DNA of 64,000 nucleotides, taken from NCBI GenBank assembly GCA_016744455.1, contig JADGEI010000003.1:62001-126000 (forward strand). Reading direction: 5' to 3'. Below are positions 1 to 64,000 of the stretch, piece by piece. The position numbers and the translations under genes were made by a program. Every line of letters begins with the position of its first letter. Position 1 is the first letter of the stretch. The DNA comes from Alcanivoracaceae bacterium. GTDB lineage: Bacteria > Pseudomonadota > Gammaproteobacteria > Xanthomonadales > Marinicellaceae. The notes beneath the pieces were generated by a model. It was not told where the DNA came from. It did no database searches and was given only the letters and a program-made list of their open reading frames with translations.

Positions 1-1116
1 TAACACTTCAAACGTAATTGTATTGTTTCCTGCAGATATTGATGTACCCGAAGTTATGCTACTACCATTACAGTTAGTAAAGTTTATTGTTCCATCTTCA
101 TTCGAATTAAATACATAATCAGGTGTGTCATCATTTGCAGGAGTAACTACAGCTGTCACCTCCGTTATTAATGGTGCCGTGTTATCATCAGTAGTAATAA
201 AATCATGTTTGACCACATTGTTACCAAATATGTTTTCAGTTGAATTTGTATTAAATGCAGCTGCTAGTATTTTAACTGTCTCATTTGGGCCTAAATTGGG
301 TCGTACAACCGTTCTAGTAACTGTAATAGTAATGAATTCTGATGGTCCAATCAATGCACCGTTTAGCCGTATAGATCCAGTTGGGGAAATAATGGTGCCA
401 CAATCTGTAGCAAAGCTATCATCACAACTAACACTATCCCCATCAAAATGAGAGGGAACACCTACCGCACTATTGTTTAAATTTTGACTATATTCAACCA
501 AATCAACCGAAAGGTCATCACCCATCATATCAGGATTTGTATTGGTGACTTTGTATTTGTAAACCAATGTTCCTGGGCCAAATGTTTGACCTTGTGAAAA
601 GTCGTCACCATTTTCTTTTGTTAACTCTAACAATAAATAATTGGCATTGGCATTGGAATTAAATACTTCAAAACCATCAGTAAAGACATTATCAGATGTA
701 TTCACGCCTAAAACATTAATTTCGGTTGCACATTGAATACTTGAATCGGTTTTTATGCTTATATGGCGAGTTGAAACATCATAAATGAATGAACTGATTC
801 CATTCATTCCTACCATTGATTCTGTAAGGTTAAATGAGTTACCATCGAATGCTTCTAGCGCTAAAGATTGATTAGTATCATTAATACTTGTACACACAAT
901 TGGTTCACCTACATCAAATGAAATGTAGTTTTTACCAGATACAGGGTCATAATCATACATAACATCCATGCTATTAGGTAGAAGTGGTAAATCACCTGAA
1001 TCATCAATAGAAACATCTAATGCATGAGCTTCTAATAGAATGAGTTGTAGTATGAATAAAGCAAAAAACACTTTGGTTTTGCCATGCAGAAAATGGAAAT
1101 AGTTAGAAATCTTCAT
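1..1116 (-). CDS. Secreted protein with DUF11-like and Ig-like segments (3' end outside window)
   Basis: This reading frame stays open from an ATG at 1116 to the left edge, so only the first 372 residues are visible. The N-terminus has a hydrophobic signal peptide ending near LLEAHA (about residue 31). Residues around 175-245 (GDDFSQGQTFGPGTLVYKY onward) resemble the DUF11/conserved-repeat beta fold of exported adhesin-like proteins. The last 85 residues (TAPLITEVTAVVTPANDDTP) match the opening of a common tandem bacterial Ig-like repeat, so more copies probably follow beyond the edge. It is likely exported to the surface or outer membrane. No catalytic motif is visible and I infer no specific function. 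The upstream region 1117-1224 is shared with the divergent gene at 1234. Confidence 0.75.
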   Translation of the reverse strand, partial: MKISNYFHFLHGKTKVFFALFILQLILLEAHALDVSIDDSGDLPLLPNSMDVMYDYDPVSGKNYISFDVGEPIVCTSINDTNQSLALEAFDGNSFNLTESMVGMNGISSFIYDVSTRHISIKTDSSIQCATEINVLGVNTSDNVFTDGFEVFNSNANANYLLLELTKENGDDFSQGQTFGPGTLVYKYKVTNTNPDMMGDDLSVDLVEYSQNLNNSAVGVPSHFDGDSVSCDDSFATDCGTIISPTGSIRLNGALIGPSEFITITVTRTVVRPNLGPNETVKILAAAFNTNSTENIFGNNVVKHDFITTDDNTAPLITEVTAVVTPANDDTPDYVFNSNEDGTINFTNCNGSSITSGTSISAGNNTITFEVL

Positions 1117-1233
1117 AAATTATTGTCTTGGTAGTTGATTTTTACGTTTTGACGCATTTTAACGTCTTTTTTATTTTACTGTGTTAAAACTTTGTTAGAA
1201 TGGGTTAATTAATATTAAATAACTGTGAAAAAC

Positions 1234-1728
1234 ATGAAAAAACTAATAATTTTACTATTTATGTCTTCTTCATCAATATTATTTGCCGACACTATTTTTG
1301 ACAATATGGATGAAGAAACCACCGTAAGTACTGGAATTTACAAACTTTCTTCTCAAGAAAAAAAACAGCTCATTACATGGCTTAATGACTCAAGAGAAAA
1401 AACTAGAGATCAAATAAAGCAAGAAGTTATAGAAGAAGTTTCTGCTGAAGCTATCAAGAAAGACAAAAAAAGATTTATGGGTTTTCGTCGGGAAGAGTCT
1501 CAAAGAGAGGAAATCCAAACCACTTATATTGGAGAGTTTAAAGGCTGGAGAGGTAAACAAATTTTTAAACTTGCAAATGGGCAAATATGGAGACAAGCTG
1601 AAAATTCTACATTCTATATACCAAAAAAAATGAATCCCGAAATCACCATAAAACCCAAATCTATGGGTACATGGCAACTGTATGTTAAAGGGTTTGGTCG
1701 CGGAGTCAAAGTAAAAAGAATCAAATAG
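1234..1728 (+). CDS. Small exported protein of unknown function
   Basis: A 164-residue protein starts at the ATG at 1234; an in-frame GTG three codons upstream (1225) is an alternative and neither has a clear Shine-Dalgarno sequence. MKKLIILLFMSSSSILFA is a typical signal peptide with cleavage likely after LFA. The mature part begins with a charged helical stretch (about 30-80, SSQEKKQLITWLNDSREK) and then an aromatic segment (about 95-125: YIGEFKGWRGKQIFKLANGQ, IWRQAE), which looks like a small beta-rich domain built around G-W-x-G. I do not recognise the family. It is divergent from the secreted protein on its left and convergent with rubredoxin on its right, from which a long hairpin separates it. 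Confidence 0.7.
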   Translation: MKKLIILLFMSSSSILFADTIFDNMDEETTVSTGIYKLSSQEKKQLITWLNDSREKTRDQIKQEVIEEVSAEAIKKDKKRFMGFRREESQREEIQTTYIGEFKGWRGKQIFKLANGQIWRQAENSTFYIPKKMNPEITIKPKSMGTWQLYVKGFGRGVKVKRIK

Positions 1729-1750
1729 TCATTGACTGAATAGCATCTGT

Positions 1751-1790
1751 TAAATTTAAGCATGTTAACAAATAAGCATGCTTGAATTTA
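1751..1790. terminator. Long hairpin between convergent genes
   Basis: The arms 1751-1764 (taaatttaagcatg) and 1777-1790 (catgcttgaattta) pair over 14 positions with one G-U pair, enclosing a 12-base loop. It lies exactly between the stop at 1728 and the rubredoxin stop at 1792. Neither side has a strong T-run, so it is a probable bidirectional transcription end or RNA-stabilising hairpin and not a textbook terminator. Confidence 0.5.
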
Positions 1791-1791
1791 G

Positions 1792-1968
1792 TTAATCCTC
1801 TAGCAATTCAAAATCTTCTTTACCAACACCACAGTCTGGACACTCCCAATCTTCAGGAACATCTTCCCATTTAGTACCTGGAGCAATTCCATCATCTTCC
1901 CACCCTTCGGCTTCATCATAAATAAGGCCACAGACTACACATATATATTGTTTAAAATCTTCTTTCAT
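1792..1968 (-). CDS. Rubredoxin
   Basis: This 58-residue protein is a single-iron electron carrier of the cytoplasm. Both iron-binding knuckles are present: [11 protein letters not shown] near residues 8-18 and [11 protein letters not shown] near 42-52. The conserved [15 protein letters not shown] segment lies between them. The length is that of a standalone rubredoxin. No rubredoxin reductase or alkane hydroxylase gene is adjacent, so the redox partner is unknown. The start is the only ATG (1968). It is transcribed alone, convergent with the small exported protein. Confidence 0.95.
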
Positions 1969-2347
1969 TTATTTGTACTTTTATTTTGAAATCCATAGAT
2001 TGGGATGATACTCAAATATTCAATAGTATTCTTTTAAACTAGTAACAAAGCATACCTTCGATTAATGGAGCTTACCTCAAGGTTTAATAGTTTAATTTAC
2101 AGTATATTCCTGCGCCACTTATGAGCCACAAAAAAACGTCTAATTTTTAAAAAACAACCTCTTTGTTATTACGCATAACATCATGATACTTACCCTCTCG
2201 CCTATAACGTTCCATAAAGGTAATGTCCAAAAGGTTTTTGAAATGAACAACACCTTATTTAATCATAATAAGAAAGAATTTTTACAAAATGCACCTTATC
2301 CACAGTAAAATATTCTTTCTCAGTTAAATATCACGATATAACATTAA
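1969..2347. other. Intergenic stretch without a recognisable gene
   Basis: About 380 bases separate the rubredoxin start from the divergent TPR-sulfotransferase. All frames are broken by frequent stops and the longest ATG-started frames are below 15 codons. An imperfect AT-rich inverted repeat (agaaagaattttta near 2273 with taaaatattctttct near 2309) lies close to the sulfotransferase start. The promoters of both genes must lie here, but I could not assign them. Confidence 0.5.
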
Positions 2348-4564
2348 ATGAACACAGATAATAAATTAATATTAGCAACAAAATTACTAGAAAAAAAACA
2401 ATTCCAAAAGGCTGAGAAACTTTTAAAATCTTTGATTAGTGATTCTACAAAACATGCTGAGCTTCATGAGTTACTGGGGGTTTCTTATCTATTACAAGGT
2501 CAAAATCAACAAGCAAAAAAATGGCTATCTAGCGCACTAAAAATCGAACCAAATGATGCAAGATATGCTAACAACCTAGGTGAAGCACATAGAAAACTAA
2601 AAAAGTACAAGTCTGCTAAAAAATACTTTAATCACGCCCTAAAGCTACAAAACAATTACAATTCGGCAAGATTTAATCTTGCTTGTACATTATTAGCACA
2701 AAAAAAATACAAAAAAGCCTTAAAACTATTAAAATATTTACTTAATAGAGATAGTCAAAATGCCGATTATCAAAGTGCACTCGCCGATTTATTACGTGAA
2801 ACTAACAACATTAAACAAGCCATTGGCCATTATCATAAAGCGATAGAAATCAATACACAACACGTGGCATCACACCGCAACTTAGGGCCGCTCTTATTAT
2901 CAACAGGTAGCATTGACAATGCATTAAAACACTGTAGGTTAGCTGTAGAATTAGCCCCCTACAATGGATTATCACACCTCAATCTCGGGCGTTGTTTATC
3001 AAACTTGGAACAATACGATGAAGCAATGGATGCGTACGCAGATGCGATGGAACTAATTCCAGACAGTCCTCTATTACTCACTGAAATTGGTAAGAATTGG
3101 CTCTTAACAAATGATTTAATACAGGCAGAATATTGGTTTATGCAAGCATTGAAAAAAGATGCAAACCATATACCAGCATCGACCATGTTAGCCGATACCC
3201 ACAGGGAAGGAGGACTGTTAAATGAAGCGTTAGTAGAACTAGATGAATTATTAGAAAAACACCCAAAAGCTCCACAAGCGTATCAAATAAGAGCTAAAAC
3301 ACATTTAGACAACGGTAATATTAAAGCCTGCTTAAATGACTATAAGCAATTGATAAAACTTAAACCTAATCATGCCCAATTGCATTCATCTTATGGTCAC
3401 GCATTACAAAATGCAGGAAACCTAAAGGCTGCTGAACAACAATTTCGTTTAGCATTAAGTAAAAATCCTCGATGTGTACCTGCACTCAATGGCTTGGCAA
3501 CTACACAAAAAGGGAAACTACCCAAAGTTGATGCAGATAAAATCCAATCTTTGATTTTTCATGAGGAATTGCGCGACGGTGCTATTTCTTCCTTGCACAG
3601 TGCTCTAGGATATTACCATGACGGCACAAAGAATTATAAGAAAGCTGCCAATCATATTGATTTAGCTAATAAACACTATTGGAAAGCCAAAACGCAAACA
3701 GGTTGGTCATATGAACCCGATAATTATAAAGCCAGAGTTGATGCGATAATCAAAACATTTGACAGTGATTATTTCTCCAAATTAAAATTAATTGGTAACC
3801 CAAGCAAAATCCCAACATTCATACTTGGAATGCCCCGTTCGGGTACGACCTTAACCGAACAAATACTCAATGCTCACCCACAAATATTAGGCGTGGGAGA
3901 GCGTAGTTTTGCCTCTGAAAGCTTTGCTGATTTACCCAATATCTTTAATCAATCTAATATGTCCTCCTTAGAGTTAGTACCACATGTAAACCAACAGTTA
4001 GTTGATGAATTGTCTGCATGGTATTTAGACAAACTTTTAGGTCTTCAAGAAAAAAGTGGCAAAAATACTGTTTCGCGAATAGTAGATAAAATGCCTGACA
4101 ATTACTCACAAATTGGTTGGATTCTTACCCTGTTTCCTAATGCAAAAATTATTCATGCAAAACGTGATGTCCGTGACATTGCTGTTTCTTGTTGGATGAC
4201 TCAATTTGGTAAAATTAAATGGGCATTCAACCTTGATCACTTAGCGGAGAGAATCATACAATATGATAGACTAATGAAACATTGGAGAAAAATAATACCG
4301 GATCGTTTTATTGAAACAAATTACGAAGACATGATTGCAGATCAAACACACCATAGCAAAAGAATCATACGGTATTTAGATTTACCATGGGACGATAATT
4401 GCCTTCAATTTCACCGCCAAGATTCCGTCGTTCGAACCGCAAGTGTAACACAAGTCAGGCAACCTATTTACACAAAATCATTACAACGTTGGAAACGATA
4501 TGAAACTCCACTTGCAAAATTATTTAGTCGTATTGAGAAAGCAGGCGTAGATCTCTACAAATAA
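2348..4564 (+). CDS. TPR-repeat sulfotransferase
   Basis: This 738-residue protein has two parts. Residues 1 to about 400 are tandem tetratricopeptide repeats (for example AELHELLGVSYLLQGQNQQA and YNSARFNLACTLLAQKKYKK). The C-terminal 260 residues are a sulfotransferase domain: the PAPS 5'-phosphosulfate loop FILGMPRSGTTLTEQIL lies near residue 492, and the second nucleotide contact region, HAKRDVRDIAVSCW, lies near 605. By family knowledge, TPR-sulfotransferases move sulfate from PAPS to proteins or saccharides. There is no signal peptide or membrane segment, so it is likely cytoplasmic. No PAPS synthesis or glycan genes are adjacent and the acceptor cannot be named. The start is the ATG that follows an AT-rich stretch, without a strong Shine-Dalgarno sequence. 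Confidence 0.88.
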   Translation: MNTDNKLILATKLLEKKQFQKAEKLLKSLISDSTKHAELHELLGVSYLLQGQNQQAKKWLSSALKIEPNDARYANNLGEAHRKLKKYKSAKKYFNHALKLQNNYNSARFNLACTLLAQKKYKKALKLLKYLLNRDSQNADYQSALADLLRETNNIKQAIGHYHKAIEINTQHVASHRNLGPLLLSTGSIDNALKHCRLAVELAPYNGLSHLNLGRCLSNLEQYDEAMDAYADAMELIPDSPLLLTEIGKNWLLTNDLIQAEYWFMQALKKDANHIPASTMLADTHREGGLLNEALVELDELLEKHPKAPQAYQIRAKTHLDNGNIKACLNDYKQLIKLKPNHAQLHSSYGHALQNAGNLKAAEQQFRLALSKNPRCVPALNGLATTQKGKLPKVDADKIQSLIFHEELRDGAISSLHSALGYYHDGTKNYKKAANHIDLANKHYWKAKTQTGWSYEPDNYKARVDAIIKTFDSDYFSKLKLIGNPSKIPTFILGMPRSGTTLTEQILNAHPQILGVGERSFASESFADLPNIFNQSNMSSLELVPHVNQQLVDELSAWYLDKLLGLQEKSGKNTVSRIVDKMPDNYSQIGWILTLFPNAKIIHAKRDVRDIAVSCWMTQFGKIKWAFNLDHLAERIIQYDRLMKHWRKIIPDRFIETNYEDMIADQTHHSKRIIRYLDLPWDDNCLQFHRQDSVVRTASVTQVRQPIYTKSLQRWKRYETPLAKLFSRIEKAGVDLYK

Positions 4565-4711
4565 ATCAAATAAATCAAATAAAAAATTTCTTTAAAAAAA
4601 CACTATAACACACTTACAATTAAGCTTTATGTTAAATTATTTGCATAATAATTATTGAACTGTTAATATTATATTCAATAATTATAAAAAGTCTTTTGGG
4701 GGGACATAAAA

Positions 4712-5902
4712 ATGAAAAACAAAATCAAAGGTTTTGACCGCTTACGCCAAGCCATTACACTTAGTGCTGTTGGCTCAGCGGGTTTATTGGCAGTTGGAAC
4801 TGGGCGAGCTGGATCTACATCTGTATGCCAAACTCATAATATACAAGTATCTAGTGTTGTTACTAGTGGTACCCGTGTAAATGTGACATTTAGAAATGCA
4901 ACCGTATATGCAAGCTCTGTCTTGCTTTCAACTCCATCCGTTTCACATAATTCACCAAACTGCAGCAGTCTCCGAGGAACTAGTAGTGGTTCAATAGCTG
5001 CTTTTGGTATTCAGGAAGGCTCAATTTTTCTTGGGTCAGGATCTCCTGACAGAGGGAGTACATCAACATTAGGAGATGCATTTGATGGCTATGGCGGAAT
5101 ATTTTTAGACGGAGCACCTTACAATGATACTGATGGTATAGTCGATATTACTGGCAGCACATTGACAACCGACCCTGATACCATGCCAAACGGTTTAAGT
5201 GTATCTTCCCAATACCATGTGTTTACCAATAAAAGAGTCACACGGATTATCCACAGCCTTTACAACCCAACCGCTACTACCATAACAACACGTGCGGCAA
5301 TTGGAGGCAACCTTGGCTCTGATGATAGTACGACCATTCCAAATACTTCAAACAACAATCAAACAGTGGAACTTGGAGATACTTGGGTTATAACTCATGA
5401 TGGCAGCGTATATGCTGGTATTGCTAATGGAGACCCAATACTTACCCATGTTGTTGCATCATCGGAAGGAATAGACGCTATTCCATTACAAATTCCGGGA
5501 GGTGGCGGGCAACCGGCTGCTGCAAGCAAGTACAAATCCAACAAAGAGGGTTCACAAACTCAAGGAGGACCGCCATCAGCATCAGACAACATATCGTTTG
5601 GTTACGATGTTGAAATTTTAGCCGGAGAAACTCAACACCTTGTATGGTTTGTCCAAATGAGTGATGATATTGATGAAGCTAATACATCATTACCAAATTA
5701 TACAAATACTGATGCAGCTATTGCTGCTGGTCTATACATCAATTTACCTGCAGGAATGACAGGAAATGGGATTAACTGGGCTGCCCCTGCTGCTGTACTT
5801 GCACCGCCTGTGAATGTACCTGTATTTTCTCCAATCAGTTTAGTGCTATTATTTGGTTTATTTGGCTTTGCTGCATCAAGAAGCTTAAGAAAAGTAAAAT
5901 AA
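4712..5902 (+). CDS. Exported protein with C-terminal sorting-like tail
   Basis: A 396-residue protein of unknown function. The strong purine run ggggggac just upstream of the ATG at 4712 sets the start. The N-terminus has a basic stretch and a hydrophobic core (LSAVGSAGLLAVGTGRAGS) that act as a signal peptide. The body is rich in Gly, Ser, Thr and Asn, as in surface beta proteins. The C-terminus has three parts: VNVPVFSPIS, a hydrophobic helix LVLLFGLFGFAAS, and a basic end RSLRKVK. That layout resembles PEP-CTERM and IPTL-CTERM sorting tails, although the motif itself is not a standard one. No sorting enzyme gene is visible in the window. It is a single-gene unit closed by the hairpin at 5918. 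Confidence 0.75.
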   Translation: MKNKIKGFDRLRQAITLSAVGSAGLLAVGTGRAGSTSVCQTHNIQVSSVVTSGTRVNVTFRNATVYASSVLLSTPSVSHNSPNCSSLRGTSSGSIAAFGIQEGSIFLGSGSPDRGSTSTLGDAFDGYGGIFLDGAPYNDTDGIVDITGSTLTTDPDTMPNGLSVSSQYHVFTNKRVTRIIHSLYNPTATTITTRAAIGGNLGSDDSTTIPNTSNNNQTVELGDTWVITHDGSVYAGIANGDPILTHVVASSEGIDAIPLQIPGGGGQPAAASKYKSNKEGSQTQGGPPSASDNISFGYDVEILAGETQHLVWFVQMSDDIDEANTSLPNYTNTDAAIAAGLYINLPAGMTGNGINWAAPAAVLAPPVNVPVFSPISLVLLFGLFGFAASRSLRKVK

Positions 5903-5917
5903 CCACTCGTTTTTATT

Positions 5918-5945
5918 AAAAAAACCACCTTTGGGTGGTTTTTTT
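5918..5945. terminator. Bidirectional rho-independent terminator
   Basis: The arms ccacc (5925-5929) and ggtgg (5934-5938) are flanked by an A-run on the left and a T-run on the right, so the stem extends through A-T pairs and works in both directions. It lies between the stop of the exported protein and the stop of the convergent acetyltransferase. Confidence 0.88.
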
Positions 5946-6483
5946 ATGCTTGATGTTTGGGTTGTGGTATAGGCACCGAAGACTTTTTTCTAAACAGCTT
6001 CTTAGCTATTTCAATAAACCGTGTTTGCCCAATATGTATACCTAAATTCTTTGCCATCAAAAAATGTGGGCCAATATTTGCCAATTCAAATTCTTCACCA
6101 ATAATTTTAAATCCAGAATTTTTATAAAACGTAACAGCATCAATCCTAGCGTTGCACCATATAACTTCTGCTTTATTTTTTATGGCATGGTTAATACAGG
6201 TTTCCAATAACTGTGTCCCTATATTGTGGCCTTGGAATGCCTCTAATACAGCCATTCCACGTATTCGCCAAGATTGTTTTAATACAAAATCAGGGTGAGA
6301 TTCTTTATATAACGATGCACTGCCAATAATTTGATTATTAATTTTTGCAGCAAAATGTACCGTTTGTTTATAGGTGTCTTCAGGGTAATAACAACTGCTA
6401 CGCGGCTGTTCCTGCCTTAATACCTGGTGTCGAATAGCAATAACATCCTCAAGTCTTACAAACTCTACAACAACATCAGTCAC
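5944..6483 (-). CDS. GNAT-family N-acetyltransferase
   Basis: The protein is 179 residues from a GTG at 6483. I chose this start because GAGG lies six bases upstream and the GTG overlaps the folE2 stop (GTGACTGA), giving translational coupling; a longer frame to 6555 would run far into folE2. The fold is GNAT: RGMAVLEAFQGHNIGTQLLE (near 85-105) carries the acetyl-CoA pyrophosphate loop (Q/R-x-x-G-x-G/A type, here QGHNIG), and AVTFYKNSGFKIIGEEF is the usual final strand-helix motif. By family knowledge it transfers acetyl from acetyl-CoA to an amine or a protein N-terminus. The acceptor is unknown. Pairing with folE2 may be only positional. Confidence 0.85.
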   Translation of the reverse strand: MTDVVVEFVRLEDVIAIRHQVLRQEQPRSSCYYPEDTYKQTVHFAAKINNQIIGSASLYKESHPDFVLKQSWRIRGMAVLEAFQGHNIGTQLLETCINHAIKNKAEVIWCNARIDAVTFYKNSGFKIIGEEFELANIGPHFLMAKNLGIHIGQTRFIEIAKKLFRKKSSVPIPQPKHQA

Positions 6484-7399
6484 TACTTGCCTCAGCTGTA
6501 GCGTCATGAGGATGCAATGACTCATGGTGATGAACACGCAACCAAAACCCTTCAATCTCTTTTTCTTGAGTTAATACGTGTTTGATTCGCCTTGCAGCAT
6601 CTTCACAAAACAATAAATTTTTACCGTTAATCAAAGCAAACTCTTGCTCATCTTCACGTTTGACAGCAGCTTGTACAACCGTTTGTAAAGCCTCTTCAAC
6701 CACATCAATGTAGTGCCGTAAAGGAACGTGTTGCGTGTCTGTTTTTAATATTGTGCGTACATGTGCTGTAGAGCGTTGTGCATGTGGTGTCGCATTAATA
6801 CCTTGTTCACTGCCAATCCAATTGAGCACTTCCTCAAAGTTTAGCTCACCTTCAGAAAATGATTCTTTAAAATTTTGTTGAATAAGACTTCGAGCCAATG
6901 CCGCAGAACAAGGGCATGTACTAGAATACGTTACACTGAAATCTAACTCAATGTGTTTTATTTTATCCTTCTCTCTGACCAATAACAATGTGACTGGGTA
7001 ACTGCGCCAACCTGAATTATCACTCACCAAAGCTTTACGACGAATTAAAGCATCAAAATCAACTTCAACCAATGCATTGTGGCTCAAATCACTATGAGTG
7101 GTCAAAAAATTATTGGTTAAATTAGCTAGAGAAACAAAATCTATAGATTCATGGCTAAAAAGCTCATCACAAGCCAGATACAACCTAGACATGTGGATAC
7201 CACGTTTACTCTCATCATCCAAGCTAACCTCAGCACGCACCCGTGCAATGGTAGGAGGGATATCTACATCAGCATTTAGATTAAGCGGCATTTCAATTTC
7301 TGACATGCCTACCCATTCCAAAGTCCCTGCAACTTTAGCTTTTACATCAGCAGCTACATCTGGAAGCGTGCATACACTTTGTCTGGTTTTATCTAACAA
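6476..7399 (-). CDS. folE2: GTP cyclohydrolase FolE2 (type IB)
   Basis: This 307-residue protein catalyses the first step of folate (and possibly queuosine) synthesis, GTP to 7,8-dihydroneopterin triphosphate. It shows the FolE2 signature: the metal/active-site cysteine in SSTCPCSAALARSL (near 160) and the ATPHAQRSTA motif (near 205). The start is a TTG at 7399, supported by AGGTGG about nine bases upstream; the next in-frame Met is near residue 31, inside the conserved fold. FolE2 tolerates metals other than zinc, and in some bacteria replaces FolE under zinc limitation. I looked for a Zur palindrome upstream and did not find one. No folE is in the window. Confidence 0.95.
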   Translation of the reverse strand: MLDKTRQSVCTLPDVAADVKAKVAGTLEWVGMSEIEMPLNLNADVDIPPTIARVRAEVSLDDESKRGIHMSRLYLACDELFSHESIDFVSLANLTNNFLTTHSDLSHNALVEVDFDALIRRKALVSDNSGWRSYPVTLLLVREKDKIKHIELDFSVTYSSTCPCSAALARSLIQQNFKESFSEGELNFEEVLNWIGSEQGINATPHAQRSTAHVRTILKTDTQHVPLRHYIDVVEEALQTVVQAAVKREDEQEFALINGKNLLFCEDAARRIKHVLTQEKEIEGFWLRVHHHESLHPHDATAEASSD

Positions 7400-7444
7400 A
7401 AAATTACCACCTGTTTTTTATTCTAAGTTTACTAATAGGGTCTG

Positions 7445-7473
7445 ATTATAATAGATTAAAGCTTTATTCCATA
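7445..7473 (-). promoter_or_regulatory. Putative folE2 promoter
   Basis: On the minus strand a perfect TATAAT lies at 7450-7445, with a weak -35 (TATGGA, 3 of 6) 17 bases upstream. The start codon at 7399 would follow a leader of about 40 bases. Confidence 0.5.
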
Positions 7474-7512
7474 TAATAATAAAAAAAATCGTTATATTTC
7501 ATGGTAAAATCG

Positions 7513-7532
7513 AATGTGAACTACTTCACACA
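7513..7532. promoter_or_regulatory. CRP/Vfr-type operator between folE2 and the kinase gene
   Basis: TGTGA (7515-7519), a six-base spacer, and TCACA (7526-7530) form the exact two half-sites of a CRP-family site, with A/T-rich flanks. It is about 92 bases upstream of the kinase start and about 65 bases upstream of the folE2 -10. By position it could control either gene; the kinase gene is the more likely target. No CRP gene is in the window. Confidence 0.6.
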
Positions 7533-7621
7533 ATATATATTATTTTATTAAGTTAAGGTTCAATTAATCTTTGATAGGATGCACACTTAGAAATGAATAA
7601 ATAGATTACAGGGGAATACTT

Positions 7622-9697
7622 ATGAAAAAATTTGGACATTATGAAGTCACAGCCGAACTCGGAAGAGGAGGCATGGGAGTTGTATACAAAGGTTGGGAAC
7701 CTTCCTTAAATCGTCAAGTTGCAATTAAAGTATTGGGTGATCATTTATTAAACGATAAAGACTTAGTAGAACGATTTACCCGTGAAGCGAAAGCAACCGC
7801 CGCTTTAAACCACCCAAATGTCATCCAAATCTATTATATTGGTAAAGAAGGAAACCAGCCCTATTTTGCCATGGAGTATATAGAAGGCGAATCCTTAGAT
7901 GACATTTTGAAAGGTGGAAACTCTTTGCCAGTTAAAAATGCAAAAAACATCTTAAAACAAGCTTGCAAAGGCTTGGCTGCTGCTCACAAATTAGATTTAG
8001 TTCATCGCGATATCAAACCAGCAAACCTAATGTTAACAAAAGATGGCACCTTAAAAGTTGTAGATTTTGGTATCGCACGTACAAGAGAATACGGTGACAA
8101 ACTTACAAACACAGGTGAATTTGTTGGTACACCTGGTTACTTATCACCAGAAGTTTGCATAGGTAAAGAAGTAGATCAACGTTCTGATATCTTCTCTCTT
8201 GGTATTGTTTTTTATGAAATGCTTGCAGGGAAAGTTCCCTTTGAAAATGATAGTCCATTAGGATTAATGCTAGAGGTTGTTCAATCAGAAATTCCCGATA
8301 TTCGCGAATTAAACAAAAAAGTTGATAAAAAAACTTCATACATACTCAATAAGATGATTGCAAAATCACCAGATGACAGATACCAAAGTTGTAAAGAAAT
8401 AGACCAAGAATTAGGCAACACTATTGACAATGAAACCATACCAAACATTAAGAGCAAAGCTACCGTTGTTGCACAATCAGTAAAACCTAGAGTTTCAGAT
8501 CAGATTACATTACCAGGAAGTGATGCAATAACAGCGCCTAATCTTACGCCAGTTCCACAAGCTAAAAGCGGAAAAAAATGGTTAGCTGCTGCACTATTAT
8601 TTTCCATAGTCGGAGCCGCTTCATTCGGATATTACAATGGCTACCTGCCCATACCTCATAGCACCACAACCAATAATGCAACACAATCACTTGCTTTAAT
8701 AGACAGTTCTAACGACCCCAAAGATGATTATTCCGATATACCTTCGGATAAAGTCAATGTCGAACACTCCGCTATAGAAGGCAAAGGGATTATGGCTGGT
8801 TTAGATAGCATGTTTGGTGATGATGATAACCAAGATGAAGCTAAAATAATCGACAACACTGAAATTGATTTTCCGGAAAATACACACGAAGTTGCCATTG
8901 AAAATAAAATTCAGCAACCTACTAATACAGAGATTCAAACAAACGCACAAGATCAACTAGCACACATACCAACAGACAAAACGAGAATGGAACCTAACAA
9001 CTTTCAACCAGTTGATAATAACCATACCATGACTGAAAACTCAAAACAAAACCCAAGTCAAGTTGTCGACCAAAACAAGGTTACCTTACCTGCACAGATT
9101 AGCAACAAAATTATTGCTCATACCATTGACACAAAAGAATCCATCGTCGCTGAAACTAAGGCCACCGTTCCACCTGTCTTTATAGAGTCAACTCAACATG
9201 TTGCATCAGGCGTACAAAAACAGATTACTCAGCAATCCAAACCTCCTGCTATACCACGCAACAAAGGTGTAGTAGTTATTGCTTTTGGCGATCCAGCCAT
9301 AGCCAATCCGGTTGAAAAAACACTAGAAAGTCAGTTAAAGCAAAAAAACATCAAAGTGATGAATGAACAATTTATTCCTGGTATGCGTCAATTAATAAAC
9401 AATGGTTTGGATTTAGCAGAACTAAAACACTTAATCCAAAAAAATGGTGGACAAGCAATGGTTATCGCCAATGTTAATTACGTTGGTTCCCAACAGTTGA
9501 ATTATGCTGGACGTTCAAGTGAATTAATCAACGCTCAACTAGACATCGACACTTATGACATCGTTACTGGAGATAGTATTGGCAGTGGTTTTGGTTCAAA
9601 ACTTAGCTATACTTCACTCAATGCAACCGATGAAGCCACTGATGCAGTGATGCAATACAGTAATCAACTCACCACAAGTTTAAAAGGTAAAATGTAA
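7622..9697 (+). CDS. Transmembrane Ser/Thr protein kinase (Hanks type)
   Basis: A 691-residue kinase starts at an ATG preceded by AGGGGAA. Residues 5-262 are a complete kinase domain: Gly-rich loop LGRGGMGVVYKG, ATP-binding Lys in VAIKVL (near 36), catalytic HRDIKPANLM (near 127), DFG in VVDFGIAR (near 147) and the APE-like GTPGYLSPE. One membrane segment lies near 318-340 (LAAALLFSIVGAASFGYY). The long Asn/Gln/Thr-rich region that follows would be periplasmic and ends in a folded domain (about 555-691, GVVVIAFGDPAIANP onward) that I do not recognise. There are no PASTA repeats. It is expected to phosphorylate cytoplasmic targets in response to a periplasmic signal. No cognate phosphatase is adjacent. 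Confidence 0.93.
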   Translation: MKKFGHYEVTAELGRGGMGVVYKGWEPSLNRQVAIKVLGDHLLNDKDLVERFTREAKATAALNHPNVIQIYYIGKEGNQPYFAMEYIEGESLDDILKGGNSLPVKNAKNILKQACKGLAAAHKLDLVHRDIKPANLMLTKDGTLKVVDFGIARTREYGDKLTNTGEFVGTPGYLSPEVCIGKEVDQRSDIFSLGIVFYEMLAGKVPFENDSPLGLMLEVVQSEIPDIRELNKKVDKKTSYILNKMIAKSPDDRYQSCKEIDQELGNTIDNETIPNIKSKATVVAQSVKPRVSDQITLPGSDAITAPNLTPVPQAKSGKKWLAAALLFSIVGAASFGYYNGYLPIPHSTTTNNATQSLALIDSSNDPKDDYSDIPSDKVNVEHSAIEGKGIMAGLDSMFGDDDNQDEAKIIDNTEIDFPENTHEVAIENKIQQPTNTEIQTNAQDQLAHIPTDKTRMEPNNFQPVDNNHTMTENSKQNPSQVVDQNKVTLPAQISNKIIAHTIDTKESIVAETKATVPPVFIESTQHVASGVQKQITQQSKPPAIPRNKGVVVIAFGDPAIANPVEKTLESQLKQKNIKVMNEQFIPGMRQLINNGLDLAELKHLIQKNGGQAMVIANVNYVGSQQLNYAGRSSELINAQLDIDTYDIVTGDSIGSGFGSKLSYTSLNATDEATDAVMQYSNQLTTSLKGKM

Positions 9698-9779
9698 AAG
9701 GATAGTTAATCGTGTTTTACCATGACTAAACTAACAATTCTGCATTTATTAGTGGCAAGCAATTAGGTTATATCAAAGC

Positions 9780-9811
9780 TAAATTGACAATCATTAGCAT
9801 TTGCATAGAAT
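9780..9811 (+). promoter_or_regulatory. Promoter with Fur-box-like operator, cytochrome gene
   Basis: TTGACA (9784-9789) and TAGAAT (9806-9811), 16 bases apart, form a good sigma-70 promoter. The 19-mer at 9780-9798 (TAAATTGACAATCATTAGC) matches the classical Fur consensus GATAATGATAATCATTATC at 14 of 19 positions by my count and covers the -35. The predicted transcript start near 9818 supports the ATG at 9840. Confidence 0.6.
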
Positions 9812-9839
9812 GTATGATTCTAGTAACCTAATTACAAAA

Positions 9840-10274
9840 ATGAAATTTAAACCTTGGTTTAAAAAAATACTCTACACGACTCTTGTCATAAGCTGGTGTA
9901 CAGGGTTATCGTACTATATTGCAAACAACTGGTTCATGATAGACGGTGAATTTGGACCAGAAAAACAACCATGGCAGTATAATGTATTAATGCTTCATGG
10001 TGCAGCTGCTTTTATTATGTTGATGGCTTTCGGCTCCATACTAACCCATCATGTTCCAAATGTGTGGCGAACCAAACGTTTAAGGAAAATTGGCATCACT
10101 TTAACTAGCTTTATTGTGATTCAATCGTTATCAGCCTATCTTCTTTATTATTTAGCCAACGAATTCATTAGGGATATAACATCTTATCTTCACTTAATCA
10201 TCGGATTAAGCCTTCCACTAGCCTTGATTTTACATATCATAATCGGTAAAAAAAAGCCGTTCAAAAAACAATAA
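9840..10274 (+). CDS. Four-helix membrane protein, putative di-haem cytochrome b
   Basis: A 144-residue inner-membrane protein from the ATG at 9840; upstream TTG (9801) and ATG (9810) lie inside the predicted promoter. Four hydrophobic helices are seen near residues 10-30, 48-68, 82-104 and 115-136. Helix 2 starts with MLHGAAAF and ends with LTHHVP; helix 4 starts with YLHLIIG and ends with LILHIIIG. Helices 2 and 4 have the same orientation, so the four His positions would give two bis-His haem sites, one at each membrane face, as in small b-type cytochromes and DUF4405-like proteins. I infer electron transfer across the inner membrane, possibly to the exported FMN protein encoded at 12490. 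The haem role is predicted and not shown. Confidence 0.65.
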   Translation: MKFKPWFKKILYTTLVISWCTGLSYYIANNWFMIDGEFGPEKQPWQYNVLMLHGAAAFIMLMAFGSILTHHVPNVWRTKRLRKIGITLTSFIVIQSLSAYLLYYLANEFIRDITSYLHLIIGLSLPLALILHIIIGKKKPFKKQ

Positions 10275-10307
10275 ATGCGTTAAATTTAAGAATATTTAAT
10301 TTATTTA

Positions 10308-10336
10308 TTGCTAATGAGAATGATTATCATTACACT
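10308..10336 (+). promoter_or_regulatory. Fur box in the promoter of the Fur-like gene
   Basis: The 19-mer at 10316-10334 (GAGAATGATTATCATTACA) matches the Fur consensus at 15 of 19 positions and contains a perfect palindrome AATGAT-T-ATCATT. It fills the spacer of a promoter-like pair, TTGCTA (10308-10313) and TACACT (10331-10336), 17 bases apart. Repression by Fe-Fur is the simplest reading. Confidence 0.75.
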
Positions 10337-10381
10337 GTATCTTAATGGTTTCCCCTCAAACCATTTTTGTTAAGTTAGTTT

Positions 10382-10470
10382 AATTGTGAACTGAATAATT
10401 TATTACACAATAATAGGTATTGTCTTTTTCCACTCCTTAAGATTGTACCGCCTCAATTCAGTTCACAGTT
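10382..10470. repeat. 15-bp inverted repeat in leader of Fur-like gene
   Basis: AATTGTGAACTGAAT (10382-10396) and ATTCAGTTCACAGTT (10456-10470) pair over 15 positions with a single mismatch, enclosing a 59-base loop. They lie between the Fur box and the start codon at 10527, so they would be in the mRNA leader. They could be an RNA structure, a distant pair of operator half-sites, or remains of a small element. Confidence 0.7.
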
Positions 10471-10526
10471 ATCTACTCTACAATTAATCTTTTTATATGT
10501 CTCATACCGATAATCGGGGAAAATTT

Positions 10527-11168
10527 ATGAATACAAATAGTTACAAGCTGAGTTTAAAACAACACAATAATCAAACCTGTCTACAATTGCATCAAAATGG
10601 TTTGCAAATAAGAAAATGGTTTGGTTCTTTTGCTACCATGGTTTTTAATAGGATCATAAGGAAATATTCAACTATCAAACAAAGTCAAACAACTGCCTAT
10701 TTAAGGAAAAACCAGATGCATGGATTGTTTACCGAAGTTACTTGTTTATATCAGCAGGCACTATGTCATTACAAAGTAGAGCAGGACTTGATAAAAATTA
10801 AACCCCCTAAAAACTATTGCTGTATTGCAGAGTCCTTATTATTACATATTCGCATGAACGAGATTCACCCAAGCCATGATGACTTACTCTGCTTCTTCTT
10901 AGATGTCTATCAAAATCGCGATTATAAAATTTTCTCAGAAACAATAACACTATTATTAAACCATAACTTAATACAAGTAATAAATACAACGTGTGGAAAA
11001 ATATTCTACGATAAAAACCCCGAACCCCATGACCACATCTATTTTAAAGAGCACGACAAACTAGTAGATTGTGACAACGAAACTTCCTCATTTCTAGAAA
11101 GTTTAACTCATGTCAAAATCGATACCTCAGACGAAGCCAATATTTACTGCATTTCTGAAATTAAATAA
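10527..11168 (+). CDS. Divergent Fur-family-like protein
   Basis: A 213-residue protein; the ATG at 10527 is chosen over one at 10497 because GGGGA lies seven bases upstream. The N-terminal 100 residues are unlike anything I recognise. From about residue 112 it follows the Fur pattern: HPSHDDLLCFFLDVYQN (compare HxSAEDLY), a helix KIFSETITLLLNHNLIQVI where Fur has its recognition helix and LATVYRTL motif, then CGKIFYDKNPEPHDHIYF, matching the Fur segment GK-x-x-Y-E-x-x-x-x-H-H-x-H. The HDH metal motif is kept, but the CxxC of the structural zinc site is missing (HIYFKEHDKLVDCD), and the recognition helix lacks the usual TVYR. It may be an altered metal sensor or a non-DNA-binding relative. 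Confidence 0.6.
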   Translation: MNTNSYKLSLKQHNNQTCLQLHQNGLQIRKWFGSFATMVFNRIIRKYSTIKQSQTTAYLRKNQMHGLFTEVTCLYQQALCHYKVEQDLIKIKPPKNYCCIAESLLLHIRMNEIHPSHDDLLCFFLDVYQNRDYKIFSETITLLLNHNLIQVINTTCGKIFYDKNPEPHDHIYFKEHDKLVDCDNETSSFLESLTHVKIDTSDEANIYCISEIK

Positions 11169-11183
11169 ATAAAATATTTTAAT

Positions 11184-11216
11184 CTTATTGATTATCATTT
11201 TCATTTGCATTACAAT
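11184..11216 (+). promoter_or_regulatory. Fur-box-like promoter of porin/FMN-protein operon
   Basis: The 19-mer at 11184-11202 (CTTATTGATTATCATTTTC) matches the Fur consensus at 14 of 19. It overlaps TTGATT (11188-11193), which with TACAAT (11211-11216) makes a 17-base-spaced promoter. The core ATCATT..CATTTGCAT is shared with the promoter at 9784. Confidence 0.65.
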
Positions 11217-11253
11217 TCGCTCTAGCCATAACCTAATATAAAAAGGAAAAACA

Positions 11254-12471
11254 ATGATCAAAAACACCTTATTGGTAACCACTCTTATTGGATGTGGAAT
11301 GAATACCGCAAACGCTACTGAAACACCAAGTGCAGCTGAAATGTGGAGAATCATCCAACAACAACAAGCCACAATTGAACAATTAAAATCTCAAATAAAC
11401 AGCACTTCTCAAAAAATAGTAAAACAACAAGAAAAAGTTGAACAAACAGCCCAAGTCATCGAAGTTATCAGCGACTCAATAGATAACTCAACAACTCAAC
11501 AAGAGTCAAAATATAAATTTGGTGGTTATGGCGAACTTCATTATGGCAATACCGACAAAGGCAACACAATTGATTTCCATCGTTTTGTGCTTTTCAACGG
11601 CTATCAATTCAATGAAAGCACACGATTCTATTCAGAATTAGAAATTGAACACGCCTTAAGTGGCAATGGTAAACCCGGTGAAGTAGAAGTAGAACAAGCC
11701 TTTATCGAACACAGGTTTAATCAAAACAGTAAAATGACAGCTGGTGTATCACTGCTACCTGTTGGTATATTAAATGAAACACACGAACCTAATACTTTTT
11801 ATGGCGTGGAGCGAAACAACGTAGAAAAAAACATCATCCCTGCCACATGGTGGTCAGCTGGATTAGGCTTTTCTCAAGAAGTTAGTAACACATTAGGTTT
11901 AGATATCTACGTCGGTGATGGGTTAAATGTTCCTACATCTGGTTCTAAAGCCTTTTTAATTCGATCAGGTCGACAAAAAGTAGCTAAAGCAACTGCCAAT
12001 GATGGGTCAGTAACAGGCCGTGTAAGATTTAACCCTCTTAACAACTTACAGTTAAATGCCACGTTAATGTACCAACAAGATATCACTCAAGGTGCTTTAG
12101 GTATAAGTGCCATGTTGTTCGAAGCCAATGCTCAATATACAACCAATGGATTCACCCTAAAAGCCCTTTATGCGGCATGGAATTTAGATGACCAAGTGAA
12201 TGCCATTGCAGCTGGGAGAGAGGAGCAATCTGGTTACTTCATTGAACCATCCTATCGTTTTGGCTCCAGCAATCAGTACGGTATTTTTGCCCGTTATGCC
12301 AATTGGGATAACAATGCAGGGAATGATAATGTCGACACAGATATCACCCAAATTGATCTTGGATTTAACTATTGGCTGACACCTAGGGTAGTCTTTAAAG
12401 CCGATTATCAAGACCAATCTGGTGCCTCGGATGAGGATGGTATTCACTTAGGTGTTGGCTACTCATTTTAA
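11254..12471 (+). CDS. Outer-membrane porin with N-terminal coiled coil
   Basis: A 405-residue outer-membrane protein with AAGGA upstream of its ATG. A signal peptide (MIKNTLLVTTLIGCGMNTANA) is followed by a coiled coil near 30-85 (MWRIIQQQQATIEQLKSQ and a long Gln/Lys/Glu run), as in porins whose periplasmic trimer stalk contacts peptidoglycan. From about residue 88 (YKFGGYGELHYG) alternating beta strands run to a C-terminal aromatic, GIHLGVGYSF, which fits the BAM recognition end. It resembles the phosphate-selective OprO/OprP-type porins in overall look, but substrate cannot be read from this. It is 18 bases upstream of the FMN-binding gene and behind a Fur-box promoter, so its expression probably rises under iron limitation. 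Confidence 0.85.
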   Translation: MIKNTLLVTTLIGCGMNTANATETPSAAEMWRIIQQQQATIEQLKSQINSTSQKIVKQQEKVEQTAQVIEVISDSIDNSTTQQESKYKFGGYGELHYGNTDKGNTIDFHRFVLFNGYQFNESTRFYSELEIEHALSGNGKPGEVEVEQAFIEHRFNQNSKMTAGVSLLPVGILNETHEPNTFYGVERNNVEKNIIPATWWSAGLGFSQEVSNTLGLDIYVGDGLNVPTSGSKAFLIRSGRQKVAKATANDGSVTGRVRFNPLNNLQLNATLMYQQDITQGALGISAMLFEANAQYTTNGFTLKALYAAWNLDDQVNAIAAGREEQSGYFIEPSYRFGSSNQYGIFARYANWDNNAGNDNVDTDITQIDLGFNYWLTPRVVFKADYQDQSGASDEDGIHLGVGYSF

Positions 12472-12489
12472 GAGTTTAATGAACTATTT

Positions 12490-13035
12490 ATGACACGTTT
12501 TCATCTACAGAAATTATTCATATTTAACAACAAAGGGCTTTTGCACACGGCCCTTTTTGTTGTTTTAGCACTATTTTTTACAACGACAATTCATGCCAAA
12601 CAGTCAGCTATTATTACTCAATTTTTAACTAAAACATTTCAACAAGATCCCCCCAAATCCCAACGTCTTTGGATAAATCAAGCAAACAAAGAAACCATAA
12701 AACGTCGACACAACCCAAGTCATATCAACCTAAACTATAAGTATTGGCAACTTGGTGAAAAAACCATATGGATATTGAATGAAATAGGGAAAGAAAGAAA
12801 CATAACCACGGGTATCGTAATTGAGAATAACAGCGTTAAAAACGTAGAAGTATTAATCTATCGAGAAACACGTGGAGGGCAAGTACAAAACGACCGATTT
12901 ACCCAGCAATACAAATCAAAAGACATCAACTCAAACCTCATCAAGGAAATTGACAGCATCAGCGGCGCCACACTCTCCGTAGACGCCCTTAACCGCCAAG
13001 TAAAACTAGCCCTTTGGCTAAACACCCTCAAATAA
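12490..13035 (+). CDS. Exported FMN-binding-domain protein
   Basis: A 181-residue protein with a long N-terminal signal (hydrophobic LLHTALFVVLALFFTTTIHA). The C-terminal half is an FMN_bind domain: TTGIVIENNSVKNVEVLIYRE is the conserved strand pair and DSISGATLSVDALNRQV (near 156-172) holds the S-G-A-T motif whose Thr is the site where ApbE attaches FMN through a phosphoester in NqrC, RnfG and related proteins. It would therefore be a periplasmic covalent flavoprotein. It shares a transcript with the porin, and the putative cytochrome b encoded at 9840 is a plausible electron donor. No apbE is in the window. An ApbE substrate role is known for the family; the partnership here is inference. 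Confidence 0.85.
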   Translation: MTRFHLQKLFIFNNKGLLHTALFVVLALFFTTTIHAKQSAIITQFLTKTFQQDPPKSQRLWINQANKETIKRRHNPSHINLNYKYWQLGEKTIWILNEIGKERNITTGIVIENNSVKNVEVLIYRETRGGQVQNDRFTQQYKSKDINSNLIKEIDSISGATLSVDALNRQVKLALWLNTLK

Positions 13036-13088
13036 AGAACAATTAACCCTATAAAAGAGACGAAAAACCAAGTAAAATACCAAAAAAT

Positions 13089-13165
13089 GCGCCTATAGTT
13101 CAACTGGATAGAATTTAGCCCTCCGAAGGCTGAGGTTGCAGGTTCGAGTCCTGCTAGGCGCACCA
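13089..13165 (+). tRNA. tRNA-Arg (anticodon CCG)
   Basis: A complete 77-base cloverleaf with encoded CCA: acceptor GCGCCTA/TAGGCGC, D arm GTTC...GAAT, anticodon stem TAGCC/GGCTG with loop CTCCGAA (anticodon CCG), T arm GCAGG-TTCGAGT-CCTGC. It decodes CGG. It marks the left border of the defence island. I saw no copy of its 3' end near the right border. Confidence 0.95.
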
Positions 13166-13381
13166 TTTTCTAGATGAAAACGAATAAAATCCAGCCCTAC
13201 TCTTTATAATAAATTCATAACATTTTTCTTTATACAAGCCAATTGACAATAATACAGAGAAAGTATATATTGTTTAAACACTAAAAGAAGATAAATAAAA
13301 CACTCAAATTCCATCCATAAGCATTTGTAGTTTACCTAGATTCAAATTATATTTGGACACGATTAACAAGCAAGGACAATA

Positions 13382-14977
13382 ATGAATCAAGACGACATTA
13401 ACCAACTAGAAAAAGAGCTGTGGGATTCTGCAGATGATTTACGTGCTAACTCCAAGTTAACTGCTGGTGAGTACAAAGACCCGTTATTGGGTTTGGTGTT
13501 GTTGAGGTTTGCACAAAATCGATATGAGGATGCCAAGATACAGGTGGATAAAAACCTATCCATCAATCCACGTACAGGACAAAAGCGTGAAGCCACTAAA
13601 GATGATTACACCGCTGCAGGTGCTATTTTATTACCTGAAAAAGCCAAGTATGATTACCTGGCCAATCTTCCAGAAAGCACAGATATAGCAGATGCTATCA
13701 ACAATGCCATGAAGTTGATTGAGGCTGAGTATCCAGATTTAGCAGGTATCTTGCCTAAAAACTATCAAGAATTCGGTGACAAGCTGTTGCGTGATTTGGT
13801 TCGTGTGTTTAACAAAGATGCGGTACGTCATGCCAAAGGAGATGTGTTTGGTCGGATTTATGAGTTCTTCTTGATGAAATTCTCTATGCAAGGAGCTGGT
13901 GCTCAAGAAGGTGGTGAGTTCTTCACGCCTCCATCATTGGTTAATTTGATTGTGAACTTTATCAAACCAGACCATGGCATCATTCATGACCCTGCTTGTG
14001 GTTCGGGTGGAATGTTTGTCCAAACTGCACACTTTATCGAAGACCATAATCGCTCTGAAGATAAACCTCGTAGTGTTAATGAAGCCATCACTGTTTATGG
14101 AACCGAACTAAAAAGCAACAATACAAGATTAGCAAAAATGAATCTAGCTATCCATGGTATCGAAGGCAAAGTCATAGAAAGCAATAGTTTCTACACCAAT
14201 CCACATGACCTCACAGGTAAATGTGATTTTGTCATGGCTAATCCTCCCTTTAATGTGGATAAGATTGATGCAAAAAATAAATTTTTAGCAGAAGATTCTC
14301 GATTGCCCTTTGGCGCTCCACTGACAGGCAAAGGAACCATCAGCAATGGCAACTATCTATGGATGCAATACTTCTATAGCTATCTCAATGACCAAGGTCG
14401 TGCTGGCTTTGTCATGGCATCCTCAGCAACCGATGCAGGCAACAAAGAAAAACTCATCAGACAAAAGCTGATAGAAACAGGTGCGGTAGAATGCATCGTC
14501 TCTATTTCCAACAACTTCTTCTACACCCGGAGTTTGCCCTGTCATGTCTGGTTCTTTAATAAAGGCAAAAAAGCAGAGAACAAAGATAAAATCCTGATGA
14601 TAGATGCACGCAATACTTTTAGAAAAGTCTCCACCACCATTAATGACTTTGATGATGAACAACTACAAGGACTTACCGCTCTTATCAATGCCTTTAGAGG
14701 AGATGATTTAGAAGTCTATGCCGATAACAGTTGGTTTAACGAACACTTCACCGATAGCAACTACCAAGATGTCGAAGGACTGTGCAAAGTGGTTGACTTA
14801 ACAGAAATCAAAGAACAAGACTACAGCCTCACACCAGGTCGCTATGTCGGGGTCAAGATTGATATCGATATGGGCTTTGACTACCAAGGACGCATGAAAA
14901 AAATTCATCAAGAGCTAGACCAACTCAATAATGAAGCGAATGATTTAATGAAGCAAATTCAGTCTGTGAATTTTTGA
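13382..14977 (+). CDS. hsdM: Type I restriction-modification methyltransferase subunit
   Basis: This 531-residue subunit methylates adenine at the recognition site in a complex with HsdS. The helical N-terminal HsdM domain (MNQDDINQLEKELWDSADDLR onward) precedes a SAM-binding motif I, DPACGSGGMF (near 203), and the catalytic N6-adenine motif NPPF (near 288). FTPPSLVNLIV is the usual lead-in to motif I. The length is normal for the family. Its TGA overlaps the hsdS ATG by one base. The promoter is presumably in the 216-base gap after tRNA-Arg, which has no visible gene. It is intact and predicted active. Confidence 0.97.
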   Translation: MNQDDINQLEKELWDSADDLRANSKLTAGEYKDPLLGLVLLRFAQNRYEDAKIQVDKNLSINPRTGQKREATKDDYTAAGAILLPEKAKYDYLANLPESTDIADAINNAMKLIEAEYPDLAGILPKNYQEFGDKLLRDLVRVFNKDAVRHAKGDVFGRIYEFFLMKFSMQGAGAQEGGEFFTPPSLVNLIVNFIKPDHGIIHDPACGSGGMFVQTAHFIEDHNRSEDKPRSVNEAITVYGTELKSNNTRLAKMNLAIHGIEGKVIESNSFYTNPHDLTGKCDFVMANPPFNVDKIDAKNKFLAEDSRLPFGAPLTGKGTISNGNYLWMQYFYSYLNDQGRAGFVMASSATDAGNKEKLIRQKLIETGAVECIVSISNNFFYTRSLPCHVWFFNKGKKAENKDKILMIDARNTFRKVSTTINDFDDEQLQGLTALINAFRGDDLEVYADNSWFNEHFTDSNYQDVEGLCKVVDLTEIKEQDYSLTPGRYVGVKIDIDMGFDYQGRMKKIHQELDQLNNEANDLMKQIQSVNF

Positions 14978-16224
14978 TGCAAGATTGGAAAATAGTAGAA
15001 ATTGATTCTGTATGCAATAAAATAGTTGATTGTTTAAATAGAACAGCCCCTAAAGTCGACTATGAAACACCATATAAAATGATTAGAACCTCAAATGTGA
15101 GGCATGGACGAGTAAATTTAGAAAGTGTATTTTATGTCGATATGAATACATTTAAAAAATGGACAAGGAGATTAACCCCAATAAAAAATGATATTATATT
15201 AACAAGAGAAGCTCCACTGGGTGAAATTGGAATATTAAAAACAAATGAAACGGTATTCTTAGGCCAAAGAACAGTTTTGTACAGAGTGGAAGAATCAGTT
15301 TGTAATGCCCATTTTCTTTACTACTCACTATTAGCCCCATACTGCCAAGCGAATATTAAAGCATATGGTTCTGGTTCTACAGTAGAACACATGAGAGTTC
15401 CTGACTCCAAAAAAATCAAACTCAAACTTCCACCACTACCAACCCAAAAAAAAATAGCCTCCATCCTTTCTGCCTATGATGATTTAATAGAAAACAACCT
15501 CAAACGCATCAAACTACTCGAAGAAAAAGCCCAAAAAACCTATGAACAATGGTTTGTCCGCATGCAATTCCCAGGCCACGAAACCACCCCAATCAATGCA
15601 GGCACAGGATTACCAGAGGGTTGGTGCAGTAAGAGACTTGATGAAGTTGCTAAAATTAATGCTAATAGTATTAAAAAAGGATTTAATGAAAAGATTGAAT
15701 ATATCGATATTGCAAGTGTTTCTCCTGGGCAAATAAATAAGACAACATCCTTTGAATTTACTGACGCACCTGGAAGAGCCAAAAGGATTATGTTACATGG
15801 TGATATTATCTGGTCATGTGTAAGACCAAATCGTAAATCTTATGCTTATATTTGGAACCCAGAGAATAATCTAATTGCTTCAACTGGATTTTGTGTAATT
15901 TCGCCTAAATCATTACCAACTTCATATTTACTACAATTCGTTACTACAGATAGCTTTGTAGGTTATTTAAATAATAGAGCTGGAGGTGCTGCTTATCCAG
16001 CAGTAAAAGCAATAGATTTCAAAGAAGCAAAGGTCGTAGTGCCTTCAACTGAAATGGTTAATAAATATAATAATGTATTTGGGGGAAATCTTGAACTTAA
16101 GTGGGCTCTACAAGAGCAAAACCATTATCTTAAAGAAGCTAGAGACATCTTATTGCCTCGTTTAATGACAGGGATGGTTGATGTGGATAAATTGGATGCA
16201 AAAAACCAGAGACAAGAAAAATGA
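14977..16224 (+). CDS. hsdS: Type I restriction specificity subunit
   Basis: The ATG at 14977 gives 415 residues; the frame could open one codon earlier at a TTG. Two target-recognition domains (about 1-150 and 220-365) are each followed by a conserved helical spacer: LPPLPTQKKIASILSAYDDL with IKLLEEKAQKTYEQWF (near 150-190), and the C-terminal ARDILLPRLMTGMVDV. This is the full bipartite HsdS plan, so both half-sites of the DNA target are specified and there is no sign of truncation. The recognition sequence cannot be read from the protein. Its TGA overlaps the mcrB start by four bases (ATGA), giving translational coupling. Confidence 0.95.
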   Translation: MQDWKIVEIDSVCNKIVDCLNRTAPKVDYETPYKMIRTSNVRHGRVNLESVFYVDMNTFKKWTRRLTPIKNDIILTREAPLGEIGILKTNETVFLGQRTVLYRVEESVCNAHFLYYSLLAPYCQANIKAYGSGSTVEHMRVPDSKKIKLKLPPLPTQKKIASILSAYDDLIENNLKRIKLLEEKAQKTYEQWFVRMQFPGHETTPINAGTGLPEGWCSKRLDEVAKINANSIKKGFNEKIEYIDIASVSPGQINKTTSFEFTDAPGRAKRIMLHGDIIWSCVRPNRKSYAYIWNPENNLIASTGFCVISPKSLPTSYLLQFVTTDSFVGYLNNRAGGAAYPAVKAIDFKEAKVVVPSTEMVNKYNNVFGGNLELKWALQEQNHYLKEARDILLPRLMTGMVDVDKLDAKNQRQEK

Positions 16225-18722
16225 ATATATATAATCTATCTATCAGCATTAGTGATATTGATGATAAAGAATTTGAAAAGTTACTTGAGTCAAATGTAGT
16301 TAGCGTTCGTAACGATATAAAGACTAATGGAAAAAATTCTCAATGCAGTTTGTTTATTAGTGCAAAAAAAGGGGATGTTTTTTATTTGAATCGGTCTGGT
16401 TCAATTGAGTTAATTGGAATGTTTGTAGATGAAAGGCCTTTACGTTCCATAATACAAAAAAATAGCGATTGGGTTGATAGAAGTTTCAAAGTTTTAAGTA
16501 AACCTGTTTCTAAAAAGGCATTTAGTATTGCCCTTAATAAAACATGGCTTCCAAAAGATAGTTCGGAATTTATCATGATACCAAATACCGATTATTCTGA
16601 ATTTGAAAATTTAATTCTTCAACCTGTATTCAAAGTTTCGTTAGCTGATATAGAATCATTGCAAAAAGAAGAATTAATAAACACCGAACTATCAATAGAA
16701 GATTGTTTGAATCTTCAGAAAAAATTCAAAAAATTCAAGAATGATGAAAATTATTTGCTTGAGCACGTTAACAGTATTAGCAATGTTGAGTTATTGAAAA
16801 TTGCTTATCGTTACAGAGGCAGAGGAGATTTAGAGAAACAACCCGTTGTCAATTTAAGGTATCAACTGTTAATGATACTTTTAACCAAGAATAAATTATC
16901 AATCGAGTTGATTAATCAATTAAAAGATGACATAGCATCAAAGTTTGAAAAAAATGTTTTTTTATCTTGGAAACATCCCTTTAGAATTTTATATACCTTC
17001 ATGTATGGAGAATTTAAACTAAAGTTAATTAATTGTTTCGAAAAGTTAATTTTAAAACTTCAAACTGAATTAAATATTAAAGAAAATACTAATTTTAATC
17101 TAGTACACCTTGATGGTGCACAGAATCAAGGCAATAAAGAAATTTGGTTTGCAATTTATAATAATTCACATTCATCTCAGAAAACTGCAAAACAGTTGTT
17201 TTTTAAAGTAGAGGATAAGTTTGTATATGGCTTACTTTATAAACCAGACCCATCAGTAGACACAATACAAACTAAAAAAAACTTTGATTATGAACACCTA
17301 TTAAGCGTATTTGAACAGCACAAAGAACTTATTTTGAATGATGTAGCAGAGCAACACAAAGAGATTATTCAAGATGATAATCCTGATAAAAATATAATGA
17401 AAAAAAACATTTCACTAAACCAAATCTTATTCGGGCCACCTGGAACAGGAAAAACCTATCGTCTCCAACATGATTACTTTCCAAATTTCACATCCACAGT
17501 AGATTCAACTACTGTTGAACAGTATTTTACAGAGTTAGTTCAAGGCCTTTCATGGTGGCAAGTATTAGGTATTGCTTTAATTGAGAGCAACAACTCTAAA
17601 GTTAAAGAATTGGTTGAAAATAGATGGGTTCAAAAAAAAGCAGAATTATCAGAGAGTAAAAATGTACGAGCAACGGTTTGGGGAACATTGCAAATGCATA
17701 CTGTCAATGAAAGCAAAACGGTAAACTATACTAAAAGGCAACCACCTTTGATTTTTGATAAAAACCAAGATAAAAGTTGGAAGATATATGAAAGTGAAGC
17801 CAAAGAATTTTCACCTGAATTGTTTGAACATCTTGATTCAGTGGAAAATTATAAATCTAACCCTTCTAAGGTAATAAAAAGATATGAGTTTATAACATTT
17901 CATCAATCCTATGCTTATGAAGATTTTATTGAAGGAATCAAGCCTGTAATGGGTGATGAGTTTGATGACCAATCTGACTTAAAGTATGAGATTAAACCTG
18001 GGATATTTAAAACGATTTGTAAAAGGGCAGAAAGTGACCCAGATAATAATTATTGCTTGTTTATTGATGAAATCAATAGAGGGAATGTATCTCAAATTTT
18101 TGGAGAACTTATCACTTTAATTGAAGAAGACAAAAGAAAAGGTGCAAAAAATCCACTTACATCAGTTTTACCATATTCTAGAAAGAATTTTTCAGTTCCT
18201 AAAAACTTATACATCATTGGCACCATGAACACCGCAGATAGAAGTGTGGAAGCTTTGGATTCTGCATTGAGGCGAAGATTTAGTTTTACAGAAATGCCAC
18301 CAATACCCAAATTGATAAAACAATCTGATGAATTAGATAAACTAGATATAGATTTACGAAATATTTTAGAAGTTATTAATTCGAGAATAGAGGTTCTATT
18401 AGACAAAGACCATTTGATTGGTCATAGTTATTTTATGAAGGTAGAAAGTCTATTTGATTTACGCAATGCCTTTTACAATGAAATCATCCCATTACTGCAA
18501 GAGTACTTTTTCGGTGATTATGGCAAGATAACTATGGTCTTAGGTGAAGGATTTTGTCAGGTTAAAAATGATGCTAATCAAGTCAAATTTGCTGTTGATT
18601 CAAACAATGATGATATTCCAGATTATTCTGATAAATTAGTTTATAAAATTAACAACGATTTAACCGATGAAAAATTTATTGATGCAATAAATATTAAACT
18701 GCTAAATAATTCTAGTGACTAA
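16221..18722 (+). CDS. mcrB: McrB-like AAA+ GTPase/ATPase of a modification-dependent restriction system
   Basis: An 833-residue protein. The C-terminal motor has Walker A FGPPGTGKTYRLQ (near 405), Walker B NYCLFIDEINRGNVSQIFGE (near 612) and the McrB signature GTMNTADRSVEALDSALRRR (near 668). In the known McrBC system, McrB hexamers use GTP to translocate on DNA and to activate McrC. The N-terminal 140 residues (GDVFYLNRSGSIELIGMF, WVDRSFKVL) recall EVE/PUA-like modified-base readers, but I cannot be sure. Residues 150-400 are helical and unassigned. It is much longer than E. coli McrB (about 460). It overlaps hsdS by 4 bases and mcrC by 8. Confidence 0.9.
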   Translation: MNIYNLSISISDIDDKEFEKLLESNVVSVRNDIKTNGKNSQCSLFISAKKGDVFYLNRSGSIELIGMFVDERPLRSIIQKNSDWVDRSFKVLSKPVSKKAFSIALNKTWLPKDSSEFIMIPNTDYSEFENLILQPVFKVSLADIESLQKEELINTELSIEDCLNLQKKFKKFKNDENYLLEHVNSISNVELLKIAYRYRGRGDLEKQPVVNLRYQLLMILLTKNKLSIELINQLKDDIASKFEKNVFLSWKHPFRILYTFMYGEFKLKLINCFEKLILKLQTELNIKENTNFNLVHLDGAQNQGNKEIWFAIYNNSHSSQKTAKQLFFKVEDKFVYGLLYKPDPSVDTIQTKKNFDYEHLLSVFEQHKELILNDVAEQHKEIIQDDNPDKNIMKKNISLNQILFGPPGTGKTYRLQHDYFPNFTSTVDSTTVEQYFTELVQGLSWWQVLGIALIESNNSKVKELVENRWVQKKAELSESKNVRATVWGTLQMHTVNESKTVNYTKRQPPLIFDKNQDKSWKIYESEAKEFSPELFEHLDSVENYKSNPSKVIKRYEFITFHQSYAYEDFIEGIKPVMGDEFDDQSDLKYEIKPGIFKTICKRAESDPDNNYCLFIDEINRGNVSQIFGELITLIEEDKRKGAKNPLTSVLPYSRKNFSVPKNLYIIGTMNTADRSVEALDSALRRRFSFTEMPPIPKLIKQSDELDKLDIDLRNILEVINSRIEVLLDKDHLIGHSYFMKVESLFDLRNAFYNEIIPLLQEYFFGDYGKITMVLGEGFCQVKNDANQVKFAVDSNNDDIPDYSDKLVYKINNDLTDEKFIDAINIKLLNNSSD

Positions 18723-20010
18723 AAATAATAAGACAATAACAGTTTATGAACACCAACGATTAAAAGTTGGTCAAGAATACTGTGGCATTGTTTTTAATGA
18801 GAATCATTTAGCTGCTTTAGAACATCATTACGGCAATGGAGAATTAAATTATTACAAACTCATCAATAAAGGCGTTCAGTTTAATCAATATGTCGGTGTG
18901 TTACGGGTTGGTGAACTCACCATTGAAGTCTTACCCAAAGCGGATAAAAATAATGACGATTCTACTGATACAAAAAATCACTGGCGTTCGTTATTAATCG
19001 GTATGTTAAAAACAGTCGGTGCTTTTAATGTACAAGCTCCGAGTTCAGCTTCTTTATCCATTAAGACCAATTTTATACTCGATTTATACTTTGAATTGTT
19101 TGTTAAAGAAGTTGAGTATCTATTAAACCTTGGATTGGTTAAACAGTATAGAAAAACGGAAGGTCAATCTTTAGCACTCAAAGGTTCATTGCAGTTTGGG
19201 AAGCACATAGCTAAGAACTTAGTCCATCAAGAACGGTTCTATATAAGATACAACACCTACTCCTATCAACAAACTCTCAATCAAATATTACTTAAAACTT
19301 TAAATCTTTTAAAACGAATCAACCATAACCCAGCTTTACAAAGTCGAATTGGTTCCTTATTGCTACACTTTCCAGAGATGAATGACTTAAGGGTCACCGA
19401 TGCTACATTCGAAAAAATTCACTACAACCGTAAAACCACTTGTTATAAAAATGCCATAGAGATTAGCCGCTTATTATTGTTGAACTATCATCCTGATGTC
19501 TCCTCTGGTCGTAACAATGTATTGGCTATTATGTTTGATATGAATGCTCTATGGGAACGTTTTGTTTATGTGAGTTTGAGAAAACATTTATCAGTCACAT
19601 CAACAATCACAGCTCAAGCCTCAAAACGCTTTTGGCAATCTAAAGATGGCAAAAGATCATCAGGAATGCGACCTGATATAGTCATAAAATATAAAGATAA
19701 AACAATTGTGTTAGACACCAAATGGAAAAACATCCAAACAGCTAACCCATCACCCGAAGATTTAAGACAAATGTATATTTATCTTGAGTATTTTGGTGCT
19801 GAAAAGGTTGCCTTAGTTTATCCAGGAACTGAATACCCTATAAAAATTGGGCAATATTTCAATAAGTGTGGAGGTGGTTTGTCTGATAATGAATGCAGTG
19901 TTATTATAGTTTCAACAAAAAATAAAATTATCGATTGGCAGGAAAATATCTTTAAACAATTAAATAAATGGATTAACCCACCAGAGGTCGAAAAAAACGG
20001 TACATGTTAA
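18715..20010 (+). CDS. mcrC: McrC-like nuclease subunit
   Basis: A 431-residue partner of McrB, starting at a GTG (18715) that overlaps the mcrB stop. Residues 1-100 (YEHQRLKVGQEYCGIVF, GVLRVGELTIEVLPKADK) form the McrC N-terminal domain that engages the McrB ring. The C-terminal PD-(D/E)xK nuclease is complete: MRPDIVIKYKDKTIVLDTKWK near 318-338 supplies Asp, Asp and Lys. It cuts DNA when activated by McrB. Its stop overlaps the start of the next gene by seven bases, so the three genes are likely translated together. Confidence 0.93.
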   Translation: MTKNNKTITVYEHQRLKVGQEYCGIVFNENHLAALEHHYGNGELNYYKLINKGVQFNQYVGVLRVGELTIEVLPKADKNNDDSTDTKNHWRSLLIGMLKTVGAFNVQAPSSASLSIKTNFILDLYFELFVKEVEYLLNLGLVKQYRKTEGQSLALKGSLQFGKHIAKNLVHQERFYIRYNTYSYQQTLNQILLKTLNLLKRINHNPALQSRIGSLLLHFPEMNDLRVTDATFEKIHYNRKTTCYKNAIEISRLLLLNYHPDVSSGRNNVLAIMFDMNALWERFVYVSLRKHLSVTSTITAQASKRFWQSKDGKRSSGMRPDIVIKYKDKTIVLDTKWKNIQTANPSPEDLRQMYIYLEYFGAEKVALVYPGTEYPIKIGQYFNKCGGGLSDNECSVIIVSTKNKIIDWQENIFKQLNKWINPPEVEKNGTC

Positions 20011-21581
20011 GCCCTGAAAACATTCATTCAATCATACAAAGCGGCGAAGGCTACAATGCTGAGTTTAAAGTGCGTTTGCCTCGAAAACTCAAAGACATCA
20101 GTGTGGAAATTTGTGCTTTTGCCAATGCTGCTGGTGGTGTGTTGCTCTTGGGTGTGGCTGATGATAATTCTATAGTTGGTGCACAGCTAGATAATGCTCA
20201 AAGATCCTCTTTACAAAATTCATTAAATGAAATCAATCCACATTTAGAATGTGAAATTTATGCTGTTAGCATTAATGAGAAAGAAGTTTGGGTGATTGAG
20301 GTTAATTCTGGGATTCAGAAACCCTATGTTTTATCGGGTGCTATTTATATCAGACAAGGTTCAAATACACAAAAACTGACCTCGGTTGAACAAATGCGTG
20401 ATTTTTTTCAACAATCTGAGAAAATTTATTTTGATGAAGTGGCTTGTGCTCAGTTTGATGTGGATTATGATATCGATGAATCATTTTTTGAAGAGTTTCG
20501 AGTTATGGCAAATTTATCGCCTATAGTTTCTCAATCTCAAGTCATCGAAAACTTACGCTTGTTGTTAAGTGATGGTCAAGTTAAAAATGGTGGGGTTTTA
20601 TTTTTTGGAAAAACCCCTGAATTTTTTATTGAAAAGGCTGTGATTCGTTGCATTGCTTTTGAAGGAAACACCAAAAACCAAATAATTGACGATAAAATTT
20701 TTGGTGGTGCTTTGATGCATCAATACAAAAACACCATGCAATGGCTTAAAAGCAAGCTCAATGTTAGTTATATTATTGATGATGCAGGTCCGCGAAAAGA
20801 AGTGTGGGAAATACCAGAAGTGGCTTTTAAAGAATCCTTAATCAATGCTTTGGCTCACCGAGACTACTACGATAAAGGCGCAAGAATTACGGTTGAATTG
20901 TTTGAAGATCGTATTGAGATAAGTAACCCTGGTGGTTTAATCAGCGCTATTACACATGATAATTTTGGAACCAAAAGCCACAGCCGAAATCCTTTGATTT
21001 TTGGCTTGTTCGAACGTATTAATATGGTCGAACAAATTGGATCGGGCATTGGTCGAATTAAAAACGCTTTTAAGCAGGTTAATCAGCCTGCTCCTGAATT
21101 CAAACTGGATGGATTTTTTACGGTTATATTTAAAAGAAATATTGCAGATGGGTTGGGAGTAAAGTTGGGAGTAAAGTTGGGTGTAAATGAACAAAAGATT
21201 ATAGATTTAATTAAGAAAAATCCCAATTCAACTATTGCAGAAATGGCTAAAGCCATTGGTATCAGTACCACTGCGATAGAAAATAATTTAAAAAAGCTGA
21301 AAGATAAAAAAATAATACACCGTCAAGGTTCAGATAAAAAAGGTCATTTTATTTTGACCAGTCAAAAAGAGTTGGGTGTAAAGTTGGGAGTAAAGTTGGG
21401 TGTAAATGAACAGAAAGTTTTGCAATTTTTATCTAAAACTCCAGGAATTAGTATACTAGAATTATCACAAGAAATTGGCATTAGTACCACGGCCATAGAA
21501 AACAATTTAAAGAAATTAAAAGATAAAGATTTAATAAAAAGAGAGGGTTCTGCTAAAACGGGACATTGGATTGTTATTTAA
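20004..21581 (+). CDS. AlbA_2 (Schlafen-like) / HATPase protein with duplicated winged helix
   Basis: A 525-residue COG2865-type protein. Residues 1-130 are an AlbA_2 domain (AEFKVRLPRKLKDISVEICA, FANAAGGVLLLGVADD). Residues 270-345 are a GHKL-like ATPase-related part (VAFKESLINALAHRDYYDKG, RIEISNPGGL, FGTKSHSRNPLIF, GSGIGRIKNAF). The C-terminus has two near-identical winged-helix units, each opened by LGVKLGVKLGVNEQK and containing GISTTAIENNLKKLKDK. AlbA_2 proteins sit often in defence islands and inside type I operons; the biochemical role is not settled. Here it is translationally coupled to mcrC and precedes hsdR by 117 bases. It could regulate the island or take part in restriction. Confidence 0.88.
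   Translation: MLSPENIHSIIQSGEGYNAEFKVRLPRKLKDISVEICAFANAAGGVLLLGVADDNSIVGAQLDNAQRSSLQNSLNEINPHLECEIYAVSINEKEVWVIEVNSGIQKPYVLSGAIYIRQGSNTQKLTSVEQMRDFFQQSEKIYFDEVACAQFDVDYDIDESFFEEFRVMANLSPIVSQSQVIENLRLLLSDGQVKNGGVLFFGKTPEFFIEKAVIRCIAFEGNTKNQIIDDKIFGGALMHQYKNTMQWLKSKLNVSYIIDDAGPRKEVWEIPEVAFKESLINALAHRDYYDKGARITVELFEDRIEISNPGGLISAITHDNFGTKSHSRNPLIFGLFERINMVEQIGSGIGRIKNAFKQVNQPAPEFKLDGFFTVIFKRNIADGLGVKLGVKLGVNEQKIIDLIKKNPNSTIAEMAKAIGISTTAIENNLKKLKDKKIIHRQGSDKKGHFILTSQKELGVKLGVKLGVNEQKVLQFLSKTPGISILELSQEIGISTTAIENNLKKLKDKDLIKREGSAKTGHWIVI
21153..21581 (+). repeat. 219-bp tandem duplication led by 12-bp in-frame repeats
   Basis: Three 12-mers of type TTGGG(A/T)GTAAA(G/T) lie at 21153-21188 and three more at 21372-21407. 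Each set precedes a winged-helix module, and the modules have a period of 219 bp (73 codons). The 12-mers encode LGVK and change length without changing frame. Confidence 0.88.
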
Positions 21582-21698
21582 TTATAAATACGAACAAAGA
21601 ATTAACCTCTTGATTTATAAAGGTTTTTTATTTAATTTGAATTCGAAAAACATGAAATGTGCTACATAAAATGAGCCAAATGAAATGAGCAAGACAAA

Positions 21699-24600
21699 AT
21701 GAGCTATGAATATTCAGAAGATGTATTGATTGAACAAGCCACTCAAGATGTGCTTGAGGATTTAGGCTGGGAAGTTAAAACCGCCTGGCATAAAGAGTCA
21801 TTTGGGGAGAATGGTTTATTAGGTCGAGACAATAAATCTGAAGTGGTTCTAGTCAGATATCTTTTACAAGCTTTAAAGAAACTCAATCCAGATTTACCAC
21901 AACTTGCTTATGAACAAGCCATTGAACAAATCACACAGAAAGTAGCCGATAAAACATTAGGTCAAATCAATAAAGACAAATATGCATTGTTTAAGAAAGG
22001 TGTCAAAGTCACTTATACCAATGATAAAGGTGAGTTGGTTAAGAAGAAACTCAAAGTCTTTAACTTTTTAAACTATTCTGACAATCATTTTTTAGCTGTA
22101 AGACAATTTGAAGTGGTTGGTGAACTCTATAACCGCAGACCGGATGTGGTTGGGTTTGTTAATGGTATTCCATTATTGTTTTTAGAACTTAAGGCTCATC
22201 ATACGGACTTGCGTAATGCATACACCGATAACCTTAATGATTATAAAGACACCATTCCACATATGTTCCACTCCAATGCTTTTATTATCTTGAGCAATGG
22301 AACCGATGCCAAGGTAGGAACAATCACCAGTCCTTATAAGTTCTTTTTGGATTGGAAACGTATTGAAGAAGATGCTGAAGGCATTGTTAGTCTAGATACC
22401 ATGTTACGAGGCACTTGTGCTCCTGATAAGTTGATGGATATTTTTGAGAATTTCTTATTGTTTGATGAGTCACATGGTGGTGTGGTCAAAATTATGGCTA
22501 AGAATCATCAATACATCGGTGTCAATAAGGTCTTGGAGAATGTAAGAGACATTGATGATTTGAAAGGCAAGTTAGGTGTATTTTGGCACACTCAAGGCAG
22601 TGGTAAGTCTTATTCTATTGTTTTTATGTGTGAGAAGATTCATCGAAAACTAGGTGGTGCTTATACTTTTTTGGTTGTAGTAGATAGAACCGAGTTAGAA
22701 AATCAAATCTATGATACTTTCTCTGGTGTTGGTGTGATCAATGATAAACATGTGATAGCAGGTAAGAAAAAAGGCGTCACAGGTAGACAGCATTTAAGAG
22801 AGCTGCTCTCTGAGAATCATCGGTATGTGTTTTCTTTGATTCATAAGTTTTCCATAGACCCAAAGCTAGAATCTGAATACCCATTAATTACTGATAGAAA
22901 AAATATCATTGTTATTTCAGATGAAGCGCATCGGACACAAGGTGGAACCTATGCCAGCAATATGCGTTTTCATGGATTACCTAATGCTTCATATTTAGGT
23001 TTTACTGGAACACCAATCATCAAGGATGAAGAAGAACTCACTAAGAATATATTTGGTGAATATGTTTCTATCTATGATTTTAAAAGAGCTATTGAAGATG
23101 AGGCTACCTTACCACTTAGATATATCAACAAGGGTGAACAGCTAGATATTGAGAATCCGGAATTGGATGAACGAATGGCAGAGATATTGGAAGACGAGAA
23201 TCTTGATGAAGACCAAAAAAAGAAGCTTGCTTATTTATTTCAGAAAAACTATCCCATCCTTACTGCTGAACCTCGATTAGATGCCATTGCAAAAGACTTA
23301 GTGTGGCACTTTAACGAACGTGGTTATCAGGGTAAAGCCATGTACGTGGCATTGGATAAACCCACTGCAGTTCGAATGCATAAACTAGTCATGAAGTATT
23401 GGCCATTGTATTTAGCTGAGTTAAAAGACCGAATTAGCAAGGTAAAAGACCAACAAGAAGCACAAGAACTTCAGCGTAAATATGACCGAGTAGAAGAAAC
23501 AGAAGTTTATGTGGTGGTCAGTAGTGAACAAAATGAAGTAGATAAGTTTCGTAAATTGGGTTTGGACATTGAAACCCATAGAAGGAATATAGTTGAACGT
23601 AATCTTGAGAAGGAATTTAAGGATGAAGACAATCCATTCCGACTTGCCATAGTTTGTGCTATGTGGATAACTGGATTTGATGCACCTTGTGTCTCAACAG
23701 TTTACTTAGATAAACCTATTAAAGGTCATACCTTGATGCAAACCATAGCACGGGCAAATCGTGTCTATGATGATGAGAAAGAAAATGGTTTGATTGTAGA
23801 TTATGGAAACGTTTATCAACAGTTAGAAAAAGCTTATTCAATCTATGGTGAAGGCAGTAAAGGTAAAGACAATCAATCTAATGATGGTAAACCAGTTGAA
23901 CAATTGATTGAGTTGGAAGATGATTTAAGAGAGGCTATAAATGCCGTTAAAGAAAACTTAGAATCAGTCAATTTCAATCTAACTGATTTAGTTGGAATTA
24001 AACCCATGGAGAAAATTGGTAAGCTTCAAGAAGCTGCTGATTGTGTGTGTTTAAATGAAACCACTCGAACCACTTTTGAAATGCTTGCTAGGAACGCATT
24101 TAGAAAATATAAAGCGCTATTCCCAGAACCAGAATGCAAACCCTATGTTAATGAATATAATGCCATAGAAGCCATCTATAATCTATTGAACCAAAAAGTC
24201 AAAAGTGCTGATGTGAGTGAAGTAATATCCAAACTGCAGAACATCGTTAGTGAAAGTGTCATGGTTGTCGAAAGTGTTGCTGAAGATAAAGGTGTCTATA
24301 TAGATTTAAGCACATTAAATTTCGACAAACTTAAAAAAGCTTTTGCTAAAGCACCAAGAAAAAATACACTCACCTATGATTTACAACAAGCCATCGAACA
24401 AAAGCTAGAACAAATGCTCAAAGAAAACCCATTACGTCTTGAGTTTTATGACCGCTACAAGGAAATCATCGAAGAATACAACGAAGGTAAAACCGCTGAT
24501 AGCACCAATAAGGCATTTGGTAGCTTAGTCGACTTCTTAAACGATTTAACCGAAGAAGACAAAAGAGCAATGAAAGAAGGGTTAGACAACAATGAAACCC

Positions 24601-24887
24601 TGGCAATCTTTGACCTTCTGGTTGAAGGCAAAAAACTTAACTCCAAAGAAATTAAAAACGTTAAGAAAGTAGCCAAAGAAACCCTACAAAAACTTAAAGA
24701 AGAGAAGTTAAAAATAGACCGCTGGAATGAAAGCCGACAAATTACTGCTCAAATTAAAAGCATGATATTCGAAAACCTCCTCTATTTACCTGAAGAAGTC
24801 TACACTGATGAAGATGTAGCTTTAAGAAGCATTAATGTTTATCAACATATTCATGCTAATTATTCGGGTGGTAGTGTTTATGGGTAA
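21699..24887 (+). CDS. hsdR: Type I restriction endonuclease/translocase subunit
   Basis: A 1062-residue subunit that pulls DNA through the complex and cuts it. In order: HsdR_N nuclease with RRPDVVGFVNGIPLLFLELKAH-type PD-(D/E)xK residues (near 146-167; Asp, Glu, Lys present), SF2 helicase Walker A WHTQGSGKSYSIVF (near 293), DEAH box VISDEAHRTQGG (near 408), GFTGTP (near 429), motif VI region QTIARANRVYDD (near 685), and a helical C-terminus that binds HsdM/HsdS. Length is normal. The start at 21699 is one of four nearby ATGs (21671, 21680, 21684 and 21699) and gives MSYEYSEDVLIEQ, the usual HsdR opening. A terminator follows at 24907. Confidence 0.97.
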   Translation: MSYEYSEDVLIEQATQDVLEDLGWEVKTAWHKESFGENGLLGRDNKSEVVLVRYLLQALKKLNPDLPQLAYEQAIEQITQKVADKTLGQINKDKYALFKKGVKVTYTNDKGELVKKKLKVFNFLNYSDNHFLAVRQFEVVGELYNRRPDVVGFVNGIPLLFLELKAHHTDLRNAYTDNLNDYKDTIPHMFHSNAFIILSNGTDAKVGTITSPYKFFLDWKRIEEDAEGIVSLDTMLRGTCAPDKLMDIFENFLLFDESHGGVVKIMAKNHQYIGVNKVLENVRDIDDLKGKLGVFWHTQGSGKSYSIVFMCEKIHRKLGGAYTFLVVVDRTELENQIYDTFSGVGVINDKHVIAGKKKGVTGRQHLRELLSENHRYVFSLIHKFSIDPKLESEYPLITDRKNIIVISDEAHRTQGGTYASNMRFHGLPNASYLGFTGTPIIKDEEELTKNIFGEYVSIYDFKRAIEDEATLPLRYINKGEQLDIENPELDERMAEILEDENLDEDQKKKLAYLFQKNYPILTAEPRLDAIAKDLVWHFNERGYQGKAMYVALDKPTAVRMHKLVMKYWPLYLAELKDRISKVKDQQEAQELQRKYDRVEETEVYVVVSSEQNEVDKFRKLGLDIETHRRNIVERNLEKEFKDEDNPFRLAIVCAMWITGFDAPCVSTVYLDKPIKGHTLMQTIARANRVYDDEKENGLIVDYGNVYQQLEKAYSIYGEGSKGKDNQSNDGKPVEQLIELEDDLREAINAVKENLESVNFNLTDLVGIKPMEKIGKLQEAADCVCLNETTRTTFEMLARNAFRKYKALFPEPECKPYVNEYNAIEAIYNLLNQKVKSADVSEVISKLQNIVSESVMVVESVAEDKGVYIDLSTLNFDKLKKAFAKAPRKNTLTYDLQQAIEQKLEQMLKENPLRLEFYDRYKEIIEEYNEGKTADSTNKAFGSLVDFLNDLTEEDKRAMKEGLDNNETLAIFDLLVEGKKLNSKEIKNVKKVAKETLQKLKEEKLKIDRWNESRQITAQIKSMIFENLLYLPEEVYTDEDVALRSINVYQHIHANYSGGSVYG

Positions 24888-24906
24888 GTTGTATTAAAAA
24901 ACAAAC

Positions 24907-24936
24907 AAAGCCGTAATAATAACTACGGCTTTTTTT
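24907..24936. terminator. Rho-independent terminator after hsdR
   Basis: The arms aaagccgta (24907-24915) and tacggcttt (24924-24932) pair perfectly around an eight-base loop and are followed by T's to 24936. It closes the defence operon before the convergent sucD. Confidence 0.9.
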
Positions 24937-24953
24937 AAAGAAGTAAATCTTAG

Positions 24954-25826
24954 TTACGAAACGAGCTTTTTAATTGCTTCACCTAATAATGTGGGGGATT
25001 TTACTGTTGTGACTCCTGCAGCTTCTAATGCTTCGTATTTTGCTTGAGCTGTTCCTTTGCCACCAGCGACTATAGCACCGGCATGTCCCATGCGTTTTCC
25101 TTCGGGAGCTGTTACACCAGCAATATAGGATACAACTGGTTTTGTCACATGTTGCTTGATGTACTCTGCTGCATCTTCCTCAGCTGAACCACCGATTTCG
25201 CCAACCATAATAATACCGTGGGTTTCTGGGTCAGATTGGAATAATTTGAGGCAATCGACAAAATTCATGCCTTGAATTGGATCACCACCTATACCAATAC
25301 AGGTGGTTTGACCTAAACCAACTTTAGTGGTTTGATGTACCGCTTCATAGGTTAATGTTCCTGAACGTGAAACAATACCAATATTACCAACTCGGTGAAT
25401 AGGGCCAGGCATAATGCCAATTTTACATTCACCCGGTGTGATAACACCTGGGCAATTAGGACCAATAAGGTTAATTTCAGGTTTTGTATCCAATACTGCT
25501 TTAACTTTCATCATATCAAGTACTGGGATGCCTTCGGTAATACAAATAATGACTTTAATACCAGCATCAACTGCTTCCATTATTGCATCGGCTGCAAATG
25601 GTGGTGGAACCAATATCATACTGGCATTAGCTCCTGTTTCATTTACCGCATCAACAACGGTATTAAAAACTGGGCGATCAAGATGTGTCTGGCCACCTTT
25701 TCCCGGTGTTACGCCAGCAACAATTTGTGTACCATAATCAATGGCTTGCTCTGAATGAAAAGTGCCTTGAGATCCTGTAAAACCCTGTACCACAACTTTT
25801 GTGTCTTTATTAATTAATACGCTCAT
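24954..25826 (-). CDS. sucD: Succinyl-CoA synthetase alpha subunit
   Basis: The 290-residue alpha subunit carries the CoA-binding and phospho-histidine chemistry of succinyl-CoA synthetase in the TCA cycle. Seen: the CoA-binding loop [16 protein letters not shown] (near 14-29), [16 protein letters not shown], the ligase segment [16 protein letters not shown], and the active His in [21 protein letters not shown] (near 246). It starts ten bases after sucC and is the second gene of a two-gene operon. The other TCA genes that often sit beside it (sucAB, sdh) are absent here. Confidence 0.98.
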
Positions 25827-25836
25827 TTTCTTCTCC

Positions 25837-26997
25837 TTAGGCTACCGCTGCGACAGCTTTATTGGCTGCATCATCTAAATCTTCAGCAGCTATGACTGCC
25901 AAACCACTTTGTTCTATTAATTCCTTACCTTTTTCTACATTGGTTCCCTCTAAACGCACGATAATTGGTTGTTCAACACCAACCTCTTTAATGGCATCTA
26001 TAATGCCTTGAGCAATTAAATCACAACGAACTATACCGCCAAAGATATTAACTAATATTGATTCAACATTTGGATCAGATAAAATAATTTTAAATGCGGT
26101 TGCAACACGAGCTGCTGTCGCTCCACCACCAACATCCAAGAAATTAGCGGGATCTCCACCTTTAAGTTTAATCACATCCATAGTTGCCATGGCAAGACCT
26201 GCACCATTAACCATACAAGCAATATTACCATCTAATTTAATGTAGTTGAGTTCGTGCTCATGTGCTTCAGCTTCTGCTGGATCTTCTTGGCTTTTATCTC
26301 GCATTGCTGCTAAATTTTTATGGCGATAGAGTGCGTTATCATCGATGGCTATTTTTGCATCCAATGCAACTACATCATCGTTTCCGTCAATAATTAAAGG
26401 ATTAACCTCAACAAGAGCCAAATCTTTTTCTAAAAACATCTTATGTAAAGCTAACATGATACCAGTGAGTTGGCGCACTTGTTTTGATGTTAACCCCATC
26501 TCAAAACCTACTTTGCGACACTCATAAGGATACAACCCTTCACCATTTTCTACCACAACGGTATGAATTGCATCAGGATTCGTTCTTGCAACTTCTTCAA
26601 TATCAACACCTCCATCTGCACAAACTACAAATGACAAACATTTATTCGCTCTATCAACCAGTAAACTTAAATAAATTTCTTGTTTAATATCAGCCGCAGC
26701 TGTCACCAATACTTCATTAACTGGTAAAGCCATGCCGCCTGTTTGATAAGTTTCGATGGTCATACCTAACATATTTGTGGCATTTTCTTTAACAGCATCA
26801 AGTGATGTTGAAAATTTAACTCCACCAGCTTTGCCTCGTCCACCCGCATGTACTTGGGCCTTAACAACCCATGCTTCACCACCAAGTTCTTTTGCTGCAG
26901 CAACTGCTTCATCGACAGTTTTTGCTACGATTCCTGCAGGAATAGGAATGCCATAGGATGCAAATATTTCTTTTGCTTGATATTCATGAAAATTCAT
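25837..26997 (-). CDS. sucC: Succinyl-CoA synthetase beta subunit
   Basis: The 386-residue beta subunit holds the ATP-grasp nucleotide site of succinyl-CoA synthetase. The typical opening [22 protein letters not shown], the nucleotide loop [17 protein letters not shown] (near 44-60), the metal-binding EVNPLI (near 196) and the succinate-site [13 protein letters not shown] (near 320) are all present. The nucleotide preference (ATP or GTP) cannot be called with certainty from these. It leads the sucCD operon; the promoter should lie in the 220 bases before pilB, where I see no clear operator. Confidence 0.98.
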
Positions 26998-27218
26998 TTA
27001 TTTACCCCAATAATTTATCAAATTTGTAAAGAGGCGTATTATAACTGAAACTGTTGCAGCCTGTTATATTCTTATTAGAAATAATTGAATTGAGCAATCA
27101 ATCACAAAACTGATTTTAATATTGGATAAAATAGTTGTTCATTAATTTAAGAAAATCGTGTAAAGTACGGATATATAAAAGAAAAATCCTATAAACACAC
27201 TAGACAAAAACAATTGAA

Positions 27219-28934
27219 ATGGTAAAAACTCAAGCAAAAGTAATGTTAAATAGCACATTAAAGAGCTTGGTTGCTTCTTCACACATAACTGAAGAAGCAG
27301 CTATTGATGCGGTATTAGCTTCAAAAAAACGCCGAGTACCACTTTTTGCTTACCTCGTTGAAAATGACATGGTTCCATCAAGTGAACTTGCTCGTATCTC
27401 CTCTCATGATTATGGAGTACCATTATTTGATGCAACAGTAATGGACTTAAAAACATTACCACTGAATTTGATTGAAGAACGATTAATCAACAAACATAAT
27501 ATTTTACCTCTTTTTCAACGTGGTAAAAAATTGTTCTTAGCTATTTCTGATCCAACCAATGCTACCGCAATTGAAGAAATTAAATTTCACACCAATATGG
27601 CCGTCGAGCCTATTGTCGTCCCTCATGATACCTTAACTGCCGTTATCGATGATGCTCTCAATCAAGCTGATGATATGATGGATGACGAAGAGGGTGACGA
27701 AGGTCTTGAAGATTTAGATTTTGAAGATACTACCGAAATAGAAGAAGACGTTGCAGACAGCAAAAGTGATGCTGATGACACGCCTGTCGTCAAATTTGTC
27801 AACAAGGTTCTATTGGACGCCATTAAACGTGGTGCTTCTGATATTCATTTTGAACCCTATGAAAAGAATTATCGTGTGCGTTATAGAATTGATGGCATGC
27901 TTAAAACCATGGCAAAACCACCTATAAGTTTAACCATGAAAATCTCCTCAAGAATTAAGGTTATGTCTAAACTGGATATTGCCGAAAGACGTATTCCACA
28001 AGATGGTCGTATCAAACTAAATCTTTCTAAAACCAAATCAATCGATTTTCGTGTCAGTACCTGCCCTACATTGTTTGGGGAAAAAATAGTAATGCGTATA
28101 TTAGATGCTTCTGCTGCAAAAATGGGCATTGACATGCTTGGATACGAAGCCGAACAAAAAGAATTGTTTATTAACGCAATTCATAAGCCATATGGAATGG
28201 TATTAGTCACAGGACCAACAGGTAGTGGTAAAACTGTGTCCTTGTATACAGCATTAAACATCCTGAATATCGATGGTTCCAATATCTCGACTGTAGAGGA
28301 TCCGGTAGAAATACGTGTAAATGGCATTAATCAAGTACAACAAAATGAACGACAAGGCATGACATTTGCCGCGGCACTTCGCTCGTTCTTGCGTCAAGAT
28401 CCTGATATCATCATGGTTGGTGAGATTCGTGATTTAGAAACAGCTGAAATAGCCATTAAAGCGGCACAAACTGGTCACATGGTTTTATCCACCTTACACA
28501 CCAATAGTGCACCAGAAACTATTAGCCGATTAATGAACATGGGAATAGCTCCTTTTAATATTGTATCAGCTGTTTCAATTGTAATTGCCCAGAGGTTAGG
28601 CAGAAGGCTGCATGACTGTAAACAAGTTGGAGAATATCCTGTTGACGCATTGATTAAAGAAGGTTTTTCAGAAGACGTTGCAGAAAAAATAGAAGTTTAT
28701 GATGCCATTGGCTGTAGAAAATGTACCGGCGGCTATAAAGGACGAGTCGGCATTTATCAGGTTATGCCTATGTCAGATAACATTAAAAGAATTGTTCTAG
28801 CTGGCGGTAATGCGTTAGAAATTGCAGATCAATCACTACTAGATAAGGTTCCCGATTTACGTGCATCAGCCTTGCTTAAAGTACAAAACGGGATAACAAG
28901 TTTAGCCGAAGCTAACAGGGTAACAGTGGATTAA
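27219..28934 (+). CDS. pilB: Type IV pilus assembly ATPase PilB
   Basis: This 571-residue hexameric ATPase drives pilus extension at the inner membrane. An N-terminal MshE-like/T2SSE_N domain (about 1-150) is followed by an acidic linker (MDDEEGDEGLEDLDFEDTTE near 148-167) and the motor: Walker A GPTGSGKTVSLYTAL (near 331), Asp box, Walker B DPDIIMVGEIRD (near 395) and the His box AAQTGHMVLSTLHTN. The C-terminal zinc motif is irregular: the second CxxC (GCRKCTGG) is kept, but the first is RRLHDCKQ instead of the usual RLCxxCK, so one Cys is lost with one residue fewer. First gene of pilB-pilC-pilD-coaE; no pilA is adjacent. Confidence 0.96.
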   Translation: MVKTQAKVMLNSTLKSLVASSHITEEAAIDAVLASKKRRVPLFAYLVENDMVPSSELARISSHDYGVPLFDATVMDLKTLPLNLIEERLINKHNILPLFQRGKKLFLAISDPTNATAIEEIKFHTNMAVEPIVVPHDTLTAVIDDALNQADDMMDDEEGDEGLEDLDFEDTTEIEEDVADSKSDADDTPVVKFVNKVLLDAIKRGASDIHFEPYEKNYRVRYRIDGMLKTMAKPPISLTMKISSRIKVMSKLDIAERRIPQDGRIKLNLSKTKSIDFRVSTCPTLFGEKIVMRILDASAAKMGIDMLGYEAEQKELFINAIHKPYGMVLVTGPTGSGKTVSLYTALNILNIDGSNISTVEDPVEIRVNGINQVQQNERQGMTFAAALRSFLRQDPDIIMVGEIRDLETAEIAIKAAQTGHMVLSTLHTNSAPETISRLMNMGIAPFNIVSAVSIVIAQRLGRRLHDCKQVGEYPVDALIKEGFSEDVAEKIEVYDAIGCRKCTGGYKGRVGIYQVMPMSDNIKRIVLAGGNALEIADQSLLDKVPDLRASALLKVQNGITSLAEANRVTVD

Positions 28935-28938
28935 AATT

Positions 28939-30162
28939 ATGGCAAAATCAAATAAAATCGCAGAATATGTAACTTATTCTTGGTCTGGAAAGGATAAAAC
29001 AGGCAAGAAAATAAAAGGAGATATTAAAGCAAAATCACAGGTTATTGCACGTTCTGAATTACGAAGACAAAATATAAACATCAATAAAATTGCCAAAAAG
29101 AGAAAGCCATTACTTTCTCAAGGGAAAAAGATTACAGCTCAGGACATATCGTTATTTTCTAGGCAATTAGCTACCATGATGGAGTCAGGTGTGCCGATGG
29201 TACAATCCTTTGAAATTATTGAGGGTGGTCAGAAGAATCCCAATATGGCAAAATTGATAAACAAGGTTAAAACTGATATACAGTCAGGCCTTAGTCTTAG
29301 TGAGTCATTAGGCAAACATCCCGTGCACTTTGATGAACTTTATTGCAACCTAGTTGCTGCTGGTGAAAAGGCCGGTGTACTCGATGAACTACTTGACACG
29401 ATTGCAACCTATAAAGAAAGAACGGAAGAAATCAAAGGCAAGATAAAAAAAGCATTATATTACCCAGCTGCGGTATTAGTCGTTGCATTTGGTGTAAGTG
29501 CGTTATTGTTATTAAAAGTGGTGCCTCAATTTCAGGACATGTTTCAAAGTTTTGGTGCAGACTTACCTGGTTTAACATTAATGGTCATTGCTGCATCCGA
29601 TGCGTTACAAGAGAATTTTTTCTTTTATTTACTTATAGTAATCGGTGTAATCGCTGGGTTTATTATGCTGAAGAAACGCTCATTAAAATTTGCCCATGCC
29701 ATTGATAGAATGGCCTTAAAAATGCCTATCGTTGGCAACATATTAAATAATGCAGCTATAGCGCGTTTTGCAAGAACCTTATCCACTACTTTTGCCGCTG
29801 GTGTTCCACTCGTTGAAGGTCTTGATACAGTTGCGGGTGCTGTAGGTAATATAGTCTATACTGACGCAGTCCACAAAATAAAAGAAGACGTTTCAACAGG
29901 TCATCAATTACAATTAGCCATGCAACAAGTGGGTGTGTTCCCTCATATGGTTGTTTCAATGGCATCGATTGGTGAAGAATCTGGTAACCTAGATGATATG
30001 CTTGGTAAAGCTGCTGATTATTACGAAAAAGAAGTGGCCAATGACGTTGATGCCATGAGCAGCCTTATTGAACCTCTTGTTATGGTGGTCATTGGTGGTT
30101 TGGTTGGCGTCATGATTGTTGCTTTGTATTTGCCAATTTTCAAACTTGCGGCTGTTATGTAA
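28939..30162 (+). CDS. pilC: Type IV pilus inner-membrane platform protein PilC
   Basis: A 407-residue platform protein that couples PilB to pilin assembly. It has two T2SSF domains: DISLFSRQLATMMESGVPMVQ (near 74) and FARTLSTTFAAGVPLVEGLD (near 275), each with the family's F-x-R-x-L-x-x-x-x-x-x-G-V-P pattern. Three hydrophobic spans lie near 175-200, 223-243 and 373-400. It starts four bases after the pilB stop, so the two are translated together. Confidence 0.97.
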   Translation: MAKSNKIAEYVTYSWSGKDKTGKKIKGDIKAKSQVIARSELRRQNININKIAKKRKPLLSQGKKITAQDISLFSRQLATMMESGVPMVQSFEIIEGGQKNPNMAKLINKVKTDIQSGLSLSESLGKHPVHFDELYCNLVAAGEKAGVLDELLDTIATYKERTEEIKGKIKKALYYPAAVLVVAFGVSALLLLKVVPQFQDMFQSFGADLPGLTLMVIAASDALQENFFFYLLIVIGVIAGFIMLKKRSLKFAHAIDRMALKMPIVGNILNNAAIARFARTLSTTFAAGVPLVEGLDTVAGAVGNIVYTDAVHKIKEDVSTGHQLQLAMQQVGVFPHMVVSMASIGEESGNLDDMLGKAADYYEKEVANDVDAMSSLIEPLVMVVIGGLVGVMIVALYLPIFKLAAVM

Positions 30163-30164
30163 CT

Positions 30165-31067
30165 ATGGATTTGCTCAACTTGCTGGAGAGTTCCACGGCT
30201 TTATTAATGGGGGCTACATTTGTATTTTCATTATTAATAGGAAGTTTTTTAAATGTTGTTATTTTTAGGTTTCCCAAGTTTATGGAATATGAATGGACCC
30301 AAGATAGCATTACGCATTTATCTGATGAATTCAAAGAACTTAAAGAACCCTTAGATAAATACACCCCAAAGAACAAACCTCCCAGTATAGTGTGGGCACG
30401 TTCACATTGTCAACATTGTCAACATCAAATAAAAGCATGGGAAAACATACCAGTATTTGGCTTCATTTTTCTTGGTGGCAAGTGTTCTAATTGTAAAAAT
30501 AAAATATCTCATCGTTATTGGCTTATTGAATTATTTACTGCTATATTAGGTACAACTGTTGTTTATCACTTTGGCTGGTCATTACAATCACTCATTGGAA
30601 TTATTCTCACGTATTTTTTAGTTGCTATCGCCTTAATTGATTTTGATACGATGATTATTCCTGACCAGTTTAGTCTCCCTCTTATGTGGCTAGGTTTATT
30701 TGTTAGTTTATGGGCAGTTTTTATTGAACCATCCAGTGCGATAAAAGGAGCTTTACTCGGATACTTACTACTTTGGTCTGTATTCCATCTTTTCAAAGTT
30801 GTTACGGGTAAAGAGGGCATGGGCTATGGTGATTTTAAATTACTCGCTGCGGGCGGTGCTTTTTTAGGTATGAAAGCTGTCATGGTAATTGTTATTATGT
30901 CTGCTTTTGCAGGGGCTGTCATTGGCTCTCTTTATTTATTTATGAGTAAAAACAGTAAAGATAAACCAATACCTTTCGGCCCTTATTTAGCTGCAGGTAT
31001 CTGGCTCACTATGCTTTATGGAAATGAAATTATTGATTGGTACCTTCGATATTCAGGCCTAAAATGA
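30165..31067 (+). CDS. pilD: Prepilin peptidase / N-methyltransferase PilD
   Basis: A 300-residue membrane aspartyl protease that cuts the prepilin leader and methylates the new N-terminus. The cytoplasmic loop holds the zinc pair CQHCQHQ (near 76) and CSNCKNK (near 105). The two catalytic Asp motifs are present: IDFDTMIIPDQ (near 162) and GMGYGDFKLLA (near 218). About eight hydrophobic segments are seen. It begins two bases after pilC, and its stop overlaps the coaE ATG. Confidence 0.97.
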   Translation: MDLLNLLESSTALLMGATFVFSLLIGSFLNVVIFRFPKFMEYEWTQDSITHLSDEFKELKEPLDKYTPKNKPPSIVWARSHCQHCQHQIKAWENIPVFGFIFLGGKCSNCKNKISHRYWLIELFTAILGTTVVYHFGWSLQSLIGIILTYFLVAIALIDFDTMIIPDQFSLPLMWLGLFVSLWAVFIEPSSAIKGALLGYLLLWSVFHLFKVVTGKEGMGYGDFKLLAAGGAFLGMKAVMVIVIMSAFAGAVIGSLYLFMSKNSKDKPIPFGPYLAAGIWLTMLYGNEIIDWYLRYSGLK

Positions 31068-31660
31068 GTCAATGTTACACCATTGGTTTGACTGGTGGTA
31101 TTGCCAGTGGAAAATCAGCAGTTAGCGATAAATTTAGTGAACTTGGTGCTCATGTCATTGATGCCGACATTATAGCTAGAGATGTTGTCAAACCAAATAC
31201 CGCAGGTCTAAAGAAACTTATTGGTACTTTCGGCAATTCCATTCTTAATCAAGAAAAAACACTAGACAGATCTAAACTAAGAAAAATTGTTTTTAATGAT
31301 AAAAATAAATTAGCACAAATTAACACCCTATTACACCCACTCATACAACAACACATAATGGATGAGGTCAAATGTGTTAATCAAAGTTTTTGTATCATTG
31401 TAATCCCATTATTGTGTGAAAGTAGTCGTTATGACTGGTTAGACCGTATACTTGTTGTTGATGTAAAACCAGAAACCCAACTTAAAAGGTTGCTTTCTCG
31501 TGATAACATAACCGAAAATTTAGCTCATAAAATGATGAAAAGCCAGTGTAGCCAAAAACAACGTTTATCTTTAGCTGATGATGTAATTAATAACGAACAA
31601 TCTCTTGTCAAACTCCATGAGAATGTTGAGATTCTAAACAGAATGTATAAATTATTATAA
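31064..31660 (+). CDS. coaE: Dephospho-CoA kinase
   Basis: A 198-residue kinase that adds the 3'-phosphate in the last step of CoA synthesis. The P-loop GLTGGIASGKSAVSDKF starts near residue 8, DADIIARDVV near 33 is the conserved substrate/base motif, and VIPLLCESSRYDW near 119 and the RLLSRDN lid near 147 complete the family pattern. The start is the ATG at 31064, which overlaps the pilD TGA; a longer upstream frame would lie within pilD. The pilD-coaE pairing is a common gammaproteobacterial arrangement. Confidence 0.96.
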   Translation: MSQCYTIGLTGGIASGKSAVSDKFSELGAHVIDADIIARDVVKPNTAGLKKLIGTFGNSILNQEKTLDRSKLRKIVFNDKNKLAQINTLLHPLIQQHIMDEVKCVNQSFCIIVIPLLCESSRYDWLDRILVVDVKPETQLKRLLSRDNITENLAHKMMKSQCSQKQRLSLADDVINNEQSLVKLHENVEILNRMYKLL

Positions 31661-31745
31661 AAGTTAAAATATTTATGCATTTTTATAAACAAAGCGTTAT
31701 ACTACGCATCCTTAATTGTATATCAATACAATAAATGCAAAATAA

Positions 31746-31822
31746 GGGCCCGTAGCTCAGTTGGTTAGAGCGTCCGACTCATAATCGGCAGGTCCCCCGT
31801 TCAAGTCGGGGCGGGCCCACCA
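31746..31822 (+). tRNA. tRNA with CAU anticodon (elongator Met or Ile2)
   Basis: A 77-base cloverleaf with encoded CCA: acceptor GGGCCCG/CGGGCCC, D arm GCTC-AGTTGGTTA-GAGC, anticodon loop CTCATAA, T arm CCCCG-TTCAAGT-CGGGG. The anticodon stem TCCGA/TCGGC has a mismatched outer pair. The D loop looks like elongator tRNA-Met. The C4-G69 and C5-G68 pairs are also features of tRNA-Ile2, whose C34 is changed to lysidine. I cannot decide between them. It is not initiator tRNA, which would have an unpaired first position. Confidence 0.9.
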
Positions 31823-31825
31823 CTT

Positions 31826-31953
31826 TTTTTGTACTCTATATCACGTCATAAATTCTCAATATCAATTCCATAAAAACAATCATTTATACTGCATAGACTC
31901 ATGTTTTAAAAAATTAATCTTAAGAATTTCTAACGCAATCTAGAGTACAAAAA
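31826..31953. repeat. 13-bp inverted repeat around first repeat copy
   Basis: tttttgtactcta (31826-31838), four bases after the tRNA CCA, is the exact reverse complement of tagagtacaaaaa (31941-31953). It encloses about 100 bases that include the first copy of the direct repeat. Confidence 0.7.
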
Positions 31954-32073
31954 CCACGACAAAGCTAATTTTCAATAAACCTTCAATATCAATTCCATAA
32001 AAACAATCATTTATACTGCATAGACTCATGTTTTAAAAAATTAATCTTAAGAAATTCTAACACAATCTAGAGT
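31856..32073. repeat. Two 91-bp direct repeats, period 127
   Basis: 31856-31946 and 31983-32073 differ at two positions only (89 of 91 identical by eye), from tcaatatcaattcc to aatctagagt. No coding frame runs through them. They follow the tRNA and precede the terminator of the minus-strand gene at 32170. They are unrelated to the tRNA sequence itself. Confidence 0.9.
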
Positions 32074-32108
32074 TGTATTCTCTTTAAAGTTAAAAACTAC
32101 ATTTACCT

Positions 32109-32146
32109 GCAAAAAAAACCACAGCCATAAATTAGCTGTGGTTTAA
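32109..32146 (-). terminator. Rho-independent terminator of the beta-propeller gene
   Basis: The arms aaaccacagc (32116-32125) and gctgtggttt (32135-32144) pair perfectly, and the minus-strand transcript runs into a T-run from the A's at 32111-32118. It follows the stop at 32170. Confidence 0.9.
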
Positions 32147-32169
32147 AGTTTTAACAATTGTTTTTCTAA

Positions 32170-35100
32170 TTAAGGTGCTTTTATAAATTCTTCAAAAGAA
32201 TTGATTGCAACCTGGTTTCCTGCTTTTAGGAAGTTTTTAATTTCTTTTTTGTTAAGTTTTTCATATACTTTTTTAGCTTTATTAAAACGATCTTGCATAA
32301 GCTTCATATTTGCCATTTCTGGATGTGAAGGTGGCGCAAAACCATTGGCAACCTTACTGTATAAATCTGCCAAATCTTCTCGTAACTGAGGATCAGCTGA
32401 TCCAACATAGTTGTCACCAGTTGTAATAACTAAAGTCTCTTTTAGCGAGTTTAGTTTATTAACCATGGCCTTGCTGTTTTTATCCTCTTTATTACTTGCT
32501 GCACCAAGATAAGAATCAATTTTATATACCATATAAGCAAGCTCTTCAGTCATATCATAGAGTTCCATAGTCACATTATGTAATTCAGCTCGTTGTTTAT
32601 CTGTGTAAACCGAATTAGGGTCATTTTTGAGAATAATTTGAGTTTCATAAGTTTCCTTGCCTTTGGTGAAAACAACTTTATAACTTCCGGCTGGAACTCT
32701 TGGCGTAGCAAATCCGCCAAATGCAAATGTTCTTGCTTTTGCCATCTTAGGCCTCTTTAAACGTCCATTCCAACTTACAGTATTAACACCTTTTGATTTA
32801 CTAGCTGGTAAATCAGCTATGACTTCGCCATCTGAGTTAACTACTTGCATCTTTGTTTTGCCGAAAATGTGTCTCTTTTTAAGGTAATACACAACTTTAG
32901 CGTTACGATCCGGATTGGGGCCGACAAATTCCATTTCAGTACTGTTACCACCAAAACCACTTTCTTCATGAATAATGGCAGCATTAGGTTTAAAGAAATG
33001 AACCTTCTTAGCCAAAACTTCTTGTGTGATTTGACGTAAGGGGCTGATGTCGTCCAATATAATTACACCACGGCCATGAGTTGCCATGACCAAATCATTG
33101 GTTTGTTGTTGCAACTCTAAATAATGAACGGCAACTTGTGGCATATTACTGGTAAAGTGGCTCCAGTTTTCACCACCATCAATTGTAATAAACAACCCTC
33201 GCTCTGTTCCAACAAACAACAAATCAGGGTTTTCATAATCTTCTTGTAAACTTCTTGAAAAGCCTTTTACGTCATCTGTAATGATTGATTTCCATGACTG
33301 GCCATAATCTATGGTTTTATAAACGTATGGCTTAGCATCATTAGCAGTGTGCCCGTCAAAAACAGCATAGGCAGTCGCTTTATCGTGAACGCTCGCTTCT
33401 ATGTGATATACCCAAGTATTCTTCGGTAAGTTTGGAATATTCCCTACAACATTTTTCCATTTCTTACCTGCATTTTTAGTCACCTGCACCTGACCATCAT
33501 CTGTACCTACCCAAATAACATTTTCATCCAGTGGTGATTCGGCAATTGTAAATATTGTCTCGTGGTTTTCTGCGCCAGAATTATCTTTAGATAACCCACC
33601 AGAATCTTCTTGATTTAGTTTTGATGGATCATTTGTTGTTAAATCAGGAGAAATCTTTTTCCAAGTATCGCCCATATCATTGGAACGATATAAAAACTGA
33701 GATCCCATATAAAGGCGATCTGGATTATTGGCACTTAATTCAATTGGTGAATTCCAATTAAAGCGTAATTTTGGGTCACCTTTCTCTGCTAACGGCTGAA
33801 TTGTTTTAACTTCATCACGGTCAACATTATATCGCCAAACATTCTGTGCTCCTTGCATTTCCGAATAGATGATATTTTTTGTTTTATGTTTTACAACCCT
33901 AAAACCATCACCAAAACCAATGTTATTCCAATCTCGGGCTTCAATACCTCCAGGAGAATAGGATGGACCATACCATGATCCATTATCTTGTAAGCCACCG
34001 TAAACATTGTAAGGTGTTTCATTATCTACGCTGACATGATAAAACTGAGATAATGGCAGATTAGCCACAATTTCCATTGTTGTTGCACCATCCCAACTAC
34101 GGTATAAACCTCCATCTGTACCTACGTACATACGATCAGAATCATTGATATCAAAAATAATATCATGTATATCAGGATGCATTGGGCCTAAGTTTTTGAA
34201 TGTTTTACCACCGTCTCTACTGATTGAACCATTAAAGCCAGCTTTAACCACAACCTCAGCATCTCTTGGGTCAACAACAAGTCTAGAGAAGTAAAATGGG
34301 CGAACAACTAATCCAAAATCTCCATTAAGAAGCTTCCAGCTTGCGCCTGCATCATCTGAGCGATACAAGCCCCTATCACTGTCATTTTCTGTTTCTAAGA
34401 CAGAATAGACAATATTGCTATCAGATGGAGCCACCGCGACAGCTATACGTCCTAATTTTCCTTTAGGAAAACCTTTGTGGATCTTGTTCCATGTTTTTCC
34501 TGCATCTATAGATTTATAGAGTGCACTCTTTTTTCCACCAGAATTAAACGACCATGCTGAACGTCTAAATTCCCACATTGAAGCATAGAGGATATTTGGA
34601 TCATTCGGATCCATAATGACATCAGAACACCCAGTTCCTTGATCAATGTAAAGTATTTGGTTCCATGTTTTACCTCCATCTAATGTTTTATAAACACCGC
34701 GTTCAGCACTATCGCCCCAAAGCGCACCCAACACTCCGACATAAACTTCATCTCGATTGTTTGGGTTTATCTCTATACTACTGATACGCTCGGAATTCTC
34801 AAAACCAACTTTATTCCAGTTAATTCCACCATCATCGGACCGAAACAATCCATCACCTGTAGATACAGAATTTCTTGTCCATGTTTCACCAGTTCCAACC
34901 CATATGGTTTTATCTGGTTGTACTGGATCTACAGCTACAACTCCAATTGACTGAACATGGTCATCAAAAATAGGTTCAAAAGAAGCGCCACCATTTTTTG
35001 ATCGCCAGACACCGCCACCTGCTGAGCCTACATAAACAATTCGACTATTAGTTGGGTGTGTTTCTAAATCATTAATACGCCCACTCATTACTGCAGGTCC

Positions 35101-35241
35101 AATTTGTCTAGCTTTCATGTCACCAAATAGAGCGCTTCCTTTTAAGGTCACATCAGCAGAATTCACCACACCTATTGACAACATTCCAATAAGCAATCCG
35201 ATTACTGGGCGCCGAATTTTATTTTTTATTAAGTTTTTCAT
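32170..35241 (-). CDS. Exported VPS10/BNR-type beta-propeller protein
   Basis: A 1023-residue secreted protein. After a signal peptide (VIGLLIGMLSIGVVNSA) there are many BNR-type Asp-box blades: S-x-D-x-G-x-x-W variants such as SKNGGASFEPIF, SDDGGINWNKVG, TLDGGKTWNQIL, SIDAGKTWNKIH and SDDAGASWKLL. These build a sortilin/VPS10-like propeller over about residues 35-740. The last 280 residues contain a FlgD-like Ig segment (VNTVSWNGRLKRPKM, VPAGSYKVVFT) and a helical tail. The family is often labelled glycosyl hydrolase, but no hydrolase active site is visible. It lies ten bases after a LolA-like exported protein in the same direction, suggesting a two-gene operon. Confidence 0.9.
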   Translation of the reverse strand: MKNLIKNKIRRPVIGLLIGMLSIGVVNSADVTLKGSALFGDMKARQIGPAVMSGRINDLETHPTNSRIVYVGSAGGGVWRSKNGGASFEPIFDDHVQSIGVVAVDPVQPDKTIWVGTGETWTRNSVSTGDGLFRSDDGGINWNKVGFENSERISSIEINPNNRDEVYVGVLGALWGDSAERGVYKTLDGGKTWNQILYIDQGTGCSDVIMDPNDPNILYASMWEFRRSAWSFNSGGKKSALYKSIDAGKTWNKIHKGFPKGKLGRIAVAVAPSDSNIVYSVLETENDSDRGLYRSDDAGASWKLLNGDFGLVVRPFYFSRLVVDPRDAEVVVKAGFNGSISRDGGKTFKNLGPMHPDIHDIIFDINDSDRMYVGTDGGLYRSWDGATTMEIVANLPLSQFYHVSVDNETPYNVYGGLQDNGSWYGPSYSPGGIEARDWNNIGFGDGFRVVKHKTKNIIYSEMQGAQNVWRYNVDRDEVKTIQPLAEKGDPKLRFNWNSPIELSANNPDRLYMGSQFLYRSNDMGDTWKKISPDLTTNDPSKLNQEDSGGLSKDNSGAENHETIFTIAESPLDENVIWVGTDDGQVQVTKNAGKKWKNVVGNIPNLPKNTWVYHIEASVHDKATAYAVFDGHTANDAKPYVYKTIDYGQSWKSIITDDVKGFSRSLQEDYENPDLLFVGTERGLFITIDGGENWSHFTSNMPQVAVHYLELQQQTNDLVMATHGRGVIILDDISPLRQITQEVLAKKVHFFKPNAAIIHEESGFGGNSTEMEFVGPNPDRNAKVVYYLKKRHIFGKTKMQVVNSDGEVIADLPASKSKGVNTVSWNGRLKRPKMAKARTFAFGGFATPRVPAGSYKVVFTKGKETYETQIILKNDPNSVYTDKQRAELHNVTMELYDMTEELAYMVYKIDSYLGAASNKEDKNSKAMVNKLNSLKETLVITTGDNYVGSADPQLREDLADLYSKVANGFAPPSHPEMANMKLMQDRFNKAKKVYEKLNKKEIKNFLKAGNQVAINSFEEFIKAP

Positions 35242-35251
35242 GTTTTCACCT

Positions 35252-36028
35252 TTACTTAGCTTCTTCGGAAGTTGCTTCTTTTATTTCAGGCATAGCAAAC
35301 TCACTATCGCTTATAGTAGGATTAAGGTCAATTGCTGTCATAATCATAGTAACGCCTGGTCCATCCTTAACACCCTGAGTTAATGAAAAAGGAAAATAAA
35401 GCCCTTCGACTTCTTGGTAATCACTTAGTTTACTTTCTGCAATTTTACCTTTCATTGGGCCTTCTTTAATTTCTGTTTCTGTCACCAATGGTACCATTGC
35501 ATCAACATCAAAATAGAAAAAACTTACGTCATCTACTTTATTTCCGTCTACTGTTTTTGGTTCTTTAGTTAATTTAACTTTATAAGTTTCAGCGCCATCT
35601 TTTTCTTCTGTCCCTAATAATTCTGCTGTATAACCTTTTCCTTTGTAGTTGAAAAATGGTGAAGGAAAATCGTTACTTTCAAGCTTTTGATTTGCTGTGG
35701 CTTCGGCATCGGCTTTTTCAGCTTTCATCGACATAAAATTTGTGTTCCACATGACATTACCATCATATACACCCTGTTTAAGTTCCTTACCTTGAAAACT
35801 AAATTTCATGTATTGACGGCCATCTTTCAAACTAACAATTTCCATCGGGAACTTCATACCACCTTGATTCATTTCACCACTCATTTTCATGCCTGATATT
35901 TTACCCCAAGCTTCTTTTCCACCGGTATTTTCTATATAACCATCAACGATTTCTTCAACTGTAATAGCTTGAGCTGATGTGAATGTAAGAATACTAAGAA
36001 GTACGATACTAAATTTGTTTTTATTCAT
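35252..36028 (-). CDS. LolA/LolB-like periplasmic lipoprotein-sorting-type protein
   Basis: A 258-residue exported protein with signal peptide MNKNKFSIVLLSILTFTSAQA. The mature part starts VEEIVDGYIENTGGKEAWGKISGMKMSG, typical of the 'outer membrane lipoprotein-sorting protein' family with an unclosed beta-barrel. Further features are alternating strands (MEIVSLKDGRQYMKFSFQGK, TYKVKLTKEPKTV) and an acidic tail SEEAK. It lacks a lipobox Cys, so it is soluble in the periplasm. It is not the housekeeping LolA by sequence. It is transcribed just before the large beta-propeller protein. Binding of a lipophilic ligand is the family expectation; the ligand is unknown. Confidence 0.75.
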   Translation of the reverse strand: MNKNKFSIVLLSILTFTSAQAITVEEIVDGYIENTGGKEAWGKISGMKMSGEMNQGGMKFPMEIVSLKDGRQYMKFSFQGKELKQGVYDGNVMWNTNFMSMKAEKADAEATANQKLESNDFPSPFFNYKGKGYTAELLGTEEKDGAETYKVKLTKEPKTVDGNKVDDVSFFYFDVDAMVPLVTETEIKEGPMKGKIAESKLSDYQEVEGLYFPFSLTQGVKDGPGVTMIMTAIDLNPTISDSEFAMPEIKEATSEEAK

Positions 36029-36211
36029 GATGTATACCTAAGTTAAAAACATCATCATACAAATCGATTGCTTAAGTTACCATATGCCAATGGTAATTAA
36101 ATCGAACCATCTAATGACTTAGTAGCTTTAGAGTCTAATTTGTCACTTTTTTTAGTAATGAAACAACATGGATAATTAAAAATTATAATTTACAAGATTT
36201 ATAAAGCACCC

Positions 36212-36240
36212 ATAAAAAAGCCCGAATAAATCGGGCTTCT
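36212..36240 (-). terminator. Rho-independent terminator of the broken exoprotein gene
   Basis: agcccga (36219-36225) pairs with tcgggct (36231-36237). The minus transcript continues into a T-run from the A's at 36214-36219. It lies just after the stop at 36263. Confidence 0.88.
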
Positions 36241-36262
36241 TTAGTTTGGCATTAATTAATGG

Positions 36263-38600
36263 TTATAAAAACTCAATACTCCATGAATCGATGTAACCTG
36301 TATCAGCACCTGCATTATCGGTAACTTTTAGATTCCAATTACCATTGGCAGGAGTTGTACCTGCATCTATAGTTTTTGATTCATTGATATTGTTGGTTCC
36401 ACCACCACTAGGTTCACGTAGCACTGCTGTTGCTCCATTTGGTGCTATGATTTCCACTTTCAAATCACCTCTGTATGTATGAACTATGTTGTATGTAATT
36501 TTAACACTGCCAGAATCACCCGTACGTGTAACATTAATGGCACTTGTTGCACCAACCGTGTTGTTATCTGGAATATTAACATTGCTGGTGTTCTCATAGA
36601 AAGAGGGTTGTGATCCTCCTCCTGTTGTAAAGCTACCCTTCAAACTCGCGCCACTAAAAGCACTATAAGCATTTATCATGACATAGTAAGTACCTGCTTG
36701 TGTGCTACTTATATCACAGGTTTCATTGTTTCCAGATGTCCATGATCGACAATCATAGCTTGATGTCGTTGGAGCACTACCGAACTTAACATATAAATCA
36801 GCATCTCCAGTTCCACCACTCATATTGAAACTTAGGTTTGTTGCTCCTGCAGGAACAACCATTGCCCAGTTTTTCTCACCATTTTTATTGTCCGCTATTC
36901 CTGTAACAACAACGCCATTAATCAGCACAAAATTTATAGGAGGAGCCGTTACTGTTACTGAATGTGTTGCTGAGTCAGTTGCACTTCGTTGTTGATTCTA
37001 GGTAACATTATATGTACCTGAACTTGAATACGTGTTTGAGGCCGCAGATCCACTGGCACCAAATGACCATGAGTGACTCGAAATACTGCCATCTGAATCT
37101 GAACTACCAGTTCCATTAAAGTTACAAGTTAAATCGGTACAACTTGAAGTGAAGGATGCATTTGGAGCAGCATTACTGCTACCACTGCCAATCGTGTCGA
37201 CACCGACATAAGTTGCTTTACCAGAACGGTTATCTGTCCAAGTCATGGCAATTTTGTCTAACACGACTGATAAACCATTGTAATCTCCCCATTCTTGCCC
37301 ATCAGTCAAATTTGATGAAGTTTGTGAAGTAAAACGTGTTTCACTCCATGATGCACATGCATCAGTTGAAGTATAATAATAAAAATCAATGCCTGTTCTA
37401 TTATTAAAATGCCTAGTATCATAATAACCTATATGAACGGTACTATCATCACCAACTTTTATCCATGGATGAAATCTATCTTCTGCATTTCCTGCGGCAA
37501 TTGAATCACTGGTATCATGTGGAATCGAACACGAAGACCACAATGAACCGCCATTAATTGATTTTGCAACATTAATCCATATGTGATTTGACGAGGCAGA
37601 ACTTCCACCTGCACTATCATTTTCTTCATCTGTCCATGCGACATATATTGTATCGTTGTTTCTATCGACATCAGCAGAGGTATAAATAAATGCACGACGA
37701 GTTTCCATTGCTGGTATTGCAACATCAAAACTACCATTCAGTGTGGAAACCCTTGTGCTTGAAGAAAAAGATGCACCACCATTTGTAGATTTTAGCATTC
37801 TAATTCCGCTTGTAGAATTTGTAGAAGGATAAAAATAATAAACTCTTTATCACTGCCTGTCGTTGTTATGTTTTTCATTGATTCCCAAGTATGACCTTGA
37901 TCTAATGAACGAGACCACCTAACACCAATTGATGAACCAGAACGACGTAAATCACCTTGATAAACAATAGAGCCATCTGATGACCAATCTACGGTAGGGT
38001 CACAACAACTACTACCTGGGTTAGTTTGTGATTTTATCCATGTTACCCCTGCATCACTAGAATAGTACATCGTTTGACCATTTTGAGTATTAGTACCAGC
38101 TACACAATTATTTTTATTTGTTGGGTTACATTCTATTGCAGATTCATCACCAAGTACTCCATTCTCTAATGCAACTTCATTTGATGCGGTTCTTACATTG
38201 TTTGAAATGGTTGTTTGCCCATAGGTATCAGTTGGAAAGCTCCCCTTCCAAGTCCCTCCTTATGCCATACACCATCAACTAATTGACCTCCATAGTTACC
38301 TATAAAATTTTGATACAATGATCTAGGATAAAATTTACCTGTTTCAGGATGTGCTTTTCGGTATTGAATTTTAAAAAATATAGGTACATTTGATAGCTTT
38401 TGATCATCAAACGGCAATACTGATATGTCTTTTTTGGTTAATTGATAATTTCTATCGTCCCAAGGGCCCATTTCTTTTAATAAGGTATAATCTAGCTTTG
38501 AGTCAACTCCCAGCGCATTATCAATATACATAGGCTCAACTATCTCAGCTTGGCTAGCAAATGTTGTACACATAGCTACAGCAAGTAACAATTTTTTCAT
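36263..38600 (-). pseudogene. Disrupted BNR/PKD/PPC/P-domain exoprotein gene
   Basis: One original gene of roughly 780 codons is split into four frames. The signal peptide (MKKLLLAVAMCTTFASQA) and N-terminus are at 38600-38193. A frameshift at the C-run 38242-38245 moves translation to the frame SFPTDTYGQTT...MYYSSDAGVTW. A second shift near 37838-37843 (an A-run) leads to YYFYPSTNSTSGIRMLKSTNGGASF. An in-frame TAG at 36998-37000 then interrupts the PKD domain. Domains in order: sialidase/BNR-like propeller, PKD (SFTSSCTDLTCNFNGTGSSD), pre-peptidase C-terminal domain (GTGDADLYVKFG) and a proprotein-convertase P domain ending DSWSIEFL. Both frameshifts fit single-base losses in homopolymers, so sequencing error is possible, but the stop codon is a third lesion. 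Confidence 0.85.
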
Positions 38601-38826
38601 TATGATTTCTCTCTCTTTTTTGATTTTTTATACGGCAACAAATATTGTTCTTGTAATGTTTACATGTTTTTGTAAAAATTAATGGTTAATATTGATCAAC
38701 AAAACTAAAAAATATCAAATAACCACTAACAGGTTTTGCACAACTTTGAAACGGTCAATAAAATACAAGCCCCTTCATTGAAAAGGGTATGCTATAATCA
38801 TTACTCACTATCAATACTTTGAGAAT

Positions 38827-39273
38827 ATGAAGAAACTAGGTGACTCGCTCTCTATTGGCATAATAATAATGATAGGCCTCAGTTTCCTCTCTGTAAGCCT
38901 ACATGTCATATTCAATACAGTCTCAATTGCATTACAAGAATTTATTATATATGTGCATAGTACTGTATTTATGCTTGGGATTATTTATGCCCTTCATCAC
39001 GATAAGCACGTAAGAATTGATATTTTTTACCAAAACTATACAAATTTGAAAAAATATAAGGTTAATAAAATTGGAACAATATTCCTGCTAATACCACTTT
39101 TTATATTTATGTTTAGTTTCTCTTTTAATTATGTTGCCTCATCTTGGTCTAAACTTGAAGGCTCAGCAGAATCAGGAGGACTAGCTTTTGTCTATGGACT
39201 AAAAACACTCTTATTAATCTTACCTGTGATTATTGTTATTTATTCAACCTACAAATTAATCAGGAAAAATTAA
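38827..39273 (+). CDS. dctQ: TRAP transporter small permease (DctQ)
   Basis: A 148-residue inner-membrane protein with four hydrophobic segments (about 10-30, 42-60, 85-107 and 120-142). The second contains the family pattern VHSTVFMLGIIYALHHDKHVRIDIF, in which a charged His/Arg-Asp motif follows helix 2. DctQ forms the membrane complex with DctM for sodium-driven uptake of organic acids such as C4-dicarboxylates, sialic acid or others. The stop overlaps the dctM start by one base. No periplasmic binding protein (DctP) gene is nearby. Confidence 0.9.
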   Translation: MKKLGDSLSIGIIIMIGLSFLSVSLHVIFNTVSIALQEFIIYVHSTVFMLGIIYALHHDKHVRIDIFYQNYTNLKKYKVNKIGTIFLLIPLFIFMFSFSFNYVASSWSKLEGSAESGGLAFVYGLKTLLLILPVIIVIYSTYKLIRKN

Positions 39274-40622
39274 TGGAAAGTATTTGGGCTTTTGGTTTAT
39301 TTGCCGTAGTTGCATCCGTTTTACTTATTGGCTTCCCTGTTGCTTTTACCCTTGGTGGTGTATCTTTATGGTTTGCCTTTGCAGGATATTTAGCAGGTTG
39401 GTTTGATGCTGCTTTTTTAATGGCCCTTCCAAATCGCGTGTACGGCATCATGACTAATGTCACATTAATGGCTGTTCCTGTCTTTATCTTTATGGGGTTA
39501 GTACTTGAAAAAGCTAAATTGGCACAATCACTCTTAGAAAACATGGCAGCTCTTCTAGGAGGAGCTAGAGGTGGACTCGGTTTTTCTTTATTAATTGTTG
39601 GCACATTATTAGCTGCTAGCACAGGTATTGTCGGCGCAACTGTCGTTACTTTAGGATTACTTGCCTTACCTGTCATGAAAAAAAACGGATACAATGAATC
39701 ACTAAGTGCTGGAACAATATGCGCAACAGGTACATTAGGTCAAATTATCCCACCATCAATTGTGTTAGTATTACTTGGGGACGTTTTATCAAATGCTTAT
39801 CAACAAGCTCAAATAAACATGGGTGTTTTTTCGCCTAAAACAGTTTCAGTCGGTGATTTATTTGCCGGCGCCATAATCCCCGGGCTCATTTTAGTGGGAT
39901 TTTATTCAATTTATTGGGTCTTCATTATTATTAAACACCCACATAAAGCTCCTGCCAATAAAGAACAGTTAAGCAAGCCATTAACACATATACTTGCCTC
40001 TCTTTTACCTCCATTATTTTTGATTGTTGCCGTTTTAGGTTCCATTATTTCAGGCATAGCATCACCAACAGAAGCCGCCTCTGTCGGAGCTGTAGGAGCT
40101 TTACTACTAGCCTTAGTAAAGAAGCAATTAAGCTCTTCAATTTTAATGGAAATAAGTAGAGAAACCGTGAAGGTCACTTCAATGATTTTTATGATCCTCA
40201 TAGGTGCTGCTATATTTTCACTAGTTTTCAAAGGATTTAATGGCAATGAAATTGTTCAGGGTTTCTTAAAAGATCTACCCGGTGGCAAGATGACGGCATT
40301 TGTCATCGTTATGGTGGTAATGTTTTTCCTTGGGTTCATACTTGACTTTATTGAAATAACCTTTGTTATCATTCCTATTGTTGGCCCTATTTTGTTATCT
40401 CAAGGTTTTGATCCAGTATGGCTTGGCATTATGTTTGCAATCAATCTTCAAACTTCATTTCTTACGCCGCCTTTTGGGTTTGCTCTTTTTTATCTCAAGG
40501 GTGTGAGTGACATAGAATCAATAAAATTGTATAAAGGTGTATTGCCTTTTATACTTATTCAAATTTTAGTGTTAATATTACTAACATGGCAACCAAAACT
40601 TACTTCATTAATCTCTTTCTAA
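39273..40622 (+). CDS. dctM: TRAP transporter large permease (DctM)
   Basis: A 449-residue transporter subunit with about 12 membrane segments. The conserved features are visible: VPVFIFMG (near 68), GARGGLGFSLLIVGTLLAASTGIVGATVVTLGLLALPVM (in part, near 90-130), GTICATGTLGQIIPPSIVLVLLG (near 143-165) and SGIASPTEAASVGAVGALL (near 262). These make up the two scaffold/transport repeats of DctM. It is coupled to dctQ. The substrate cannot be inferred because the determinant, DctP, is absent from the neighbourhood. Confidence 0.95.
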   Translation: MESIWAFGLFAVVASVLLIGFPVAFTLGGVSLWFAFAGYLAGWFDAAFLMALPNRVYGIMTNVTLMAVPVFIFMGLVLEKAKLAQSLLENMAALLGGARGGLGFSLLIVGTLLAASTGIVGATVVTLGLLALPVMKKNGYNESLSAGTICATGTLGQIIPPSIVLVLLGDVLSNAYQQAQINMGVFSPKTVSVGDLFAGAIIPGLILVGFYSIYWVFIIIKHPHKAPANKEQLSKPLTHILASLLPPLFLIVAVLGSIISGIASPTEAASVGAVGALLLALVKKQLSSSILMEISRETVKVTSMIFMILIGAAIFSLVFKGFNGNEIVQGFLKDLPGGKMTAFVIVMVVMFFLGFILDFIEITFVIIPIVGPILLSQGFDPVWLGIMFAINLQTSFLTPPFGFALFYLKGVSDIESIKLYKGVLPFILIQILVLILLTWQPKLTSLISF

Positions 40623-41230
40623 TTTGTTGTTGTTTTCATGTTTTTGCTCAAAACGAACAATTACAGTTGCAACAATGGACAAAAACAAATGAAACCAAGC
40701 TACTTAATAAATATCCAATTCAACCATCAACTTGGTTTGAAGCAGAATGCATGAAGTTGGCGAAATCTATGAATTTTCGACAGATCAACCAATGTCATTT
40801 ATTCCAGTCTGACCATGTAAATGCTTACGTTTTCAATAATGGGCACGTTTATTTTTCTACAGCTATGATGAAATTTATTAAAAACAAACACCAATGGGCA
40901 TCAATATTAGCACATGAAAATGCCCACATAGAATTAAATCATTACATTAAAACCTTAAAACAAATACAAAAGCCAGGAATATTCTTTCCCAAAAGAAGAT
41001 TAAAAAAACTACTTAAAGATCACGAAAGGCAAGCAGACTTTTGGGCTGCAAACAAACTTAAAGAGTATAAATTTAACCCCGAACAAATTACCTATTTTCT
41101 AAAACGTGTAGAAGAAGTTAAAAGCAAAAAAAAATCCAAATACCACCTTAAAGTTTCAAAACGGGTAATCGAAACACAAAAACCTGAAATCATGAATGAC
41201 CAGGTCATTGGCCACGTTAATAAGTTATAA
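40586..41230 (+). CDS. M48-like zinc metallopeptidase, exported
   Basis: A 214-residue protein with a short signal peptide (MATKTYFINLFLICCCFHVFA). The zinc motif is LAHENAHIELNH (HExxH at about 110), and the third ligand is probably the Glu of DHERQADFWAANKL (near 150), as in M48 peptidases. The segment VNAYVFNNGHVYFSTAMM just before HExxH is the usual M48 substrate-side strand. It is shorter than BepA-type proteases and has no TPR tail. It overlaps the end of dctM by 37 bases, so it may be translationally coupled. It likely degrades or processes envelope proteins. Confidence 0.85.
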   Translation: MATKTYFINLFLICCCFHVFAQNEQLQLQQWTKTNETKLLNKYPIQPSTWFEAECMKLAKSMNFRQINQCHLFQSDHVNAYVFNNGHVYFSTAMMKFIKNKHQWASILAHENAHIELNHYIKTLKQIQKPGIFFPKRRLKKLLKDHERQADFWAANKLKEYKFNPEQITYFLKRVEEVKSKKKSKYHLKVSKRVIETQKPEIMNDQVIGHVNKL

Positions 41231-41297
41231 ACTTCCCACTAAAACTTGAAGTACAACTGAGTTATAGCAAAAGATAATATGATCAAGAGACTATAAT

Positions 41298-41864
41298 TTA
41301 TTGATTAACCGGTTCATATTTTAAAGCAAAGGTGTATCGTGGTTTTGTACAGATCTTATGCGGAGCATTACCAGCATGGATTATTGCACCATCAAATATT
41401 GCTAAACGTCCAGGTTTAGGTGTTACAACCACCTCTGCATCGTTATATTTATTATAGAAGATAGTCTCACCGCCCCATTCATAGTTCCATTCATCTTGAA
41501 CAAACCATAATGCGGTCATTTCTTTGGCATCAGGCATACAATCAGTATGTGGGTACAACATATCACCATGAGATGCAACGTTACAATAACAACGATAAAG
41601 TTGGTATTTTTTTTCAAATAGTGAGTCAATTACCTTGTTAGCCATATTAACCAATGGAAAGTCCTTAGTTTGATTTAGAGGCATATTAAAAGCCCAATGC
41701 CTATAAGCTTCAACATCAGGTCTTGCAATTTCTGTATGCGTGAATGGCGCTCCATTTAATGCGGTAGTAACATTATCTATAGCTGTTTTTTGCAATAAAT
41801 CATCAAAAACGAATATTGGTCGACCATCGACAACTGCACTTTTGTCTGGTTTATATTGACTCAT
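41298..41864 (-). CDS. 2-oxoglutarate/Fe(II) oxygenase, prolyl-4-hydroxylase type
   Basis: A 188-residue dioxygenase. The iron triad is visible: His and Asp in LYPHTDCMPD (near 105), and the distal His in DGAIIHAGNAP (near 158). The 2-oxoglutarate-binding Arg is in KPRYTFALKYE. Family members hydroxylate proteins or small molecules using O2 and 2-oxoglutarate in the cytoplasm. It starts inside the end of the upstream oxygenase gene (14-base overlap), so two related enzymes form one operon. The substrate is unknown. Confidence 0.88.
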   Translation of the reverse strand: MSQYKPDKSAVVDGRPIFVFDDLLQKTAIDNVTTALNGAPFTHTEIARPDVEAYRHWAFNMPLNQTKDFPLVNMANKVIDSLFEKKYQLYRCYCNVASHGDMLYPHTDCMPDAKEMTALWFVQDEWNYEWGGETIFYNKYNDAEVVVTPKPGRLAIFDGAIIHAGNAPHKICTKPRYTFALKYEPVNQ

Positions 41865-42993
41865 AATTGGGTCCTCTATTTGTGTTTTTACCTCTTAGCC
41901 ACAATGTTGCCAGCCATTTTTCACCTTTGACAACGGGCTCACCCGCATGTAATGACTCAATATAGGGTTGATTATTGTCAACATTAAAATTTTCAAAGAA
42001 CACCGCTTTACCTTTTTGTGGTTTAACTGATAGTTGCAACTTAGGAAAACTCGTATTTCCACCCTCTTCAACATTATTCAAGTACAAAACAATTGTTTTA
42101 ATTCTTTGCTGTTGAGATTGAAAATTATCCTTACCATCAATGCCGCCAAAAAAATCATAATGAGGCTTATACTCCTCACCTACTGAATAATGTAAAACAT
42201 GTAAAACTTCACTTTGTTCGGTTTCAATATCAAAATTAATACAGCATTTCTTCATAATTAGATTTATAGCTGGATCTTCTGATAACCAATCAATAGTTGC
42301 TGAATAACTCGTCCTAATATCATCCTTAACTAATTGACCTGTTTCAGGATTAACTATCATAGATTCTCGCATAAATGGAGATGAAGTATACTTTATGTAT
42401 TCACACTCTATTTCTGACAATATTCCTTCTATTGAAAACGTGTCAGGTTTTGTATTTAAAATCTCTTTATTATAGGCAGAAAACTCTGGCCAATTAAAAT
42501 CATTTACAAAACCAACATCTTCGTTTACCTCTGAAATCAAGTTCAATTTAGACAAATGATTTGCGAATCTATCTTTAGATAGCAAAGAACGATTAAATAA
42601 AATATTAGCATATTCGTCATTTTGTGACAACTTATAGCAAACTGCCATTAAATTTAATGCTGGAGGGTAATTATTTTTTACCGCCAATATTAATAATTTT
42701 TTTGCGATGACTAAATCTTTTTTTACACCGTATCCAAAGAAAAACAGTTTAGCTAATTCATATTGTGATTCCACTTGATTCCGGGAATTTTTAAAACACT
42801 TTATCGCATGATTTAGGTTTCTTTTTACACTAATCCCGTGTAAATAACACAACCCCAATTCCTTAATTGCAGGCTCATATTCTTTCTTGGCTGCAATGAC
42901 AAAACATTTTATACCTTTCTTAAAATCTCCCTTTTGAAAGAAATCCAATCCTTTATCATAATGAGTTTTAGGGTTATTTTCTAATTCAGACAT
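41851..42993 (-). CDS. Sel1-repeat protein fused to a prolyl-4-hydroxylase domain
   Basis: A 380-residue protein. Residues 8-150 are Sel1-like repeats (YDKGLDFFQKGDFKKGIKC, AIKELGLCYLHGISVKRNLN, YELAKLFFFGYGVKKDLVIA), which bind proteins. Residues 190-375 are a P4Hc domain: HxD in YKPHYDFFGG (near 267), distal His in ESLHAGEPVVKGEK (near 350) and the 2-oxoglutarate-binding Lys in GEKWLATLWLR. The Sel1 part may choose the protein substrate. It is the first gene of a two-oxygenase operon. Confidence 0.88.
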   Translation of the reverse strand: MSELENNPKTHYDKGLDFFQKGDFKKGIKCFVIAAKKEYEPAIKELGLCYLHGISVKRNLNHAIKCFKNSRNQVESQYELAKLFFFGYGVKKDLVIAKKLLILAVKNNYPPALNLMAVCYKLSQNDEYANILFNRSLLSKDRFANHLSKLNLISEVNEDVGFVNDFNWPEFSAYNKEILNTKPDTFSIEGILSEIECEYIKYTSSPFMRESMIVNPETGQLVKDDIRTSYSATIDWLSEDPAINLIMKKCCINFDIETEQSEVLHVLHYSVGEEYKPHYDFFGGIDGKDNFQSQQQRIKTIVLYLNNVEEGGNTSFPKLQLSVKPQKGKAVFFENFNVDNNQPYIESLHAGEPVVKGEKWLATLWLRGKNTNRGPNYESI

Positions 42994-43034
42994 ATTATAT
43001 AGATCATAGTAAAAAGTTTATTTTATCTTACTAC

Positions 43035-43068
43035 AAAAAAAAACGCCCCAAATTCGGGGCGTTTTCTT
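43035..43068. terminator. Rho-independent terminator after coxC
   Basis: aaacgcccc (43041-43049) and ggggcgttt (43056-43064) pair perfectly around a six-base loop. A's on the left give a T-run to the minus transcript. It closes the cytochrome oxidase operon. Confidence 0.92.
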
Positions 43069-43085
43069 CGAATAACTGACAGATA

Positions 43086-43973
43086 TCAAATTATATATAC
43101 AAATATAAATAATCCTAACCACACAACATCAACAAAATGCCAGTACCAAGCAACTGCCTCAAAGCCAAAATGGCTATCAGGCTTAAAGTGGCCTTTCATC
43201 ATACGTATAGTAATTACAGCTAACATAATAGCACCAAGGGTAACATGCATACCATGGAAACCAGTTAACATAAAAAACGTAGAACCATAGATACCTGATT
43301 CTAGTGTAAGGTTCAAGTGCTGATAAGCTTCTTTATATTCGTCCACTTGAAAGAATAAAAATACAGCGCCTAAAACAACAGTTGCAGCAAGCCAAATAAT
43401 GGCTTTTTTTCTCGCATTTGCAACGACCGCGTGATGGGCAATTGTTAATGTTACAGAACTTGCTAATAACAACACAGTATTAATTAATGGTAGATGATAA
43501 GGGTCGATTAGCTTAAATTCGCCGCCAACATTACCCGGGCCATTTGTTGGCCAAACACCCTCATAACCTGCCCACAATTCAGTATTTGTAGAAAGCCCTG
43601 TACCTTCGCCACCAAGCCATGGAACAGACAAGTTACGGTAATAAAACAATGCACCAAAGAATGTGGCAAAGAACATAACTTCTGAAAATATAAACCACAC
43701 CATACCCATTCTAAAAGAGGCATCAACTTGAGTGTTATACATTTTCCTTTCTGATTCCTTAATCACTTCAGCAAACCAACCGAATACCATAAATATAATC
43801 ACTGCAAAGCCCAAATACATCATTACTGGTACTTTAGCTGTTTCGCTATTCATAAAAGTTGCCGCACCAACTGCAGCTATAGTCATACCGATTGAACCAA
43901 CAATTGGCCATTTGGCTAAGTGTGGAACATAGTATTGATCCTGGCTTTTATTTGATATCTCTGAACTTGACAT
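43086..43973 (-). CDS. coxC: Cytochrome c oxidase subunit III
   Basis: A 295-residue core subunit of the haem-copper oxidase, with seven membrane segments. Typical features are RMGMVWFIFSEVMFFATFFGALFYYR (near 87-112, in part), the conserved Glu in that segment, LNLTLESGIYGSTFFMLTGFHGMHVTLGAIML (near 223-254, in part) and the end EAVAWYWHFVDVVWLGLFIFVYI. It stabilises subunit I and proton uptake. Last gene of coxB-coxA-(small)-ctaG-coxC. Confidence 0.97.
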   Translation of the reverse strand: MSSSEISNKSQDQYYVPHLAKWPIVGSIGMTIAAVGAATFMNSETAKVPVMMYLGFAVIIFMVFGWFAEVIKESERKMYNTQVDASFRMGMVWFIFSEVMFFATFFGALFYYRNLSVPWLGGEGTGLSTNTELWAGYEGVWPTNGPGNVGGEFKLIDPYHLPLINTVLLLASSVTLTIAHHAVVANARKKAIIWLAATVVLGAVFLFFQVDEYKEAYQHLNLTLESGIYGSTFFMLTGFHGMHVTLGAIMLAVITIRMMKGHFKPDSHFGFEAVAWYWHFVDVVWLGLFIFVYII

Positions 43974-43997
43974 TTTTACCCTCTTTTATCTATCTTA

Positions 43998-44513
43998 CTA
44001 TTTCGACTCAAACTTATAAAAAGTATAAGAAAGAGTCATTAAATTTACTTCTTTTGCTAATTTTGAATCAATTATAAAAGACACTGGCATAATTACTTCC
44101 TCATGTGCTTTTAACGTTTGTTCTGTAAAACAAAAGCATTCTGTTTTATTAAAATACAACGATGCCTTTCTAGGAGTGACACTGTATGTAGCACGCCCTG
44201 TAATATCGTTGTCAGATAAGTTTTTAGCATAAAACTCCGTTTTATATAACTTACCTGGTACAACCTGCATTTCAAACTCAAGTGGTCTAAATTCCCAATT
44301 TAACTCAGAGTTAACACTTGCATCAAACTGCACAGTAACATTACGGTTTTCATCAACTACTTGGCTTGCCAAAACTTCCTTAGCAACTTGGCCACTAGTC
44401 TTCCCATTGAGGCCAGTAATCTCACAAAAGATGTTATAAAGTGGCACTAATGCAAAGGAAAACCCAAACATCAATACAGCTACCATAACGATCTTAACAA
44501 CCGTTTTATTCAT
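43998..44513 (-). CDS. ctaG: Cytochrome c oxidase assembly protein CtaG/Cox11
   Basis: A 171-residue copper chaperone that delivers copper to the CuB centre of subunit I. One N-terminal membrane anchor (IVMVAVLMFGFSFALVPLYNIFCEITG) carries the conserved LVPLY-x-x-FC, and the periplasmic beta domain has the copper-binding CFCF in FNKTECFCFTEQTL (near 126) and MPVSFIID. It is located between the small assembly protein and coxC, the standard place. Confidence 0.96.
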   Translation of the reverse strand: MNKTVVKIVMVAVLMFGFSFALVPLYNIFCEITGLNGKTSGQVAKEVLASQVVDENRNVTVQFDASVNSELNWEFRPLEFEMQVVPGKLYKTEFYAKNLSDNDITGRATYSVTPRKASLYFNKTECFCFTEQTLKAHEEVIMPVSFIIDSKLAKEVNLMTLSYTFYKFESK

Positions 44514-44529
44514 TTATCTACTAACCTAC

Positions 44530-44643
44530 CTACATAATATTTAGGACATAAAATAATCCAAACATACCTAGTGCAACGAACAGCAATATGACCGCTGTTC
44601 GCTTGGCTGCTTTTCTATTTTTTTCTAAATCATATTTTGACAT
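44530..44643 (-). CDS. Small single-helix protein of the cox operon
   Basis: A 37-residue protein from ATG 44643 to TAG 44530. A basic cytoplasmic start (MSKYDLEKNRKAAKRTA) is followed by one membrane helix (VILLFVALGMFGLFYVL). Proteins of this size and plan commonly sit between coxA and ctaG in proteobacteria and are named cytochrome oxidase small assembly proteins. The position and charge pattern support a real gene; function is inferred from place only. Confidence 0.8.
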   Translation of the reverse strand: MSKYDLEKNRKAAKRTAVILLFVALGMFGLFYVLNIM

Positions 44644-44655
44644 TAAACTGCCTAT

Positions 44656-46275
44656 TTAATGATTCGAAACATGAGCTAAGTGCTCATCTTTAACTGGCTC
44701 ACCATCTTGGAAAGTGTGGTGTGGCGCAGGAGATGGTATAAACCACTCTAAGCCTTTAGCACCTTCCCAAACTCTATCAGTTGCTTTAGTTGTACCTTTC
44801 CCTTTAATAGTCCTGTATACAATATAAATAAAGAACACTTGAGCTAGTCCAAAAGCAAAACCGCCTATACTTGACATCATATTAAATTCAGCAAACTGAG
44901 TAGAATAATCAGGAATACGTCTTGGCATACCTGCCAAGCCTAAGAAATGTTGAGGGAAAAATAAAACATTTACTGAAATAGCGGACCACCAAAAATGTAT
45001 CTTTCCAAGTCTTTCAGAATACATGTTTCCGGTCCATTTTGGAATCCAGTAATAAACACCAGCAATGATAGCAAAAACGGCACCAGTTACTAAAACATAA
45101 TGAAAATGTGCAACAATGAAATAGGTATCGTGGTATTGGAAATCAACTGGCGCTAAAGCCATCATCAACCCTGAAAAACCACCGATTGTGAATAAGATAA
45201 CAAAAGCAAGTGCCCAAAGCATTGGTGTTTCAAATGTCATCGCACCTTTCCACATGGTTGAAACCCAATTAAATACTTTTACACCCGTAGGAATAGATAT
45301 CAGCATGGTGGCATACATAAAGTACAACTCGCCTCCTAAAGGCATACCAACAGAAAACATATGATGCGCCCATACAATGAAGGACAAGAAAGCTATTGCA
45401 GCTGATGCATATACCATTGATACGTATCCAAATAATGGTTTACGTGCAAATGTTGGAATAATTTCTGAAATAATACCAAAAGAAGGCAGAATCATAATAT
45501 AGACTTCAGGATGACCAAAGAACCAAAAAACATGTTGGAATAAAACAGGATCTCCACCGCCAGCCGCATTAAAGAATGTTGTTCCGAAATAGGCATCTGT
45601 TAATAACATAGTTACCGCACCAGCAAAAACAGGCATTACCGCAATCAATAAAAATGCTGTAATTAACCACGTCCATACAAATAAAGGCATTTTCAAATAA
45701 CCCATATTTGGTGCTCTCATATTCATTATCGTAGCTATCACGTTGATAGCCCCCATGATAGAAGAAATCCCAAGCATATGAATCGCAAAGACTGCAAAGG
45801 CAATATTATCACCGCCCTGTAACACCAATGGTGGATATAAGGTCCATCCAGCGGCAGGTGCACCTGATTCCATAAAGAATGTTGATATAAGCATGGTAAA
45901 GGCAAATGGTAAAATCCAAAATGACCAATTGTTCATACGTGGCAACGCCATATCAGGTGCACCAATCATAATAGGTATCATCCAATTTGCAAAACCTACA
46001 AAAGCTGGCATGACGGCACCAAACACCATAATTAATGCATGCATTGTCGTTAATTGATTAAAAAAATCTGGATTTACAAATTGCAAACCAGGTTGAAATA
46101 ACTCTAAACGAATTATCATTGCTAAAGCCCCACCTAGGATAAACATAGCGAGGGCAAAGATTAAATATAAAGTACCTATGTCTTTGTGGTTGGTCGTCAT
46201 TAACCAACGCTTTACAAAGCCCTTTGGCTTATGATCGTGATCGTGTTCGTGATCCATTGTTGTTGCGTGACTCAT
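44656..46275 (-). CDS. coxA: Cytochrome c oxidase subunit I
   Basis: The 539-residue catalytic subunit reduces O2 at a haem a3-CuB centre and pumps protons. Twelve membrane segments are seen. Key motifs: TTMHALIMVFGAVMP (low-spin haem His region), FWFFGHPEVYIMILP with the CuB His and the cross-linked Tyr (near 236), HHMFSVGMP (CuB His pair, near 289), and HDTYFIVAHFHYVLVTGA (near 372) with the a3 and low-spin haem His residues. The E of GHPEVY marks an A1-type oxidase. It begins 14 bases after coxB. Confidence 0.98.
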   Translation of the reverse strand: MSHATTMDHEHDHDHKPKGFVKRWLMTTNHKDIGTLYLIFALAMFILGGALAMIIRLELFQPGLQFVNPDFFNQLTTMHALIMVFGAVMPAFVGFANWMIPIMIGAPDMALPRMNNWSFWILPFAFTMLISTFFMESGAPAAGWTLYPPLVLQGGDNIAFAVFAIHMLGISSIMGAINVIATIMNMRAPNMGYLKMPLFVWTWLITAFLLIAVMPVFAGAVTMLLTDAYFGTTFFNAAGGGDPVLFQHVFWFFGHPEVYIMILPSFGIISEIIPTFARKPLFGYVSMVYASAAIAFLSFIVWAHHMFSVGMPLGGELYFMYATMLISIPTGVKVFNWVSTMWKGAMTFETPMLWALAFVILFTIGGFSGLMMALAPVDFQYHDTYFIVAHFHYVLVTGAVFAIIAGVYYWIPKWTGNMYSERLGKIHFWWSAISVNVLFFPQHFLGLAGMPRRIPDYSTQFAEFNMMSSIGGFAFGLAQVFFIYIVYRTIKGKGTTKATDRVWEGAKGLEWFIPSPAPHHTFQDGEPVKDEHLAHVSNH

Positions 46276-46289
46276 TATCTAATCCTCAA

Positions 46290-47477
46290 TTATTCTTTTA
46301 CTTTTTTAATATCAGCAGGCTGAACTGTATCTTTTACAGTGTTTGACCAACTATTTCTTGTATAGGTTATTGCAGCAGCTATGTCGCTATCTGATAGCAT
46401 ACTACCAAATGCTGACATCGCTGTTCCTTCTCTACCAAATACAACAGTTTTAATTTGTTCTTCCATAGCTGCATTAACTAATTCATTGCCATCAAGAGCA
46501 GGGAAAGCTGGTGGCAAGCCCTTGCCTGATGCTTGATGACAAGTCGCACAACTGGAGTTGTAAACTTTTTTTCCTTGTGACATTAAATCTTCTTTAGTCC
46601 ACTCGATATTATCCTTATCTTTGGCTTTTGCAGCCAACTCTTTTTGCTCAGTTAACCAAATTGCATAATCAGCTTTTGATTTAACTTCTACAACAACTGG
46701 CATAAAACCATGGTCTTTTCCACAAAGTTCAGCACACTGCCCACGATAAATTCCAACTTCAGGCACATTAGTCCAAGCTTCATTAACATAGCCTGGTATA
46801 GCATCACGTTTCCAGCCAAATGATGGAACCCACCATGAATGAATAACATCATTAGAGGTTAGTAGAATTCGTATATTAGTATTAACTGGAATAACTAGAG
46901 GCTTGTCAACATCAAGTAAATAATTTTCAACACTTTCTGGGTCAATATTAGAGTTTAATTGGCGAGCTTCATTGCTTTTTTCACTTAGCGAACTCATGAA
47001 TGAAACATCTTCACCTAAATAGTCGTATTTCCATTTCCATTGATAGCCTGTTACTTTAACAGTCATTTCCATTTCAACTCTATTCCCATCAGCGTCACTT
47101 GGCGCTTCCATTTTAATCAAAGCTTCCGTAGCAGGAAAGGCGATAACAACCAGAATCAGAATAGGGATAACTGTCCATATAATTTCTGCTGTTGTACTGT
47201 GTGTAAATTGTGCAGCCTTTACACCTTTAGATTTTCTATGGGCAAATATCGAATAGAACATTGCACCAAAAACCAACACGCCTATGATAATGCATATCCA
47301 TAAAACAATCATATGTAAACCATACACAGTATTACTAAATTCTGTTACACCCTTTGGTAAATTCATTGCATATTTTTCGCCATTTATAGCAAAAACTGCA
47401 TTACTGAATACTGTAGCAAAAATTAAGAATAGAACATTCTTAAAACGGTTGCTAGAACCATTTGTTATTTTTTTCAT
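46290..47477 (-). CDS. coxB: Cytochrome c oxidase subunit II with cytochrome c domain
   Basis: A 395-residue subunit. A signal peptide precedes two membrane helices (about 50-75 and 98-118). The CuA cupredoxin domain has the aromatic W-rich strand TGYQWKWKYDY, the His at DVIHSWWVPSFG and the CuA loop CAELCGKDHGFM (near 247-258). The C-terminal extension is a class I cytochrome c with CATCHQASGKGLPPAFPAL (haem attachment near 312), making this a caa3-like enzyme that can accept electrons via its own haem c. It leads the cox operon and is divergent from putA. Confidence 0.97.
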   Translation of the reverse strand: MKKITNGSSNRFKNVLFLIFATVFSNAVFAINGEKYAMNLPKGVTEFSNTVYGLHMIVLWICIIIGVLVFGAMFYSIFAHRKSKGVKAAQFTHSTTAEIIWTVIPILILVVIAFPATEALIKMEAPSDADGNRVEMEMTVKVTGYQWKWKYDYLGEDVSFMSSLSEKSNEARQLNSNIDPESVENYLLDVDKPLVIPVNTNIRILLTSNDVIHSWWVPSFGWKRDAIPGYVNEAWTNVPEVGIYRGQCAELCGKDHGFMPVVVEVKSKADYAIWLTEQKELAAKAKDKDNIEWTKEDLMSQGKKVYNSSCATCHQASGKGLPPAFPALDGNELVNAAMEEQIKTVVFGREGTAMSAFGSMLSDSDIAAAITYTRNSWSNTVKDTVQPADIKKVKE

Positions 47478-47641
47478 TTATTTATTACCCTCAAAAATTT
47501 TAACCATAGCCCTAACATCAAAAGCTAATCCGGCACATATTATCACGATAGTTAAAAAAAAGTTAATGAGAATAGAAAAACTTTTAAAATTTATCCAATT
47601 AAAAAAGATTTCCTTTCCGCATAGAATAACTAAGCTTTATA

Positions 47642-47679
47642 ATTACCATACTTAGTCATAAAATACAGAGTATGGTAAT
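47642..47679 (+). promoter_or_regulatory. 11-bp hairpin covering the putA start codons
   Basis: ATTACCATACT (47642-47652) and AGTATGGTAAT (47669-47679) are perfectly complementary around a 16-base loop. The 3' arm includes both candidate ATGs of putA (47672 and 47678). In mRNA it would hide the start; as DNA it could be an operator. Confidence 0.65.
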
Positions 47680-50600
47680 GAACCTTTCAGATACAAATAT
47701 TATATCCCCATTAGAATTTTCTAAAGATTTTCTTGCCGATGAAGATGCATTGATAAATGATTTGTTAGAACAAGCCAACCCTGGCCATGAAAAACGCAAG
47801 GAAATCAAAAAACTAGCAACAAAATTGGTTGAAAACGTTCGCTCTCGAATAGATGAAATGGATGGTGTTGACGCATTTATGAAAGAGTACGACTTATCAT
47901 CAAAAGAAGGAATTGTTTTAATGTGCATGGCAGAAGCCTTATTACGCATTCCTGATAAACATACCGCGGAAAAACTCATTAAAGACAAGCTGCTGGATGC
48001 AGACTGGAAGTCACACATGGGTAAAAGTGACTCTATGTTTGTTAATGCTTCAACCTGGGGTTTAATGTTGACTGGCAAAATTATTGATGTTGACCTAAAT
48101 AAAAAAGGCTTTGCAAAAGTGTTTGATAAAATTGTCAACAAAACGGGTGAGCCTGCCGTTCGTCATGGCGTCTATCAAGCCATGAAAGTCATGGGAAAAC
48201 AATTTGTTATGGGCCGGACAATAAAAGAAGCACTAAAGCGTGCCCAAGGTAAAAAACACTGCGATTATCGTTTTTCATTTGACATGTTAGGAGAAGCAGC
48301 ATTAACTCAGGCTGACGCTGATAGGTATTTATCTTCTTATCTGAATGCGATAAAAACCATTGCCAAATCAAATACCAAAAATAGCATTGAAGATGCTGCT
48401 AGTATTTCTATCAAGTTATCTGCCCTACATCCACGATATGAAATTGCGAATGTTGAACGTGTTTTAAGTGAGCTTATTCCCAATGTTAAAAAAATCGTTA
48501 ACCTTGCCACATCCCTAAATGTTGCTGTTACCATTGACGCTGAAGAAGCTGATAGATTGGAATTATCTATCATGATTTTTGAACGAGTCTATGCTCAATG
48601 CGAGCCAAGTTACGAAGGTTTAGGTTTAGTCGTTCAAGCATTTTCTAAACGAGCCAGTGCTTTAATTGATTATTTGATTAAACTTCACCAAAAACATAAC
48701 CGAAAAATCCCTCTTCGATTAGTGAAAGGTGCTTATTGGGATACAGAAATCAAACGCTCTCAAGAACAAGGTCTGTGTGATTACCCAGTATTTACTCGCA
48801 AGGTCAATACCGACATTTCTTATCTTGCTTGTGCTGATAAGTTATTGACCAACCGTGATAAATTTTACCCGCAATTTGCCACTCATAACGCCAATACTGT
48901 TGCAGCTATTCGTGTGATGGCAGTTAATAATTTAGGCTATGAGTTCCAAAGGTTGCATGGCATGGGCCAAGCATTGCACCAACAATCTATTGCGCCTAAT
49001 GGGTTAAATGTCCCTTGCCGTGTTTATGCACCTGTTGGTAGTCACGAAGATTTACTGCCATATTTGGTGCGCCGATTATTAGAAAATGGAGCAAATACAT
49101 CTTTTGTTAACCGATTGGTTGATTTAGATTTAGACATCAATGATATTACCCGTGACCCAATATTAATGGTACGCAAACAAGATAGTCACCGGCATTCACA
49201 AATCTCTCTACCTAAAGATATTTTTCAACCCGAGAGAGGAAACTCTGCCGGAATAAATTTAGCTGATGTAGCAACACTACATAAATTAGAACGACAACTG
49301 CTCAAGATATCAGATCAAAATTTTGCTGCAAAACCGCTTATAGCCAACTACCAAGATAAAACAACAGCTAAAGACATCTATTCACCGGCCAATTTAAAAT
49401 TCAAGGTTGGCACTTGTGTTGATGCCAATGCAGATGATGTCGAACTAGCGCTAAATAATGCACAATCTGCCTTCTCCCATTGGAATGAAACAGCTGTCAT
49501 TAAACGTGCAGAAATAATCAATAAAGTCGCTGACTTAGTGCAACAACACCAAAATGAGTTAATCTACTTACTAAGACACGAAGCAGGAAAGTCATTAGCT
49601 GATAGTATTTCTGAAATCAAAGAAGCTATCGATTTTTGTAGGTATTATGCCTATCAAGCACAGACTAAGATGCGAGAAGGATTACAATTGACAGGACCAA
49701 CTGGTGAAAGTAATCTCTTACACCTACAAGGCAAAGGTGTATTCGTTTGTATTAGCCCATGGAATTTTCCACTGGCTATTTATACTGGACAAATAGTAGC
49801 TGCTTTGGTCACAGGAAATTGTGTCTTAGCTAAACCTGCCGAACAAACCTCTTTAATTGGCCATTTTACTGCCAATCTCATTCATAAAGCTGGTACACCA
49901 AAAGATGTCTTTCAATTTATTCCAGGTCTTGGGCGAGAAATTGGTAACACGTTGTGCCAATCTCCACTAACAACTGGAGTAGTTTTTACAGGCTCAACTC
50001 AAACAGCACAAATCATCAACAGAAACCTTGCCACTCGTGAAAACTGCTCTATTGCCACCTTAGTTGCAGAAACAGGTGGGCAAAACAGCATGATTGCTGA
50101 TTCATCAACATTACCCGAACAATTGGTCAAGGATGTTATCGACTCGGCATTTGTTAGTGCAGGGCAAAGGTGTTCAGCCCTACGTGTTTTATACATTCAA
50201 GAGGATATTGCTGACAAAACCTTAGAAATGTTAGCCGGGGCAATGGATCAAATGACCATATGCCATCCTCAGAACTACGCATCAGATGTAGGCCCTTTGA
50301 TTGATCGCACTTCATTAAATAAACTTAAAAATCATGTTAAATTCATGCAGCAACATGGCAGGTTAATTAAAGCCCTAGAAGTTTCAGGTGAGCTAGATGG
50401 GTATTATTTTGCTCCACATGCTTTTGAAATAGAATCCATCACATTACTCAAGCAAGAAGTCTTCGGACCATTTTTGCATGTCATTAGGTATAAAGCTAAA
50501 GAGTTAGACAAAGTCATTAATGACATAAATAACACAGGTTACGGTCTAACATTTGGCATCCACTCACGTATAAACAATACAATTGAATATGTTGCGTCCA

Positions 50601-50809
50601 AAATTCGTGTTGGTAATTGTTACATTAACCGCACAACTATCGGTGCTGTCGTTGGAGTACATCCATTTGGAGGCATGGGGTTGTCAGGTACTGGCCCCAA
50701 AGCAGGTGGACCAAATTATTTAGAAAGCTTCATCACAGAAAAAACAATCACCAACAATATCGCCGCTGTAGGTGGTAATGCTGACTTGTTAGAGATAGGT
50801 GAAGAATAA
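47672..50809 (+). CDS. putA: Bifunctional proline dehydrogenase / P5C dehydrogenase
   Basis: A 1045-residue enzyme that oxidises proline to glutamate. The PRODH barrel (about 150-460) has the FAD/proline motif LRLVKGAYWDTEIKRSQ (near 350) and the Arg pair in YEFQRLHGMG. The P5CDH half (about 545-1030) holds the ISPWNFPLAIYTGQ nucleotide site (near 692), the general base region AETGGQN (near 800) and the catalytic Cys in AGQRCSALRV (near 833). It lacks the N-terminal ribbon-helix-helix of E. coli PutA (about 1320 residues) and so should not autoregulate. The start is either ATG 47672 or 47678; both lie in the hairpin arm. Confidence 0.97.
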   Translation: MVMNLSDTNIISPLEFSKDFLADEDALINDLLEQANPGHEKRKEIKKLATKLVENVRSRIDEMDGVDAFMKEYDLSSKEGIVLMCMAEALLRIPDKHTAEKLIKDKLLDADWKSHMGKSDSMFVNASTWGLMLTGKIIDVDLNKKGFAKVFDKIVNKTGEPAVRHGVYQAMKVMGKQFVMGRTIKEALKRAQGKKHCDYRFSFDMLGEAALTQADADRYLSSYLNAIKTIAKSNTKNSIEDAASISIKLSALHPRYEIANVERVLSELIPNVKKIVNLATSLNVAVTIDAEEADRLELSIMIFERVYAQCEPSYEGLGLVVQAFSKRASALIDYLIKLHQKHNRKIPLRLVKGAYWDTEIKRSQEQGLCDYPVFTRKVNTDISYLACADKLLTNRDKFYPQFATHNANTVAAIRVMAVNNLGYEFQRLHGMGQALHQQSIAPNGLNVPCRVYAPVGSHEDLLPYLVRRLLENGANTSFVNRLVDLDLDINDITRDPILMVRKQDSHRHSQISLPKDIFQPERGNSAGINLADVATLHKLERQLLKISDQNFAAKPLIANYQDKTTAKDIYSPANLKFKVGTCVDANADDVELALNNAQSAFSHWNETAVIKRAEIINKVADLVQQHQNELIYLLRHEAGKSLADSISEIKEAIDFCRYYAYQAQTKMREGLQLTGPTGESNLLHLQGKGVFVCISPWNFPLAIYTGQIVAALVTGNCVLAKPAEQTSLIGHFTANLIHKAGTPKDVFQFIPGLGREIGNTLCQSPLTTGVVFTGSTQTAQIINRNLATRENCSIATLVAETGGQNSMIADSSTLPEQLVKDVIDSAFVSAGQRCSALRVLYIQEDIADKTLEMLAGAMDQMTICHPQNYASDVGPLIDRTSLNKLKNHVKFMQQHGRLIKALEVSGELDGYYFAPHAFEIESITLLKQEVFGPFLHVIRYKAKELDKVINDINNTGYGLTFGIHSRINNTIEYVASKIRVGNCYINRTTIGAVVGVHPFGGMGLSGTGPKAGGPNYLESFITEKTITNNIAAVGGNADLLEIGEE

Positions 50810-50877
50810 TACTCACCTATCAATTGATATGACTCAATTAAAAATAATTGGCGCAAAAAATTATCTATGAATAGAAA

Positions 50878-50920
50878 GTACTAAATTTAAAAAGGATAGT
50901 TAATTACCTAAATTTAGCAC
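50878..50920. repeat. 12-bp inverted repeat between putA and pyk
   Basis: gtactaaattta (50878-50889) pairs with taaatttagcac (50909-50920) with one mismatch around a 19-base loop. It lacks a T-run. It may be a weak terminator for putA or an operator upstream of pyk. Confidence 0.5.
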
Positions 50921-51013
50921 GATCGAAGCTATTCAATTGTTTTTCATATTAACTTAACATTAATTTATTAAAATTGGTAAACTACCACGAACATAAAAAA
51001 GACAATAAAAAAG

Positions 51014-52438
51014 ATGAAAGACAACAAAACCAAAATAGTAGCGACATTGGGTCCTGCTAGCAACTCACCTAAACGGATAAAACAATTAATTAAGGCAGGA
51101 GTCAATGTATTTAGATTAAACTTTTCACATGGCAGTCATGATGGACATAAAGAAAATTACGACACCATTCGTGAGGTAGCAGATGAACTAGGTCGAGTCG
51201 TTGGAATATTGTTAGATTTACAAGGACCTAAAATTAGAGTAGGTAAATTCACCGATGGAAAAGTTGAACTTGCTGAAGATCAACAGTTCACTCTTTCTTG
51301 TGATGATGACTTTGCTGGCGATGCAGACAAAGTCTCAATTAGTTACAAAGACCTATACAAAGATGTTCAAACTGGTGATGAGTTATTATTTGACGATGGT
51401 AAATTAAAAGTCGTTGTTGAATCTGTTAATCATAAAGAAATCCAAACCAAGGTAATTGTTGGCGGTGTCTTGAGTGATAATAAGGGCATCAATATACCGA
51501 CAGCCGATTTATCCTTGGCTGCAATGACCAAAAAGGATATAGAAGATTTGGAGTTTGGCGCTTCTCTTGGTGTCGATTGGGTAGCTTTGAGTTTTGTCAG
51601 AAAGCCCGAAGATTTATTGTTAGCACAACACTATCTTTCTTTACATAACTCTGATGCTAAACTAATGGCAAAGATAGAAAAACCCCAAGCCATTAGTAAT
51701 TTTGATGCCATTCTAAAAATAGCAGATGGCATTATGGTCGCTCGTGGTGATTTGGGCGTAGAATTATCACCGCAAGAAGTCCCTATGTTACAAAAAAAAC
51801 TAATCAGAATGTCTCGCTCAGCTGGAAAACCTGTGGTTACTGCAACTCAAATGTTAGAAACCATGATTGACTCACCTGTACCAACACGGGCAGAAGCCAG
51901 TGATGTGGCCAATGCTGTTTTTGATGGTACAGATGCTATTATGTTATCTGCTGAAACTGCCGTTGGAAAATATCCAGCTAAAGCCGTAAAAACTATGCGA
52001 ACCATCGCAAATACGGTAGAAAAAGACCCTGAATACATTGCCAGAATGATTGAAAGAACAGTCCACACTGAAGAAAATACTCCCGATGCTGTTTCGCATG
52101 CAGCTTGTCAAATCGCTTCAAATATCAAAGCCAAGGTGATGGTTTGTTTTAGTAGTTCTGGAGCTACAGCATTGCGAATTGCTCGCAACCGAATACAAAC
52201 AAATGTTATTGCCATTTCACCAAAGATTAAATCATGTCAACAGCTTACTATGAGCTGGGGAATTCATCCCGCACTTTCTCCTGATGCCAACAATACCAGT
52301 GACATGGTGAGTATTTCTGAAAAAATTATCCACAAATGCAGGGCTGCAGAAATCAAAGATCGTTATGTAATCACTGCAGGCGTTCCTTTTGGTTTTTCAG
52401 GAACAACCAATTTAATCAGAGTAGAAAAATTGAAATAA
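51014..52438 (+). CDS. pyk: Pyruvate kinase
   Basis: A 474-residue glycolytic enzyme that makes ATP and pyruvate from PEP. The opening KTKIVATLGPASNSPKRIKQL is classic. The catalytic MAKIEKPQAISNFDAIL (Lys near 221) and GIMVARGDLGVELSPQEVP (near 243) follow, and the C-terminal allosteric domain (AACQIASNIKAKVMV onward) is full length, though its effector cannot be read here. It is a single-gene unit, convergent with rsmA. Confidence 0.97.
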   Translation: MKDNKTKIVATLGPASNSPKRIKQLIKAGVNVFRLNFSHGSHDGHKENYDTIREVADELGRVVGILLDLQGPKIRVGKFTDGKVELAEDQQFTLSCDDDFAGDADKVSISYKDLYKDVQTGDELLFDDGKLKVVVESVNHKEIQTKVIVGGVLSDNKGINIPTADLSLAAMTKKDIEDLEFGASLGVDWVALSFVRKPEDLLLAQHYLSLHNSDAKLMAKIEKPQAISNFDAILKIADGIMVARGDLGVELSPQEVPMLQKKLIRMSRSAGKPVVTATQMLETMIDSPVPTRAEASDVANAVFDGTDAIMLSAETAVGKYPAKAVKTMRTIANTVEKDPEYIARMIERTVHTEENTPDAVSHAACQIASNIKAKVMVCFSSSGATALRIARNRIQTNVIAISPKIKSCQQLTMSWGIHPALSPDANNTSDMVSISEKIIHKCRAAEIKDRYVITAGVPFGFSGTTNLIRVEKLK

Positions 52439-52512
52439 ACAGGATAAATATTAGTTTCCATCACTTTATAGGTAATACTATTCAATAGCTCGAGTTAATA
52501 AACGGATATACA

Positions 52513-52548
52513 CTATTAATCCTGCGGATAGTACCGCAGGGTGAATAG
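52513..52548. terminator. Hairpin between convergent pyk and rsmA
   Basis: cctgcgg (52521-52527) pairs with ccgcagg (52534-52540), and after a three-base bulge on each side ctatt (52513) pairs with aatag (52544). There is no T-run on either side, so termination is likely but less certain. Confidence 0.55.
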
Positions 52549-52566
52549 CTATATACAAGCCTGTAT

Positions 52567-53328
52567 TTAATCAATTAAATTTGTTATGGCTACATAGTGA
52601 TCAACACTTAACGTTTCTGGCCGCGCTTGAGGATCGATATTCAAATCGCGCATCTGTTGCTCAGTAATGATTTTCTTTAAGTTGTTTTTTATGGTTTTAC
52701 GTCTTTGTGCAAAAGCTTGCTTAACAAGAGCTTCCAATCTGGACAAATCAACTTTTGCAGGGTTTTTCTTTGTGGTCAGGCGGATAATTTGCGAATCTAT
52801 TTTAGGGCGAGGGTCAAAAGCTTCTGGCGGCACTACAAAAAGTTCTTCACACTCAAATGCATATTGTAACATAACACTTAATCGTCCATAGGCTTTGATT
52901 CCTACAGGTGCACAAATACGTTTTACGACTTCTTTTTGTAGCATAAACACCATGTCTTTTATTTTATCTGCTTGGTAAAGAAAGCGAATCAATAATGGTG
53001 TAGAGATGTTATAAGGTAAATTGCCAATAATTCGCGTATTTATTGAGGGCAACACTAATTCCAAAGCATCTTGATGATGAATTGTAACAGTATCTTTGGC
53101 TGCAAATTTTTGTTGCAACACAGGCACTAAATCATTATCGATTTCTACCAAATTTAAGTCGTCTGTATATAATGACAAATGATCAGTTAAAGCCGCTTGT
53201 CCTGGGCCAATTTCATACACTACATCATTTTTTTGTGGATTGAAGGCATTAATAATTCTCTCAATTACCGCTTGATCTTGAAGAAAATTTTGTCCGAATT
53301 TTTTCTTGGCCCGGTGTTTAATATTCAT
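52567..53328 (-). CDS. rsmA: 16S rRNA dimethyladenosine transferase
   Basis: A 253-residue methyltransferase (KsgA) that dimethylates two adjacent adenosines near the 3' end of 16S rRNA during 30S assembly. It has KKFGQNFLQDQAVIERI at the start, SAM motif YEIGPGQAALTDHL (near 38) and the catalytic NLPYNISTPLLIRF (near 107). Last gene of lptD-surA-pdxA-rsmA, two bases after pdxA. In many gammaproteobacteria apaG and apaH follow; here the operon ends, next to pyk. Confidence 0.98.
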   Translation of the reverse strand: MNIKHRAKKKFGQNFLQDQAVIERIINAFNPQKNDVVYEIGPGQAALTDHLSLYTDDLNLVEIDNDLVPVLQQKFAAKDTVTIHHQDALELVLPSINTRIIGNLPYNISTPLLIRFLYQADKIKDMVFMLQKEVVKRICAPVGIKAYGRLSVMLQYAFECEELFVVPPEAFDPRPKIDSQIIRLTTKKNPAKVDLSRLEALVKQAFAQRRKTIKNNLKKIITEQQMRDLNIDPQARPETLSVDHYVAITNLID

Positions 53329-53330
53329 AG

Positions 53331-54245
53331 TTATTTTGCATTAGCTACCAATTGGCGAGTAAGTTTTAGAGCTTCATATAAGCTGTCGGGATTGGCTTGA
53401 TTTTTTCCTGCAATATCTAAAGCAGTGCCATGATCCACACTCGTACGAATAAAAGGCAAACCTAGTGTTATATTAACAGACTTACCAAAACCGGCATATT
53501 TGAGTGGCGTCAACCCTTGATCGTGATACATGGCAAGTATAGCATCATAGTTTTTCAACTTATCTACGGTAAAAAGAGTATCTGCTGGTATGGCACCATA
53601 TATGTTGTAACCTTTTTCTTGATAGCTTTTTATTAACGGGTTAATTATTTCGATTTCTTCCATACCCAAATGTCCATCTTCACCGGCATGTGGATTTAAT
53701 CCGCAAAGCGCAATATGTGGGTTTTTAATAGCAAATTTTGATTGCATATCTGTAATCAAAACGTCTAACACTAATTGAATATTCTCTTTAGTGATATTCT
53801 GTGCAACTTCTTTCAGAGGCATATGAGTGGTTACCAAAGCAACACGCATGTGCTTGTTCAATAACATCATAACTACTTTTTTAGTGTGGCTTAATTTTGC
53901 AAGGTATTCAGTATGACCAGTAAATTTCAATCCACCATGGTTGATTATTCCTTTATGTAGTGGACAAGTTAACATGGCAGAATATTCCCCATTCATACAC
54001 CCTTGTGTTGCCCTGTTGAGTAAATTTAATACGTATTGAGAATTATTGACATTGAGTTTTCCCAATTGGACTTTTTCATTTGTAGCTAGGTGTTCTACAA
54101 CTAAATTTGAGGGTATTGTTGATAATAATTCTTTATCACCTACGATAACACAATCTTCCAATGAATCTACTTTTAATAATTGATCAATTAACTCAGCGCC
54201 AATTCCCGCTGGCTCTCCTAGGGTAATTGCAATTTTATTTTGCAT
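53331..54245 (-). CDS. pdxA: 4-hydroxythreonine-4-phosphate dehydrogenase
   Basis: A 304-residue enzyme of pyridoxal-phosphate synthesis that oxidises 4-phosphohydroxy-threonine. I use the ATG at 54245 (MQNKIAITLGEPAGIGAELI), which matches family N-termini, over a TTG at 54257. The substrate and metal motifs are present: GHTEYLA (near 130), GLNPHAGEDGHLGMEE (near 195) and MYHDQGLTPLKYAGF (near 260), with three metal His residues. Located between surA and rsmA as usual. Confidence 0.96.
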   Translation of the reverse strand: MQNKIAITLGEPAGIGAELIDQLLKVDSLEDCVIVGDKELLSTIPSNLVVEHLATNEKVQLGKLNVNNSQYVLNLLNRATQGCMNGEYSAMLTCPLHKGIINHGGLKFTGHTEYLAKLSHTKKVVMMLLNKHMRVALVTTHMPLKEVAQNITKENIQLVLDVLITDMQSKFAIKNPHIALCGLNPHAGEDGHLGMEEIEIINPLIKSYQEKGYNIYGAIPADTLFTVDKLKNYDAILAMYHDQGLTPLKYAGFGKSVNITLGLPFIRTSVDHGTALDIAGKNQANPDSLYEALKLTRQLVANAK

Positions 54246-54264
54246 AATACAACCCAAAAACTAC

Positions 54265-55530
54265 CTAGATTCTAATATCAATATAGGCTTCACCACGTAT
54301 TTCGATTAACCAACTTTCAATTTCTTCATTCATTTTGCGTGCATGAATCGCTTGCCGTGCTTGCGCTTTTTTAAATTCCTCTGTCATATCGTTTTCACGA
54401 ACACCCAATCGTTGAACAATATGCCAACCTGCTGACGTTTGAAATGGGCTCGATAATTCTTGATCGTCTAATGCAACGACAACATTTCCAAATCTTTGGC
54501 CAAATTCAGCAGCTTGAAACCAACCTAAGTCACCACCAATTGCCGCTGATGTAACATCATTTGATTTTTCTTCGGCAAGTTTTGCAAAATCAGCACCAGT
54601 CTGTAATTGTTCATTAATTTCATTAATTATTTCCATACCTTGTGCCGGTGTAACCAACTCTGAATTTTCAATCAAAATATGTCTTGCGTGGTATTGAGTA
54701 ATTAGTTTATTAGCTTGCTTACGTTTGTCTGTTAGTTTGATGATATGTAAACCACTAGCACTGCGGACAGGGTGGGTAAATTCACCCACTTTCATAGCTT
54801 TAATTTGATCCGAAAACAATGTTGGGAGTTCATTGCTTACTCTCCAGCCTAAATCACCACCTTCCAGTGCTTTTTGACCAGCAGAATATTCAGTTGCTAA
54901 TCGTGAAAAATCTTTGCCTTTTTCTAAGTCATTGTAAATCTTATCAACCTTTACCTTCGCTTCATTTACAGCAGCAGCATCTGCATTGGCGTCTAATGAA
55001 ATCAAGATATGTCCCAGTCGAACTTCATTTTCAGACATTTCATTATCAGCCAAAAACAAGTCGATTTCTTGATCACTAACCTTGACTTCTTGATTGGCTA
55101 ATCCATTACGAATTTTTTCTGCTTTTAATTCTTTACGCATATCATTACGAAATTCCGCAAAGCTTAAACCATCGTTTTCTATGGCCATTTGTAATTGTTG
55201 TAGAGTTAACTTATTTTGTGATGCCACAGCAGACAATGAAGTATCTATTTCTGCCTCTGAAATCCTGACTCCTGCTTGATCAGCTTTTTGAATTTGCAAT
55301 TCCTGATTAATTAATCTTTCGAGTACTTGTCTTTCAATGATAGACTTAGGTGGCAATTGTGTGCCTCTTTCTGATAATTGTTTAGTGACATTAGCAACCG
55401 ATCTATCTAATTCGCTGCGTAAAATAACACCTTCTTCAACAATAGCTACAATTTCATCAAGCAAAAGTTCTTCTGCCTTGAGTAAAGTGACTTGTAAAAA
55501 AAGTATAATAAATAGTGATAATTTTTTCAT
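54265..55530 (-). CDS. surA: Periplasmic chaperone/peptidyl-prolyl isomerase SurA
   Basis: A 421-residue chaperone that guides outer-membrane proteins, including LptD, to the BAM complex. It starts with a signal peptide (KLSLFIILFLQVTLLKA) and SurA_N (LLLDEIVAIVEEGVILRSELD). Two parvulin domains follow: EVRLGHILISLDAN (near 167) with GGDLGWRVSNELP, and YHARHILIENSELV (near 276) with GGDLGWFQAAEFG. The C-terminal helix is present. It is four bases downstream of lptD. Confidence 0.97.
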   Translation of the reverse strand: MKKLSLFIILFLQVTLLKAEELLLDEIVAIVEEGVILRSELDRSVANVTKQLSERGTQLPPKSIIERQVLERLINQELQIQKADQAGVRISEAEIDTSLSAVASQNKLTLQQLQMAIENDGLSFAEFRNDMRKELKAEKIRNGLANQEVKVSDQEIDLFLADNEMSENEVRLGHILISLDANADAAAVNEAKVKVDKIYNDLEKGKDFSRLATEYSAGQKALEGGDLGWRVSNELPTLFSDQIKAMKVGEFTHPVRSASGLHIIKLTDKRKQANKLITQYHARHILIENSELVTPAQGMEIINEINEQLQTGADFAKLAEEKSNDVTSAAIGGDLGWFQAAEFGQRFGNVVVALDDQELSSPFQTSAGWHIVQRLGVRENDMTEEFKKAQARQAIHARKMNEEIESWLIEIRGEAYIDIRI

Positions 55531-55534
55531 GTTT

Positions 55535-57709
55535 TTAAAATTCCTCTGAGTATCCCAGAATTGATTGTTTTAGTAAACGTCTTGGGTTGCGGCCAATACT
55601 GCCCAACCCGTTTAATTGTAGCTCAAAAAATATACCGTTATTGACACCACCTTCTTCGTTATATACATAACGCCTGCCAACTAAACGTGTAGCCCAACAA
55701 CAATTTTTATGTTCAAATCCGGCTATGGCTTCAATGGTTTTACGTTCATTTAGTGAATAATTCCACCTAGCAATGAAACGATTATTTGATCCTAATGGTA
55801 AGACAACTGAACTATCGAGTTGTTCAATTTTACCTCTTCTAAAGCGGTAGGCGAAGTTAAATAAGGAATTATTCTTACCTTTATACTGTATTTTTGCTAA
55901 AGCACGTTCTGATTTATCTATTTGAGTGTCCCAATGTACACTCATTGTTGCTTTCCAGTTTCGATAAAAGTAATTGAATTCAGAAATAATAGGGGATGAA
56001 CTCCTTGTCGCAATACTAGAATCCAATTGTACCTTTCTATCATCAAAATAAACTATTTTCCCTAGCGTGACATTCCATTTTTCATTGCCAATTGAATCAA
56101 AGTGCCGTTGTGAAATTCCAATGGAAATCTGATTAGCATCTGATTGTCGATCAACTCCAGAAAAAGCATTGGTTTGATATAACAATCCTGTGCCATAAGT
56201 TAGATTGTGAGTATCAAATAATGGAATATTTTCTTGATTTCTGTAAGGTGCATAGAGGTAAAACAAACGTGGTTCAAGGCTAGAAAAACCACCATCGTTA
56301 AATTGTTTCTCAAAATTAATCCGATAGTCAAAGCTAGCAATAGGTAAAGCTCGACTTTTTTCTAACTTATTTATTGCAGAAAACTGTGTGTCAGAATAAT
56401 CCCAAGAAGTATACCTATAAGCCAACCTAGGCGTGAAACTTGAATACGTGTTCTGGTAAGTTTTCTCTACGTAAGGTGTTATATCAAAACGCTTACTGGT
56501 TATGGACTCTTGGCGATATAAACTCACCCATTGTGAATCAATTCCATAATTAAGCGAGCTTGCATAATTATTATTAAACCAGGAATATTCTAAACGTGGT
56601 AAACTTTGATAAGGTTGCTGGGTCAATGCAATATTATCACTTATGATTTGGTAATCGTTTAACTGGCCTTTAAACAACCAGTTATCACCAAAACCACCCA
56701 CATTTACAAAGGAATATAGATAAGATTGAGATGTTGCATTGATGCTATTTCCAAAATCCTCAAAGTATTGCTTGTCAGAAACGTTATTTAATCGCGTATT
56801 TAATGACCAGTTTTGGTTAAATTTATGCGTATGTTTCAATTCTACGAATCCTCGATCTTTACCAGTAATTTTATCTGATGGTAAATAATCTGCAAATACC
56901 TCACCCACGTAATTTTTACCCAAATAACGAAATTCAGTTCCAAGCATACCACCTCTTTTAGTAAGTATTCTAGGGGTTATTGTGGCATCCATATTCTCAG
57001 CGATATTTATATAATAAGGTGTGGCAAGTTCAAACCCATTGGTTGATGAATTACCAACTTCAGGTATTAAGAAACCACTCATTCGTTGATCACTTAATGG
57101 CATTTTGGCATAAGGCAAGTACAAGATTGGGATACCTTTAAAATTCAAACTCATCTTTCTAAAAGTGCCGACCTGTTTTTCTTGGTCCAAATCAGCAGTC
57201 TCGGCTTTTAGATACCATTGCTGGTCATCTTGCGGGCAAGTTGAATACGTTAATTGAGACAATTGACTGATTGTTTTATTTGTGTTTAGTTGAGTTGCCG
57301 TACCATTAGCCTTGGTTTCATTTAACTGATAAGAAACAGCTGTCATATTAGCTTGATTTGTCTCTAAATTAATAGTCGCAGCTTCTGCCCTAATGACTTG
57401 ATTTTCATCGTTAAAGATCATTTCTGTTGCTATACTTACAGTTTGCTCTATATCATTATAAAACAACTCTTTTGTGCCGATTTGTTGTTTTTCCATGCCT
57501 ATACATACACCCCCGGAAATTTTCAATCTACCATCTTTCATGGTCATATAGTTTTGTGCGTCAATGGTAGTGAATTCGGAAGATTGGATTTGTTCACAAA
57601 AGTGATTTATTAGTCCTATACTATCCCTTGTACATTCGGCATATGACGTATTAAAGGAAATAGTTAAGAGTAGTGCTAAATTGATATTTATTGAAATTCT
57701 TCTATTCAT
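55535..57709 (-). CDS. lptD: LPS assembly outer-membrane protein LptD
   Basis: A 724-residue barrel that inserts LPS into the outer leaflet together with LptE. A signal peptide (ALLLTISFNTSYA) precedes the LptA-like N-terminal jellyroll (about 45-180), then LptD barrel strands (FKGIPILYLPYAKMPLSDQRMSGFLIPEVG near 190-219, in part) to the C-terminus. The disulfide cysteines are recognisable: one near residue 25, one in YSTCPQDD (near 155), and the CC pair in EHKNCCWATRL (near 677). First gene of the lptD-surA-pdxA-rsmA operon. Confidence 0.96.
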   Translation of the reverse strand: MNRRISININLALLLTISFNTSYAECTRDSIGLINHFCEQIQSSEFTTIDAQNYMTMKDGRLKISGGVCIGMEKQQIGTKELFYNDIEQTVSIATEMIFNDENQVIRAEAATINLETNQANMTAVSYQLNETKANGTATQLNTNKTISQLSQLTYSTCPQDDQQWYLKAETADLDQEKQVGTFRKMSLNFKGIPILYLPYAKMPLSDQRMSGFLIPEVGNSSTNGFELATPYYINIAENMDATITPRILTKRGGMLGTEFRYLGKNYVGEVFADYLPSDKITGKDRGFVELKHTHKFNQNWSLNTRLNNVSDKQYFEDFGNSINATSQSYLYSFVNVGGFGDNWLFKGQLNDYQIISDNIALTQQPYQSLPRLEYSWFNNNYASSLNYGIDSQWVSLYRQESITSKRFDITPYVEKTYQNTYSSFTPRLAYRYTSWDYSDTQFSAINKLEKSRALPIASFDYRINFEKQFNDGGFSSLEPRLFYLYAPYRNQENIPLFDTHNLTYGTGLLYQTNAFSGVDRQSDANQISIGISQRHFDSIGNEKWNVTLGKIVYFDDRKVQLDSSIATRSSSPIISEFNYFYRNWKATMSVHWDTQIDKSERALAKIQYKGKNNSLFNFAYRFRRGKIEQLDSSVVLPLGSNNRFIARWNYSLNERKTIEAIAGFEHKNCCWATRLVGRRYVYNEEGGVNNGIFFELQLNGLGSIGRNPRRLLKQSILGYSEEF

Positions 57710-57875
57710 ATATAAACTTTTGTTAAATTTGCTGTTTTACATTTTACAATCAAGGTCAGTTATTTTAATATGTGTAGTGAATAATGTCTGCGGATATTAC
57801 TATTTTTTTCCTTTATCTTGATATTATGTGAGGTATCGGATGTGTATTAATTTTATTTTAAGAGGATTTTTAATT

Positions 57876-58208
57876 ATGGCTGGTAAATTTGTAATAAGTA
57901 AAGGTAAAGACGGTAAAGATTATTTTGTATTGAAAGCGGGTAATGGCGAGGTCATCATGTCATCTCAAGGATACAAGTCTGCATCAGGGTGTGAAAATGG
58001 CATTGAGTCTGTTCGAACCAATTCACAAGACGAAAGTAAATTTGAAGAAAGGGAAGCAAAAGATGGGCGCGCTTATTTTGTCTTAAAAGCAAATAATGGC
58101 CAAGAGATCGGACGTAGTCAAATGTACAAGACTAATAGTGGCTGTTCAAACGGCATGGCATCTGTTGCAAAAAATGCACCCGATGCAAAACTTGTTGATG
58201 AAAGATAG
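57876..58208 (+). CDS. YegP-like DUF1508 protein
   Basis: A 110-residue protein from the ATG at 57876, which has AGAGGA ten bases upstream; a longer frame from 57828 has no such support. It contains two DUF1508 units: FVISKGKDGKDYFVLKAGNG...SSQGYKSASGCENGIESVRTN and FEEREAKDGRAYFVLKANNG...RSQMYKTNSGCSNGMASVAKN. Each is a small beta-beta-alpha unit and together they form a YegP-like domain. Cellular function is not known for the family. A terminator follows. Confidence 0.92.
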   Translation: MAGKFVISKGKDGKDYFVLKAGNGEVIMSSQGYKSASGCENGIESVRTNSQDESKFEEREAKDGRAYFVLKANNGQEIGRSQMYKTNSGCSNGMASVAKNAPDAKLVDER

Positions 58209-58230
58209 TACCATTTAACTATGTTACATG

Positions 58231-58261
58231 AAAAAGAGCACTATCATATGCTCTTTTTTTT
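58231..58261 (+). terminator. Rho-independent terminator
   Basis: aaaagagca (58232-58240) pairs with tgctctttt (58249-58257) and is followed by T's. It separates the YegP-like gene from the methyltransferase. Confidence 0.88.
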
Positions 58262-58273
58262 GAGAATTAATTT

Positions 58274-59026
58274 ATGAGCTGGTACGAAGACGACAAATTA
58301 TGGGAAAAATTTTATTCATGTATGTTTGATGAAGAAAGTTTTTTATTAGCACAACAACAAATACCAGAAGTACTTTCATTAATTAATCATGATATTAGTT
58401 CCGTCTTAGACTTGGGTTGTGGCCCTGGAAGGCATTGTATCGCTTTAGCAAAAATGGGATACAATGTGACTGGTATTGACACCAGCAAATATTTACTTTC
58501 TAAGGCAAAAGAAAAATCCCTCGATTTATCCCTCGATTTATCCCTCGATTTAATTCTTGATGACATGTTGTCGTATACTAAGCCAAATAGTTTTGATTTA
58601 ATTATCAATATGTTCAATTCTTTCGGTTATTTCGATACGCCCGAAGAAAACCAACAAGTTCTCAATAATGCTTATAATAACTTGAAGCAAACTGGCTCTC
58701 TTATTATTGACACAGTTGGTAAAGAAACACTTGCCAGGATAATTGAACCTGTGCACTTAACTGAATATGATAATGGCGATATACGTATTGAACGCCCATT
58801 ATTAGTCAATAATATGCAAGTTTTTTCTAATCAATGGGTCTTAATTAGTGGTAATAGGGCTTTTACACGTAGTTATCAACATTATGTTTATACACCTATC
58901 GAGTTGACAACCATGTGTGAAAAAGCAGGCTTTAATAAGGTTCATTGTTATGGCTCATTATCTGCTCAGGAGTATGGCCTTGAATCAGATCGATTGGTAG
59001 TGGTTGCAGAAAAAACAAACTTATGA
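58274..59026 (+). CDS. Class I SAM-dependent methyltransferase
   Basis: A 250-residue cytoplasmic methyltransferase. Motif I is SVLDLGCGPGRHCIALAKMG (near 40-59), followed by the acidic NVTGIDTSKYLLSKAKEK (near 62-79) and FDLIINMFNSFGYF (near 110). Between the second and third elements is the repetitive stretch SLDLSLDLSLDL, from a 12-bp repeat. The target is unknown; the fold family often methylates small molecules. The stop overlaps the start of the next small gene (ATGA). Confidence 0.9.
   Translation: MSWYEDDKLWEKFYSCMFDEESFLLAQQQIPEVLSLINHDISSVLDLGCGPGRHCIALAKMGYNVTGIDTSKYLLSKAKEKSLDLSLDLSLDLILDDMLSYTKPNSFDLIINMFNSFGYFDTPEENQQVLNNAYNNLKQTGSLIIDTVGKETLARIIEPVHLTEYDNGDIRIERPLLVNNMQVFSNQWVLISGNRAFTRSYQHYVYTPIELTTMCEKAGFNKVHCYGSLSAQEYGLESDRLVVVAEKTNL
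58517..58552 (+). repeat. Three exact 12-bp tandem repeats inside the methyltransferase gene
   Basis: The unit tccctcgattta occurs three times without change at 58517-58552, encoding SLDL three times. The repeat keeps frame, so copy-number change alters only loop length. Confidence 0.92.
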
Positions 59027-59190
59027 AAAATAAAAAAAATAAATTTATTAAAACCTTATCGGTATTAATCATAGTATACGCAATCGGATTAAAAGCTATG
59101 CCGGAATACATGCCTTTTTCTAAACAATCAGCAACAGATAATTTTTATGCTCCACATGCCGGGCAATGTGTACCAGAACTTGAATTTTAA
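59023..59190 (+). CDS. Small single-pass membrane or exported protein
   Basis: A 55-residue protein whose ATG overlaps the methyltransferase stop (ATGA). A lysine-rich start (MKNKKNKFIK) is followed by one hydrophobic segment (TLSVLIIVYAIGLKAM), then a short outer tail ending YAPHAGQCVPELEF with a single Cys. I do not recognise a family. The coupled start and clean charge-hydrophobic layout support translation, but its function is not known. Confidence 0.6.
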   Translation: MKNKKNKFIKTLSVLIIVYAIGLKAMPEYMPFSKQSATDNFYAPHAGQCVPELEF

Positions 59191-59338
59191 GTCTTTTTTT
59201 GATAAACAACAATCCTATTTCTATCTAACTTTTTCGATTGATAAAGAGTCTTATCAGCTGAATAATCAGTGTTGATATACATTATTACTGTCTTTTATAA
59301 ATTCCCTTTGTGCAGATTCATTTATACCAATTGAAACA

Positions 59339-60373
59339 CTACTCTAATTTACCTAACATATCCATGTGATATTCTTTCAAATTTTTGCCTTGTATAACTT
59401 TCTCAATATAATCTGGGTTTGCGATTAAAGGTCTTCCAATAGCTATTAAATCTGCTTGTTTCTTTTCAATGGCACTATTAGCCGACTCAGGGCTGTAACC
59501 TCCACAACTAGCAAAATTCCCCTTATAATAATGACGAATAAACTCACTGGCCTTTCTTCTACCTAGATAATCAAAGGTATAATGGTCGCTAAATGCGCCT
59601 AAATGCACATAACAAATTTTCAATTTATTCAATTTTTTCAGTAATTTTTTATACGTTTTTTCATCGCCCTTTGTGTATTCAAGATGTACATATGCCTGAG
59701 GAGACAATCTGATGGCAGTTCTATCCGCACCAATTGCTGCTGCAATACTCTTTACAACTTGTAATGCAAAACGAATACGTTTTTTACTACTTCCTCCGAA
59801 TTTATCTGTTCGCTTATTGGTTGCTTTCCTTAGAAATTGATCAACCAAATAGCCATTGGCACCATGGATCTCAACTCCATCAAAGCCAGCTTCTATGGCA
59901 TTTCTTGCAGCATGAACATATTTCTTCACCAATTTCTTAACTTCTTTTGTCGTCAAAGAATGTGGTGTTTCATATTCTAAATCTTTAGTTCTTGGTACAT
60001 GCCCATGCCAAGAAACAGCCGAAGGAGCAACAGGCAATTGTTGAGTATAAACTGAATGAGCTACACGCCCACAATGCCAAAGTTGACAAAAAATCTTTCC
60101 GCCTTTCTCATGCACAGCTTTGGTTACCGTTTGCCATCCTTTAATTTGTGCCTTGCTAAAAATGCCAGGTGTATTAGGGTAACCCTGACCTAGAGGGTCA
60201 ATCAAGGTCGCTTCGGAGACAATCAAACCAACATCACTTCGGCGAGCATAGTAGTCAGCAATGAGCTTAGTTGGGACTAAATTGTCATCGGCAAAACAAC
60301 GGGTTAATGGTGCCATAAGCACACGATTGTTTAATGTGAGTGTTTTATTTAATTGGTGTTTTTTTAATAGCAT
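59339..60373 (-). CDS. Old Yellow Enzyme family ene-reductase
   Basis: A 344-residue FMN-dependent NAD(P)H:flavin oxidoreductase. It is a full TIM barrel with NNRVLMAPLTRCFADDNLVP (near 15), ADYYARRSDVGLIVSEAT (near 39), the FMN-site FCQLWHCGRVAH (near 95), the substrate-binding HGANGYLVDQFLRKATNKRTD (near 175, in part; His-Gly-Ala-Asn) and a C-terminal GRPLIANPD. The family reduces activated alkenes and nitro compounds. It is separated by five bases from thiN upstream, so they are probably cotranscribed. Confidence 0.94.
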   Translation of the reverse strand: MLLKKHQLNKTLTLNNRVLMAPLTRCFADDNLVPTKLIADYYARRSDVGLIVSEATLIDPLGQGYPNTPGIFSKAQIKGWQTVTKAVHEKGGKIFCQLWHCGRVAHSVYTQQLPVAPSAVSWHGHVPRTKDLEYETPHSLTTKEVKKLVKKYVHAARNAIEAGFDGVEIHGANGYLVDQFLRKATNKRTDKFGGSSKKRIRFALQVVKSIAAAIGADRTAIRLSPQAYVHLEYTKGDEKTYKKLLKKLNKLKICYVHLGAFSDHYTFDYLGRRKASEFIRHYYKGNFASCGGYSPESANSAIEKKQADLIAIGRPLIANPDYIEKVIQGKNLKEYHMDMLGKLE

Positions 60374-60378
60374 AGTTT

Positions 60379-60981
60379 TTATCTGTTTACGAATAACAAC
60401 AAGTTTCCTTTGGAGAATTCTATTGTTACATTATTATTGGTAGCAAAATTTCTTGTGCCAATTCTGTTTTTCTGTAAGTTTAAATTCATGCCTTTCAGCG
60501 GGTATTTTAGCCCTTGTGTATGAATGTTCTTGGCTTTTGGGAATGGAAACAAGGAAACTGTTTTACCTTTTACATTTTTAAGCCTAATTTTTTTATTAAT
60601 GAAACGGTACGTTTGTTTATCATCATAAAATATGATTTTTATTTTCTTTCGGTATTTTAATGCTGTGCTCATGTTCCCTAAAAAATGATCTTGTTCTAGA
60701 CCATTTGCTGCAAACACATCAATCTCTTCATAGCCTTTTGTTATGATTATTTTGATTGCTTTTTCAAAATCTGTGAAATTTTGATCAGGCGTATGAATAT
60801 GCGGAATATCCTTAGGAAGCTGCTCAATCGAATCAAAATCACCGATTAATAAATCAGGTGTTACACCAATTTCTACTAAAAAATGATAAGCACCATCCGC
60901 ACAAATTATCAAATCGAAATCTGAAAGTATAGGAATGTTTTTAGGTTTTTCACCATTTAAAAAGAGTGCAACTTTTTTCAA
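60379..60981 (-). CDS. thiN: Thiamine pyrophosphokinase
   Basis: A 200-residue enzyme that converts thiamine to thiamine pyrophosphate using ATP. Conserved motifs: DLIICADGAYHFL (near 24), TPDLLIGDFDSIEQLP (near 42, Asp-Phe-Asp-Ser for Mg-ATP), TDFEKAIKII (near 70) and GLEQDHFLGNMSTAL (near 94). It is a variant of the usual GGRxDHxLxN. The protein suggests thiamine salvage. No thiamine riboswitch is visible upstream. Confidence 0.9.
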   Translation of the reverse strand: MKKVALFLNGEKPKNIPILSDFDLIICADGAYHFLVEIGVTPDLLIGDFDSIEQLPKDIPHIHTPDQNFTDFEKAIKIIITKGYEEIDVFAANGLEQDHFLGNMSTALKYRKKIKIIFYDDKQTYRFINKKIRLKNVKGKTVSLFPFPKAKNIHTQGLKYPLKGMNLNLQKNRIGTRNFATNNNVTIEFSKGNLLLFVNR

Positions 60982-61154
60982 TTAAACAAAACCATATCTA
61001 ATGACTAGCAAAAAATTGATTTTATCATAATTTATTACTTACTGATACCACTAGTAATAGTGTGATAAAAACCCACAAAAAATAATAAACCATAACAGCT
61101 GGATTCAGTGACAACAAAATAGCATTAATGTATTTTTTTAAAAGAAGAAAGTTC

Positions 61155-63176
61155 CTATTTATCTCGGTTAAAGATACTGCTATCAACATCTTTATCGCCA
61201 AAGGTTTCTGCTTGTAAACGACCCGAATGTACCGCTTGGGCAATAATCCCTGGTGCATAGGCATCACCTATCAAACTGAAATTTTTAAACGTATTTGTAT
61301 TTCCTGTATAGAGAAAATCATTAGGATGCCTTTCTGTAACTAGGATTAGACTATCGCACGAAACTCTTTGAGTATCGCCCGTGTATACACATCGAACAAC
61401 AACCCTATTGTCCTGTATTTCATTTAAGCGATGGTTTAGTTTAACTTTTACATTCTTTTGCAATAATTTTTCTTGAATTTTTCCTTGCTCCAATGTGTTT
61501 TCTGTCCAAGCAGAAACCTTGCTTTCAGGAGTTATATACGTGACATCAAGACTTAATTCACGGCACTTTTCTGCTAAGACTCCCGCCATATAGTAATTAT
61601 CAGCATCATAGATAACCACTTTTCCATCTGGCAATATACCATCCATTATATCATCCGGACTCAAAATTTTTACCGTACCATCTTGCTTTAAATGTCGACG
61701 GGTATCACGGTTTTGACCATTTTTTTTCCAAAGTGCTCCAGTTGCTATTATGATATTTTCATAACCAAATTCAGAAATATTTTCTTCAGTAACCTCACTT
61801 TCATAATATATTTCTACATTTGCCATTTGTTTTATTGCGTTTAAACGATAATCAATAACACGCTTCCATTCTGATAACCCCGGTAATTTAGATTCTCTCA
61901 GTACACGCCCACCAGCTACCCTTGACTTTTCTGCTATCACAATATCATAGCCACGATTTGCCAAAGCATGGGCGCACTCTAACCCCGCAGGGCCTGCTCC
62001 TACAATCAAAACAGAATCGTCTTTATGTTTTGCTTTGATTTTCTCAGGATGCCAATTTCTTCGCCACTCCTCTCCCATGGTAGGATTTTGGGTACAACGA
62101 ATTGGTGCAGCATAGTTATCACTGGACACACAAATATTACAACCAATACACTCACGGATGGAATCAAGTTTATTGTCACGTACTTTGTTTGGCAAAAATG
62201 GATCGGCAATCGAAGGCCGTGCCGCCCCAATTAAATCCAAGACACCACGTTTTATTTGTGAAACCATGGCATCGGGAGAAGTGAATCGACCAACACCGAC
62301 AACTGGCTTGGTGGTTAAAGATTTTACATGCTTGGTGTATTGTTCTTGAAAGCCTTCTTTTGAAAATCGCGAGGTAGCCGAGTCATTTTCCCAAGATGAA
62401 ATATTGACATCCCACAAATCAGGAATCTCTGCCAACATTTCAATCACATCTGAACCTTCTGCACTGGCTTGAATACCATCTTTGCCAAGCAACTCATCAA
62501 CGGCAATGCGCAAAGCTACAGCACAGGTATCACCCACTGCTTCTTTGGTATCGATTAATACTTCTTTTAGCAAACGTGCTCTGTTTTTCAAACTTCCACC
62601 GTATTCATCAACCCGATCATTGTGTTGTCGCGAGAGAAAGTGCATCAAAACTGACAACCCATGACCAGCATAAGTATAGACAATATCAAAACCTGCTTTT
62701 TTAGACCTGATTGCAGCATCACGGTACCATTTGCGAAGGTTTTTTATGTCCTGTTTATCCATGGCTCGTGCCTGCATTGGATAACCACCCAAAACTGAAG
62801 CATGTGTTGGAGCAAATGTTGGCAAACGAGTGTAATGATTTTTGCCAGCTAATCCTTGATAGACCAGTTCTATTCCCGCCAAAGAGCCATGTTCATGAAC
62901 TGCATCTGTCATTAATTTTAAATTTGCAATATCACTATCATCCCACAACCTTCCTTGATTGTAGGGCGTTATATCTGAAGAAGGGTGAATTTCAACTTCC
63001 TCTGTACACACCACTCCCCAACCACCTTCTGCTTTAATGCCACGCATCTTGGCTAAGGAACGCGGAAAACGATGCCCCATACCATTACAATGAGGCACTT
63101 GGTAAAATCGATTTGGTGCAATAACAGGGCCTATTTTTACCGGTTCAAAAAGAATATCATATCTAGAGACTATCAT
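61155..63176 (-). CDS. Trimethylamine-dehydrogenase-like iron-sulfur flavoprotein
   Basis: A 673-residue enzyme with the layout of TMADH, histamine dehydrogenase and 2,4-dienoyl-CoA reductase: a TIM barrel, a 4Fe-4S region and a C-terminal ADP-binding half. The start YDILFEPVKIGPVIAPNRF leads to VPHCNGMG with Cys30, the same position as the Cys that links FMN in TMADH. The cluster motif is CIGCNICVSS and, after 11 residues, IRCTQNP (near 345-366). The dinucleotide loop is VLIVGAGPAGLECAHAL (near 394). Electrons would pass from substrate through FMN and the cluster to ETF or similar. No ETF gene is near. The substrate is unproven; a methylated amine is a fair guess. Confidence 0.88.
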   Translation of the reverse strand: MIVSRYDILFEPVKIGPVIAPNRFYQVPHCNGMGHRFPRSLAKMRGIKAEGGWGVVCTEEVEIHPSSDITPYNQGRLWDDSDIANLKLMTDAVHEHGSLAGIELVYQGLAGKNHYTRLPTFAPTHASVLGGYPMQARAMDKQDIKNLRKWYRDAAIRSKKAGFDIVYTYAGHGLSVLMHFLSRQHNDRVDEYGGSLKNRARLLKEVLIDTKEAVGDTCAVALRIAVDELLGKDGIQASAEGSDVIEMLAEIPDLWDVNISSWENDSATSRFSKEGFQEQYTKHVKSLTTKPVVGVGRFTSPDAMVSQIKRGVLDLIGAARPSIADPFLPNKVRDNKLDSIRECIGCNICVSSDNYAAPIRCTQNPTMGEEWRRNWHPEKIKAKHKDDSVLIVGAGPAGLECAHALANRGYDIVIAEKSRVAGGRVLRESKLPGLSEWKRVIDYRLNAIKQMANVEIYYESEVTEENISEFGYENIIIATGALWKKNGQNRDTRRHLKQDGTVKILSPDDIMDGILPDGKVVIYDADNYYMAGVLAEKCRELSLDVTYITPESKVSAWTENTLEQGKIQEKLLQKNVKVKLNHRLNEIQDNRVVVRCVYTGDTQRVSCDSLILVTERHPNDFLYTGNTNTFKNFSLIGDAYAPGIIAQAVHSGRLQAETFGDKDVDSSIFNRDK

Positions 63177-63194
63177 CTTTTAAGCAAAATAAAG

Positions 63195-64000
63195 CTACTT
63201 TTTAAAAATGTTTTTTCTATGATATTCCAAGTAACCTTCTTTTCCATCAATTGGTAGCATAGGATAATTTTTATTATTCGAAATATTAAGTTTGGAACAT
63301 GTCATTTTTGATAACCAAGGAGATACAATTATCTTTTGGTCATCATTAAAACTTATGTATCCTCGATCAAATAAAAAATCGTATGTTGGTGTAAACATAA
63401 ATCCATTTTTTGGATCCGTTTTTTCAATATCATTAGACTTTACCCAGGGTTTAATATGACTTGCAATCAATAATCGATCATCTGAAATTAGTGTTATTGG
63501 ACAAAAGGGGCACTGTTTAAGTAAATCTGACCTATATTTCCCTTGCCCTTTTCTTGCTCGAATTAGATTATCTTTTTTCTTTTGAGGAATGTTTTCTTCT
63601 CTTATTTGTTTCTCTATTTCTTTTACAAAGCTTGTGTTTTCATACTCTCCAAAATAGTCTACAAATGGTTTGAAATAATATAAAATTTTATTTTCTTTTG
63701 ATTCTAACTTTAAAACGGATAAATAACTGATATTCGGTAAAGACAATTCCCTAATAAGCTTGTAGTTAATATCTTTTGTATTTACATAAACTCTTGAACC
63801 TTTTATTTGCTTTTGATCAAAAATAGAAAAGGTTAAAATATCCCCTAATTGTTTTATTTTTTTTATTCTCTCATCCCAAAGCCGTGGTAAACTTTCAGGT
63901 TCCTGGTATGGTTGTTCAGGTTTTTTATACTCCTCTTTACAACCAGTTAAATATTCAATTATATCTTTTTTCAATAAAAAACATTCTAATACAAAGCCTC
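63195..64000 (-). CDS. HNH endonuclease, 5' end outside window
   Basis: The frame is open to the right edge. A TTG at 63974 could start a 259-residue protein, but no ATG lies upstream in frame inside the window, so the true start is probably beyond 64000. The C-terminal half is an HNH_2 nuclease: a zinc-knuckle-like CPFCPITLISDDRLLIASHIKPW (CxxC and catalytic His; near 155-177), then DPKNGFMFTPTYDFLFDRGYISF (Asn and His-equivalent positions, DFLFD). The N-terminal half (LWDERIKKIKQLGDILTFSIFD) is helical and unassigned. Such proteins are often restriction or defence nucleases. The base composition is more AT-rich than neighbours. Confidence 0.8.
   Translation of the reverse strand, partial: GFVLECFLLKKDIIEYLTGCKEEYKKPEQPYQEPESLPRLWDERIKKIKQLGDILTFSIFDQKQIKGSRVYVNTKDINYKLIRELSLPNISYLSVLKLESKENKILYYFKPFVDYFGEYENTSFVKEIEKQIREENIPQKKKDNLIRARKGQGKYRSDLLKQCPFCPITLISDDRLLIASHIKPWVKSNDIEKTDPKNGFMFTPTYDFLFDRGYISFNDDQKIIVSPWLSKMTCSKLNISNNKNYPMLPIDGKEGYLEYHRKNIFKK

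Follow-up and report, generated by a model that had tools for sequence, protein, structure and literature searches.

An Irr-like winged helix that lacks its recognition helix, fused to an undescribed domain: a probable haem or iron co-regulator

INTRODUCTION

HemP and HmuP are small haem-binding regulators that lack a typical DNA-binding domain and act either on 5′ leaders or through a partner, which may be Irr or Fur (PMC11442138, PMC9131926). How they regulate haem uptake without such a domain is unsettled, with Irr and Fur being the suspected partners. In Irr itself, a histidine cluster forms the haem site (PMC4700492, PMC11442138). The operon type in which hemP is found with a TonB receptor gene is Fur repressed and serves hemin uptake in Stenotrophomonas, where deletion of smlt0796 or smlt0797, located behind hemP-hemA, had no clear effect (PMC9241770); such accessory genes may therefore matter little. 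Repression by Fur is relieved by Fpa/YlaN, a protein that binds both Fe(II) and Fur (PMC11559061).

Here, we describe a protein in which a winged helix of the type found in Irr is joined to a domain that elsewhere occurs in haem-uptake operons. Judged by its sequence, it is a Fur-superfamily variant with an undescribed domain, both of them new, and its probable role is that of a haem or iron co-regulator, not of a repressor. If this is true, an Irr sensor and a haem-operon domain combined without DNA reading would allow haem sensing by partner contact to be tested directly in a natural protein, and the fusion would add an undescribed iron-starvation domain.

RESULTS

The gene was studied in the window, by which we mean the whole stretch of 64,000 nucleotides of DNA that was analysed. 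The sequence-only reading had placed it at positions 10527 to 11168, behind a Fur box, and it was right on both counts. The mechanical open reading frame begins at 10497; the ATG there is unsupported by the relatives, whose starts agree with 10527 instead, which has a GGGGA Shine-Dalgarno-like stretch upstream.

10527 to 11168, plus strand: fusion gene, 213 amino acids, a new N-domain and a predicted Irr-like winged helix without recognition helix
10310 to 10334, unstranded: Fur box of the fusion gene, two overlapping 19-mers that each match the consensus at 16/19 positions (GATAATGATAATCATTATC)

Searches of related genomes yielded 16 fusion proteins in 15 genomes, which belong to two genera of one family. 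The fusion is present in 3 of 11 genomes of the window's genus (g1) and in 12 of 18 genomes of the sister genus (g3). In the 350 bp upstream of each of the 16 fusion genes there is a Fur-box match of 14/19 or better; ~5% of random 350-bp windows from the same loci reach that score. The only PF01475 proteins of the window's genome are an ordinary Fur and a Zur (L001 1486-1884; L002 1468-1926), and no Irr-like gene was found in that genome. A plasmid or viral origin was considered and rejected, as there was no match.

A leader of ~190 nt (10335 to 10526) separates the Fur box from the start codon.

10344 to 10471, plus strand: structured 5′ leader, with a hairpin (10344-10351/10358-10365) and a long hairpin (10381-10396/10456-10471)

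The 16-bp hairpin has a z score of -4.7, and a second leader hairpin carries a T run. The relative L003 also has a leader hairpin, of other sequence, and most other members have short leaders. A known RNA in the leader was rejected since Rfam gave no match.

The C-terminal half of the protein contains the segment that had been read as Fur-like, including the HPSHDDL motif, which begins at residue 114.

10812 to 11069, plus strand: predicted Fur/Irr-like domain, residues 96-181, three helices and a wing followed by the HxH segment

Single-sequence searches with the window protein matched PerR and Irr only weakly, and profile matches of the C-domain were likewise weak (NCBIfam PerR, E=2e-4; PDB 5nl9, E=0.009). 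The Pfam cut-off of PF01475 was reached by no member, with the window protein giving no match and one of 14 relatives matching at E=0.07. A profile built from 14 relatives weakly matched Fur-family PDB entries; of the 369 genomes of the class, 131 contain matches to it, which with few exceptions cover the C-domain only. The nine best of these matches were read and are ordinary Irr-like regulators, in eight of which an FYDSNT-type segment with HxH accompanies an SKATVYNTL helix. Chance does not account for the resemblance to Fur, given that this recurs in 16 proteins and that the family profile retrieves ordinary Fur-superfamily genes. When compared by hhalign, the family scored 98.6% (P=5e-16, ~103 columns) against 10 Irr-like sequences and 92% (P=6e-7) against Fur, a ranking that is somewhat favoured because the Irr-like set was chosen for matching the family; the NCBIfam matches agree with this order. 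No relation to Zur (1.5%) or to the MarR control (0.1%) was detected by hhalign. A 100/100 branch of the tree sets Fur and Zur apart from the family and the Irr-like rows, and the fusion family forms one clade on a very long stem (~3 changes per site).

Structural prediction points in the same direction. A model of residues 85-213 has a helix-helix-helix-strand-strand order, with a pLDDT of ~70-84 over residues 96-167, which is moderate only and comes from a two-sequence alignment. Its 16 best PDB matches are all members of the Fur family, the best with E=2.4e-3 and a TM score of ~0.45 and none below E=0.001. AlphaFold gave no usable fold for the full-length protein from two sequences (pLDDT 33). 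A profile or structure search, which had been proposed as a check, thus does find the Fur fold. As assessed by profiles, tree, and model, the C-domain is a Fur-superfamily winged helix of Irr-like ancestry and not a Fur or Zur. The earlier label of a Fur relative therefore holds for the superfamily, on the strength of profiles and model, and fails for the parent, which hhalign and the tree place with the Irr-like proteins instead of Fur itself. That the window protein has no CxxC, and hence no structural-zinc cysteines, had been recognised correctly; Irr-like proteins likewise have no CxxC, so the missing cysteines are inherited. The fusion shares with Fur and PerR (PF01475) the same predicted fold and weak profile matches, but it differs in having no DNA-reading residues and no member at the Pfam cut-off.

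The residues through which Fur-superfamily proteins read DNA and those at the sensing site have fared differently.

10923 to 10961, plus strand: recognition-helix equivalent, residues 133-145, with T54, Y56, and R57 replaced in 16/16 relatives
10866 to 10868, plus strand: His114, equivalent of Fur His33 and putative sensing-site ligand, kept in 15/16
11004 to 11036, plus strand: FYDKNPEPHDH, residues 160-170, with Asp162 at the Fur Glu81 position and the HxH pair; it matches the Irr-like FYDSNTxPHHH

In E. coli Fur numbering, R19, T54, Y56, and R57 (N57 in Irr) are absent from 16/16 relatives. The absence of a TVYR-type helix, already noted for the window protein, which has neither TVYR nor TVYN, therefore extends to the whole family. 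The recognition-helix equivalent is mostly acidic (mean net charge, -1.9, versus +0.7 in Irr-like proteins) and poorly conserved, the best-conserved block being FYDKNPxPHDH. Among the relatives, His33 is kept in 15/16, Asp at position 81 in 16/16, and the HxH pair in 15/16; in Fur structures these are sensing-site positions. The lone exception for both His33 and HxH is the second copy of genome G014 (L022 7995-8594), in which both are lost. The conservation check suggested in the sequence-only reading thus gives a split answer, with the HxH of the HDH region conserved (15/16) and the recognition helix not (0/16 with T/Y/R or N). Since the reading residues are lost and the sensing ligands kept, we infer a sensor that does not read DNA. 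Compared with Irr-like regulators, the fusion shares homology of the C-domain, His33, Asp81, the HxH segment (FYDxN...HxH), and the absence of CxxC, but it has no SKATVYNTL recognition helix, no PTxQR segment, and no Cys-Pro haem motif, and it has an extra N-domain as well as a short, unconserved C terminus: across the 16 relatives, the dimerisation part beyond the HxH segment is short and not conserved.

The long N-terminal half had been called unrecognised, and indeed it has no match in Pfam or PDB.

10527 to 10796, plus strand: N-domain, residues 1-90, undescribed, standing alone elsewhere
L117 3246-4763, L118 7515-11519, and L122 1264-2704: operons of hemP, TonB receptor, DUF6607, and small protein genes

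The N-domain comprises ~90 residues with the motifs LRxWfGxxA and KxxAQxLLxxA. Standalone open reading frames for it, of 85-141 amino acids, were found in two other families, namely, in five f9 genomes and one f8 genome. In three of these six genomes the gene has its own Fur box; in the other three it directly follows the genes for a TonB receptor and DUF6607 and closes the operon, with hemP heading the same contigs behind Fur boxes. Within the order, DUF6607 often accompanies a TonB receptor (58 of 200 genomes), and no mention of it was found in a literature search. Sampling 30 DUF6607 loci of the order showed a TonB receptor close by in most but an N-domain gene in only 2; that gene is therefore an optional operon member. 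The possibility that the N-domain is a HemP homologue, given similar strand patterns, was rejected (hhalign 2.8%, in a different register and barely above shuffles), and the fusion showed no homology to PF10636 (HemP/HmuP) by hhalign and no Pfam match. A match of the N-domain within a long protein of genome G350 (E=4e-6), which resembles a JmjC-type oxygenase, was judged to be chance.

In the sister genus, the fusion sits between hutU and trmB (hut and trmB were named by eye from sequence), and the genes that constantly accompany it there, hut genes, trmB, and a transporter, are not haem genes; only a minority of fusion genes adjoin transport genes. In genome G019, the order is Fur box, hemP, and directly thereafter the fusion, while G025, which has no fusion, carries a Fur box and hemP alone beside hutU at the same site. 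Among the 18 sister-genus genomes, hemP was found in 1 of 12 with the fusion versus 3 of 6 without it (Fisher p=0.08; some genomes are incomplete). The second fusion copy of G014 (L022) is located inside a TonB-DUF6607-HmuTUV locus. Neither hemP nor DUF6607 was found in the window's genome, and the link to haem is therefore indirect there.

DISCUSSION

The data presented here describe an Irr-like regulator that has lost its reading helix, kept its ligands, and been joined to a domain of haem operons, and it is for these reasons that we favour a co-regulator. With middling confidence, we propose that the fusion may be a Fur-repressed, haem- or iron-sensing co-regulator of haem or iron uptake that does not read DNA, that is, a functional counterpart of HemP/HmuP that uses an Irr sensor. 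Under iron shortage, Fur would release the gene and the fusion protein would be made. His114, Asp162, and His168/His170 of the Irr-derived half might then coordinate haem or a divalent metal, and the bound state could change partner binding by the N-domain or by a face of the winged helix, candidate partners being Fur, RNA polymerase, and a leader mRNA; such contact would tune the expression of uptake genes. A narrower version, in which a Fur-superfamily haem sensor works through an undescribed partner-binding domain without DNA reading, combines Irr-type sensing with HmuP-like co-activation in a single chain, and replaces hemP in one family, is conceivable but rather doubtful.

The likeness to HemP/HmuP/ChuP (PF10636) lies in the predicted control by Fur, in a working DNA-binding domain not being expected, in the occurrence of the N-domain in haem-uptake operons, and in the site, as the sister-genus fusion sits with or in place of hemP. 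However, there is no sequence homology, the lengths differ (~60 versus 213 amino acids), and the fusion has an Irr-type sensor domain. A place in a haem locus is seen for the standalone N-domain gene in three genomes and for the G014 copy, and a hemP neighbour in G019, but neither is seen in the window. It is of note, as a point against haem, that the copy in a haem locus (L022) is the one without His33 and HxH.

Of the three options raised in the sequence-only reading, namely, an altered sensor, an anti-repressor that dimerises with Fur, and a redox- or haem-sensing derivative, the altered sensor or haem/redox derivative is the best supported; it fits best because His33, Asp81, and HxH are kept and because the N-domain is found in haem-uptake operons. 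An anti-repressor would accumulate when Fur is off and keep Fur off DNA, through the Fur-like fold or the N-domain, until iron or haem returns. The Fur box before every fusion gene is a feedback layout, the Fur-like fold is predicted to be retained, and a precedent exists in Fpa/YlaN, which binds Fe(II) and Fur and relieves repression (PMC11559061) and with which the fusion may share the nature of a non-DNA-binding iron protein acting on Fur. We nevertheless regard this as unlikely, since a C-terminal dimerisation part so short and unconserved does not readily suggest a mixed dimer with Fur, since N-domain proteins without any Fur-like part exist, and since, of 33 genomes sampled in its family, only 15 have the fusion, whereas Fur is present in 21 of 21 genomes checked. 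Fpa/YlaN itself is known from Gram-positive bacteria, and no likeness in sequence between it and the fusion was noticed.

Winged helices can also bind DNA through other surfaces, and with a three-helix-plus-wing fold predicted, the protein could be a DNA-binding regulator after all, an altered winged helix or the N-domain reading a site near its own gene or uptake genes. Against this, which we consider quite unlikely, stand the loss of T54, Y56, R57/N57, and R19 in 16/16 relatives and a helix that is mostly acidic and among the least conserved parts, with conservation concentrated in the HxH segment and the N-domain. It is very unlikely that the Irr-derived site has simply been reused in a carrier or store, with no regulatory role, for haem or iron imported through TonB receptors: ligands of the sensing site kept without a DNA-reading helix and an N-domain gene that comes after receptor genes in haem operons would suit such a role, but the G019 arrangement couples the fusion to hemP, a regulator, and most fusion genes do not adjoin transport genes.

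The porin and FMN-binding genes next to the fusion in the window form a unit of their own.

11184 to 11208, unstranded: second Fur box, ahead of the porin gene and belonging to the porin operon, a separate transcription unit
11254 to 12471, plus strand: porin gene (neighbour; PF13609)
12490 to 13035, plus strand: FMN-binding domain protein (neighbour; PF04205)

The porin-FMN_bind(-PepSY) operon (11254 to 13035) probably serves flavin/iron reduction in response to iron. It carries a Fur box of its own and is conserved across the whole family, also where the fusion is missing. A functional tie to the fusion was rejected on this ground, and the earlier argument from nearby iron-linked redox genes is weak for the same reason. 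On the other side of the fusion, positions 9843 to 10274 encode a small membrane protein with weak similarity to cytochrome b561, relatives of which adjoin a second FMN_bind gene elsewhere (L111-L115). Further downstream, the window holds at 13382 to 18722 what seems to be a type I restriction-modification system (methylase and specificity subunit), followed by an McrB-like AAA protein, as read from sequence only.
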